A stretch of DNA of 39,336 nucleotides from an uncultured Clostridia bacterium (lineage in GTDB: Bacteria > Bacillota > Clostridia > Lachnospirales > Lachnospiraceae). The translations under genes were made by a program, and so were the position numbers. Positions 1 to 39,336 of this stretch are shown here, in pieces. The first letter of the stretch is position 1, and the number at the start of each line of letters is the position of its first letter. The notes beneath the pieces were generated by a model, which saw only the letters and a program-made list of their open reading frames with translations, had not been told where the DNA came from and searched no databases. The stretch is taken from NCBI GenBank assembly GCA_946629525.1, contig CAMOXU010000014.1:1-39336 (forward strand). Direction: 5' to 3'.

Positions 1-53
1 AATGTTTGAATTGCTCACACAATTCCATTCCGCACATAGTTTCGCAATTCCTT
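1..53 (+). repeat. Right terminal inverted repeat of a MITE-like element (cut by window edge)
   Basis: These bases are nearly identical to the right end of the element at 6916-7160 (7108-7160) and to the reverse complement of the left end of the copy at 11465-11804. The motif TTCGCAATTCCTT closes the end. The rest of the element would lie to the left of the window. Confidence 0.75.
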
Positions 54-60
54 ATAAACT

Positions 61-242
61 TTGAAGCCCGACATAATGACTTCGGATGACTATTTTGCAC
101 CCACTCATGCAAAACCGGCATTCGCGGGCAAGCTATGTCTCCTCTCAAAATGTAAATTTGAAGCCCGACATACTGACTTCGGATGACTATTTTGCAGCCG
201 CTCATGCAAAACCGGCATTCGCGGGCAAAATATGTCTCCTCT
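61..242. repeat. Two tandem 85-bp repeats (period 97) at the 3' end of the nifH-like gene
   Basis: Copies at 61-145 and 158-242 differ at only a few positions and are separated by a 12-base A/T-rich spacer. Each contains a small inverted repeat, TTTTGCA and TGCAAAA around 8 bases. The last two bases of the second copy are part of the stop codon of the NifH-like gene (241-243, minus strand). A third, diverged copy in opposite orientation lies at 33358-33442 in the carB leader, so this is a dispersed family. Function unknown. Confidence 0.85.
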
Positions 243-1026
243 AGTGATAAAATCCGGTCCGCTCCCGCTCCGCCTTCGGCGGGTCCGCGAGGAGCATCTC
301 CGCGAGGGAAATGAACTTCCTGCTCACCGGATGCTCCGGATCTCCCTCCACGACTGTCTTCCCCAGATCCTCGAACCGGTTGATCTCATCGCTTCTGGGG
401 ATGTCCGCGACGATCGGGACACCGATCCTGTCTGCGAATTCCCGCACCCTGGCTTCCTCATCCGGAATGTTTCTGCGGTTAAAGATCACCCCTCGGACCG
501 TCGCATAGCCCCGGTCCTCGAAATTTTTCACTGCCGTAGCGATATTGTTCGCGGCGTAGAGTGCCATTTTCTCTCCCGATGTGACGATCAGGACATCCTC
601 GGCATAGCCTTCACGGATCGGCGCGGCAAATCCGCCGCAGACGACATCTCCCAGCACGTCGTACAGCACGATGTCGGGGTTGATCCTTCCGAATACGTCC
701 AGCTCCTCGAGCAGATTGAAGGTCGCGATGATCCCCCGCCCCGCGCAGCCGAGCCCCGGCGTCGGTCCGCCGGTCTCGATGCAGTAGACTCCGCCGAAGC
801 CGGTCTTGCCGACATGTTCAAAGTCCGGCTCCTCGTCATGGTCCCGGTAGTAATCCATGACCGGTACAAGGGGCTCTCCGCCCAGCAGGTTGATCGTGGA
901 ATCCGCCTTCGGGTCGCATCCGATCTGCACGACCTTCTGTCCGAGGACGGAGAAGGCCGCGGACAGGTTGCCGGTCATTGTGGACTTCCCGATTCCGCCT
1001 TTGCCGTAGATTGCAATTTTCTTCAT
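241..1026 (-). CDS. NifH-like nitrogenase-superfamily Fe protein
   Basis: A 261-aa homodimeric ATPase of the NifH/BchL/CfbC family, which passes electrons from a [4Fe-4S] cluster to a component-1 partner with MgATP hydrolysis. Visible hallmarks are the P-loop GKGGIGKST (residues 8-16), the CDPKAD stretch (37-42), cluster ligands C94 in GCAGRGI and C130 in DVVCGG, and R97, the residue ADP-ribosylated in true NifH. Length is slightly short of the roughly 275-295 aa usual for NifH; the C-terminal tail is brief. AAAGGAT precedes the ATG. It is last in a five-gene same-strand cluster, 115 nt after a component-1-like gene. No nifB or other nitrogen-fixation gene is in the window, so I infer an electron-donating ATPase for a non-nitrogenase reductase or assembly scaffold, not N2 fixation. 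The family call is firm; the substrate is unknown. Confidence 0.93.
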
Positions 1027-1071
1027 GATTTTATCCTTTCGGTCGTTATAGCATCACAGAGGTTTGTTAAA

Positions 1072-1119
1072 AAATCTGCTGCATGGAGGTTGTGTGATCA
1101 TTCCGCACATAGTTTTTCA
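1072..1119. repeat. Mini-derivative of the MITE-like repeat between nifH-like and component-1-like genes
   Basis: The stretch joins a degenerate left arm (CATGGAGGTTGTGTGA) directly to a right-arm segment (ATTCCGCACATAGTTT), matching the two terminal repeats of the element at 6916-7160 with the interior missing. It fills part of the 115-nt gap upstream of the nifH-like gene. Confidence 0.55.
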
Positions 1120-1141
1120 TATATCTGAAATTGACAGAAGA

Positions 1142-2374
1142 CTATTTCGAAACACCGGACAGCGAAAGCCACCGGTCAAGCCGTTCGCCTGTCAGCACCG
1201 GCATTTCATTCTCATAGTATCTTCCGGAATACGCTGTGTGGGGCAGGGAAATGAACTTCCCCTCCTCCCCCGGAAGCAGCCTCCGATACAGCGGATCCGC
1301 TATGATCCGGTCCGCGATCCGGCAGGCCTCCCGAAGCTCCTGCTCATAGAGGATCTGCTCCTTTCCGGAAAGAAGCTCCGACGGAACACCGGGCATGGGA
1401 CAAACGATCCGGATCCTGCGAAAATCTCCGGACAGGGAAATTTCCCTGGCGAGCGCGTCTCCGAGGACCGGCTCTCCGATGATGAGGAGCTGCCCTCCCG
1501 CATCCGGGCCGTCCTGGCTTTCTGCCCGATCTTCTTCGGGAATCTCCTGCTCTTTCGTCTGCCCTCCGGACTCTCCCCTGCATGAAGCCGTTCCGGCCCT
1601 GGCAGCTTCCCGGAGTTTTTCACAGATCTCGCGGGAGTTCTCCCGCCCGACCGGGACTCCGACGACAAAGGGAGTTCCGAACCTCCGGAAGAGGACCTTC
1701 GCCGCGGCCAGACCGCATGCGCTCACGACCAGATTCACATCCGCATCCGCGGATGAAAGGATCCGGTCCAGTGTATTTCCCATCGCCCAGGTGGAGATCA
1801 CCGAAAATCCCTGCCCTTCGAGATACTTCTCCATCTCCCGGACGCTCCCGTTCACGGAAAAGTCGAGCGGCGTAGCGCCGAGCAGGTTGATCCTTATTCT
1901 GGCGGGGAGTGTAAAACGCTTCTGTCCGGCCGGGTGCACCATTTCCGCGATCTCCGCGAGCGCACCGCCCGCCCCGCTTATATAGCTGTCCATCCCGTTC
2001 GTCTGAAGCCCAAAAGACGGGATCCCGGTCCGGCGGCCGACGGCTTTGGCCACGGCTCTGAAATCCGTCCCGATGATATGCGGCAGCGGTCCTCCGCAGA
2101 CCGCAACGAACCGCGGATGCAGCTCCTCCGCCGCTTTTACGAGGTCGTCGATCAGGCGGCCGTCATTTCCGAAGATGGCATCCTTCTCAGTCAGTCCGGA
2201 TATAAAGACCAGACTGTCCGTATCATACCACCGCGGCTCGTCATGTGTATTATAGGTGGAGTTGCATCCCGACGCGTCGTGCATGACGACAAGCCCCCCG
2301 AGCTCGTAGAGGGCGGAGCAAAATCCGAAATTATCTGCCGAGTAGGTCGAAAGGACCCTCTTTACGATTCTCAT
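1142..2374 (-). CDS. Nitrogenase component 1-like protein, NifD/NifE type
   Basis: A 410-aa member of the NifD/K/E/N-BchN/B-CfbD family. The start chosen is the ATG at 2374, which overlaps the upstream stop as ATGA and has GAGAGG upstream; a GTG at 2392 would add six residues. Three Cys sit where NifD has its cluster ligands: C19 in FGFCSALYELGG, C37 in DASGCNSTYNT and C93 in AVCGGPLPH. The signature SGLTEKDAIFGND (59-71) matches the NifD TSDFQEKDIVFGGD region. I cannot find counterparts of the FeMo-cofactor ligands (NifD C275 and H442). A Glu/Gln/Gly-rich linker around residues 255-290 splits the C-terminal Rossmann part. It probably pairs with the adjacent 457-aa protein as a heterotetramer fed by the NifH-like protein (inference). 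Confidence 0.88.
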   Translation of the reverse strand: MRIVKRVLSTYSADNFGFCSALYELGGLVVMHDASGCNSTYNTHDEPRWYDTDSLVFISGLTEKDAIFGNDGRLIDDLVKAAEELHPRFVAVCGGPLPHIIGTDFRAVAKAVGRRTGIPSFGLQTNGMDSYISGAGGALAEIAEMVHPAGQKRFTLPARIRINLLGATPLDFSVNGSVREMEKYLEGQGFSVISTWAMGNTLDRILSSADADVNLVVSACGLAAAKVLFRRFGTPFVVGVPVGRENSREICEKLREAARAGTASCRGESGGQTKEQEIPEEDRAESQDGPDAGGQLLIIGEPVLGDALAREISLSGDFRRIRIVCPMPGVPSELLSGKEQILYEQELREACRIADRIIADPLYRRLLPGEEGKFISLPHTAYSGRYYENEMPVLTGERLDRWLSLSGVSK

Positions 2375-3744
2375 ATTCTCATCCTCTCGCACTGTTCCCT
2401 GCAGCCAAGAGCCTTCTCAGAGATCAGTTCTCTTACCTCCTTCGGGTGCAGCGCGCCTTCCGTCATCTGCTTCGCGAGCCTGATCATTCCCCGGAAGCCG
2501 TAAAGCCCTCCGTTCTCCACAAGATTCACAAAGTACTTCGTGCCGGTAAAATACGCTGCCTTCTGCCCGATCGCCAGAACGTTCCTGCCGCCGGCCGGAT
2601 TTCTCCTCTCCGCGGCCCGCATGCGCCAGTCCGTCATCGGCAGAATGCAGATTTCCGGCACTCTGGCTCTCAGATACTCGAAATCCTCCTTCTCCTCCGG
2701 GGAAAATGCGTCCGCATAGAGAATCCGGACCCGGAAGCCGTGCAGAAAGAGTCTCTTCGCGAGGGATACCGGCCGCGTCACGGCGGATGCGTCAATTGCA
2801 ATATCAAAATCCCGGAGGACTCGTGCGGCCGCATCGAACGCCTGACCGGCCTCCGCGGCGAGCGCTCTGCGGTCCGGAAGCGGTCCGGTGAAGCCGATGG
2901 CTTCCGCGAGACGCTTTTCATTGTCGAGCAGCGCTTTCGTCTCATAGACTGCCGGAAGATAGACAGGTTTCATCTGAAGCCTCTTTGCAAGGTCCTCCGC
3001 GGCGTACGAGACGATCGGATTAAAGTACACATTGGCCTCCGCCTCTCCCATCCGCCGGTATTCCTCGTAGGTCCCGATCGTCGGAAGCTGGCGCACGGTC
3101 ATTCCCGCCCCGCGCAGAATATCAAAGATCTCACTCTCCGGATCGATCTCGTAATAGGAACCGATCAGGTTGACTGCCCGGGGATTGCGGGGGATCGACG
3201 CATCGATGCCGCGGTAGAGCTGGCGCCACTGCATTTTTTCCGGAGAAAAATGCTGCCGCATCGTCGGAAGCATATAGCAGTCGATAAAATCCACCTCCGG
3301 GAACTTCTCCGCAAGGGACCGGTAGACCAGATGCAGGTCGATATTCAAAAAATGCTGTACACAGCTCGTATAGAGAAGCACACAGGTCGGGAGCGCGTCC
3401 ATCTCCCCGAGGATCTCCGAAACACCCTCGATGATCATGTCCTCGAGATCGCCCCTCAGAATGTGGTCGTCCGTGAACTCAAGCATCGAGAAGCGCTCCA
3501 TCGCCCCCATCTCCTCCGCGGACAGAACGACGCCGCGCAGACAGCAGCTTGGACAGACGAAGATCTGATGACTTCCGGGAATCAGCATGGAAGTGTGTGC
3601 GATCGTCCAGGTGCCGCGGGCCGGGGAGGAATAGACGAGCCCTGCCTCAAAGGGAGACGGGAATTTTGCATCCTGGATCCTGACCTGCGGATCCGTCTTC
3701 TTCTTTTTCTCTTTTCCGTGCGCATGCAGATCGATCAGCGGCAT
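2371..3744 (-). CDS. Nitrogenase component 1-like protein, divergent second subunit
   Basis: A 457-aa protein of the same superfamily but much more diverged. Candidate metal ligands are C64, C67 and C68 in FVCPSCCLRG and C128 in LLYTSCVQHF, which fall near the NifD C88 and C154 regions; the equivalent of NifD C62 is missing (Y38-S39-S40). The N-terminus is a basic stretch with four lysines (13-16) not expected in NifD or NifK. The middle resembles NifE-like Rossmann domains, for example LPTIGTYEEYRRMGEAEANV. CCGGAGGAG precedes the ATG. It overlaps the next component-1 gene by 4 nt and starts 30 nt after hydE, implying translational coupling and a stoichiometric complex. Expected role is the partner subunit of a reductase or cofactor scaffold; no cofactor-binding Cys/His pair is visible near the C-terminus. 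The superfamily call is good, but the D versus K versus E/N assignment is not possible. Confidence 0.82.
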   Translation of the reverse strand: MPLIDLHAHGKEKKKKTDPQVRIQDAKFPSPFEAGLVYSSPARGTWTIAHTSMLIPGSHQIFVCPSCCLRGVVLSAEEMGAMERFSMLEFTDDHILRGDLEDMIIEGVSEILGEMDALPTCVLLYTSCVQHFLNIDLHLVYRSLAEKFPEVDFIDCYMLPTMRQHFSPEKMQWRQLYRGIDASIPRNPRAVNLIGSYYEIDPESEIFDILRGAGMTVRQLPTIGTYEEYRRMGEAEANVYFNPIVSYAAEDLAKRLQMKPVYLPAVYETKALLDNEKRLAEAIGFTGPLPDRRALAAEAGQAFDAAARVLRDFDIAIDASAVTRPVSLAKRLFLHGFRVRILYADAFSPEEKEDFEYLRARVPEICILPMTDWRMRAAERRNPAGGRNVLAIGQKAAYFTGTKYFVNLVENGGLYGFRGMIRLAKQMTEGALHPKEVRELISEKALGCREQCERMRI

Positions 3745-3774
3745 ATTACTCCTCCGGATGTTCTTTACAAATAC

Positions 3775-4857
3775 TTAAAAGTCTGAAGTGCCGTGCCGGA
3801 CGAACCCGGCATGGTCGCCCCGCCCGACGGTCACATGGTATCCTATCCGCTCCATGCGCATTTCCATACAGCGCCTGCACTCCGCCGCCTCATCTCCGGT
3901 ACAGATCTTCCCGTCATACAGGAGATAATCTCCCCGCACAGACGCGGGGGAGAGGTTCGGCATCACGACATTCGCGCCGTTTTTGATCCCCATCTCCCGT
4001 CCGAGCGGGTGGATCGTTCCGAGGGCCGTCGTCGCAGGGAGAAGGGCTTCCGGGAATACGAGACGCAGGAGGGCGAGGAAGAACAGCGTATCCTCAAGCG
4101 TTCCCTTCGGGCAGTCCCGGAAGGGCGTGTCATGGTGCGGGATAAAGGGTCCGATTCCGATCATATGCGGCTGAAGTTCCCGCAGAAAATGAAAATCGTC
4201 CATATAGCAATCATCCGTTTGTCCGGGCGATCCGACCATAAAGCCCGCGCCGACCTGATACCCGATCTCCTTCAGGTCATAGAGACACTGCATCCTGTGC
4301 CGCATCGACAGTTCCGCGGGATGCAGCTTCCCGTAGTGCTCTTCATTGGCCGTCTCATGCCGCAGCAGATACCGCTCCGCCCCCGCCTCAAAAAAGCGCC
4401 GGTAGCTCTCCCGGCTCTTCTCCCCGATCGACAGGGTGACAGCGCAGTCCGGATGTCTTTCTTTGATCTCCGATACGATCTCACACACGAGATCGTCCGT
4501 AAAATGAGGGTCCTCCCCGCCCTGCAGCACGAAGGTCCTGAAATTCAGCGCGTATCCGCGGTCGGTGCAGTCGAGGATCTCCTCCTTCGTGAGGCGGTAT
4601 CGCCTGATCTCCCTGTTATCCCTGCGGAGGCCGCAGTAAAGGCAGTTATTTTTGCAGACGTTCGTGAACTCGATCAGTCCGCGCAGATAGACATCCTTCC
4701 CGTAAACGGAATCAGCCTTCCGCCGGGCTTCCCTTCCAAGAAGCTCCCGCTCCTCTTCGCCAAGGCTTTTGCGCATTCTGATCAGCTCGTAAAAATCGCT
4801 GTCCGGCAGAGTGCCGTTTGCGGCAAGGGCTGTGATAAGTTTTTCAGCGTATGTCAT
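3775..4857 (-). CDS. hydE: [FeFe]-hydrogenase maturase HydE (radical SAM)
   Basis: A 360-aa radical-SAM enzyme of the BioB/ThiH/HydE group. The SAM-cluster motif CX3CX2C is C68, C72 and C75 (NVCKNNCLYCGLRRDN). A second motif CX7CX2C at C319, C327 and C330 matches the accessory [2Fe-2S] site known in Thermotoga HydE, which argues for HydE over BioB or PylB. In known systems HydE acts on the HydG-made Fe(CO)2(CN)cysteine complex during H-cluster assembly. GAAGGAGG precedes the ATG. Here it is followed after 30 nt by nitrogenase-like subunits, not by hydF, hydG or a hydrogenase gene, none of which are in the window. It may serve a hydrogenase encoded elsewhere or, more interestingly, act in maturation of the nitrogenase-like complex (inference). 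Confidence 0.92.
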   Translation of the reverse strand: MTYAEKLITALAANGTLPDSDFYELIRMRKSLGEEERELLGREARRKADSVYGKDVYLRGLIEFTNVCKNNCLYCGLRRDNREIRRYRLTKEEILDCTDRGYALNFRTFVLQGGEDPHFTDDLVCEIVSEIKERHPDCAVTLSIGEKSRESYRRFFEAGAERYLLRHETANEEHYGKLHPAELSMRHRMQCLYDLKEIGYQVGAGFMVGSPGQTDDCYMDDFHFLRELQPHMIGIGPFIPHHDTPFRDCPKGTLEDTLFFLALLRLVFPEALLPATTALGTIHPLGREMGIKNGANVVMPNLSPASVRGDYLLYDGKICTGDEAAECRRCMEMRMERIGYHVTVGRGDHAGFVRHGTSDF

Positions 4858-4896
4858 GAGGCTTCCTCCTTCAGTTCCGCTCAGGCCGCAGGACCT

Positions 4897-4956
4897 GGGC
4901 GGGATTCAGGTCAGCGTGAGCTGACATCTACGGGCCGATTTCTGCACATTCCTGCG
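4897..4956. repeat. Copy of a dispersed hairpin repeat in the TM1266-like/hydE gap
   Basis: Contains GTCAGCGTGAGCTGAC flanked by GGGATTCA. In reverse orientation the same arrangement occurs at 25200-25252, where GATGTCAGC and GCTGACC are nested inside GGGATTCGG and CCGAATCCC. The two copies share most of about 55 positions. It occupies much of the 148-nt gap in the nitrogenase-like cluster. Confidence 0.6.
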
Positions 4957-5003
4957 CTCCCGGGCATCCGGCGGATCCCAGACTTTCCGGCGATCCGTCT
5001 CCC

Positions 5004-5255
5004 TCACTTCTTCGAAGGTGCGTAGACCGCCTTTGCGCTCACGCCCGGAAGACGGCCGAGATTTCCGGTCAGGGCATTGATCTTATCGACCGGCGCGCAA
5101 GCCGCAATACTGATCAGATTGAGTCCTGCCTCCCGGTAGGGAATGCCCATCCGCCCGATGATGTAATCCGAGTATTCGTGGAGCAGCTCATTGAGCCGGG
5201 CAACGGATTCTCCGTTTTCCACTATGATGCTGACCATCGCGATCCGATCGTCCAT
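5004..5255 (-). CDS. TM1266-type putative iron-only hydrogenase system regulator
   Basis: An 83-aa small protein resembling the TM1266 family (TIGR03959), a predicted ACT/NikR-C-like ferredoxin-fold protein commonly found beside hydE and hydG; its molecular function is not established. The pattern RIAMVSIIVENGESVARLNELL followed by GRMGIPYREAGLNLISI and the C-terminal GNLGRLPGVSAKAVY supports this. The second ATG at 5255 is preferred because AAAGG is six bases from it, whereas it abuts the first ATG at 5261. It is the first gene of the nitrogenase-like cluster, 146 nt before hydE, and has no DNA-binding domain of its own, so a ligand-sensing or assembly role is as likely as transcriptional control. 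Confidence 0.8.
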   Translation of the reverse strand: MDDRIAMVSIIVENGESVARLNELLHEYSDYIIGRMGIPYREAGLNLISIAACAPVDKINALTGNLGRLPGVSAKAVYAPSKK

Positions 5256-5283
5256 ATCCATCCTTTCTGCTGTCTCTTACGTC

Positions 5284-5331
5284 AGACGATTGCGAAATGC
5301 CGTACTCCATTCCGCACATTGATTCGTAATC
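5284..5331. repeat. Internally deleted MITE-like repeat (two arms only)
   Basis: AGACGATTGCGAAAT is joined through about 15 bases to CCGCACATTGATTCGTAATC, i.e. the left and right terminal repeats of the family with no interior. It sits 28 nt upstream of the TM1266-like start and would form a hairpin in that mRNA leader. Confidence 0.6.
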
Positions 5332-5347
5332 AGCTGATCTCCGCACA

Positions 5348-5387
5348 ATGAGACAGGCTGCCGTGTCTCCACAGCAGCCTGTCTCAT
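5348..5387. promoter_or_regulatory. 14-bp perfect hairpin in the leader of the nitrogenase-like operon
   Basis: Arms ATGAGACAGGCTGC (5348-5361) and GCAGCCTGTCTCAT (5374-5387) enclose a 12-base loop. Neither side is followed by a T-tract, so it is not a standard intrinsic terminator. It lies about 95 nt upstream of the first gene. Confidence 0.55.
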
Positions 5388-5786
5388 CCTGGCAAATATG
5401 CGCATTCTTATCCTTCGCAGACCTTTTCGTTCCGTCTGCACGGGCTCTCCGAAGAAGAAAAAAGCGCATGGAAGCAGCTCTTCCCGGGTCTCTTCAGATC
5501 CCCGTCTTTGAAGTATTCTGATAAGAAATTTTGCGCATCAAGCCGGCCTGGCCGGGTTTTTGCCTTAGATCTTAACAATGCTGCCTGTGCAGCGTGACTG
5601 TCCCTTTTCATCTGACAGCCGTTCTTTTTTGGCTCAAAAGCTCGCGGAGAAGTAAGCCCTGAGGGCACTTGTCCGAAAGCGGAGTTTCACATCATTGCGC
5701 AGCACAAAGAAACGGCGCTGTGAAATCGCAGCGGAGCTTCCCGCATCGCGCAAAAGCAGTCCTGAACTGAAAAATCTCCTGTCCCT

Positions 5787-6710
5787 TCAGATCCTCTGCT
5801 CCAGCCAGGACAGAATATATTCGTCCACCTTGTCGTGATCCGTCTCATTGAGAATCTCGTGGCGGTCATTTTCAAAGAGGTGCATCTGCACATTCGCAAT
5901 TCCGGCCTTTTTATATGCCTCATAGGCCTGCTGCACGCCCTTGCCCATCCCGCCGACCGGATCCATTTCCCCGGACACGAGAAGGATCGGAAGATCCTTC
6001 GGGATCATCGCGATCTTCGCCGGATCCTGGGCATTGCCGATCGCGGTAAACATCGTATAGTATCCGTTCACTGTAAAGCGGAATGTATTGAGCGGATTCG
6101 CGATATAGGCGTCGACGATTCCTTCATCCTTTGTGAGCCAGTCCATATGCGTGCGCGCCGGCTCAAAGGCCTTATTATAAGATCCGAACGCCATGGCGTC
6201 GATCGCAGCGCTTCTGTAATGCCAACCGTGCAGCGCGGCCTCCGCCCTGCACATGGCTTTGCCGGCGGATACGACTCCCGCGGGCTGGCTCCCGGTACCC
6301 ATGATGATGGTTCCGGTCAGACTGTTTCCGAAAAATTCTATATATTCTCTTGTAAAGAACGAACCCATGCTGTGACCGAGCATAAAATACGGAACATCCG
6401 GATAATGCTTCTTCATAATGCACTGAAGATGCCGGATATCCTCTATGACCGCCCGGTTCCCGTCCGGATGGCGGAAGAATCCAAGCTCCTTCTCCGAGGT
6501 AACGCTCAGACCGTGGCCGAGGAGGTCGAACCCGCAGACACAGAAGCCATGCTCATTCAGCACACGGGCGAATCTGTCATAGCGGTCAATAAATTCGACC
6601 ATGCCGTGCGTGATCTGAAGTACAGCCTTCACAGGGCCTTCCGGCTCCCAGACGATCGCGTGAAGACTTGTCTTCTCATCTGACGACTGAAAATAATGTT
6701 CCTTCTTCAT
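5787..6710 (-). CDS. Alpha/beta hydrolase, monoacylglycerol lipase / lysophospholipase type
   Basis: A 307-aa serine hydrolase of the Hydrolase_4 (S33-like, PldB/MGL) group. The oxyanion region THGMVEF (34-40), nucleophile elbow GHSMG with S114, acid in SGEMDPVGG and the final histidine in ENDRHEILNE give a complete Ser-Asp-His triad. There is no signal peptide or membrane span, so it is likely cytoplasmic, acting on monoacylglycerols, lysophospholipids or other small esters. GAGGGAAT precedes the ATG at 6710. It is a single gene, flanked by the nitrogenase-like cluster leader and by a MITE-like element. The fold and triad are certain; the substrate is not. Confidence 0.88.
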   Translation of the reverse strand: MKKEHYFQSSDEKTSLHAIVWEPEGPVKAVLQITHGMVEFIDRYDRFARVLNEHGFCVCGFDLLGHGLSVTSEKELGFFRHPDGNRAVIEDIRHLQCIMKKHYPDVPYFMLGHSMGSFFTREYIEFFGNSLTGTIIMGTGSQPAGVVSAGKAMCRAEAALHGWHYRSAAIDAMAFGSYNKAFEPARTHMDWLTKDEGIVDAYIANPLNTFRFTVNGYYTMFTAIGNAQDPAKIAMIPKDLPILLVSGEMDPVGGMGKGVQQAYEAYKKAGIANVQMHLFENDRHEILNETDHDKVDEYILSWLEQRI

Positions 6711-6915
6711 ACCGCATTCCCTCTTTTCAGGACAGCCGTGAAGCTGCCGTTCCCCTGTCCGTGCCGCCCTGCAGCTGCGAGGACAGCGTAAACTCCGTTC
6801 TGCCGCATCGGGATGTATCCCCCTTCGGGACGTCAGAGCTTTATTCTACCATATCGGCCGGCTGATTTCCACGCTTCCATACAAAACCGTTCTTCCTTTT
6901 GCGTATTTATCAGAC

Positions 6916-7160
6916 AGGCGATTGCGAAACGTTGTGCTCCATGGAAATTGTGTGAACATTCAAACGGCTTCCGCGCCAGGAACTTCTGATCATTCGTGCA
7001 GTCTGCGAAAAAGCATTCGCAAAAAGTACGAATTCGCTCCGCGAAGACGCGTGCTTTTTGCTCATTTCGCATCCTGCACTCATGAAGAAGTTCCAAGGCT
7101 TGTGCAGAATGTTTGAATTGCTCACACAATTCCGTTCCGCACATAGTTTCGCAATTCCTT
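6916..7160. mobile_element. MITE-like element, full copy (245 bp) with ~50-bp imperfect terminal inverted repeats
   Basis: The left end AGGCGATTGCGAAACGTTG is the imperfect inverse of the right end, which closes with TAGTTTCGCAATTCCTT; complementarity extends about 50 bp inward on each side. The core has no credible gene. The same core and ends occur inverted at 11465-11804, and lone ends occur at 1-53 and 7174-7200. No transposase is in the window, so mobilisation in trans is inferred. Target-site duplications could not be defined by eye. Confidence 0.75.
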
Positions 7161-7173
7161 ATCTTATCAGATC

Positions 7174-7200
7174 AGGCGATTGCGAAAAACTGTGCTTCAA
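7174..7200. repeat. Solo left end of the MITE-like repeat family
   Basis: AGGCGATTGCGAAAAACTGTG repeats the left terminus of the adjacent full element only 13 nt beyond its right end. It lies 16 nt downstream of the dgkA stop codon. Confidence 0.55.
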
Positions 7201-7215
7201 AGGACACATCACGGG

Positions 7216-7581
7216 TCAGATAAGAAGATCCACGAGCTTCGGCACGAAGATAAAGAGCCCCGCCCCGGCAGCCATGATCGCGGCAATGAGCACCGCCCCT
7301 GCCGCCGCGTCCTTGGCCTTCTTCGCCAGCGGCTTTCTCTCCTCCGTCACGAGGTCGACGACCGCCTCGATCGCGGTGTTGACTGTCTCAAGCCCCATCA
7401 CCAGTCCGAAAAGGGTGATGCAGGTCAGCCATTCATAGGGCTGAATTTTGAAAATGACCCCCGCGATCGCCACGCAGACCGCCATAAAGCAGTGGATCTT
7501 CATATTTCTCTCGCTTTTAATGGTAGCGAACAGTCCGGCAAAGGCATAGCCAAAGCTGTCGGTGATCGGTGCTTTTTTCAT
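7216..7581 (-). CDS. dgkA: Diacylglycerol/undecaprenol kinase
   Basis: A 121-aa integral membrane kinase of the DgkA/UdpK family, which in Gram-positives phosphorylates undecaprenol for reuse as lipid carrier in cell-wall synthesis. The signature ETVNTAIEAVVDL and the following LAKKAKDAAAGAVL, with the catalytic/metal-binding Glu residues, are intact. Three hydrophobic helices (about 29-48, 52-70 and 92-112) fit the family topology. A GGAGGAGGG site lies about 10 bases before the ATG. A single-gene unit downstream of the putP terminator. Confidence 0.94.
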   Translation of the reverse strand: MKKAPITDSFGYAFAGLFATIKSERNMKIHCFMAVCVAIAGVIFKIQPYEWLTCITLFGLVMGLETVNTAIEAVVDLVTEERKPLAKKAKDAAAGAVLIAAIMAAGAGLFIFVPKLVDLLI

Positions 7582-7674
7582 TTTTCAAATCCCTCCTCCC
7601 GCACAGGTACTCTCATATCTCACGCACAGGGAACGCCGCCGGGAAATGCAAAGCACTTTCCGGACTTTCACAGT

Positions 7675-7709
7675 AAAAAACTGCGCACCGGCAGCATACC
7701 GGTCCGCAG
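7675..7709 (-). terminator. Intrinsic terminator of the putP-like gene
   Basis: On the minus strand CTGCG, two bases, CCGG, a 7-base loop, CCGG, two bases and CGCAG are followed by six T residues (7680-7675). It lies 94 nt beyond the stop codon at 7803 and separates the symporter from dgkA. Confidence 0.8.
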
Positions 7710-7802
7710 TTTCATTATACACGATATTCGAAGAAATGAGCACTCGAGAATGACGGCCAGCCTCTTAAAAAGGTCTCTTAATGGCCGCCGGCCATTCTTC
7801 AT

Positions 7803-9344
7803 TTACTGATTCGCCCTGACCTCATCAAAGGTCCTGACGATCTTCGCATCCGGCTCTCCCGTTGCAAGGCTCACGGCCACATTGACGATCAGTCCGATGA
7901 TGAATGCCGGAAGCAGCTCATAGATCGCAAGTGCACCGCCCATCGGAGCGATCAGATATTTCCACACAAAGACCATCACCGCGCCCGCGATCATTCCGGC
8001 CAGCGCACCCTGCTTGTTGGAGCGTCTCCAGAAGAGCGCGATCAGCATTGTCGGTCCGAAGGTGGCACCAAAGCCCGCCCATGCAAAGGAGATGACCCGG
8101 AAGACCGAGCTGTTCGGATCCCATGCCAGGAATACCGCAACGACAGCGATGCCGATGACCGTCAGACGGGCCGCGCGCATGGAAGCCTGCCGGCTGAGCT
8201 TGATCCCGAAGAAATCCTGCATAAGGTCCTGCGATACGCTGGACGCAGCCGCGAGCAGCTGGGAGTCCGCCGTCGACATCGTCGCGGCAAGGATACCGGC
8301 CATGATGATACCTGCCATAAGGATCATGAAGAATCCGTGGGTCCCCATGATGTCTGCCATCTTGATAACGATCGTCTCAGCGTCCGAGCCTGTCGTCAGA
8401 TACGGGATGAGGCCTTCGCTCGAGATCGCATTTCCGATAATTCCGATGAAGACAGCAATCGCCATGGAAAGGAATACCCATATGGAAGCGATCCTTCTCG
8501 AAGCAACAAGCTCCTTTTCATCGCGGATCGCCATGAAGCGGAGAAGGATGTGCGGCATACCGAAGTAGCCGAGTCCCCATGCCATGGTGGATACGATCGC
8601 CAGGAATCCGTAGTGCGTTCCCGAATTTGTCGCCATATCATAACCGCCGAAAAGGTCAAAGTAACCCGGAAGAGATTTCGCGTTGTTCATGACCGCATCG
8701 AATCCGCCGGCCTGACTGATCCCGAAGAACACGACCACGACAAGGGCGACCGTCATGAAAATACTCTGGATCAGGTCCGTCGTAGAGACCGCCAGGAACC
8801 CGCCGAGCGTCGTATAACCGATGATGACGATCGCGCCGACGATCATGGAAACGTGATAATTAAAACCGAACAGACTGTTGAAAAGCGTTCCGACCGCCTT
8901 GAAGCCCGAAGCTGTGTACGGCACAAAGAAAATGATAATGACCAGAGCCGCAATACATGCAAGCGTATGCCGCTTGTCGCCGTACCGTCTCGAGAAGAAA
9001 TCCGGGATCGTGAACGCCCCGATCTTGTCAGAGTATCTGCGGAGCAGTCTCGCGACCAGAAGCCAGTTGAGATATGTTCCGATTCCAAGACCGATCGCAG
9101 TCCAGCCTACCTCCGCAATTCCCGCGAAGTAGGCAAGGCCCGGAAGGCCCATGAGCAGGTAACTGCTCATATCCGAAGCCTCCGCACTCATCGCCGTGAC
9201 GAGCGGTCCGAGTTTTCTTCCGCCGATGAAGAACTCGCTGGAGCTGCTGCCGGATCCGCGGCTGTTGAACAGAACTCCAATGAGGACCATGGCAATCAGA
9301 TAGATCACGATGACTGCCAGGATCATTCCCTGTGTTGATGTCAT
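7803..9344 (-). CDS. putP: Sodium/proline symporter (SSS family)
   Basis: A 513-aa, about 13-helix sodium:solute symporter. The start at 9344 is chosen because GAGGAGGAGAA lies just upstream; the longer frame from 9392 adds 16 basic residues without a site. PutP-like motifs are SAEASDMSSYLLMGLPG in helix 2 (the Na+/proline-binding region), STTDLIQSIFM in the middle and MSTADSQLLAAASS in helix 9, which carries the Na+-ligand Ser/Thr. Together these favour L-proline over pantothenate or sugars. A TATAAT box lies at 9440-9445 with a weak -35. It is the only gene in its transcript, with a terminator at 7675-7709. Substrate is inferred from motif similarity. Confidence 0.9.
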   Translation of the reverse strand: MTSTQGMILAVIVIYLIAMVLIGVLFNSRGSGSSSSEFFIGGRKLGPLVTAMSAEASDMSSYLLMGLPGLAYFAGIAEVGWTAIGLGIGTYLNWLLVARLLRRYSDKIGAFTIPDFFSRRYGDKRHTLACIAALVIIIFFVPYTASGFKAVGTLFNSLFGFNYHVSMIVGAIVIIGYTTLGGFLAVSTTDLIQSIFMTVALVVVVFFGISQAGGFDAVMNNAKSLPGYFDLFGGYDMATNSGTHYGFLAIVSTMAWGLGYFGMPHILLRFMAIRDEKELVASRRIASIWVFLSMAIAVFIGIIGNAISSEGLIPYLTTGSDAETIVIKMADIMGTHGFFMILMAGIIMAGILAATMSTADSQLLAAASSVSQDLMQDFFGIKLSRQASMRAARLTVIGIAVVAVFLAWDPNSSVFRVISFAWAGFGATFGPTMLIALFWRRSNKQGALAGMIAGAVMVFVWKYLIAPMGGALAIYELLPAFIIGLIVNVAVSLATGEPDAKIVRTFDEVRANQ

Positions 9345-9439
9345 AACAATTCTCCTCCTCTTTGAAACCTTCCTCTGCCCGATGAAAGGCACCGGGCTGC
9401 TCCTTTGAAGCGTTCCCCTTTTTTCGCAAATCAGGAGGC

Positions 9440-9467
9440 ATTATACCACACAAAAGACCAGAATAAA
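9440..9467 (-). promoter_or_regulatory. Candidate promoter of the putP-like gene
   Basis: TATAAT at 9445-9440 (minus strand), with TTTATT at 9467-9462 as a weak -35 at 16-base spacing. It implies a leader of about 90 nt before the start at 9344. Confidence 0.5.
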
Positions 9468-9584
9468 ATACAGAACGGAGTATAGAATGAATTCGATATA
9501 TCACACGGATAATCGCGTGTTTTTGCAGTATTTACCTGTTCATTTTATCTGTATGATAAATAGACACAGAATTATACACGGACT

Positions 9585-10196
9585 TTATATCTTCTCACTG
9601 ACATCTTCTTCCTTCCGCCCGAACGTCCGGAGATACTCCGGAGTCCTCCTGTCAGTATAGCCGACCAGAGAATATTCCCCTCCGCACAGACACCAGTCAT
9701 AGAGAAGCGCCCGTTCCCAGAGCGCGTACGCCCTTGTGATCTCATTTTCCGTCATGTCTGTCCGGAACTCCCCGTTCTTCCTGCCCTCCAGAACGATCTT
9801 CCGAAGCAGGCGGAAATACTTTCTGGACCGGTCCAGGAGATGCTTCTCCCCCTGTGACGTGAGCTGCGTGGCAAGGAGTCTCGAGAGCAGATCCAGGGAA
9901 ATGCTCTCCTCGATCATCAGAAAGAGCTCATGATTCAGCCAGATGAGCTTCTCGATCGCGCCGAGTCCGGGATCCAGCTCCTTCTCCAGTTCCTCGTACT
10001 TCTCGTCGAAGACATAGGCGAGCGTCCCGAGAAGCGCGTCCTTCCCCTCGAAATAATGATAAAAAGATCCCCGTGAAGTCCCCGACTCAAAGAGAATGTC
10101 CTCGATCGTCGTCTCCTCGTAGCCGTTCTCGTAAAAGAGCTTCCATGCGGCGGATATGATCCGGCCCCGCGTATTTCTCGTGTTTTTTTTGGGCAT
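9585..10196 (-). CDS. TetR/AcrR-family transcriptional regulator
   Basis: A 203-aa regulator with the TetR HTH at about residues 8-55: RGRIISAAWKLFYENGYEETTIEDIL followed by SGTSRGSFYHYFEGKDALL is textbook. The remaining helical part is the ligand-binding/dimer domain and resembles no specific member I know. The start at 10196 has GGGAGGAA upstream; an in-frame start at 10262 would add 22 basic residues. It is divergent from the DtxR/MntR-type gene, and palindromes at 10262-10284 and 10294-10308 lie between them, candidate operators for autorepression. Its regulated target cannot be deduced. Confidence 0.9.
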   Translation of the reverse strand: MPKKNTRNTRGRIISAAWKLFYENGYEETTIEDILFESGTSRGSFYHYFEGKDALLGTLAYVFDEKYEELEKELDPGLGAIEKLIWLNHELFLMIEESISLDLLSRLLATQLTSQGEKHLLDRSRKYFRLLRKIVLEGRKNGEFRTDMTENEITRAYALWERALLYDWCLCGGEYSLVGYTDRRTPEYLRTFGRKEEDVSEKI

Positions 10197-10261
10197 CTGA
10201 TTCCTCCCGGCTCTGCCTTTCCCGCCCTTCCCTTTTCTGCACGTGCGGTTGAAAAATGGCA

Positions 10262-10330
10262 CTTAATATGTTACTATAATTAAGCACTTCTTATTCGGAA
10301 ATTCCGAAATGACCGACAATAGATACGGTC
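10262..10330. promoter_or_regulatory. Palindrome cluster between divergent tetR-like and mntR-like genes
   Basis: Three inverted repeats lie in 70 bp: CTTAAT...ATTAAG (10262-10284, 11-base spacer), TTCGGAAATTCCGAA (10294-10308) and GACCG...CGGTC (10311-10330, followed by GTTTTT). They are placed as operators for the TetR and/or DtxR-type proteins on either side. Assignment to a given regulator is inference. Confidence 0.5.
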
Positions 10331-10462
10331 GTTTTTATGGTATCATACGCCAATAAGAATCACCGACTTCCTGTGCACACTATTGATTACTGACTTCCGG
10401 CAACTATTTGTCTGCCATCTGATAAAAATTCCATCCAAAACTCTTTCGCACGGAGGAAAATC

Positions 10463-10879
10463 ATGAACTACAACGAGTCTGCAGAAGATTATCTCGAGGC
10501 CATTCTCATGCTGCGCGATCAGCTCGGAAAAGTCCGGTCCATCGACATTGTCTATAAGCTCGGCTATTCGAAGCCAAGTATCAGTATCGCCATGAAGAAG
10601 CTGCGCGAAAAAGGCCTTGTCCATATGGACGAGAACGGATACATAACACTCACTGACGAAGGACTGAAGATCGCCCGCCACACTTACAACAGGCACAAAG
10701 TTCTCACGCTTTTCTTCGAGAGCATCGGCGTCAACCCGTCTACCGCGGAGCACGATGCATGCAAGATCGAACACGACATCAGCGACGAGACTTTCAAACG
10801 TCTGAAAGAGCATATGCAGGCCAATAAACTGAACGGGCGTCAGATTCACGATACAGTCGATCTCAATAAGGACGAATAA
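10463..10879 (+). CDS. DtxR/MntR-family metal-dependent transcriptional regulator
   Basis: A 138-aa iron/manganese sensor repressor: winged HTH (about 5-65) plus metal-binding dimer domain, no SH3 domain. Candidate metal ligands are D9, E12, H78, C100, E103 and H104. D9 and E12 match MntR D8/E11, but the position of MntR E99 is Cys (DACKIEH), as in DtxR C102, so this is a hybrid site and Mn versus Fe cannot be called. GGAGGAAA precedes the ATG. It is monocistronic with a strong terminator at 10891-10928, and no metal transporter is adjacent. Confidence 0.9.
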   Translation: MNYNESAEDYLEAILMLRDQLGKVRSIDIVYKLGYSKPSISIAMKKLREKGLVHMDENGYITLTDEGLKIARHTYNRHKVLTLFFESIGVNPSTAEHDACKIEHDISDETFKRLKEHMQANKLNGRQIHDTVDLNKDE

Positions 10880-10890
10880 ATTCTGAAAAA

Positions 10891-10928
10891 ACGGCGCAGC
10901 CATATTTCAAGCGGCTGCGCCGTTTTTC
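10891..10928. terminator. Bidirectional terminator between mntR-like and NUDIX genes
   Basis: An 11-bp perfect stem, ACGGCGCAGCC (10891-10901) and GGCTGCGCCGT (10913-10923), with A6 before and T5 after it. It serves the plus-strand regulator and the convergent NUDIX gene ending at 10963. Confidence 0.9.
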
Positions 10929-10962
10929 ACGCTCTCTGCTCCGGTGATCCGGCGCGGTATCC

Positions 10963-11436
10963 TTAAAGCGCAAGCATTTTTCCGTCGAGGAAGGCACCTG
11001 TAAGGCGGCTCCCTCCTTCGTAGACGAGCTTCAGCGAGAAGAACGGAGTCTCCTCCCGCAGAAGGCGGAGAAAGATCTTATCCCCCTCCCATATATTAAG
11101 CTCCGTGATCCGGTCCTTGTCGACCCACAGGAGCTCCCCCTCATCGCAGGCATGCATTTCCCCCTCAAATCCATCCGCGGTAAAGAGATGCATGTATTCC
11201 ACGATCCCGGTCCCCGAGACAAATGTCACGATCCCCCGAAATCTCCAGGAGGTAAGCACGAGTCCGGTCTCTTCATACACTTCGCGCAGGAGACATTCTT
11301 CGGGACTCTCCTCCGCTTCAAAGTGACCGCCGACGCCGATCCATTTTTCTTTATTTACGTCATTTTTCTTCACGGTCCGGTGCAGCATGAGATACTGACC
11401 GTCCCGCTCAATATAGCAGAGAGTAGAGAGTTCCAT
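10963..11436 (-). CDS. NUDIX hydrolase (8-oxo-dGTP diphosphatase-like)
   Basis: A 157-aa NUDIX protein with a complete box at residues 37-59: G37, E43, R51-E52, E55-E56 and G58, the GX5EX7REUXEEXGU signature that binds Mg2+. The N-terminal TLCYIERDGQYLMLHRT is typical of MutT/YtkD-type sanitation enzymes, which hydrolyse oxidised nucleoside triphosphates; other nucleoside diphosphate derivatives are possible. The ATG at 11436 is chosen over a GTG at 11448 because GAGGTGGG lies just before it. Convergent with the mntR-like gene; immediately upstream is a MITE-like element, so the promoter may lie within that element. Confidence 0.88.
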   Translation of the reverse strand: MELSTLCYIERDGQYLMLHRTVKKNDVNKEKWIGVGGHFEAEESPEECLLREVYEETGLVLTSWRFRGIVTFVSGTGIVEYMHLFTADGFEGEMHACDEGELLWVDKDRITELNIWEGDKIFLRLLREETPFFSLKLVYEGGSRLTGAFLDGKMLAL

Positions 11437-11512
11437 AACCCACCTCACATTCTATAATTTGCGTAAGGAATTGCGAAACTATGTGCGGAATGGAATTGTG
11501 TGAGCAATTCAA

Positions 11513-11604
11513 ATTATGAGAACCGCTTCGCGAACCTCATAATCATAATTCGGCCGATAAATCGGCCTTTTTATCGGAAGTTCTTTGCAGAACTTCCGAT
11601 AAGA
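11513..11604. repeat. Nested hairpin-rich repeat unit inside the MITE-like element
   Basis: Absent from the 6916-7160 copy. It contains ATTATGAG/CTCATAAT, GGCCGAT/ATCGGCC and CGGAAGTTCT/AGAACTTCCG stems. In reverse orientation the order and much of the sequence recur at 25297-25400 (CGGAAGCTGT stem, GCCGATTTTTCAGCCG, ATTATGATTA), so this is a separate dispersed unit. Confidence 0.6.
11552..11573 (+). terminator. Terminator-like hairpin within the repeat element
   Basis: GGCCGAT, two bases, ATCGGCC and then TTTTT on the plus strand. The two-base loop is tight, so a few base pairs probably open. No plus-strand gene directly precedes it. Confidence 0.4.
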
Positions 11605-11803
11605 TCAACAATCTGCACAAGCCTTGGAACTTCTTCATGAGCGCAAGATGCGAAATGAACAAAAAGCGTGCTGTCTGAGCGAAGCGAGTTTACGCTTTTT
11701 GTGAATGCTTCTTCGCAGCTTGCACGAATGATCAGAAGTTCCTGGCGCGGAAGCCGTTTGAATGTTCACACACATTCCATGGAGCACAGCGTTTCGCAGA
11801 CGC

Positions 11804-13864
11804 CTAGATGTAATTAATCAGCACGCCGAGGATCAGCAGGATCCCGATGCAGGTCATGACGAGCGCAAAAGAGAATCCGCTGACGATCGGGTTCAGGGCC
11901 GCCTCGGTCTGATCCCGGAAGGCCTCCGCCCTGCTGCGTCTCTCCTCATCGCGTAATGTCCGGACCCTCGTCTCCCGCAGGACCGTCCTCCTCAGAAGAA
12001 CGATCAGCGCATCCGTGCTCGTACTGAGCGCCCGTCCGATCACAGCCGCCGCAAAGAACACCGCCCGGCAGACCGGACGAAGGATCAGGTTCTCGCCGAA
12101 GATCCGGGCAATCGCCCCGAAGACTCCGGGAAGCCAGGACGTAAGGAGCGGTCGATACACAAGGTCCTCCAGATCCAGCCATTCCGGCCAGAGGTTTCTG
12201 TAGGAACCGCCGCGCATCAGCACTTTCCGCACGACAAGAAGGTATACCGCAGCGCCGATCGCCAGTGAGATAAGGCCGCCTTTCAGGTTTGCGGGAATAA
12301 AGGCCCGGAATTCCAGGATCTCATCTCTCCCGGTCATAAAGAGCGCGAGGCGTTTCATGACAGCAGGCTGCCCGAGAAGGACCATAAAGACGGACGGGAT
12401 GCAGATAGCCGCAGTTGACCACATATTCATGCAGGAGCGCTCCTTATCGTATCCCGCCTGAATCTTCTCATCTTTATTGCGCTCCACGAAAATGCAGAGA
12501 AACAGCTTCAGCATATATGCAAATGTGAACCCGCCGGAAACGAGGAAGACCCACTCCGCCGCCCGGAGAAATGCGATCATCCCCTGCGCTCCCGGAAGCT
12601 GCTCCTTCGCGATGAGGATCGCCTCCACGATGCCCTCGTGGAGCATGGTCTTTGAAATATATCCGTTGAAGAGCGGGACTCCGGATATCCCGAGGCCTCC
12701 CAGCGCGAACGCGATCTTGAGCGCGGTCTTGTTCCTGCCCCAGCCCCTGATCTCATTAAGCGTCAGTGTGTGCAGATTCATGACGACGACTCCGGCCGCC
12801 ATAAAGAGCACCAGCTTGAGAAGCGAATGATTCACCATGTGGAGTACGGTCCCCGAGAGGGCCAGTGCGAGACCTTCCGAAGCCTCCTCCCCGCCGAGGG
12901 AGCTCATAAAGACCGCGCTTCCGATCCCGACGAGAATAAATCCGATCTGCGACATGGACGAACACGCCAGCGTCCGCTTCAGATTGACGGAGAACAGAGC
13001 GAGAAGCGCTCCAAGGAACATTGTGACAAGCCCCAGGACAAATACGACTGTTCCGAATGTCCTGCTCTCAAAGAGGACCGTCGTCGCTGTCATAAGGATT
13101 CCGAATATGCCGACCTTCGTCAGAATTCCGGACAGAAGGGCCGACGCCGGGGAAGGCGCGACCGGATGGGCTTTCGGAAGCCATACGTGTAGGGGGAACA
13201 TGCCTGCCTTCGCGCCAAATCCAAGCAGAATGCAGAATCCCGCAGCCAGGATCCGACGGCCGGCGGAGGCATTCTCCTCCCGGGCTCTGACCGCGGCCGC
13301 GTAAACTTCCCGGAAAGCGAGCGTCCCGCAGGTATCCTCAAGGAGGAGCAGTCCCATGAAGAGGATCAGACCTCCGATCACAGCGATAAAGAGATAGGTG
13401 TACGCAGCCCTGATCGCCTCGCGTGTCTCCTCGTGGATGACCCACGTAAAGGATGTGAGGGAGAGGATCTCAAAGAATACGAACGTCGTCATAAAATCCG
13501 CCGAGAGCATGACCCCCTGCGTCGCCCCGAGCGTCATCATGGTGAACATCCAGTACCTGGCCATTCCCTCCCGCTCATGTCTGAAGTATTCCTTCGCGAA
13601 CAGCGAGGTCCCCGCCCACATGATCGAAGTGATGCAGCTGTATACGATCCTGAATCCGTCCGCCTCGAAGGATAGCCCGTAAGCCAGAACGTACGGGATC
13701 CGGAGCCCGGCTCCTGGCATGGTAATGAGCGAAAGGGAGACCAGGAGCTCCACGAAGGCAAAAAGAATGGCCAGACGGTCTCCTGCCTCCTCATTTTTTC
13801 TGCTGATCCGGTACAGGACCGGTGCGATAAGAATCGGTGCGAACACCAGATAACCTATGAACAT
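11804..13864 (-). CDS. Mrp/Mbh-type antiporter-like membrane subunit (NuoL/MrpA-D family), 686 aa
   Basis: The largest of four proton_antipo_M (NuoL/M/N-like) subunits and last gene of the operon. Family ion-pathway residues are visible: the TM5 Glu in VFFEILSLTS, TM7 Lys in GFGAKAGMFPLHVWLP, TM8 Lys in SGILTKVG and the TM10 region NHSLLKLVLFMAAG. Fourteen or more hydrophobic segments are followed by an arginine-rich loop (about 640-665) and a final hydrophobic helix, a layout reminiscent of NuoL-like extensions. GGAGGAGAGT precedes the ATG. Expected role: H+ and/or Na+ translocation. The stop codon abuts a MITE-like element end. Family certain, ion unknown. Confidence 0.9.
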   Translation of the reverse strand: MFIGYLVFAPILIAPVLYRISRKNEEAGDRLAILFAFVELLVSLSLITMPGAGLRIPYVLAYGLSFEADGFRIVYSCITSIMWAGTSLFAKEYFRHEREGMARYWMFTMMTLGATQGVMLSADFMTTFVFFEILSLTSFTWVIHEETREAIRAAYTYLFIAVIGGLILFMGLLLLEDTCGTLAFREVYAAAVRAREENASAGRRILAAGFCILLGFGAKAGMFPLHVWLPKAHPVAPSPASALLSGILTKVGIFGILMTATTVLFESRTFGTVVFVLGLVTMFLGALLALFSVNLKRTLACSSMSQIGFILVGIGSAVFMSSLGGEEASEGLALALSGTVLHMVNHSLLKLVLFMAAGVVVMNLHTLTLNEIRGWGRNKTALKIAFALGGLGISGVPLFNGYISKTMLHEGIVEAILIAKEQLPGAQGMIAFLRAAEWVFLVSGGFTFAYMLKLFLCIFVERNKDEKIQAGYDKERSCMNMWSTAAICIPSVFMVLLGQPAVMKRLALFMTGRDEILEFRAFIPANLKGGLISLAIGAAVYLLVVRKVLMRGGSYRNLWPEWLDLEDLVYRPLLTSWLPGVFGAIARIFGENLILRPVCRAVFFAAAVIGRALSTSTDALIVLLRRTVLRETRVRTLRDEERRSRAEAFRDQTEAALNPIVSGFSFALVMTCIGILLILGVLINYI

Positions 13865-14004
13865 ACTCTCCTCCGAAAAGTGTCAGCTGCTGAAACTGCC
13901 CATCCCGGGCTTAATGAGGCTCCCGGAAAAATATCTGTTCATTCCCGGCCGCCAACATATGGATCGATGCCGGATGTCTGGTCGGGCGGCCCGGGCGCCG
14001 CAGA

Positions 14005-15468
14005 TCAGATGAGCCCCTGTGCGATCTTCTCCAGAAATGCAATGACCGGTCCCGACCACACCCCAAACAGGATGTTGACAACAGAAAAGACGCAGATCGG
14101 GATCAGCATGCGGACACCGGCGTCCCCGGTCTCCAGGTCGCTGCTCCGGTCCCTCCCCCGCATCGGGAAAAATGCGCGGATGCTGATATTCAGTGTATAC
14201 ATCGCGCACAGAAAGGCCGAGAGGATCAGCGCGGCAGCGCCGGCGATCCCCACCGCCTGGCCGCTCGAAAAACCGGCTTCAAGAAGCTTCCATTTTGAGA
14301 TAAATCCGCAGAAGAGCGGAATTCCGGTCAGCGACAGGGCGGACAAGGTATAAAGGGCGAACGTGAGAGGCATTTTCCGGCCGACTCCGTTCACTTCATA
14401 GATATATTCTTTCCCCGTCACATGCATGAACGCTCCGGCACACAGAAAGAGGACCATCTTGATGACGCTGTGGAAAAGCATGTGCGCAAGGCCTCCGAGA
14501 AGTCCCTCGGGAGTCATGAGCAGGATGCCGAACAGCATGTAGGACAGATTGCTGACGGTCGACCAGGCAAGTCTCCTCTTAAAGTGCCGCTCGCGGAGTG
14601 CCATCCCCGCGCCAAAGACGATCGTAAAGACCGCCGCACCGGCACAGACGATCTGCTCGGTGCTTCCCAGCATGAGCTCCGGACCATATGCATAAAAAGC
14701 AAGACGGATGACCGCATAGACGCCGGAATTGACGACCGCGACCGCATGCAGAAGGGCCGTGACCGGGGTCGGGGCGACCGATGCCTGGGGAAGCCAGCGG
14801 GACAGCGGAAAGATCGCCGCCTTTGTCCCGAACCCGAAAAAGCCGAAGAGAAACATAATACGCATGATCGACGGAGAAAAGACGCCTCCGAGGTTGCCTC
14901 CGTAGATGAACAGTCCTCCTCCGTCCAGCGTCCCCATGACGACCGCGATAAAGCCCAGAGACGCACCTCCGATGCAGTAGGCCACATACATGCGGCCGGC
15001 GAACATGCTCTCGTGGTTCTGGTAGTGGACGACCAGGGGGAGCGTCACAAGCGTCAGCATCTCAAAGAAGACGTACATTGTGACGAGATCCGCAGCGAAG
15101 GCGATCCCGAGCGTCACGCCGTAGGTCATCACATAGAAGGCGAAGAAGCTCCTCCTGTGCTGCGCTTCCTTCATATATTCAAAAGCGTAGAGCATGACGA
15201 ACGGCCAGAGAACGGAAATCATGCCTGCAAAAAGCATTGCAGGTCCATCCACTCTGAAGTTGATGGAAAACCCGTCTGTAAAGCTGTATATATGCACAGG
15301 ATCACGGGAACCGTACACCAGAACGAGCCATACGCATACAGATGTCAGTATGACGATGATTTCCGAATATATTTCCCGGATCCGTTCCTCCCTGATCTTC
15401 AGAAAGAGGAGGGAGATCCCTCCGATAAAAGGCACCAGGATCGGCGCCAGTATGAACAACGAATTCAT
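14005..15468 (-). CDS. Mrp/Mbh-type antiporter-like membrane subunit (MrpD/NuoM family), 487 aa
   Basis: The third of four tandem pump subunits. TM5 Glu (VFFEMLTLVT) and TM7 Lys (GFGTKAAIFPLSRWLP) are present, but the TM8 Lys expected after the SALL motif is missing: the stretch reads TALLHAVAVVNSGVYAV. The TM10 region HSVIKMVLFLCAG is normal. This may shift its proton path relative to its paralogues (inference). The ribosome-binding site is weak (AGGATC), and a palindromic repeat (15528-15592) lies in the 118-nt gap between this gene and the preceding one. About 14 helices, cytoplasmic membrane. Confidence 0.9.
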   Translation of the reverse strand: MNSLFILAPILVPFIGGISLLFLKIREERIREIYSEIIVILTSVCVWLVLVYGSRDPVHIYSFTDGFSINFRVDGPAMLFAGMISVLWPFVMLYAFEYMKEAQHRRSFFAFYVMTYGVTLGIAFAADLVTMYVFFEMLTLVTLPLVVHYQNHESMFAGRMYVAYCIGGASLGFIAVVMGTLDGGGLFIYGGNLGGVFSPSIMRIMFLFGFFGFGTKAAIFPLSRWLPQASVAPTPVTALLHAVAVVNSGVYAVIRLAFYAYGPELMLGSTEQIVCAGAAVFTIVFGAGMALRERHFKRRLAWSTVSNLSYMLFGILLMTPEGLLGGLAHMLFHSVIKMVLFLCAGAFMHVTGKEYIYEVNGVGRKMPLTFALYTLSALSLTGIPLFCGFISKWKLLEAGFSSGQAVGIAGAAALILSAFLCAMYTLNISIRAFFPMRGRDRSSDLETGDAGVRMLIPICVFSVVNILFGVWSGPVIAFLEKIAQGLI

Positions 15469-15527
15469 TGATCCTATTCCTTATCTGTTGCAGCAGTTCG
15501 GCATCGATGTCTGTTCTTCGCCGCGCA

Positions 15528-15592
15528 AATGGGAAGGTGCTTCGCACCCCGCGCTGCGCGGCAGGAATGCCGGGGCCTTCCTCATGTCAGAA
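15528..15592. repeat. Dispersed palindromic repeat, copy 1
   Basis: A GGAAGGTGC/GCACC stem is followed by GCGCGGCAGGAATGCC and GGCCTTCCTCATG. The same order is seen at 22128-22196 (CGCGGCAGGAACGCC, CATTCCTGATGAG) and in looser form at 36722-36838. It lies in the spacer between two antiporter genes. Confidence 0.65.
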
Positions 15593-17065
15593 CAACCCGG
15601 CAAGGGCCGTGCCGAGAAGATCCGCGATGCGGGCTCCGAACAGACCGACTGCGAGGGCTGCGCACACGAGCACAATGAGCGGCACAGTCATGAGCGCAGA
15701 CGGTTCCCTGCTCTCCGCCTTCTCCGCGCGCTTCTTCTCCGATTCCCCATCCCCTTTTCCCGGGAAGAATGCATCGACTGTCACCGGCAGCAGATACCCC
15801 GCCGTGAGCAGGGCCGAGATGAGAAGGATGACCGGAGGAAGGATCGAGAAGACTCCCATCCCGTCGCCGACAGCCGCGAGAGCGATATACCACTTGCTGA
15901 TAAAGCCTCCGAGAGGCGGAATTCCGACGAGAGACAGGGATGCGATCGTAAAGCACCACATGACGATCGGCATCTGCTTCCCGATTCCGCGAAGCTCGCT
16001 CACCCTGTGACTTCCCAGCTTATAAATGAAAACACCTGCGCAGAGGAAAAGACATCCTTTGGAGACCGCGTGTGCTCCCAGGTGAAGCATCGCACCCAGA
16101 AAGCCTTCCATAGAGAGGAGGGACAGGCCCAGGGAAATGTAGGAGATCTGGCTCACCGTGGAGTAGGCCAGTCTCTTTTTCGTCACCTTTTCCTTGAAGG
16201 CCATCATGGAACCCATGAAAATGGTCAGCATGGCGATGCTCATCCATGCATACTGCACCCAGGTCCCGCGTATGAGATCAGGGCCGACCGAGAAGAACAC
16301 CAGACGGACGATCGCGATGATACCTGCCTTGGCGATAATGCCGGACAGGAGGGCAGACGCCGGGGCCGGCGCGATCGGATGCGCCGTAGGGAGCCATCCG
16401 TGCATTGGATACATACCGGCCTTCGTCCCGAATCCGAGGATGCCGGCAAAGACGACGGCGAGAAGGAGCTTTTCATTTCCCGCGATGCGGGCAGGATCCA
16501 GGAAGCCGCCCTGCACAAAGCTGTCCGCGTCGGCAGCGTACCAGCAGACGACGAAGATCGCGAGCAGGCCCAGAAGGGCACCTGCGATCGAGTAGAAGAG
16601 ATACTTGAGGGCCGCCGATATCGCTTCCCTGCTCATCTCATGGAGGACAAGCGGCATGGATGTCAGCGTCGCCATCTCAAAGCACAGGTACAGCGTGACC
16701 GGGTTGCCTGCAAGGGCGACCGAGAGAAGGGCTCCCAGACATGCGAAATAAAAAGCAAAAAAGATATGCTCGCGTTCCTCGATCTTCATGTACTCAAAGG
16801 AATAAAAGAGAATGCAGGTATAGAGGAGCATGACCAGGATCATATAATATCGGCCTAAGGGATCCACGGAAAACTTCGCATGAATGTTGTCCGCGAAGGA
16901 AAAAAGCGTCACAGTCTTCCCGAAAAAGACCGTGCATAAGCCCAGCAGATCGGTGATGAGCATGACCGCAGTGTATAAAATTCGCCTGGTTCTGGTATCC
17001 AGAGAGATCGCGGAGACTGCGGTACCCGCGATGATCGGAAACAGGATCGTGCCTATTGGCAGCAT
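15587..17065 (-). CDS. Mrp/Mbh-type antiporter-like membrane subunit (MrpD/NuoM family), 492 aa
   Basis: The second of the four pump subunits. It has TM5 Glu in YLCFEMATLTS, TM7 Lys in GFGTKAGMYPMHGWLP, TM8 Lys in SGIIAKAGIIAI and the TM10 block HAVSKGCLFLCAG, so the full set of channel residues is intact. A charged segment (KGDGESEKKRAEKAESREP) separates the last two helices. AAGGAGGT precedes the ATG, 46 nt after the previous gene. Most like the 487-aa subunit downstream, suggesting duplication within the operon. Confidence 0.91.
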   Translation of the reverse strand: MLPIGTILFPIIAGTAVSAISLDTRTRRILYTAVMLITDLLGLCTVFFGKTVTLFSFADNIHAKFSVDPLGRYYMILVMLLYTCILFYSFEYMKIEEREHIFFAFYFACLGALLSVALAGNPVTLYLCFEMATLTSMPLVLHEMSREAISAALKYLFYSIAGALLGLLAIFVVCWYAADADSFVQGGFLDPARIAGNEKLLLAVVFAGILGFGTKAGMYPMHGWLPTAHPIAPAPASALLSGIIAKAGIIAIVRLVFFSVGPDLIRGTWVQYAWMSIAMLTIFMGSMMAFKEKVTKKRLAYSTVSQISYISLGLSLLSMEGFLGAMLHLGAHAVSKGCLFLCAGVFIYKLGSHRVSELRGIGKQMPIVMWCFTIASLSLVGIPPLGGFISKWYIALAAVGDGMGVFSILPPVILLISALLTAGYLLPVTVDAFFPGKGDGESEKKRAEKAESREPSALMTVPLIVLVCAALAVGLFGARIADLLGTALAGLF

Positions 17066-17111
17066 AATGACCTCCTTGACGGCTCAGGAAATATGAAGTG
17101 GTTTTTTGCGC

Positions 17112-18692
17112 TTACGGGAACATGGCAAGCCCTTTTTCGATCAGTCCGACGGTCTGCCAGGAAAAAAGCCCAAGATAAAGATTCAATCCTGTAAGGATCG
17201 CCGCGGGGATCCAGTAGTCAAGCCTGCTGAATAATGGCTCCTCCGAACCGGATACGGTCGTCTCTCCGGACGGGAGATCCGATCCGGGCCGTGCATTTGC
17301 CTCCTCGTAAAGCCCCGGCGCATAGATGTCCGCCCCTCCGCGCCCGCTCGTGTAAATGCGGATACAGGTCCGAATGAAATACAGTGCATTGAGGACGGAG
17401 CTGACCGCCAGCGCGATCATGGTGAAGAACAGGATCCTGTAGCTGCCCGCTCCGGCCGCTGCAGTCGCGAAATTCAGCTTGGCGGAAAATCCCGCAAAGA
17501 TCGGAATGCCCACCATGGAGAAGGAGCACAGGAGAAAGACCAGACCCGCATCCTTCGCCCGGTAGCCGGAACCCTGCAGATTCCGGAAAAGAAGACTGTG
17601 CCCTGAGACCTCGGAAAGCCGGGGCGTCGTCAGGAAAAGCAGCGACTTCGTGACGGAGTGGGCGAAGATCTGGAACATCGCAGCCGCATAGCCGTCGATC
17701 CCTCCGATCCCGAGTCCCATATAGATATACCCGATCTGGGCGGCAGAGGAAAACGCGACCATTCGGTTAATATTCTTCTGACGCATGGCGGAGACCGATC
17801 CGAAGACCATCCCGAGGATCCCAAGCACGAAAATGATCTTCCGGATGGGCAGCGCCTCAAAGACGGAAGGTCCGATGACCCGGTAGTAGATTTTGAACAG
17901 CAGAAAAATGTAGGCTTTGGATACCAGGGAGGATAAGATCGAGCCCGACGTCGGGGTGGACCATCCGTAAGTATCCGGCATCCAGAAGTGGAAGGGAAAA
18001 AGCCCGCTCTTGATGGAGAGCCCGATCGTCAGGATCCCGAGCGAGAGCATGATCGAAGTCATGTCAGTCCCCTCTGCCGCAAAGCCTGCGATCGTCTCCC
18101 GCATCGGGACCATCAGCAGGTGCCCCGTGATATCGTAGAGAAGAACAATTCCGAGAAGGAAGAGGCCGGATCCCAGAAGGTTCAGGATCATGTACCGGAC
18201 TGCGGCCAGTGTCGTGCGTCCGATTTCCCGCACGATCATGATCCCGCAGGATGTCAGCGTCATGATCTCGACGAACACGTACCCCGTGAAGATATCGTTG
18301 GTCCACACGAGGGCCATCAGGGCAGCCGTCATCAGATTGATCAGGGTAAAGTACAGATTGATCTTGCTCTCATCAATGTCGATGATCAGGAATTTCCAGC
18401 CGGCCATGACAGAGCAGAAAAGGATGACGAGAAAGAAGAGAGCCGTCAGCGCTTCGAGGACACCGGCGCGGATCTCATTTCCCCAGGGGGCAGGAAACTC
18501 TCCCATCGTGTACGTAAAGGACGAGCCGTTCCCGACCGTGTAAAAAAGCACGCAGGCCGTCAGCACGATCAGTACGCCCTCATAGATCAGTGTATAGTTT
18601 TTAGCAGTTTTTCCCTTGAGCATCGTACAGAGCACTCCGGAAAAGAGGCTCAGAACGATGGTAAAAAGGGGAAAGTTCCGGATAATATCCAT
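17112..18692 (-). CDS. Mrp/Mbh-type antiporter-like membrane subunit (MrpD/NuoN-like), 526 aa
   Basis: The first and most diverged of the four pump subunits. The TM5 Glu (GYVFVEIMTLTS), TM7 Lys (SIKSGLFPFHFWMP) and TM8 Lys (SSLVSKAYIF) are conserved. In the TM10 region the motif reads HSVTKSLLFLTT, as in MbhH/MbxH-type proteins. A Gly/Pro/Ser-rich hydrophilic loop of about 45 residues precedes the last helix. AAGGAG lies upstream. It follows the MnhC gene by 159 nt in which nothing stands out. By position it corresponds to MbhH/MrpD, the canonical pump subunit of the module. Confidence 0.9.
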   Translation of the reverse strand: MDIIRNFPLFTIVLSLFSGVLCTMLKGKTAKNYTLIYEGVLIVLTACVLFYTVGNGSSFTYTMGEFPAPWGNEIRAGVLEALTALFFLVILFCSVMAGWKFLIIDIDESKINLYFTLINLMTAALMALVWTNDIFTGYVFVEIMTLTSCGIMIVREIGRTTLAAVRYMILNLLGSGLFLLGIVLLYDITGHLLMVPMRETIAGFAAEGTDMTSIMLSLGILTIGLSIKSGLFPFHFWMPDTYGWSTPTSGSILSSLVSKAYIFLLFKIYYRVIGPSVFEALPIRKIIFVLGILGMVFGSVSAMRQKNINRMVAFSSAAQIGYIYMGLGIGGIDGYAAAMFQIFAHSVTKSLLFLTTPRLSEVSGHSLLFRNLQGSGYRAKDAGLVFLLCSFSMVGIPIFAGFSAKLNFATAAAGAGSYRILFFTMIALAVSSVLNALYFIRTCIRIYTSGRGGADIYAPGLYEEANARPGSDLPSGETTVSGSEEPLFSRLDYWIPAAILTGLNLYLGLFSWQTVGLIEKGLAMFP

Positions 18693-18851
18693 GAAAGAAC
18701 TCCTTTGATCGGCATGACCCGTGCAGGAACACCGTCCGTTCAGGAACGTCCCGGCGCTCTGAAGTCACGGCATTGCGCGCATATCTCATCAATCAATTCA
18801 CAAGTAAAAGCGCGATGAAGGAAGAACAGACCTGATGATCGGCCGTCCGTC

Positions 18852-19232
18852 TCAGCGGTCCTCGGTCTGGTGCCTGGACAAAATGTAGACGTCGTCCAGG
18901 TCGAGCGTGTGGTAGCGCTTATAGAGCCGGATCGACAGGGAGAGCATGACGGCCGTGACCGAGACGGAGACGACGATCCCCGTCAGCACAAGACCGGCGG
19001 GCACCGGATTGATATACGCGTTCACATCCTGTATGCCGTCCGTGATGATCGGCGCCCTGCGCCCCTCGATATAGCCCATGGACGCAAGGAACAGGAATAC
19101 GCCCGTGTCCATGATATTCATCCCGATCAGCTTTTTGATCAGATTCCTTTGGAAAAGGAGCATCGTCAGACCGATCCCGAACAGAATGATCGCAGCCGCC
19201 TCCTCATAATTTGTAAGCAATGTCTCTATCAT
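18852..19232 (-). CDS. MnhC/MrpC-like (NuoK-family) antiporter subunit
   Basis: A 126-aa three-helix protein of the NuoK/MrpC/MbhG family: helices at about 13-27, 33-52 and 78-104, with the family stretch LIKKLIGMNIMDTGVFLF and NPVPAGLVLTGIVVSVSVTAV. The C-terminal tail is charged (LDLDDVYILSRHQTEDR). CGGAGG lies before the ATG. It sits between the MbhE-MnhB fusion and the first pump subunit, the conserved Mbh order. A 40-bp tandem repeat fills the spacer upstream. Confidence 0.92.
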   Translation of the reverse strand: MIETLLTNYEEAAAIILFGIGLTMLLFQRNLIKKLIGMNIMDTGVFLFLASMGYIEGRRAPIITDGIQDVNAYINPVPAGLVLTGIVVSVSVTAVMLSLSIRLYKRYHTLDLDDVYILSRHQTEDR

Positions 19233-19254
19233 ACAATTTCCTCCGGACTTCCGC

Positions 19255-19390
19255 CGGTCGATCCGTGCAAAGTCTCCGCATCTTCAGTTCCCGCCGATCG
19301 ATCCGCGCCGAAGCTTCGCATCTTCAGTTCCCGCCGATCGATCCGCGCCGAAGCTTCACATCTTCAGTTCCCGCCGATCGATCCGCGCCG
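19255..19390. repeat. 40-bp tandem repeat (three clear units plus a degenerate one) at the end of the MbhE-MnhB gene
   Basis: TCTTCAGTTCCCGCCGATCG starts at 19281, 19321 and 19361, an exact 40-base period, and a decayed unit precedes it. The last unit encodes the C-terminal residues and stop codon of the fusion gene (ending 19364), so the gene end has been tandemly duplicated into the spacer. Every full unit carries GATCGATC. Confidence 0.88.
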
Positions 19391-20308
19391 GAACAGTGAG
19401 TAAAATCCGTACATCGTGCATGCGACGACCAGGCCGACCGCAATATCGAGCGGAAGGATCATTCCGCCGGACAGGATCGCGCCCGGAGTCCCCTTCGGAA
19501 TATGGTTCTCAAGCCCGTTCGCCCCCATGATGAATACATACCCCTTCGCAAAGCTGTAGAAGGACAGGGCCGCGAAGGTCACGTACCCGGAGAGCTTCAG
19601 CGTAAAAAACTTATCCACCTTGTCAAATCCGTACGCGGAGGTGAATATAATCATCCCGGCTCCGAGGACCGCCCCTCCGGAAAAACCTCCTCCCGGAGAG
19701 ATCTGTCCGTTCAGCAGGATATAGATTCCGTAAATGAAGATGCACGGTACGAGGAAAAATCCTATTTTCCGGATGATCATATCCTGATGGGTCCTGAAAT
19801 AGGTATCCTGCTCCACCGTAAAGTAATCCTCATAGGCGGATCTCATATTCTTGCTGTCCTTCCTCAGAAGGATCATGACGCAGATCAGGGCAGTGAAGAG
19901 CACATGGGATTCGCCCAGCGTATCAAAAGCCCTGTAATCGAGGATCATGCCGGCAACAATGTTGACAGCGCCGGTCTCTCTCAGACCGTCCTCGACATAT
20001 CGCTTTGTCACCTCGGTCGCCCGGGGATTCTCCACACCGTAGAGCGGCAGATGCCCGACAATATACAGAAGCGTTCCGATCAGAAGGACGCAGCTTATGA
20101 TCGCGATCACACGGTAAATGATCAGCGCGGTCCTTCGCTCGGCACCGACGATCCGGCCCGTGCCCGGAAGCTCCCAGATTGTTTCCCGGAGCCGCTTTTC
20201 CTGCCGCTTGATCTCCTCCCGCGATGCATCGTGCTGAAGCGTCGTCTCCGTAATGTTCTCCATCACATCGATGTCGCCGTCCAGCCATTTTCTGAATTTT
20301 TCGGTCAT
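19364..20308 (-). CDS. MbhE-MnhB fused antiporter subunit
   Basis: A 314-aa membrane protein. The first half has a soluble Lys/Arg/Glu-rich N-terminus (1-60), a helix (about 63-88), a loop with NPRATEVTKRYVEDGLRETG and a helix before DSKNMRSAYEDYF, matching MbhE-type subunits. The second half (about 175-314) is a typical MnhB/MbhF domain: PCIFIYGIYILLNGQISPGG then GGAVLGAG, and a last helix pair. Fusion of two subunits that are separate in Pyrococcus Mbh is inferred from this layout. It overlaps the DUF4040 gene by 4 nt (ATGA). Its 3' end lies in a 40-bp tandem repeat. Confidence 0.85.
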   Translation of the reverse strand: MTEKFRKWLDGDIDVMENITETTLQHDASREEIKRQEKRLRETIWELPGTGRIVGAERRTALIIYRVIAIISCVLLIGTLLYIVGHLPLYGVENPRATEVTKRYVEDGLRETGAVNIVAGMILDYRAFDTLGESHVLFTALICVMILLRKDSKNMRSAYEDYFTVEQDTYFRTHQDMIIRKIGFFLVPCIFIYGIYILLNGQISPGGGFSGGAVLGAGMIIFTSAYGFDKVDKFFTLKLSGYVTFAALSFYSFAKGYVFIMGANGLENHIPKGTPGAILSGGMILPLDIAVGLVVACTMYGFYSLFRRGSIGGN

Positions 20309-20841
20309 CCGCGGCCTCCCTTCCTGCGGCGGTTCGAACCGCTCTTCTTCATCCGGGTGCGACCGCTCTTTCCCTGCTCCGGGGACCCAGATCCCGCAGT
20401 CAGGCGTTTGCTGTCCGCCTTTGCCGATCCTCCGAAGGACGCGTTCCTGCGCGCGTCCCTTTTTCTCTTATGTAGTGTCTCCATCTGCCTGCCGCGAAGG
20501 TCTGTATGCCCGTGAACGGATTCCCGGACACCGGCAAACTCCTTCCGCTCGAGCAGTTCCTCGAGCGGCACGTCTCCGATCTCGCCGGGCTCCGCCTCGT
20601 CCTCTCTCCGGATCTTCCGGAGCGTTACCATAAAAAGGATCCCGCTGATTCCGGCCCCGACCGCCGCCTCGGTGATGGCAAGGTCCGGGGACTCCATGAG
20701 GACCCAGAGGATGCACATGATGGAGCTGTAGGACATGAATATGATGACTGCCTGCAGAAGGCTCGGAGTCAGATTGACCGCGACCGCACATCCGATGAGC
20801 AGGATCAGAAGAATGATTCTGACTATTTCCGAAAGCTGCAT
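20305..20841 (-). CDS. DUF4040 / MbhD-like antiporter subunit with basic tail
   Basis: The first 80 of 178 residues form three helices ending LAITEAAVGAGISGILFMVTLRKI, the signature of the MbhD/MrpA-C-terminal (DUF4040) domain, which contains the conserved Glu of the putative ion pathway. The remaining 95 residues are hydrophilic and rich in Arg, Lys, Ser and Gly, low in complexity and unusual for the family, whose members usually end soon after the helices. The tail probably lies in the cytoplasm. It is coupled by ATGA overlap to the downstream MbhE-MnhB gene. Confidence 0.87.
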   Translation of the reverse strand: MQLSEIVRIILLILLIGCAVAVNLTPSLLQAVIIFMSYSSIMCILWVLMESPDLAITEAAVGAGISGILFMVTLRKIRREDEAEPGEIGDVPLEELLERKEFAGVRESVHGHTDLRGRQMETLHKRKRDARRNASFGGSAKADSKRLTAGSGSPEQGKSGRTRMKKSGSNRRRKGGRG

Positions 20842-20858
20842 AAGGATTCTCCCTGTTT

Positions 20859-21176
20859 TTATTTTCTCTCCATGTGTTCATAGAGATTCGGATTCGTGTA
20901 GTATTCGACCTGACTCAGAAAATGAGAGGAGACCGGCGACGTATTCCACATAAAAACAATCAGCAGCGCGAGCTTCAGGATATCCATGAAGCTCCCTTCC
21001 CCAAATGCGAGCCCCAGTACGATAAAGAAGAGGCCCTGGGTATCACCGATTCCTCCCGCATGCACGCGGTTCATGACATAGCCGAACCGGCAGTTTCCGA
21101 TGACGCCGGCCGCAAAGGAGACGAGACCGGTCACAATGAGAACAGCTGAGACAGCAAAACGGATCCATGCAATCAT
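20859..21176 (-). CDS. MnhG/MrpG antiporter subunit
   Basis: A 105-aa three-helix protein. RFGYVMNRVHAGGIGDTQGLFFIVLG corresponds to the MnhG core (family consensus near R-L-H-A). The last helix ILKLALLIVFMW is followed by NTSPVSSHFLSQ, the family ending. The start codon overlaps the MnhF stop (ATGA, 21173-21176). A structural subunit of the cation antiporter membrane module. Confidence 0.92.
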   Translation of the reverse strand: MIAWIRFAVSAVLIVTGLVSFAAGVIGNCRFGYVMNRVHAGGIGDTQGLFFIVLGLAFGEGSFMDILKLALLIVFMWNTSPVSSHFLSQVEYYTNPNLYEHMERK

Positions 21177-21484
21177 TTGTCCGCCCCCTTTCCGAATTTC
21201 TTCCGCTTCGGATCCTGCGGAATATACACGCTGGCAAGGATCAGAACGGAGACAAAGCTGATCATCGTATAGATCAGCGCGACGTCAAGAAGATAGCTCT
21301 CGTCAAGGAGAGACGCCAGGATTGCAAGGCTCGCGATGACCATTGTCCCGATCATATTGATGCAGAGGATCCTGTCTGTCACGCCCGGTCCCATGATGGA
21401 ACGGATCAGCATGACTGCGATCAGGATCGAGAGGACGATCAGAGCACCGGAATTGAGGAGGCGGTATGCATTTTCAACAGTCAT
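21173..21484 (-). CDS. MnhF/MrpF antiporter subunit
   Basis: A 103-aa three-helix protein. The family block MLIRSIMGPGVTDRILCINMIGTM (MrpF consensus GPT..DRV.A.D) and the acidic residue pair in LLDESYLLDVALIYTMISFV are present. The ATG at 21484 overlaps the MnhE stop as ATGA; a longer reading frame to 21760 would only be shadow sequence of mnhE. The C-terminus is strongly basic (DPKRKKFGKGADK). Confidence 0.92.
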   Translation of the reverse strand: MTVENAYRLLNSGALIVLSILIAVMLIRSIMGPGVTDRILCINMIGTMVIASLAILASLLDESYLLDVALIYTMISFVSVLILASVYIPQDPKRKKFGKGADK

Positions 21485-21951
21485 TTGAACCTCCTTAACA
21501 GAGTGACGAAGGAACAGTTCTCGATTCCCTCGGCATACTCCTTTTTCAGCGCATGCACGACAAAATGATCCTTCTCCTGAAAGATCGTGATCGTACCCGG
21601 TGTGAGGGTTATGGAATTTGCCAGGATAACGTTCATGAGATCGCCCTGAAGGCCCGACCGGAATTCCACGACGACCGGTTCCGGTCTGGCGTGCGGATCG
21701 AGTGCCACCTTCATGACGCTTATGGAAGCCTTTACGATCTCGACGATCAGATTCAGGCAATAGAGAACGATAACAGGAAGATTTATAAAGATTCTTTTAT
21801 CTCTTTGAAGGGAATATCCGAAGACCTTGCAGATGAACAGCGTAAGAAGCGCGGAGATCCCGATCCCAAAAAGGACGATTTCCGGCGTTACCCTGCCATT
21901 AAATATGATCCACAGCAAAAAAAAGAAGACCGCCATAGTATAAGACCTCAT
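21481..21951 (-). CDS. MnhE/MrpE antiporter subunit, first gene of the operon
   Basis: About 156 aa. Two hydrophobic helices (about 6-37 and 51-70) are followed by a cytoplasmic domain with the MnhE hallmark LANSITLTPGTITI. Start choice: ATG at 21951 with AAGG upstream, or ATG at 21936 with GAGGT at eight bases; the difference is five residues, and the reading frame extending to 22113 runs into a hairpin and has no ribosome-binding site. A candidate promoter at 22011-22038 places this gene at the head of a ten-gene transcript running to 11804. Confidence 0.9.
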   Translation of the reverse strand: MRSYTMAVFFFLLWIIFNGRVTPEIVLFGIGISALLTLFICKVFGYSLQRDKRIFINLPVIVLYCLNLIVEIVKASISVMKVALDPHARPEPVVVEFRSGLQGDLMNVILANSITLTPGTITIFQEKDHFVVHALKKEYAEGIENCSFVTLLRRFK

Positions 21952-22010
21952 CGAGTACTGCCTTACCTGGTCCTGCTTTCCCATTCGGGGGCAGGTGCTA
22001 AATCCCATAC

Positions 22011-22038
22011 ATTGTATCACTTTTAATACAAAATGCAA
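22011..22038 (-). promoter_or_regulatory. Candidate promoter of the Mrp/Mbh operon
   Basis: TTGCAT (22038-22033) and TACAAT (22016-22011) on the minus strand with a 16-base spacer; transcription would begin near 22004, about 55 nt before the MnhE start. The -35 box lies inside an arm of the 21-bp hairpin. Confidence 0.5.
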
Positions 22039-22100
22039 GAAAATCACCGGCCGTGTCATGGATACACTGTCCATGGGGTACGGCCGGTGATTTTCTTGCA
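22034..22100. promoter_or_regulatory. 21-bp perfect inverted repeat upstream of the Mrp/Mbh operon
   Basis: Arms TGCAAGAAAATCACCGGCCGT (22034-22054, shown less its last base as TGCAAGAAAATCACCGGCCG) and its exact complement (22080-22100) surround 25 bases that contain a nested CATGG/CCATG. On the minus strand it is followed by CATTTTG, a weak T-tract, so it may end transcription from the upstream 64-aa gene while overlapping the next promoter. Confidence 0.7.
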
Positions 22101-22127
22101 CTTCCCTTCTCATATAAGATCGCAGGC

Positions 22128-22196
22128 GCGCAGTTTCGAAGATGCTTCGCGCTTTGCGCGCCGCGGCAGGAACGCCAAAACATTCCTGATGAGCGT
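22128..22196. repeat. Dispersed palindromic repeat, copy 2
   Basis: CGAAGATGCTTCGCGC, then CGCGGCAGGAACGCC and CATTCCTGATGAG, in the same order as the copy at 15528-15592. It lies between the 64-aa gene and the 21-bp hairpin. Confidence 0.62.
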
Positions 22197-22243
22197 CCCG
22201 GACTCCGAGGTGCAGCCGGAACGACGGTGCATTCCCGCGGCTG

Positions 22244-22438
22244 TCAGCCTGCGGCCGCGAGTGTCATCGTCATCGTCACGCAAAGGATCATTCCCATGAG
22301 CGCGAGCAGGATGATCTGCCCGCACTTGCGGGTCGTAATGAACGAGAGCGGCCTGATCAGCGTGATCGATAAAAGGATCATCCCGAGGACGATCGTAATT
22401 GCGCAAAATGTTATCAATGCATATAAAAGCGTAAACAT
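22244..22438 (-). CDS. Small two-helix membrane protein, 64 aa, unknown function
   Basis: Two hydrophobic segments (about 3-30 and 41-62) are joined by a short basic loop (SFITTRKCGQ). AGGAG lies eight bases before the ATG, supporting expression. It starts 39 nt after the BMP-like lipoprotein gene on the same strand, so the two may be co-transcribed; a hairpin then separates it from the Mrp/Mbh operon. No family recognised. It could be an accessory subunit of that complex, but nothing in the sequence shows this. Confidence 0.6.
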   Translation of the reverse strand: MFTLLYALITFCAITIVLGMILLSITLIRPLSFITTRKCGQIILLALMGMILCVTMTMTLAAAG

Positions 22439-22477
22439 CGCATATCTCCTGTCTTTGTTATATTCTTCTGCCCCCCG

Positions 22478-23407
22478 TCACACCACTCTCCCGTAAAGCT
22501 GTTCCGATATGAGCATGTCCTTTGTCAATTTGAGTTTCCGCAGCGCATCCGCTGTCAGATAATGCTTTCCGTCCTCCGAGACGTAATCGATGCAGCCTTC
22601 CCTGACGCCGACGATCAGATCCTGCCCGCGGAAGTTCCCTGCACGGATCTTTTCAAGCTGCTCCTCTATGACCCCCTGCGGCTCCCTGCGGATCTGCGTG
22701 ATGATCCGGTCTTCGGCATCTCTGATCGTAATACCGTCCCCGTCAGTCTTCACGTCCGTGATCCCGAAATCGGTATTTTCCGCACCATAGGTCCCGGCTG
22801 CGTATTCCAGGCCGTCTTCAAAGCCCGGAAGAAGAGTACCTTCCGGATCTTCAGAAGCGAGATCCGCAGTGACGCGGTCCGCCTCCGGGGAGAGCGCTGC
22901 GCCGACCCCTGCCAGAAATCCCTCTTCCTCCGCACGGAACGTGACTGTACAGACATTCGGGAGAGAGAGGACCTCTCCCTCCTCATCCTTTATCGTCGTA
23001 TCGATGACGATAAAGGAACATCCGTCCTGCTCTCCGGCCGCTTCGCCGATCCCGGCATATGAAGTTCCCACAAAGACTGCCGCGTCATATCCGGATGCCT
23101 GTGATACAGCCTTCTTCCAGTCTTTCTCCACCAGCTCCATGAGCGCTGCTGAAGGGTGCTTTTTCATAAAAGCCTCTATTCCGGTCCTCGTCCGCTCTTC
23201 GATCGAATTCTCAGCGATCTCACTGTCGGTGACAAGAAGGATCCTGAGCTCCGGCTCCGCCTCTGCCGCAGAGGAACTGTCCGTTGTCCCCTGATCTCCT
23301 GCATTTCCGCAGGCGGAAAGGAGAAAGACCGCAGCAAAAAAGGAAAGGAACAGAAAAGCCTGCCGGATCACCCCTCGATATTTCTTCCCTGCACCGCTCA
23401 TCTCCAT
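22478..23407 (-). CDS. BMP-family-like lipoprotein (PnrA/Med-like substrate-binding protein)
   Basis: About 309 aa from the ATG at 23407; upstream in-frame ATGs give an unnatural basic extension. A lipobox LLSAC (cleavage before Cys) follows a hydrophobic core, giving a membrane-anchored extracytoplasmic protein. After an Asp/Ser/Glu-rich linker the body has the BMP/PnrA rhythm: LRILLVTDSEIAENSIEERT, ASGYDAAVFVGTSYA, SFIVIDTTIK and AEEEGFLAGVGAALSP. In known members this fold binds nucleosides or autoinducer-2-like ligands for an ABC transporter; no transporter genes are nearby, so it may be a stand-alone sensor. The family call is moderate because the C-terminal part is diverged. Confidence 0.65.
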   Translation of the reverse strand: MEMSGAGKKYRGVIRQAFLFLSFFAAVFLLSACGNAGDQGTTDSSSAAEAEPELRILLVTDSEIAENSIEERTRTGIEAFMKKHPSAALMELVEKDWKKAVSQASGYDAAVFVGTSYAGIGEAAGEQDGCSFIVIDTTIKDEEGEVLSLPNVCTVTFRAEEEGFLAGVGAALSPEADRVTADLASEDPEGTLLPGFEDGLEYAAGTYGAENTDFGITDVKTDGDGITIRDAEDRIITQIRREPQGVIEEQLEKIRAGNFRGQDLIVGVREGCIDYVSEDGKHYLTADALRKLKLTKDMLISEQLYGRVV

Positions 23408-23646
23408 AGTGTAAAAGCCTCTTTTCTTACGCCGTTTCGCTGTACGTAACCGGGCGGACGGCATTTGCCAGTTTCCTCTGAAGATGATACCATAGGAATA
23501 TGCAGAACGCACGAAGAAATTCCTTGCAGGAGCTTCCCGTTTCCGTATATTTGACGTTCACGGAATAAAAAGTTTCCACCGGAAATTATTTATTCCTGTT
23601 CGCGGCCGCGCCCGCAGCATTTAAGCACACACAGGTGTATTACTAT

Positions 23647-24360
23647 ATGACAGGAAAAGCAGTTCTACTTTTTAACAGAGTTACTCCGGGAAATATCCTG
23701 CCGGGCAGGCCTTTTTCCCTTCTCTTCATTCTGAAGAAAATGTTCCTTCCGTGCATTGACACCGGCAGGCTTTTTTCCTTTGCGAAAATATCCGCGTCCG
23801 AAAAAGATGCACCGGACAGCGGAGCAGGCGCCGGACAGAAAGCCGGCGCAGACGATCTCTCCGCCCGCGCGGAGCAGAGCCGCAATGCAGACATGCTCAT
23901 GCGCAAATTCGGAGACAGCATCCTGTCTTTCGCCTGGACGTATATGCAGAACAGGGCAGATGCAGAGGAAATCCTCCAGGATTCCATGATCGCTTACCTT
24001 GTGAACGCTCCTGTCTTCGCAAACGACGCGCACGCAAGAGCCTGGCTGCTCTCCACCGCCCGCAATCTCTGTCTGAACCGGCTGCGCTACAACCGCTACC
24101 GCAGACATGATGATCTCGACGAGACGCTCTCGGAACGTCTCGCTGCCCCGTCGAAGGAGGATCACAGTTATCTTCTGGAAGCTGTAAGCAGACTGCCCGA
24201 GGCCATGCGCGACAGCATTTACCTCTTTTACTGGGAAGGCTACAGCACTTCCCAGATCGCTGTCCTCCTTGACCGCAGGGAGAATACAGTGCGCTCTGAT
24301 CTGTCCCGCGCCCGGAAACGGCTGAAGGAGATCCTGAAGGAGGAGTACGAATTTGAATGA
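23647..24360 (+). CDS. ECF-type RNA polymerase sigma factor
   Basis: About 237 aa. Sigma region 2 spans about 80-145 (DSILSFAWTYMQNRADAEEILQDSMIAYL, then HARAWLLSTARNLCLNRLR) and region 4 about 170-230 (LPEAMRDSIYLFYWEGYSTSQIAVLL, then TVRSDLSRARKRL). An N-terminal extension of about 75 residues is atypical and includes a hydrophobic stretch (RPFSLLFILKKMFLPC). The start is uncertain: ATG 23647 has AGGTG nine bases away, GTG 23635 is also open, and a later ATG at 23740 lacks a site. Overlap of 8 nt with the next gene, a membrane protein likely to be its anti-sigma factor. Confidence 0.88.
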   Translation: MTGKAVLLFNRVTPGNILPGRPFSLLFILKKMFLPCIDTGRLFSFAKISASEKDAPDSGAGAGQKAGADDLSARAEQSRNADMLMRKFGDSILSFAWTYMQNRADAEEILQDSMIAYLVNAPVFANDAHARAWLLSTARNLCLNRLRYNRYRRHDDLDETLSERLAAPSKEDHSYLLEAVSRLPEAMRDSIYLFYWEGYSTSQIAVLLDRRENTVRSDLSRARKRLKEILKEEYEFE

Positions 24361-25030
24361 TCGATACGAAAAACTGCATGTCGACGATGCGGTGCGCTCC
24401 CGTATCCTGCAGACAATAGAAAATGCGGACTTAAATGAATATCGGGACCGTCCGGAATTTATCATGAAAGAGCGCCCGGAGCTTGCCTCCATCGGAGAAC
24501 CTTCCTCAGACCGGACCCGGGCCCGGTCTGAGGAAGCGCCCCGATCCCGTAAGGGCCTCTCCCGCAGGATGACCGGCTTTCTCACCATTGCCGCCGCAGC
24601 GGCTCTGACGATCCTCATCGCCGTCCCCTTCATCCGTATAAACTCCGGGAAGGGACAGATGTCCGAAACAGCGCAGATGGCGGCGGAAGCGAAGGCATCC
24701 GGGGAGACAGAGAATCTGTATGACGCTGCCCCGGCTGCGGGGGATTACGCCGAAGCTGAGGAAGCGGTCCCGACTGCCTCTATCCCTTCCGATGCCGTGG
24801 TCGCGGCCTTCCGGAATTACTATGGCGAAGCGTACAGTGTTGAGCGGGAGGAAGAGACCCCCGAGACACTTCGGCTCACGGTCACTCACAATACGGAGGA
24901 CACTTCGAAGGAGACTCTGACTGTCATGGTCGATCTTCTCACCGGAGAGACTGTCACCCTTGACGAAGCCGGGTCGCAGATCGAGACAGGAACCGTCTCG
25001 GGGGACGGTGTCTATACGGCCCGCCCCTGA
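24353..25030 (+). CDS. Probable membrane anti-sigma factor
   Basis: 225 aa starting at TTG (24353) with AAGGAGGAG upstream. The cytoplasmic N-terminal part (1-72) has an amphipathic beginning like anti-sigma domains (RYEKLHVDDAVRSRILQTIE). One transmembrane helix (about 73-95) is followed by an acidic extracytoplasmic domain (about 140-225) with repeated Thr/Glu beta-like segments. The overlap with the sigma gene is the usual layout of sigma/anti-sigma pairs; no zinc-binding HXXXCXXC motif is present. The membrane and partner calls rest on context. A 14-bp perfect inverted repeat lies inside the coding region at 24501-24536. Confidence 0.7.
   Translation: MNDRYEKLHVDDAVRSRILQTIENADLNEYRDRPEFIMKERPELASIGEPSSDRTRARSEEAPRSRKGLSRRMTGFLTIAAAAALTILIAVPFIRINSGKGQMSETAQMAAEAKASGETENLYDAAPAAGDYAEAEEAVPTASIPSDAVVAAFRNYYGEAYSVEREEETPETLRLTVTHNTEDTSKETLTVMVDLLTGETVTLDEAGSQIETGTVSGDGVYTARP
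24501..24536. repeat. 14-bp perfect inverted repeat inside the anti-sigma-like gene
   Basis: Arms CTTCCTCAGACCGG (24501-24514) and CCGGTCTGAGGAAG (24523-24536) flank 8 GC-rich bases. They encode the low-complexity joint PSSDRTRARSEEAP between the cytoplasmic part and the helix, as if a small palindrome had inserted in frame. Confidence 0.8.
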
Positions 25031-25089
25031 CGGCTTCCTGAAGCCCCGGACCGGGCTGCTCCCCCTAAAAGATGCCGCTTCGCAGACCT

Positions 25090-25187
25090 TTTATCTCAGT
25101 GGGGAAGACCCCCTGCTTCTGTAAGCGGGGGATAGACTAATATCCTGCTCGTCTCAGTGGTGGGTTACAATCCCCCACTGAGATAAA
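25090..25187. repeat. 98-bp palindromic element with 15-bp perfect terminal inverted repeats
   Basis: TTTATCTCAGTGGGG (25090-25104) and CCCCACTGAGATAAA (25173-25187). Inside are a CCCCCTGCTT/AAGCGGGGG stem and a second CTCAGTGG/CCCACTGAG pair, so a compact multi-stem fold is predicted. It resembles the structured termini of IS200/IS605-like or REP-type elements in form, but no transposase is present and no family is asserted. Confidence 0.75.
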
Positions 25188-25199
25188 CGCTCCGCGAGG

Positions 25200-25252
25200 A
25201 TGCGCAGGGATTCGGTTTGGAAGATGTCAGCTTGCGCTGACCCGAATCCCGC
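25200..25252. repeat. Dispersed nested-hairpin repeat, second copy
   Basis: GGGATTCGG, GATGTCAGC, GCTGACC and CCGAATCCC form a two-tier stem. The reverse complement of 4897-4956 shows the same series. Confidence 0.65.
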
Positions 25253-25296
25253 GCCAATTCTCGCGAGCGAGAATTGAACGAGAGTCCCTTACGGAA

Positions 25297-25400
25297 CTTC
25301 CGATCACAGATTTTGTCGGAAGCTGTAAAACAGCTTTCGACAAAATGCCGATTTTTCAGCCGCATTATGATTACAGGGTCCGCGGAGTGGTTCCTGTATT
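25297..25400. repeat. Hairpin-rich repeat unit reaching into the 67-aa gene
   Basis: ATTTTGTCGGAAGCTGT and ACAGCTTTCGACAAAAT form a 17-bp stem with one mismatch around AAA, followed by GCCGATTTTTCAGCC and ATTATGATTA. Order and sequence parallel the nested unit at 11513-11604 in reverse orientation. Its right part encodes the last residues and stop codon (25371) of the 67-aa gene. Confidence 0.6.
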
Positions 25401-25574
25401 ATCTATGGTCAGCACACTCACATTGAACGCATCCATGAACTCATCGACGTCCAGCGGTGAGTTGATCCGGCAGACCGCTCTGAACACTCCGCTCCTCTTA
25501 TCTCTGAAACCGGCCGTCCCGCCGTGTTCACCCATTAAAAGCACTGCTCCTGATACTTCCCTGTTATAAGACAT
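25371..25574 (-). CDS. Small protein, 67 aa, unknown function
   Basis: A strong GGGGAGG site six bases before the ATG supports translation. The sequence is soluble with a central DKRSGVFRAVCRINSPLDVDEFMDAF; no family is recognised, no signal peptide and no membrane span. Its C-terminal TIDNTGTTPRTL is encoded by a dispersed repeat unit (25297-25400), so the end of this protein appears to have been rewritten by repeat insertion. A related piece encoding LTIDTTGIPHA lies just upstream at about 25585-25655. The neighbouring 33-aa gene is on the same strand. Confidence 0.6.
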   Translation of the reverse strand: MSYNREVSGAVLLMGEHGGTAGFRDKRSGVFRAVCRINSPLDVDEFMDAFNVSVLTIDNTGTTPRTL

Positions 25575-25584
25575 AGTTTACCTC

Positions 25585-25655
25585 CCCTATAGTTCCGGGT
25601 CCTGTTCTCCGGACCCGGGTGCCGCATGCGGAATGCCTGTAGTATCTATGGTCAG
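25585..25655 (-). pseudogene. Remnant duplicating the 3' end of the 67-aa gene
   Basis: On the minus strand an open stretch reads LTIDTTGIPHAAPGSGEQDPEL and then stops, with an in-frame stop immediately before it. It matches the LTIDNTGTTPR end of the 67-aa protein (DNA CTGACCATAGAT in both). Too short to be a gene; most simply a decayed tandem copy or a repeat footprint. Confidence 0.45.
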
Positions 25656-25757
25656 TCAGCATGCATATTTGTGCAGACCCGTGTCTGAAAGCACGAGAAT
25701 ACATCGCTTTCTTTTCAAACCCCTTTTTGCATACTTCGTTCCTGCCGCTCTTACCTG

Positions 25758-25859
25758 TCAGTCATCCATGTAATCCCGGTAGTCCTCCTCGGATGCGAAT
25801 AACATATATCTGCCTTCGACCAGCCCCATATACCCGCTGTCTGTTGAATATCCTTTCAT
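25758..25859 (-). CDS. Very small protein, 33 aa, unknown function
   Basis: Starts with MKGYSTDSGYMGLV and ends EEDYRDYMDD; it is rich in Tyr, Gly and acidic residues, with no hydrophobic helix. GAGGAGGAGACCGG places a perfect AGGAGG seven bases before the ATG at 25859, the main evidence that it is expressed. A longer in-frame start at 25994 lacks a good site. From memory, similar 30-50-residue peptides beginning MKGYxT occur in other clostridia, but that cannot be checked here. No function is assigned. Confidence 0.55.
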   Translation of the reverse strand: MKGYSTDSGYMGLVEGRYMLFASEEDYRDYMDD

Positions 25860-25968
25860 CCGGTCTCCTCCTCTCATCAGGCTTTCCGACTCTGATCCTC
25901 TCAGCTGATTTCTTTCAAAATACGGGTTTACTTTTTCATTCCGATCAGCTGATATCTGTACTATAGAA

Positions 25969-26008
25969 GAACCGCTGTCCCCGGAGAGGGACAACGGTTC
26001 ATTTTTTC
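25969..26008 (+). terminator. Terminator/attenuator-like hairpin upstream of the MBOAT gene
   Basis: GAACCGCTGTCCC (25969-25981) and GGGACAACGGTTC (25988-26000) pair with one mismatch and are followed by ATTTTTT. A TACTAT box just before it (about 25959) could start a short transcript. It lies 163 nt upstream of the MBOAT start on the same strand. Confidence 0.55.
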
Positions 26009-26170
26009 GAACATTTGTATGCGGATTTTCAGATCACTTTTTCGGGCTCAAAAGCCGAAAAGTTAAACAAACTTCAAATCTTTCTTAATGATATTGAAGG
26101 ATATTCCCGTTTTTTTTATGTTATACTAAACATACTATGCGTCCATTCCACGGACACGAAAGGAAATCTC
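26009..26170 (+). promoter_or_regulatory. Leader and candidate -10 region of the MBOAT/SGNH pair
   Basis: TATACT at 26122-26127 is a good -10 box, but no convincing -35 lies at 16-18 bases; a T8 tract occupies the spacer. An imperfect hairpin CTTTTTCGG/CGAAAAG lies at about 26037-26063. AAAGGAAA at seven bases fixes the start at 26171. Confidence 0.35.
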
Positions 26171-27679
26171 ATGGGGCTCAATTCATTTCTATTCGTCCTT
26201 TTTGTCGCCGCGTCGCTTTTAATATATTATGTCATTCCAAAAAAAATACAGTGGATCTGGCTGCTCATCATTAGCTACGTGTATTACATCGCCAACAGCC
26301 GCGGCCTCGTCGTCTTTATCGCCGTAACGACAGTGACGACCTGGTACGCAGGCAGCCTGCTCGAGAAGACCGAAGAAAACAGCCGGCGCCGGCTGATCGT
26401 CGCCCTGACGCTGCTCTTCAATTTCGGAATTCTTGCTGTTCTCAAATACACGAATTTCTTCATCGCAAATATCAACGATCTGTTCCACAAAAGCTTTCTC
26501 CAGTTCTCCTGGGCACTGCCGCTGGGCATTTCATTCTACACATTCCAGTCGATGGGCTACCTTCTCGACATCTGCTGGAAGCGGACGACCGCTGAGAAGA
26601 ACCTCTTCCGGTTCGCTCTGTTCGTCTCCTTCTTCCCGCAGATCATGCAGGGACCGATCGGCCGCTACTCGAAGCTCGCCCACCAGCTCTACGAAGAGCA
26701 CAGCTTTGACCTCGACCGTTTCGAGCGCGGCTTCCAGCGCATCCTCTGGGGCTTCTTCAAGAAAATGGTCATCGCGGACAACGCACTTTATTTTGTGAAC
26801 CCGCTCTTTACCGAGTATCAGACATACGACGGCGCCGCCCTCTTCGCCACGATCCTCTATGCGATCCAGCTCTATATGGATTTCTCCGGCGGGATCGATG
26901 TCGTGATCGGCATCGCGGACCTTTTCGGCGTGACCATGGACGAGAATTTCCGTCAGCCGTATTTCGCGATCAGCATCACGGATTTCTGGCACAGATGGCA
27001 CATCACTCTCGGCACCTGGATGAAGGACTACGTCTTTTACCCGATCTCCCTGTCAAAGTGGATGGGACGCTTCGGCAAGTGGTCCAAAAAAACTTTCGGA
27101 AAGCAGACAGGCCGTGCTCTCCCGATCTGCCTGGCGAACGTCATCGTCTTTCTGATCGTCGGCATCTGGCACGGAGCCGCCTGGAAGTACATTGCCTACG
27201 GCCTCTACAACGGAGGCATCATAGGACTCAGCGGTCTCCTTGCACCGCAGTACCGCGAAATGAAAAAAAAGCTGAAGATCACGAAGGATACCCGGTGGTT
27301 CTATATTTTCCAGATCGTCCGGACATTTATCCTTGTTCTCATCAGCTTCTTCTTCGACATGGGCAACGGATTTAAGGACGCGCTCATCATGATCCGCAAC
27401 TGCTTCACAAAGTTCGATCCGTCTCAGCTCCTCGAGATCGAGGTCGGGACGGTCGCGGCTTCCTTTAAGGTCCCGACTGCCCTTCTCATCATCGCGGCCG
27501 GATGCCTCATCGTCTTCATCGTGAGCGTCCTCAAAGAACGCGGAGTCGACGTCGCCGGGAAGATCCGGGGTGCGCATTTCGCAGTGCGCGTCGCCGTATA
27601 CGTGATCATCCTGATGCTGCTGCCGCTCGTCGGCCAGGCGCCGCTCTCAACGGGAGGTTTCATCTATGCGCAATTTTAA
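26171..27679 (+). CDS. MBOAT-family O-acyltransferase (AlgI/DltB/PatA-like)
   Basis: A 502-aa polytopic acyltransferase. Conserved features are FRQPYFAISITDFWHRWHIT with H274 and H277, and the catalytic MBOAT histidine H334 in GIWHGAAWKY; NPLF and QLYMDFSGGIDV typify the AlgI branch. The role in this family is transfer of acyl, usually acetyl, groups across the membrane onto an exopolysaccharide or cell-wall polymer. An ATG farther upstream (26015) is rejected in favour of 26171, which has a ribosome-binding site. The gene overlaps by 14 nt an SGNH-like partner, the common two-component arrangement in O-acylation systems; no polymer-synthesis genes are adjacent, so the acceptor is unknown. 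Confidence 0.93.
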   Translation: MGLNSFLFVLFVAASLLIYYVIPKKIQWIWLLIISYVYYIANSRGLVVFIAVTTVTTWYAGSLLEKTEENSRRRLIVALTLLFNFGILAVLKYTNFFIANINDLFHKSFLQFSWALPLGISFYTFQSMGYLLDICWKRTTAEKNLFRFALFVSFFPQIMQGPIGRYSKLAHQLYEEHSFDLDRFERGFQRILWGFFKKMVIADNALYFVNPLFTEYQTYDGAALFATILYAIQLYMDFSGGIDVVIGIADLFGVTMDENFRQPYFAISITDFWHRWHITLGTWMKDYVFYPISLSKWMGRFGKWSKKTFGKQTGRALPICLANVIVFLIVGIWHGAAWKYIAYGLYNGGIIGLSGLLAPQYREMKKKLKITKDTRWFYIFQIVRTFILVLISFFFDMGNGFKDALIMIRNCFTKFDPSQLLEIEVGTVAASFKVPTALLIIAAGCLIVFIVSVLKERGVDVAGKIRGAHFAVRVAVYVIILMLLPLVGQAPLSTGGFIYAQF

Positions 27680-28652
27680 AATATTTATCTCCCTGGTCGT
27701 CTGCGCGGCTATCCTTATCGTCAATGCAAAGATGACGGATTTCCTGTATCCGAACAACGAGGCGCGCGTCGTCGTGCATAAAATGCAGACCACCGACTAC
27801 GATACGCTCATCATCGGAAACTCACACGGCCAGTGCGGGATCGATCCGGTCGCCCTTGAGAAGTTCGGCGGAATGCATGCGCTGAATGCCGCATCCGGAA
27901 ATGAATTCGTGATCGACGCCTACTATCTTGTCCGGCTCGCGGCCCAGTCCACCGAGCTCAGGACGGTCATTTACGAAATTGACAGCGCATACTGGATGCT
28001 GGATGAGTCGGAGAACTGTGAACTCATCAAGTTCTACCATGAGTTCTCCCCCTCTCCGCTGAAATTCCGTTATTTCCTTGACAAGATCCTGACTTCCGAC
28101 TTCCGCACGGTCCCCTTCGAGTGGTATCTGTACAGGAACTACCTCGGCCGGATCGATTCCCTGCGCGAATCGAAATCGTCGGACGCCTACAAGAACTACT
28201 CTATTGAGCCCTTTGTGAGCCCGATCCAGATGATGCATGAGGACGGATTCATCGCGATCCAGCGCTTTGAGGAGGACGCGCCGAAAGCGGACACATCGAT
28301 GGTATGGCATCGTGAAAATGTCATAGACAGGCACGTAAAAGACTTCAAACGTCTCGTCGATTTCTGCCATGACAATGGAATACAGCTCGTCTGCGTCATG
28401 ACGCCGATCCCGAAAGAAACTTTCTACAAAGCACAGCCCTTTTCCAACGACAGCATCTCCTATTTCACTGAGCTGTGTGAAAGCTGCGATGTCCCGTTCC
28501 ACTCCTATCTCATGGATAAGCGGGATGGAATCACCCACGATATCGCGGATTACGACGACTGGGACGGGCATATGTACGCGGATGCGGCCTACAGCTTTTC
28601 CGCTGTGCTGGCCATCGATCTTCCGAAGCTCGTGGAGAACGGAAAGCTCTGA
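27666..28652 (+). CDS. SGNH-hydrolase-like partner of the MBOAT acyltransferase
   Basis: A 328-aa protein with an N-terminal membrane anchor or signal helix (about 5-22). The body is extracytoplasmic with IIGNSHGQCGIDP (nucleophile S53, GDS-like) and a C-terminal DDWDGHMYADAAYSF block whose Asp/His (D300 and H302 region) can complete a triad, as in AlgX/DltD/DHHW-type O-acetylation partners. It overlaps the MBOAT gene by 14 nt, implying translational coupling. Expected to take the acyl group from the MBOAT protein and place it on the polymer; the exact catalytic residues are inferred. Confidence 0.8.
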   Translation: MRNFKIFISLVVCAAILIVNAKMTDFLYPNNEARVVVHKMQTTDYDTLIIGNSHGQCGIDPVALEKFGGMHALNAASGNEFVIDAYYLVRLAAQSTELRTVIYEIDSAYWMLDESENCELIKFYHEFSPSPLKFRYFLDKILTSDFRTVPFEWYLYRNYLGRIDSLRESKSSDAYKNYSIEPFVSPIQMMHEDGFIAIQRFEEDAPKADTSMVWHRENVIDRHVKDFKRLVDFCHDNGIQLVCVMTPIPKETFYKAQPFSNDSISYFTELCESCDVPFHSYLMDKRDGITHDIADYDDWDGHMYADAAYSFSAVLAIDLPKLVENGKL

Positions 28653-28988
28653 TCTGTACGTCAGATCCTGTCGGCGGGATCTGCGGGATGGAAAAAGACC
28701 CGCTGCCTGCGGCTGACTGCATTCCCATGGAATGCGGTCTGCTGCGGACAGCGGGTCTTTTATTCTTCATCGTACAATTACTCGTGGTTTTACTGTGAAA
28801 GTCCAGAAAACACCGACTGAAAGGAGGCGGAGGCTGGTACCTTTCACGTATACGCAGTGCACTAAGCGTTTGCAAGCCGCAGGCGCAGCATGAGGTTAGT
28901 GCACCACCGTTTAGTCATGAGATACACGCGCTACGTGAAGTCTGCCTTCATCGTGAGTACAATTTCGCGATGAAGATTCAAGAGCGCC
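28653..28988. other. Intergenic region with terminator and further inverted repeats
   Basis: 336 nt. The terminator of the MBOAT pair lies at 28693-28762. Beyond it are GTGCACTAA/TTAGTGCAC (28857-28904) and CTTCATCG/CGATGAAG (28946-28975) inverted repeats. No gene is supported. Confidence 0.6.
28693..28762. terminator. Terminator of the MBOAT/SGNH pair
   Basis: AAAAGACCCGCTG (28693-28705) pairs with CAGCGGGTCTTTT (28749-28761), with A5 before and T4 after, plus an inner GCATTCC/GGAATGC stem. The symmetric A and T tracts allow use in both directions. Confidence 0.85.
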
Positions 28989-30320
28989 TCAGTTATCCGA
29001 TTTTTTCGGATCCGTGAAAAGGTCCTTCGGATCGCCCGGCTTCACATCCCCGGAAAGATCCTTCGGATCCGACACCGGTTCAGCATCCGTGCCCTGACGC
29101 GGCATGCGTGGAGAATCTGTCTCAGGATGGAAGCTTCCCCTGGAAGCATCCGTCCGGGAAGCTGCAGCCTGCGGCTCATTCATCTGCGAACCGTTCATCT
29201 GAGGGCCGTTCACCTGCGGTCCATTCATCTGCGGGCCGTTCATCTGCGGACCCTTCATCTGCGGGCCGTTCGGACGTCTTCCTCTGCCGAACCCGTACTG
29301 CTCACGTTCCTTCATCTGCTTTTTTCTTTCTTCATACTCTTTGCGGCGCTCAGCTCTCTTTTTTCTTGTGGCAAAGAGAATGATTGCAGCGATCGCACCG
29401 ATGAGGAGAATATACGGAAGCAGGTAGATCAGAATATCGAGGATCATCTCCATCACTTCAAGGAATCCGCTGAAGGAACCTGCGATCACCGCCCCGGTAC
29501 GCTCGAGGAACGTCTTCTTCTTTACCGGATTGTCCGTGTATCTGACGACCTCTGTCAGGGAAAGGCTGACCGTGGAATAGGCAACATCGGTGTCCATTCC
29601 CGCCAGTCTTGAGCGGGCCTGATTGAGAGACGTCTGCACTTCCGTGAGCCGCTCCTCCACCGTGATCATTTCCTCGATCGTCTGCGCCTGCTCCATCATC
29701 TGAAGAAGGCGCTCTTCCTGTTTCTCAAGAGATGCAATGTAGACGGTCTGGTCGTTGTAGACCTGAGTGATATTCTGGACGTCCATACTGCGGGTCGTGA
29801 TCTTTCCGCCGGTCCCCTCGAGACTTGCGAGGAACTCTTCGTACTTGTCGGTGGGGATCCGGATGACCAGATATGCGGAGAGGGTCCCCCGTCTCTTGGC
29901 GCTGTCTTCCCTGTACCATTCATAGTCGCTGTCTGTCGTCGATTCACTCTGAATGATCCCGTTATACTGGCGGATCACTTCATGGACCTTCTGCGACGTC
30001 TCACTGAACGTGAGCGTCTGGATCTCCATACTGCACGTGTAGACAAGCTTCTGGTTCGATTCAGCAGCCTCCGTCCCGGCTTCCTCCGTTCCGGCCGACT
30101 GACCGCCCCCCGCATCAGTACCTCCATCTGCAGTCTCCATATCGTAGGCCGCCTCTCCGGCCGCATACGCATCCCCGTCATAGGAAGCTTTCGCCTCTGC
30201 AGACTGACTTGCAGCGTTATAGGACGAACTGCTCCCGCAGGCTGCGAGCACAAGGATCATGAAAATTGATAAAATGGCAATCCCGCGAACCGATCCTTTT
30301 TTTCTTCCTGTTGATCTCAT
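28989..30320 (-). CDS. DUF4349-domain lipoprotein with repetitive tail
   Basis: 443 aa. A lipobox (LVLAAC) after a signal helix gives a lipid-anchored protein. The DUF4349 domain spans about 90-300: YTCSMEIQTLTF, YNGIIQSESTTDSDY, LVIRIPTDKYEEFLASLEGTG and a coiled coil (about 205-250, DNAs EEMITVEERLTEVQTSL). A transmembrane helix (about 300-322) is followed by a basic cytoplasmic stretch and a tail with seven PQMNG-like pentapeptides and DPKDL pairs. AAGGAGGAAAA precedes the ATG. The function of DUF4349 proteins is not established. It is a single gene; a 16-bp palindrome TACATGT-TT-ACATGTA (30341-30356) overlaps its leader. Confidence 0.85.
   Translation of the reverse strand: MRSTGRKKGSVRGIAILSIFMILVLAACGSSSSYNAASQSAEAKASYDGDAYAAGEAAYDMETADGGTDAGGGQSAGTEEAGTEAAESNQKLVYTCSMEIQTLTFSETSQKVHEVIRQYNGIIQSESTTDSDYEWYREDSAKRRGTLSAYLVIRIPTDKYEEFLASLEGTGGKITTRSMDVQNITQVYNDQTVYIASLEKQEERLLQMMEQAQTIEEMITVEERLTEVQTSLNQARSRLAGMDTDVAYSTVSLSLTEVVRYTDNPVKKKTFLERTGAVIAGSFSGFLEVMEMILDILIYLLPYILLIGAIAAIILFATRKKRAERRKEYEERKKQMKEREQYGFGRGRRPNGPQMKGPQMNGPQMNGPQVNGPQMNGSQMNEPQAAASRTDASRGSFHPETDSPRMPRQGTDAEPVSDPKDLSGDVKPGDPKDLFTDPKKSDN
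29165..29285. repeat. 15-bp tandem repeats encoding the PQMNG tail of the DUF4349 gene
   Basis: CCGTTCATCTGCGG-type units recur every 15 bases across about eight copies with substitutions, giving Asn-Gly-Pro-Gln-Met repeats in the encoded tail. The copy number could vary between strains. Confidence 0.75.
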
Positions 30321-30340
30321 ATCGTTTTCCTCCTTCTGAA

Positions 30341-30356
30341 TACATGTTTACATGTA
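30341..30356. promoter_or_regulatory. 16-bp palindrome in the DUF4349 leader
   Basis: TACATGTTTACATGTA has 7-bp perfect arms around TT and lies 21 nt upstream of the start codon, overlapping the region just upstream of the ribosome-binding site. Operator-like; its binding protein is unknown. Confidence 0.45.
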
Positions 30357-30359
30357 AAA

Positions 30360-30388
30360 ATGCGAAGCTATGTGCAAAATGGATTTGT
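30360..30388. repeat. Partial copy of the MITE-like terminal repeat
   Basis: TGCGAAGCTATGTGCAAAATGGATTTGT parallels the terminal repeat seen at 11470-11500, with several substitutions. Only one arm is recognisable. Confidence 0.4.
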
Positions 30389-30688
30389 ACGACCTGCTGC
30401 CCGGCACGTGCGCATCTAAACAGTGTCTGTAAACGTCAGGCCTGCCCTCCGCAGGCTTTTTCCGTCTCACACTATATAGTCATCACATGCACAGATTGTT
30501 GCAGCTTTCTCCGGAAAATTGTAAAAAAAGCACATGGCAAGAACCGATGCATGAGCAATATCATCTGCTGCTACGTTACTCTCTGGCCATGTGCGCAATT
30601 TACGACGCTTATGTCTTTATTACTAAAACTTCCCACATGCATAGATGCCGTAGCGGCCAGGAATTCTGAAGCGGGAAGTTTTAGTTTA

Positions 30689-31513
30689 TTATCCTTCGGA
30701 ATGCCGGTTCCTGTTCCTCGAAGCCTCACGGCTGTGCTGCGAGTCCGCCTCCCTGTTCCGGTCATAGATGAGCTTCAATCCCTTCAGCATCAGCATCGGG
30801 TCAATGATGATGTCCCGTCTGCAGTGCGGAATGATCGCTCCGGAGAGACCGCCGGTCGCGACGACCTTGCAGTCATACCCGAGCTCTTCCACGAAGCGGT
30901 CGATCATCCCGTCGAGCATGCAGGCCTGTCCGTACACGATCCCGCTCTGCATGCAGTCGACGGTATTCCTTCCAATGACTCTCTTCGGCGCCTCCAGCGG
31001 GATCGCCGGAAGCTGGGATGCCTTCGCGACAAGAGAGTCGAGCGAAGCGTTCGTTCCGGGAATGATCGTCCCTCCTATATAGCATCCGCGCTCATCCAGG
31101 ACCTCGATGGTCGTAGCCGTTCCCATGTCGATGACGATACACGGGAAGCCGTATTCCTCGGCCGCCGCGACCGCGTCGACGATCAGATCGGCACCTACCT
31201 GGGCAGGATTATCCACACGGATATCCAGCCCGGTCCTGACCCCCGCGCCGACAACGAACGCGTCGCAGTCCGTGACCTTCTTTACGGCCAGCTTCAGGAT
31301 CTTTGTGAGCGGCGGGACGACCGACGAAACGATCGCCCCCTCGATACTCTTCCCCGAAACACCGTGCAGTTCAATGATCGTCTTCAGGAGAACAGCGTAT
31401 TCGAGCTCTGTCTTCGTCTTATCTGTCGATACCCGCTCCGTAAAATAGATCTTCTCATCGTCGAGACATCCGATCTCAATGTTCGTGTTCCCCATATCAA
31501 TCGCAAGAATCAT
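30689..31513 (-). CDS. coaX: Type III pantothenate kinase
   Basis: A 274-aa ASKHA-fold kinase catalysing ATP-dependent phosphorylation of pantothenate, the first step of coenzyme A synthesis; CoaX needs a monovalent cation and is not inhibited by CoA. The motifs DMGNTNIE (6-13), PAQVGADL, DMGTATTIEVL and VATGGLSG are all present. It has no clear ribosome-binding site but follows coaBC by 63 nt on the same strand, so it is probably co-transcribed from the coaBC promoter at 32924-32952. The C-terminal 20 residues are a hydrophilic extension (SQHSREASRNRNRHSEG). Confidence 0.95.
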   Translation of the reverse strand: MILAIDMGNTNIEIGCLDDEKIYFTERVSTDKTKTELEYAVLLKTIIELHGVSGKSIEGAIVSSVVPPLTKILKLAVKKVTDCDAFVVGAGVRTGLDIRVDNPAQVGADLIVDAVAAAEEYGFPCIVIDMGTATTIEVLDERGCYIGGTIIPGTNASLDSLVAKASQLPAIPLEAPKRVIGRNTVDCMQSGIVYGQACMLDGMIDRFVEELGYDCKVVATGGLSGAIIPHCRRDIIIDPMLMLKGLKLIYDRNREADSQHSREASRNRNRHSEG

Positions 31514-31576
31514 TTTTTTACACGTCCGGTCCTTTTCGCGAAAAAGCCGGTTTTCCTTTCTCCCGCTTCATGCGGG

Positions 31577-32878
31577 TCATTTTACTCTTTTTATAATGGC
31601 ATCGAGGATCCTGTCCGCAGTCTCCGCCTTGGAAATGAGAGGCAGCGACTCCTCCCCGTCCCTCGCAATGATCGTCACCTTGTTGGTGTCGTGTCCGAAC
31701 CCGGCTCCGGGATCCACAATGCTGTTGGCCGCGATCATGTCCAGGTTCTTTTTCACGAGCTTCTTCCTGGAGTTCCCGAGCAGATTCTCGGTCTCCATCG
31801 AAAAGCCGCAGATGAACTGTCCTTCCCTCTTCCGGTCTTTCAGCGTACCCAGAATATCCGTCGTACGCGCGAGCTCGATCGTCATCCCACCGTCCGCCTT
31901 CTTGATCTTCTGATCCGCGACCGTCTTCGGCGTGTAATCCGCGACCGCTGCCGCCATGATCAGGATATCGGCCTTCTCAAAGTGCGTAAAGACTGCTTCC
32001 GCCATGTCCGAAGCCGAGACGACCGGCACGAAGGAAATGTTCTCATTCTCCGGCACACGGAGCGCGGTCGGTCCGGAAATGAGCACGACCTTCGCGCCGC
32101 GCTTTGCGGCAGCCTCCGCCAGAGAATACCCCATCTTTCCGGAGCTGTGGTTCGTGATATAGCGGACAGGGTCGATGGCCTCCTGCGTCGGCCCCGCCGT
32201 GACGACGACCGTCCTCCCTGCGTAATCCGGAGCATCGCCGGCTTCTGCGGCATAATCCGGAGCTTCGCCGGCCTCTGATTTGTTCAGATCCGAAAGCTCC
32301 GTCCCGGACACTTTCTCCGTTTCGTTCTCCGTCTCTTCGAGGATCCCCTGAGATACGGAGAGAATATCCTCCACGTCCGCGAGCTTTCCTCTGCCCGTAT
32401 CCCCGCATGCGAGGAGCCCTTCCGCCGGATCGATGAACTGATAGCCGTATGCCTTCAGTTTCTTCATATTATCCTGCACGATCGGGTTGTCGTACATGGC
32501 CGTGTTCATGGCCGGGGCGATCAGCTTCGGAGCCGTGACCGCAAGGATCGTCGTCGTCACCATGTCGTCTGCGATTCCGCCGGCGATTTTTCCGATGACA
32601 TTTGCCGAAGCCGGGGCGACCAGGAGAAGGTCGCAGGCCTTCGCCGCGGAAATATGCTCGACTTCATATTTGAAATTCCTGTCAAAGGTATCGACCAGGC
32701 ACTTGCTGCCCGTCAGCGTCTCAAAAGTCATCGGTGTGATGAATTTCGCGCCGTTGGCCGTGAGCATTACCGTCACGGAATATCCCTTCTTAATAAAGCC
32801 CCTGGCGATATCAGCTGCCTTGTAGGCTGCGATCGATCCCGTGACCGCAAGAAGGACGTTCTTTTTTCCATCCAGCAT
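31577..32878 (-). CDS. coaBC: Bifunctional phosphopantothenoylcysteine decarboxylase / phosphopantothenate-cysteine ligase
   Basis: 433 aa joining CoaC (FMN decarboxylase, about 1-175) and CoaB (CTP-dependent ligase, about 225-433), steps two and three of CoA synthesis. CoaC shows VTGSIAAYKA, the catalytic His in VEHIS, PAMNTAMYDNP and the Cys in LLACGDTGRGK. CoaB shows VVTAGPTQEAIDPVRYITN and HSSGKMGY. The linker is unusually long and contains an imperfect repeat (EAPDYAAEA and DAPDYAG). GGAGGAG precedes the ATG; a near-consensus promoter lies 46-74 nt upstream. Followed by coaX. Confidence 0.95.
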   Translation of the reverse strand: MLDGKKNVLLAVTGSIAAYKAADIARGFIKKGYSVTVMLTANGAKFITPMTFETLTGSKCLVDTFDRNFKYEVEHISAAKACDLLLVAPASANVIGKIAGGIADDMVTTTILAVTAPKLIAPAMNTAMYDNPIVQDNMKKLKAYGYQFIDPAEGLLACGDTGRGKLADVEDILSVSQGILEETENETEKVSGTELSDLNKSEAGEAPDYAAEAGDAPDYAGRTVVVTAGPTQEAIDPVRYITNHSSGKMGYSLAEAAAKRGAKVVLISGPTALRVPENENISFVPVVSASDMAEAVFTHFEKADILIMAAAVADYTPKTVADQKIKKADGGMTIELARTTDILGTLKDRKREGQFICGFSMETENLLGNSRKKLVKKNLDMIAANSIVDPGAGFGHDTNKVTIIARDGEESLPLISKAETADRILDAIIKRVK

Positions 32879-32923
32879 ATTGTCTCCTCCCGCATTTTCA
32901 AAAGAAGTTTTCCTCTATAATTA

Positions 32924-32952
32924 ATGATACCTTTCGATCTCTCCGGTGTCAA
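32924..32952 (-). promoter_or_regulatory. Sigma-A-type promoter of coaBC-coaX
   Basis: TTGACA at 32952-32947 and TATCAT at 32929-32924 on the minus strand with a 17-base spacer; transcription would begin near 32917, about 39 nt before the start codon. Confidence 0.75.
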
Positions 32953-33137
32953 ACGCGAGCTTCCCGAAGATCGGATCTCCGGGAAACTCTGCCTGAAAAT
33001 CCTGAAAATGGCATGGCCGCCGGTCGGAACAGGACATCTTTCACCGCTTACGGGGAATCTCCTCTATATGATAAATGATCCTGCAGGACAGGACGGACTA
33101 TGATCATCGGTTCTGCGGAACGTTTTCTGAACTGCAT

Positions 33138-33173
33138 ATTATTCTGTTCGGCCGAATAATTATGCATTATTCG
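33138..33173. promoter_or_regulatory. Operator-like inverted repeat array upstream of carB
   Basis: Three half-sites alternate: ATTATTC (33138-33144), GAATAAT (33154-33160) and ATTATTC (33166-33172). The last two form CGAATAAT-5-ATTATTCG. They lie about 22-57 nt before a possible TATAAA -10 box. The GAAT/ATTC content recalls arginine-repressor boxes, but the spacing differs from the known consensus. Confidence 0.5.
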
Positions 33174-33357
33174 CACTTTTTAGTCACATTTTTGTATAAA
33201 GTAACGGATTTTGGCACATAGTGGCCCTGCATTTTAGTTTAAATCTTTTTCAGTTTCATCTTTTCAAACACGCTCTTTTGATGCAAAATAGTATCAATGT
33301 GTGGAAGTATGCACATTTCGCTTCACGGACGCACAAGGATTCCTGCTGTCTGATCCA

Positions 33358-33442
33358 TGAGGAGACCTGTTTTTCCCGCAAATGCCGATTCTGCATGCGC
33401 GGCTGCAAAACAGTCATCCGAGGCTGTCGGGTCAGATTTCAA
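33358..33442 (+). repeat. Third copy of the 85-bp repeat in the carB leader
   Basis: Aligned with the reverse complement of 158-242, it keeps GAGGAGAC, CCCGC, AATGCCG, GCGGCTGCAAAA, CAGTCATCCGA and TTTCAAA in the same order. It ends about 10 nt before the carB ribosome-binding site and would be part of the carB mRNA leader. Confidence 0.7.
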
Positions 33443-33468
33443 ACCTTCATTCTATGAGGAGGAAGTAA

Positions 33469-36400
33469 ATGCCACAGAGAACAGATATACACAAAGTATT
33501 GATCATCGGCTCCGGTCCGATCGTGATCGGCCAGGCCTGCGAGTTCGATTACTCCGGCACACAGGCGTGCAAGGCTCTCCGCAGTCTCGGCTACGAAGTG
33601 ATCCTGGTCAATTCGAACCCGGCCACCATCATGACAGATCCCGAGATGGCCGATGTCACCTATATCGAACCGCTGAACACCAAGCGGCTTGAGCAGATCA
33701 TCGCCAAGGAGCGCCCGGATGCCCTGCTGCCGAACCTCGGCGGTCAGTCCGGACTGAATCTCGCTTCCGAGCTTTATAAGGAAGGAATTCTCGACAAGTA
33801 CAATGTCAAAGTCATCGGTGTCCAGGTCGATGCCATCGAGCGCGGCGAGGACCGTATCGAGTTCAAGAAGACCATGACACAGCTCGGCATCGAGATGGCG
33901 AGAAGCGAGGTAGCCTACTCTGTGGAGGAGGGTCTTGAGATCGCCGACCGTCTCGGTTATCCGGTCGTTCTCCGTCCTGCCTACACGATGGGCGGTGCCG
34001 GCGGCGGACTCGTCTACAATAGAGAAGAGTTCAAGGTCATCATGGCCCGCGGACTGCAGGCATCTCTCGTTCACCAGGTCCTCGTCGAGGAATCCGTCCT
34101 CGGCTGGGAGGAGCTTGAACTCGAGGTCGTCCGTGACCGGGACAACAACATGATCACGGTCTGCTTCATTGAAAATGTAGACCCGCTCGGCGTCCACACA
34201 GGTGATTCCTTCTGTACAGCTCCGATGCTCACGATCTCCGAGGATCTTCAGGCGAGACTGCAGGAGCAGGCCTACAAGATCGTCGAGCACATCGGCGTCA
34301 TCGGCGGAACGAATGTCCAGTTCGCGCACGACCCGGTCACAGACCGCGTCATCGTCATCGAGATCAACCCGAGAACTTCCAGAAGCTCCGCACTCGCCTC
34401 CAAGGCGACAGGTTTCCCGATCGCGCTCGTCTCCGCGAAGCTTGCGACAGGCCTCACACTGGCCGACCTGCCGTGCGGAAAGTACGGAACTCTCGACAAG
34501 TATGTTCCGGACGGGGACTACGTCGTCGTGAAGTTCGCCCGCTGGGCATTTGAAAAGTTCAAAGGCGTACAGGACAAGCTCGGCACGCAGATGCGCGCCG
34601 TCGGCGAAGTCATGTCCATCGGCAAGACCTACAAGGAGGCCTTCCAGAAGGCCATCCGTTCTCTCGAGAAGGGCCGCTACGGACTCGGCCATGTCAAGAA
34701 TTTCGGTGAGCTCTCCAAAGAGACCCTCATCGGCATGCTCGACACACCTTCTTCGGAGCGCCATTTCATCATGTATGAAGCACTCCGTAAAGGTGCCACT
34801 GTTGACGAGATCTTTGAACATACGAAGATCAAGGCTTACTTCATCGAGCAGATGAAGGAGCTCGTGGAGGAAGAGGAAGCGCTCATCGCGGCCGGAGCGG
34901 ACTATACGGATGAGATGCTCATTTCCGCCAAGAAGAACGGATTCTCTGACAAGTATCTCAGCGAGATCCTGAATGTCTCAGAAGATTCCATCCGGAACCG
35001 CAGGGAAGCGCTCGGCGTGACAGAGACCTGGGACAGCGTCCATGTATCCGGAACGGAGGATTCCTCCTACTTCTACTCGACCTACAACGCACCGGACAAC
35101 AACCCGGTCAATACAGATAAGAAAAAGATCATGATCCTCGGCGGAGGCCCGAACAGGATCGGACAGGGTATCGAGTTCGATTACTGCTGCGTCCACGCCG
35201 CACAGTCTCTCCGCAAGCTCGGATTTGAGACGATCATCGTCAACTGCAACCCGGAGACAGTCTCCACGGACTACGACACCTCCGACAAGCTCTACTTTGA
35301 GCCGCTGACGCTCGAGGATGTCCTGAGCATCTACTATAAGGAAAAGCCGGTCGGCGTCATCGCCCAGTTCGGCGGACAGACTCCGCTGAATCTCGCGGCA
35401 GACCTGAAGCGGAACGGCGTCAACATTCTCGGAACTTCCCCGGAAGTCATCGACCTCGCTGAGGACCGCGACCTCTTCCGCAACATGATGGACAAGCTCG
35501 GAATTCCGATGCCGGAATCCGGGATGGCCGTAACCGTCGAGGAGGCAAAGACGATCGCCAACAAGATCGGCTACCCGGTCATGGTCCGTCCGTCCTACGT
35601 TCTCGGAGGGCGCGGCATGGAAGTCGTCTATGACGATGATTCCATGGAAGAATATATGGCCGCCGCTGTCGGCGTCACACCGGACCGCCCGATCCTGATC
35701 GACCGTTTCCTGAACCACGCGCTGGAGTGCGAGGCGGACGCGATCTCCGACGGGACCCACGCCTATGTCCCGGCTGTCATGGAGCACATCGAGCTTGCCG
35801 GTATTCATTCCGGAGACTCGGCCTGCATCCTGCCGGCAAAGCACATCTGGCCGGAGAACCTTGAGCAGATCAAGGAGTACACAAGAAAGATCGCTGAGGA
35901 AATGCACGTCGTCGGCCTCATGAACATGCAGTACGCAATCGAGAACGGCGTCGTCTATGTTCTCGAGGCAAATCCGCGCGCGTCCCGCACGGTTCCGCTC
36001 GTCTCGAAGGTCTGCGGCATCTCCATGGTCCCGCTGGCAACAGATATCATTACATCCGAGATCACCGGAAGACCTTCTCCGGTCCCCGGACTCGGCGAGC
36101 GTGAGATCCCGTATTACGGCGTCAAGGAAGCCGTCTTCCCGTTCAATATGTTCCAGGAAGTCGATCCGATCCTCGGTCCCGAGATGCGCTCCACCGGTGA
36201 AGTCCTCGGACTTGCGATGACACCCGGCATGGCGTTCTACAAAGCGGAGGAAGGTGCTTCGGCAACTCTGCCGCTCAAGGGAACCGCTCTTCTGTCCGTC
36301 AACAACAAGGATAAGCTCGAAGTCGTTCCGATCGCGAAATCGCTTTACGAGTCCGGCTTTAAGCTCATGGCGACAGGCGGGACCTGCGACCTCCTCGAGG

Positions 36401-36687
36401 AGGCTCAGATCCCTGTCAAGAGAGTCCGGAAGCTCTATGAGGGCCGTCCGAATATCCTCGATCATATGACGAACGGAGATATTCAGCTGATCATCAATTC
36501 ACCGGTCGGAAAAGATTCCCGCCACGATGACAGCTACCTGAGGAAGTCTGCGATCAAGTACAGGATTCCTTATATCACGACGATGGCTGCCGCCAAGGCT
36601 GCTGCCGAGGGAATCTCTCTTGCAAGAAAGACGGCGGATACCAGCGTCCGTTCCCTTCAGGAGTGGCACGCGATGATCCGCGAGTGA
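33469..36687 (+). CDS. carB: Carbamoyl-phosphate synthase large subunit
   Basis: 1072 aa, the usual length. CarB makes carbamoyl phosphate for arginine and pyrimidine synthesis from bicarbonate, ammonia and 2 ATP; ammonia comes from the CarA glutaminase. The duplicated halves show SGPIVIGQACEFDYSG (N half) and GGGPNRIGQGIEFDYCC (C half), each with an ATP-grasp domain (about 128-320 and 665-860; EINPRTSRSSALASKATG and EANPRASRTVPLVSKVCG). The last 130 residues are the MGS-like allosteric domain (KLMATGGTCDLLEE, and INSPVGKDSRHDDSYLRKSAI). GAGGAGGAAG precedes the ATG. carA is not in the window, so carB stands alone after a long leader. Codon use is markedly biased towards preferred codons, as for a highly expressed gene. 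Confidence 0.98.
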   Translation: MPQRTDIHKVLIIGSGPIVIGQACEFDYSGTQACKALRSLGYEVILVNSNPATIMTDPEMADVTYIEPLNTKRLEQIIAKERPDALLPNLGGQSGLNLASELYKEGILDKYNVKVIGVQVDAIERGEDRIEFKKTMTQLGIEMARSEVAYSVEEGLEIADRLGYPVVLRPAYTMGGAGGGLVYNREEFKVIMARGLQASLVHQVLVEESVLGWEELELEVVRDRDNNMITVCFIENVDPLGVHTGDSFCTAPMLTISEDLQARLQEQAYKIVEHIGVIGGTNVQFAHDPVTDRVIVIEINPRTSRSSALASKATGFPIALVSAKLATGLTLADLPCGKYGTLDKYVPDGDYVVVKFARWAFEKFKGVQDKLGTQMRAVGEVMSIGKTYKEAFQKAIRSLEKGRYGLGHVKNFGELSKETLIGMLDTPSSERHFIMYEALRKGATVDEIFEHTKIKAYFIEQMKELVEEEEALIAAGADYTDEMLISAKKNGFSDKYLSEILNVSEDSIRNRREALGVTETWDSVHVSGTEDSSYFYSTYNAPDNNPVNTDKKKIMILGGGPNRIGQGIEFDYCCVHAAQSLRKLGFETIIVNCNPETVSTDYDTSDKLYFEPLTLEDVLSIYYKEKPVGVIAQFGGQTPLNLAADLKRNGVNILGTSPEVIDLAEDRDLFRNMMDKLGIPMPESGMAVTVEEAKTIANKIGYPVMVRPSYVLGGRGMEVVYDDDSMEEYMAAAVGVTPDRPILIDRFLNHALECEADAISDGTHAYVPAVMEHIELAGIHSGDSACILPAKHIWPENLEQIKEYTRKIAEEMHVVGLMNMQYAIENGVVYVLEANPRASRTVPLVSKVCGISMVPLATDIITSEITGRPSPVPGLGEREIPYYGVKEAVFPFNMFQEVDPILGPEMRSTGEVLGLAMTPGMAFYKAEEGASATLPLKGTALLSVNNKDKLEVVPIAKSLYESGFKLMATGGTCDLLEEAQIPVKRVRKLYEGRPNILDHMTNGDIQLIINSPVGKDSRHDDSYLRKSAIKYRIPYITTMAAAKAAAEGISLARKTADTSVRSLQEWHAMIRE

Positions 36688-36721
36688 CAGCATTCAATCA
36701 AATATAATAAGCTGTGTTTTG

Positions 36722-36838
36722 GGGAAGGTGCGCTGCACCTTCCTCATTGTACGGAGTAAACACATACGCATGCCCTGGATGGCACATTCCCGGCACATGC
36801 GCTGCGGCAGGAGCGCCCGGGCGTTCCTGAATTCTTAT
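36722..36838. repeat. Dispersed palindromic repeat, copy 3, after carB
   Basis: GGAAGGTGC/GCACCTTCC (36723-36743), then GCTGCGGCAGGAGCGCC and GGGCGTTCCTGAAT. The order matches 15528-15592, with about 40 extra bases in the middle. The first hairpin could serve as the carB terminator although no T-tract follows. Confidence 0.5.
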
Positions 36839-36848
36839 AAAAGGGGGG

Positions 36849-36865
36849 GACAGCTTCCGGCTGTC
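36849..36865 (+). promoter_or_regulatory. Hairpin between the Shine-Dalgarno tract and start codon of the MraY-like gene
   Basis: The purine tract AAAGGGGGGG ends at 36849, but the ATG is at 36874, too far for normal initiation. The intervening GACAGC-TTCCG-GCTGTC stem would close the gap to about eight bases, ACAAAATC. Confidence 0.45.
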
Positions 36866-36873
36866 ACAAAATC

Positions 36874-37827
36874 ATGCTGCATTTCATACTATCCAATACA
36901 CTTAGCGAAGGGCAGATCACCATCCTGGCATCGCTCATCGCATTTCTTCTGACCTTTCTCCTGCTGAAATATCCGTTTCCGTTCCTGCCCCGGGATCACG
37001 GGCGGGCATATGCCGTTAACGGAGCGCTCTCAAAGGGAAAGCTGCGAGGAGTCGGTCTTGTTCTGACAGCGGCCTATGCGGTCGTCTCCGTGCTGATCCT
37101 GCACTCGGCAGTCGAATACCTGATCTACTGCGTCCTTCTCATACTGATCATGCTCAGCGGGTATCTCGACGACGCGGCAGAAACGCCGTGGAGCGATTAC
37201 AAGAAGGGTCTCATCGATCTCGTGATCTCCGTCGCCACGATGGTCACCTTCCTCATGAACGAATCCCCGGAAATACACATTCTGAGCCGCAGCATTCTTC
37301 TGCCGGCTCCGGTATATTTCATACTCGGGATCATCCTGATCTGGACCGCGATCAACGTGACGAACTGCTCTGACGGTGTGGACGGCCTGTGCGGGACCGT
37401 CACGATCTGCATTCTCCTCTCCTACGCCCTGATCTTTCGGGACAGTCTCGGCGAGTATGCAGGCTACAGCTATGTGATGATCGCCGTGATCGGCGCGTAT
37501 CTGCTCTTCAACACCTCTCCGAGCAGCATGCTCATGGGGGACGCCGGATCACGCACCTTCGGATTTTTCATCGCTCTTCTTGCGATGAAGTCCGGTCATC
37601 CGCTGAGTTTTGTGATCCTTGCGCTGGTCTTCATCATCGACGGAGGCCTGGGGCTCGTTAAGGTATTCCTGCTCCGCTTCCTGAAGATCGCGATCTTTAA
37701 GAATACACGGTTCCCGCTGCACGATCAGCTGAGGAAGGTAAACGGCTGGTCCGACACGCAGGTCGTTGTCCGTCTGGCGATCATCCAGATCCTGCTGGCC
37801 GCCGTATTCTATTTCTTCTTTATATGA
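36874..37827 (+). CDS. MraY-like polyprenyl-phosphate glycosyl-1-phosphate transferase
   Basis: A 317-aa, about 10-helix enzyme of the MraY/WecA (glycosyltransferase 4) family, which joins a UDP-amino-sugar phosphate to undecaprenyl phosphate. Key motifs are D99-D100 (GYLDDAAE), NVTNCSDGVDGL (162-172, active-site Asp) and MGDAGSRTFG (221-230). The last loop reads FPLHDQLRKVNGWSDTQVVVRL, matching the MraY PIHHHFE...GWKETQVVIRF region, but with HDQ in place of HHH. It is a stand-alone gene outside any mur/dcw cluster. It could be the cell-wall MraY or a paralogue for another surface polymer; the altered His motif favours a distinct subfamily. Confidence 0.88.
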   Translation: MLHFILSNTLSEGQITILASLIAFLLTFLLLKYPFPFLPRDHGRAYAVNGALSKGKLRGVGLVLTAAYAVVSVLILHSAVEYLIYCVLLILIMLSGYLDDAAETPWSDYKKGLIDLVISVATMVTFLMNESPEIHILSRSILLPAPVYFILGIILIWTAINVTNCSDGVDGLCGTVTICILLSYALIFRDSLGEYAGYSYVMIAVIGAYLLFNTSPSSMLMGDAGSRTFGFFIALLAMKSGHPLSFVILALVFIIDGGLGLVKVFLLRFLKIAIFKNTRFPLHDQLRKVNGWSDTQVVVRLAIIQILLAAVFYFFFI

Positions 37828-37861
37828 CGAAAACCGGATTCCAGTGGAACCGAATATAAAA

Positions 37862-37902
37862 GAAAAAGGACCTCACACATCCGTGCGGGGTCCTCTTCTT
37901 TT
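37862..37902 (+). terminator. Terminator of the MraY-like gene
   Basis: A5 precedes AGGACC (37867-37872), which pairs with GGTCCT (37889-37894) around an inner CAC/GTG, and CTTCTTTTTC follows. It lies 35 nt beyond the stop codon. Confidence 0.6.
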
Positions 37903-37924
37903 TCATACATATTCGCAGTTTATG

Positions 37925-38268
37925 TTATTCGTTCTTCTGATTCCTGTTCTTAAGACAGCTTTTTATATTTTTCTTCTGATTCCTGTTCTGTGACAGCTTT
38001 TTTTGTTTTTCTTCTGATTCCTGTTCTGTGACAGCTTTTTTTATTTTTCTTCTGATTCCTGTTCTGTGACAGCTTCTTTATTTTTCTTCTGATTCCTGTT
38101 CTAAGACAGCTTTTTTTGTTTTTCTTCTGATTCCTGTTCTGTGACAGCTTTTTTTATTCTGATTCCTGTTCTGTGACAGCTTCTTTATTTTTCTTCTGAT
38201 TCCTGTTCTAAGACAGCTTTTTTTGTTTTTCTTCTGATTCCTGTTCTGTGACAGCTTTTTTATTTTCT
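37925..38268. repeat. Tandem array of about nine 31-39-bp units, each with a small hairpin and T-tract
   Basis: The unit core TTCTTCTGATTCCTGTTCTG is followed by TGACAGC and T5-T7. Units differ by TG/AA swaps at the hairpin loop and by T-tract length; one is truncated to CTGATTCC. On the plus strand CTGTT and GACAG pair and are followed by a T-run. The lengths are not multiples of three, so it is not a coding repeat. Not CRISPR: there are no distinct spacers. Confidence 0.9.
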
Positions 38269-38360
38269 TACAGTTCCTGTGCTCTGACAGCTTCCGTTCT
38301 CTTTGTCAGCTCTCCGAGCACAGGCAGTTTCTGTATTCTTTTCTTTTTGTTCCTGCTTTT

Positions 38361-38561
38361 TCAGTTCCAGAAGTCTTCATCTTCGTTCATGAGATCCGTA
38401 TTGCCGGCAGCGCTGACAAGCTCCAGATCGTCGTCCGAAAGTTCCATACTGCGGGTCATTCCCACTCCGTAGCGGCTCTCCGTCTCAGCGATCATGCTGG
38501 CCAGACGGCTGTTGCCTTCAAACTTCTGAAAATCAAAAAGATGTTTTAAATTCTTAGACAT
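38361..38561 (-). CDS. Small peptide, 66 aa, RiPP-leader-like C-terminal motif
   Basis: Soluble and acidic, with no signal peptide. The N-terminus KHLFDFQKFEGNSRLASMI is amphipathic. Residues 40-53, ELSDDDLELVSAAG, resemble the recognition and cleavage region of leader peptides (ELSxEELxxVxGG type), with AAG in place of GG, and are followed by a 13-residue acidic tail ending DFWN. AAGGAG lies eight bases before the ATG. It follows the ECF sigma gene by 113 nt on the same strand, and no maturase or transporter is in the window. It may be a modified or exported peptide precursor, or a regulator acting with the sigma factor; neither is shown. Confidence 0.65.
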   Translation of the reverse strand: MSKNLKHLFDFQKFEGNSRLASMIAETESRYGVGMTRSMELSDDDLELVSAAGNTDLMNEDEDFWN

Positions 38562-38674
38562 GATGCTTTCTCCTTTTATCTCTATCCTTCTTCAACAGTT
38601 GATGTTGTTTTGTTCCTTTCTGTCTATTTATACGAAGCTTGAAGGAGGAGGGTCAAAAAATCTCAAAACTTTTT

Positions 38675-39166
38675 TCAGTCGATATCCATCCTGTTCCGCA
38701 GAAGCATCAGGGCTTTGTTGTGGACCAGCTTGGTATTGCTGTAGGACATGCCCATCTTGACTGCGACTTCCTTCAGCGTGAGCCCTGTGTAATAATGCAG
38801 GATGATCAGATCCCGCTCCCTCTCGGGAAGCTTCTCCATCGCATCCGCGAGCTCATTCAGAGTCTCCTCATCCAGGATTCCCTGATACTCATCGCCCTCA
38901 TCAAGAATATCCTCTTCGATCTCGCTGTGAACATGGCGTGTGCGGAAGAAGTCCGTGACCGTATTCTTCGTGATCGTATAGATCCAGGTGGAGACAGAAG
39001 CCTTTGTCTGATCAAACGTGTCGAACTTCTGATAGACCTTGAGAAAGACGGTGGAGTGAAGATCCTCTGCGTCAGCCTGATTCGTTATCTTGGAGCGGAT
39101 ATAGCCCATGACTTTATCCGCATATTCAATATAAAGTTGCTCTTTCCCAATGATTTTTGAAGGCAT
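38675..39166 (-). CDS. ECF-type RNA polymerase sigma factor
   Basis: 163 aa, typical for the family. Region 2 (about 10-75) has YADKVMGYIRSKITNQADAEDLHSTVFLKVY and STWIYTITKNTVTDFFR. An acidic linker (about 80-100) precedes region 4 (about 108-158), with LPERERDLIILHYYTGLTLKEVA and the recognition-helix stretch MSYSNTKLVHNKALMLLR. GAGGAGG lies just before the ATG. No anti-sigma gene follows; the next gene is the 66-aa peptide, so control may be by expression or by that peptide (inference). 39167-39336 is its upstream region, with only AT-rich -10-like sequences. Confidence 0.93.
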   Translation of the reverse strand: MPSKIIGKEQLYIEYADKVMGYIRSKITNQADAEDLHSTVFLKVYQKFDTFDQTKASVSTWIYTITKNTVTDFFRTRHVHSEIEEDILDEGDEYQGILDEETLNELADAMEKLPERERDLIILHYYTGLTLKEVAVKMGMSYSNTKLVHNKALMLLRNRMDID

Positions 39167-39336
39167 GTGTCCTCCTCTAAAATGTAAATCCGAAGTTTCC
39201 GTCTCCGGAGGATTGTATCAGGACTCCGGCATTCCGATGCCGGGAGGTTCGCAGCATTTTGCGCCGACGGGATACCGCGCATTTCACGCAGATTCCTGTC
39301 TGTATATCATATCACAACTAACCCCGTTTTTAAAGA

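Follow-up and report, generated by a model that had tools for sequence, protein, structure and literature searches.

The window, by which we mean the whole analyzed stretch of 39,336 nt, starts at base 1 of contig C14 and carries five genes, the leading half of a larger operon. We consider it likely that this operon encodes an alternative [FeFe] hydrogenase maturation system which would replace HydG in supplying the Fe-CO/CN synthon for HydE and HydF. Genome comparison gives the proposed replacement good support, because genomes with the alpha-like component-1 protein of this operon (D1) keep HydE, HydF, and [FeFe] hydrogenase homologs and yet are nearly always devoid of HydG. For the chemistry, we infer that cyanide would be provided via HypEF, and CO or ligand remodeling by the nitrogenase-like protein pairs.

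The five genes are real and, according to their ORF coordinates, lie on a single strand in the order TM1266, HydE, D1, K1, H (Table 1). All five ORFs and their order are as read in the preliminary description, which had assigned a same-strand series of a TM1266-like gene, hydE, two component-1 genes, and a nifH-like gene. We take TM1266 to be a putative regulator of iron-only hydrogenase systems.

Table 1. Features at the start of the window, with the profile matches that identify them.
Feature	Position	Strand	Evidence or remark
TM1266-family small protein	5004..5261	-	TIGR03959, 104.4 bits (cut-off 60.8, exceeded); PF21699
HydE, radical SAM H-cluster maturase	3775..4857	-	TIGR03956, 554.4 bits (cut-off 254.6, exceeded)
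D1, nitrogenase component-1, alpha-like	2371..3744	-	Pfam PF00148, 6.8e-14
K1, nitrogenase component-1, beta-like	1142..2392	-	PF00148, 3.7e-29
H, NifH-like ATP-dependent Fe protein, module B (D2K2) type	241..1026	-	PF00142, 1.3e-85
Dispersed short repeats, contig end	1..240	.	Between H and the D2-K2-HypFCDE continuation on contig C16

By coordinates, TM1266 and HydE are separated by 146 nt, HydE and D1 by 30 nt, and K1 and H by 115 nt. K1 likely starts at an internal ATG (position 2374), with which it overlaps D1 by 4 nt; with a GTG start the overlap is 22 nt. An NCBIfam search with D1 at 0.001 returned no match. In the alignments, Cys64, Cys68, Cys128, Cys448, and His50 of D1 are kept in 17/17 sequences, as are Cys43, His38, and His50 of K1. 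For H, 12/12 sequences have the P-loop as well as the two cysteines that ligate the Fe-protein cluster (positions 94 and 130).

The operon is interrupted by the contig end at base 1. Contig C16 from the same genome (locus L044) carries D2-K2-HypF-HypC-HypD-HypE, with D2 being the first gene, from base 84. Because the closest relatives have the front half and D2-K2-HypF-HypC-HypD-HypE in uninterrupted order, their gene order suggests that C14 and C16 join here. The contig terminus is repetitive: the sequence at 1-55 has copies at 7108-7162 and, inverted, at about 11464-11513, and a repeat pair of 89 nt is found at 57-145/154-242.

A pattern scan of the genomes of 84,980 species, which is sensitive to close relatives only, returned 10 related loci, and this recurrence argues that the linkage is not due to chance. 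The gene order TM1266, HydE, D1, K1, H is kept in the six Lachnospiraceae/Clostridiales loci that are long enough to be judged (L004-L007, L010, and L012, with L006 beginning within HydE). Two further loci, L008 and L009, are truncated and were omitted from some alignments. In the two loci from Lentisphaeria, a second NifH is located where HydE would stand. The linkage to HydE assumed in the preliminary description also holds at the genome level (HydE exceeds the cut-off in 55/56 D1 genomes), though HydE does not always adjoin D1.

Among the sampled genomes of Lachnospiraceae, 39/397 were counted as having the D1 clade; the matching genomes G105, G132, G167, G262, and G285 (family) and G602 (class) were omitted from follow-up. 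The conserved set comprises TM1266, HydE, HydF (encoded within the cluster or at another site), and a nitrogenase-like module A, which is D1-K1 and in most cases a dedicated NifH ('Hx'). Two types were distinguished. Type I, the full type, additionally has module B (H-D2-K2-HypF-HypC-HypD-HypE). In type II, a FecCD-type ABC importer replaces H-D2-K2-HypCDEF in 13/14 loci. Neither HydG nor D2-like matches were found in 11/14 type II genomes, which speaks against a general need for module B. TM1266, which was found in most loci seen, is fused with an ABC ATPase in the type II cluster L134.

HydG scored above cut-off in 3/39 family D1 genomes, compared to 18/38 family genomes without D1. The latter have HydE in exactly the 18 HydG carriers. 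The preliminary description had proposed co-occurrence with hydF, hydG, and [FeFe] hydrogenase genes as a check. The family D1 genomes have HydF in 37/39 (counted genome-wide for family genomes), the [FeFe] hydrogenase domain in 39/39, and HydE over cut-off in 38/39 cases. The D1 genomes of seven other families have HydE in 15/15 and HydG in 0/15 cases, those of Lentisphaeria HydE in 2/2 and HydG in 0/2. For the three groups together, HydG is missing in 53/56 D1 genomes tested. Among HydE-positive genomes, HydG is present in 50/51 D1-negative vs. 3/55 D1-positive ones (Fisher p 4e-25, leaving out 16 H-D-K genomes and G312, which has HydE and no HydG). The D1-negative family set (n = 38) comprises the unmatched family genomes up to G047 plus G209 from the same genus, minus G001, G005, G006, G010, G011, G016, G018, and G020, which were skipped for low completeness, contamination, or by choice. 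For the class set, 46/369 unmatched genomes were taken at steps of handle number.

The genome to which the window belongs, which is 82% complete, has no HydG over cut-off; its HydF is encoded at C4:35989-37161 (522.4 bits, cut-off 325.55). All three D1 genomes with HydG are of type II, and HydG was found in 0/42 genomes of type I, to which G245 and G313 were assigned on the basis of fragments. That three type II genomes have HydG too speaks against a replacement, for which the support is correlative.

Incomplete genomes were rejected as the cause of HydG absence, with 34/39 family and 15/15 class D1 genomes being at least 90% complete and HydE being retained. Diverged HydG could have been behind the matches of roughly 170-225 bits; the three of these which were examined are all ThiH over cut-off. 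D1 lies within 8 kb of HydE or HydF, by coordinates, in 22/39 family D1 genomes. In two small sets, both chosen for closeness, 6/7 HydG loci are ordered HydE-HydG-HydF, and four D1 genomes show HydE-HydF without an intervening HydG. Gene order is weakened as a strong argument, HydE and HydG being on separate contigs in 9/18 family D1-negative HydG genomes.

In [NiFe] hydrogenases, the cyanide/carbonyl-iron unit is the product of HypCDEF. HypC, HypD, HypE, and HypF were identified in L044 by profiles built here and by motifs; HypC also exceeds the NCBIfam cut-off in L044, as HypF, HypD, and HypE do in the relatives L012 and L013. As in the [NiFe] maturation machinery, which makes the Fe(CN)2CO unit, the motifs of HypCDEF are intact: the N-terminal MC of HypC is found in 16/16 and the C-terminal PRIC of HypE in 14/16 cases, the remaining two being cut by locus ends. 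In contrast to that machinery, the Hyp genes are in an operon with nitrogenase-like genes, and 34/39 family D1 genomes have no match to the [NiFe] large subunit (PF00374). We thus rule out, as a general explanation, that the Hyp genes serve a [NiFe] hydrogenase only. PF00374 matches occur in 5/39, and the one of these five which was inspected is Ech-like with both CxxC motifs. A PF00374 search of the window's own genome gave no match, at its completeness of 82%; its single [FeFe] homolog is of a sensor-like type.

The [FeFe] hydrogenase domain is also present in 17/17 D1 genomes from outside the family. In ten D1-negative genomes where HydE, HydF, and HydG all fail to exceed the cut-off, there are nevertheless PF02906 ORFs whose H-cluster motifs are canonical or nearly so (one split over two ORFs). 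Hydrogenase presence alone is thus no proof that a maturase is needed, and it failed as a discriminator.

The system shares HydE and HydF (near D1 in many genomes), TM1266, and the [FeFe] domain with HydE-HydG-HydF maturation, and differs in having nitrogenase-like modules with HypCDEF or an importer instead of HydG. One could argue that HydE and HydF simply use cellular CO and cyanide without HydG, the nitrogenase-like cluster being tied to them by regulation or metabolism only. According to excerpts of one report, HydE and HydF alone activate HydA to about 1%, addition of free CO or CN doubles this activation, and some acetogens have HydE and HydF with HydG not being recognizable (PMC9431212). 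Moreover, G460, which has no D1, and G048, which is of the H-D-K type, have HydE and neither HydG nor the D1 type, a finding that also counts against our own proposal. We nevertheless consider this explanation improbable, given the near-strict alternation of HydG or D1 in two genome sets, the location of HydE, HydF, or both close to D1, and the full set of Hyp genes for cyanide production that the operon carries.

In the tree, D1, K1, D2, and K2 form clades of their own outside NifD, NifK, NifE, and the protein at the NifN position, with D1 being monophyletic. The D and K clades are also separate from BchN and BchB, whose branches are long. The preliminary description had made its reading depend on the component-1 proteins lying outside characterized clades, and D1 and K1 are indeed outside the Nif and Bch references. 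The H protein of the window groups with its counterparts from full-type loci and is separate from both Hx and the H-D-K NifHs.

Equivalog cut-offs were missed for Nif (H 298.8 vs. 394.35; K1 at best 62.2 vs. 505.1 for NifE; D1 none), Bch (BchL 210.8 vs. 345.15; BchX 201.6 vs. 331.2; BchB 42 vs. 490.35), and Cfb (CfbC 297 vs. 402; CfbD 33.3 vs. 268.4). On the basis of NCBIfam cut-offs and the tree (with Nif and Bch references), nitrogen fixation and a chlorophyll- or F430-type reductase were rejected. Against sequences of solved structures, D1 has only remote nitrogenase matches (best 7.9e-5), and K1 matches NifD, NifE, BchB, and other nitrogenase-type proteins. The two component-1 pairs with NifH-type Fe proteins that keep P-loop and cluster cysteines resemble NifEN/NifDK with NifH, from which they differ by their own clades and by scores far under the cut-offs.

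The closest relatives of D1 in the tree are from uncharacterized H-D-K + FecCD-type ABC operons (e.g., on a Treponema saccharophilum plasmid), and their FecCD/Peripla_BP_2 transporter is of the same kind as in type II. It is this proximity which might suggest an ordinary Group IV nitrogenase-like enzyme, acting in sulfur assimilation or tetrapyrrole reduction and located beside HydE by chance. We regard that as extremely unlikely: HydE linkage and HydG absence recur across families and in two phyla, a pattern which is not seen in the 16 H-D-K genomes. HydG accompanies HydE in seven of them, neither is found in eight, and HydE is alone in one; among the 11 family H-D-K genomes, G228, G301, G295, and G244 were assigned by score alone. 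HydE and HydF do not occur in the stretches of these operons seen, and the relation to HydG loss is inconsistent. Known Group IV systems (CfbCD, MarBHDK, IsrBHDK, Nfa) are similar in that the H-D-K proteins of Isr, Mar, and Nfa work with a radical SAM protein, as described in excerpts of PMC11423573. They differ in that here HydE is the partner, two DK pairs and HypCDEF are present, and the CfbC/CfbD cut-offs are not reached.

NifEN and NifDK represent a split into scaffold and enzyme. The two DK pairs with NifH would fit such a split in a free-standing nitrogenase-like reductase with its own active-site Fe-CN/CO cofactor from HypCDEF and HydE, H-cluster assembly not being its task. Sulfur compounds are the substrates of those Group IV nitrogenase-like enzymes which have a radical SAM protein as partner, as excerpts of a report indicate (PMC11423573). 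Such a reductase is unlikely, in our view, as it leaves unexplained why genomes that have lost HydG retain HydF and the domain of [FeFe] hydrogenases. HydF, which to our knowledge is known as a scaffold for the H-cluster only, is encoded within or close to the gene cluster in many genomes. In the HydE tree, D1-genome HydE is not a separate lineage: it interleaves with HydE from HydG-carrying genomes, which forces at least three label changes. This interleaving disfavors one option of the preliminary description, that HydE makes a cofactor for the reductase; its other option, a system which acts on or supplies an H-cluster precursor, is favored. Its core idea of a nitrogenase-superfamily machine tied to H-cluster biosynthesis is strengthened. 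It had not seen D2-K2-HypFCDE on the other contig, which is the larger half of the system, nor the lack of HydG and the subtype with an importer.

HydG converts tyrosine to an Fe(CO)2(CN)-type synthon. In the HydG-free route that we propose, HypF and HypE would use carbamoyl phosphate to form a cyano group bound to the enzyme, which HypC-HypD would place on iron. The two ATP-driven nitrogenase-like reductases would supply CO (e.g., from CO2) and/or remodel Fe(CN)(CO) to an Fe(CO)2(CN)-type synthon, and HydE and HydF would then complete the H-cluster as usual. In type II, which is devoid of module B, the FecCD-type ABC transporter may bring in a precursor instead. Our more specific version is tentative: the nitrogenase-superfamily pair might be a dedicated CO source or ligand remodeler and, with cyanide from HypEF/HypCD, might yield the Fe(CO)2CN synthon for HydE in place of tyrosine cleavage by HydG, the second subtype importing an iron-ligand precursor. 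As precedents, reduction of CO2 to CO by nitrogenase Fe proteins is described in excerpts of PMC9571451, and the activation of HydA by HydE and HydF alone, with its increase upon addition of CO or CN, in those of PMC9431212. According to the latter, HydG is regarded as the origin of the H-cluster's CO and cyanide.

The genes alone do not specify the step, and type II lacks HypCDEF; the system might act elsewhere, at the dithiomethylamine bridge or at insertion, with HydG loss as a side effect. This is very unlikely, since it is precisely the CO/CN-producing protein which is missing, and type I adds the other known CN/CO-making machine.

In the portions of the open-licence PubMed Central literature that were covered, no description of this gene set or of a comparable replacement of HydG was recognized. 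If true, the proposed system would be a second, non-homologous route to CO/CN, linking the [NiFe], [FeFe], and nitrogenase cofactor worlds, and would assign a function to the nitrogenase-like clade counted in 39/397 sampled Lachnospiraceae genomes. It offers a testable answer to how some organisms could mature [FeFe] hydrogenases without HydG, among them bacteria of the gut and rumen, the H2 of which is relevant to fermentation and methane. HydG counts may underestimate functional [FeFe] hydrogenases.

The preliminary description had noted a same-strand set of genes for a TM1266-like protein, HydE, two component-1-like proteins and a NifH-like protein, and each of the five was confirmed by profile scores (see table).

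Genes of the cluster in the window and their profile results
Gene	Position	Strand	Profile result
TM1266	5004-5261	minus	score 104.4, cut-off 60.8
HydE	3775-4857	minus	score 554.4 bits, cut-off 254.6
D1	2371-3744	minus	passes broad Pfam component-1 family only
K1	1142-2392	minus	passes broad Pfam component-1 family only
H (NifH-like)	241-1026	minus	under NifH, CfbC, BchL and BchX cut-offs

The cluster is cut, since the first base of the window is base 1 of contig C14, in a genome that is 82% complete and split into 163 contigs. Short dispersed repeats, partly inverted, occur at positions 1-240, 7108-7162, 11464-11513 and 33359-33421, one family lying at the contig end. A pattern scan of 84,980 species' genomes, which reaches close relatives only, retrieved 10 related loci (eight from Clostridiales/Lachnospiraceae, two from Lentisphaeria). 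The order in uncut relatives is TM1266-HydE-D1-K1-H-D2-K2, followed by the conserved genes HypF, HypD and HypE (above cut-offs in loci L012 and L013), with a HypC-like gene preceding HypD. Contig C16 of the same genome opens with D2-K2-HypF-(unknown-family protein)-HypC-HypD-HypE, its HypC passing the NCBIfam cut-off. From the gene order in the closest relatives, L004 and L005 (D1 identity to the window 88% and 85%), we infer that C14 and C16 join. The MC motif of HypC and the acylphosphatase and HHxAH motifs of HypF are present in 16/16 loci checked, and the PRIC end of HypE in 14/16, the remaining two being cut by locus ends. The protein between HypF and HypC (L044 4957-6000) is hydrophobic by eye, has no Pfam or NCBIfam match, and was seen only in L044 and, as counterparts, in L004 and L005.

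The preliminary description knew of no characterised system of this composition. The component-1 proteins fall outside the Nif and Bch references, in a tree where placement is limited by the long branches of BchN and BchB and by the absence of sequences for Mar, Isr and Cfb. D1, K1, D2 and K2 are each monophyletic (bootstrap 100, 99, 100 and 100%) and lie outside NifD, NifK, NifE, the NifN-position protein, BchN and BchB. Their nearest relatives in the tree are encoded in H-D-K operons with an ABC transporter. Such uncharacterised operons, with a FecCD-type transporter, were found in L055-L060, L140-L142 and L174, the last on Treponema saccharophilum plasmid pTS1 (19959-26255). In the NifH tree, the H proteins encoded next to D2-K2 are apart from Hx, the second NifH; Hx falls into a larger, internally weakly supported group that includes the H-D-K NifHs and the two true NifH references. 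Of the H proteins 12/12, and of the Hx proteins 11/11, retain the P-loop and the two cluster cysteines. Four cysteines are kept in D1 and four in D2, one cysteine and two histidines in K1, and two cysteines in K2. No Hx adjoining D1 was seen in the window's clade, and the source genome shows one strong NifH only.

The D1 profile matches 56/397 genomes of the family (39 of D1 type including the source genome, 11 of the simpler H-D-K type, the divergent G312, and five further matches left out) and 22/391 in the class (the source genome, 15 of D1 type, four H-D-K, G659 and one weak). D1-type calls used score (E < 1e-84) and neighbourhood where seen; the 11 family H-D-K calls were made by neighbourhood (seven) or score alone (four). 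The four class H-D-K genomes have E values of 6e-83 to 5e-91, near which the types are not separable by score alone; G659 was called H-D-K from its neighbourhood.

Two subtypes emerged. Type I combines D1-K1 with H-D2-K2-HypFCDE, and Hx, HydE or both adjoin D1 in most loci; it was called in 30 genomes of the family, where a further match of D2-like kind accompanies D1 (for G245 and G313 the call comes from fragments), in 10 of the class and in the two Lentisphaeria. Type II (nine in the family, five in the class) consists of Hx-D1-K1 with no D2-like matches. Its neighbours are a FecCD permease, an ATPase and a Peripla_BP_2 lipoprotein, all three present in 13/14 loci (in the exception, G394, the contig starts inside the locus); 10/14 loci also have HydE or HydF. 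Permease and binding protein are absent from all 21 type I loci examined. The transporter's own family scores, which bear on its ligand, were far under all cut-offs. In L134, the one tested, the ABC ATPase carries a fused TM1266 domain, and six more similar-sized ORFs match the TM1266 profile. D2 and K2 share one reading frame in G203 (L050 3447-6011); in G071, G303, G368, G374 and G375 the D2 match lies in an open frame 813-895 aa long, which suggests the same fusion. In G601, Hx and D1 form a natural Fe protein/component-1 fusion (L139 8708-10804).

We consider it likely, as the best reading, that this system replaces HydG in maturation of the [FeFe]-hydrogenase H-cluster; no report of such a system was found in the open-licence PubMed Central literature. 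Within 77 family genomes (39 with D1, 38 without), HydG is above cut-off in 3/39 (G224, G394 and G356, all type II) and 18/38, respectively. HydE is found in 38/39 and in exactly the 18 HydG carriers. HydF is above cut-off in 37/39 (truncated and just under in G395, none in G175) and in 18/38, namely 17 HydG carriers and G047, whose copy is split. Of the genomes with D1, 39/39 have the [FeFe] hydrogenase domain, and of those without, 34/38. A second set of 80 genomes comprised 15 with D1 from seven other families, two Lentisphaeria, G312, 46 D1-negatives and 16 H-D-K genomes. HydE is present and HydG absent in all 15, in both Lentisphaeria and in G312. Among the 46 D1-negatives, 33 have HydE and 34 HydG, with HydE lacking HydG once (G460) and the reverse twice (G580, G724). 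The H-D-K genomes carry both (7), neither (8) or HydE alone (G048). The hydrogenase domain was found in 21/21 tested (17 D1 genomes of this set, the source genome, G312, G460 and G048). Of the weak HydG matches, the three tested are ThiH. The HydE of G460 (C35:8776-9774) is divergent; this genome has canonical HydA motifs and lacks both D1 and any HydG above cut-off.

Among HydE-positive genomes, HydG occurs in 3/55 that have D1 versus 50/51 that do not (Fisher p 4e-25, or, taken separately, 6e-12 in the family and 1.5e-11 in the other families of the class), the genomes being non-independent samples. D1+/HydG- and D1-/HydG+ members coexist in five families (f1, f43, f14, f66, f5). HydE itself does not sort by partner, since a tree of 34 proteins needs eight label changes, of which well supported branches force at least three, and 307/500 shuffles need eight or fewer. 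In 22/39 family D1 genomes, HydE or HydF is encoded no more than 8 kb from D1. Among loci chosen for HydE closeness, HydE-HydG-HydF order was seen in 6/7 HydG loci (G484 has HydE-HydG, with no HydF within the 1.5 kb fetched beyond) and HydE-HydF lacking HydG in G317, G191, G124 and G281; six other D1 genomes have HydE with no adjoining HydF. As HydE and HydG are on different contigs in 9/18 family HydG genomes lacking D1, gene order is supporting evidence only.

Several points weaken the HydG-replacement reading, which comes from genome comparison. The H-D2-K2-HypFCDE module is not universal, as type II lacks it, and three type II genomes carry HydG as well. Ten family genomes (G032, G039, G008, G043, G045, G003, G019, G022, G017, G037; loci L085-L094) have [FeFe]-hydrogenase ORFs whose H-cluster motifs are canonical or nearly so, no HydE, HydF or HydG over cut-off, and no D1; they form a third class, with no known maturases. 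A [NiFe] large subunit was matched in five D1 genomes, with Ech-like motifs in the one read. The only [FeFe] homologue and sole PF02906 match of the source genome (C38, L164 700-2373, 557 aa) is under the subfamily cut-offs and has a divergent L1 motif and a sensor-like C-terminal region (weak PhoR-type match).

HydG produces CO and CN, either free or in the form of an Fe(CO)2CN synthon, and HydE plus HydF alone give ~1% activation, which the addition of free CO or CN doubles (PMC9431212); carbamoyl phosphate is activated by HypF and the cyano group carried by HypEF (PMC4506123); and nitrogenase Fe proteins convert CO2 to CO (PMC9571451). From this chemistry, HypCDEF would provide iron-bound cyanide, the nitrogenase-like reductases would contribute CO or ligand exchange, and HydE and HydF would complete maturation. 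In type II genomes, the importer may bring in a precursor.
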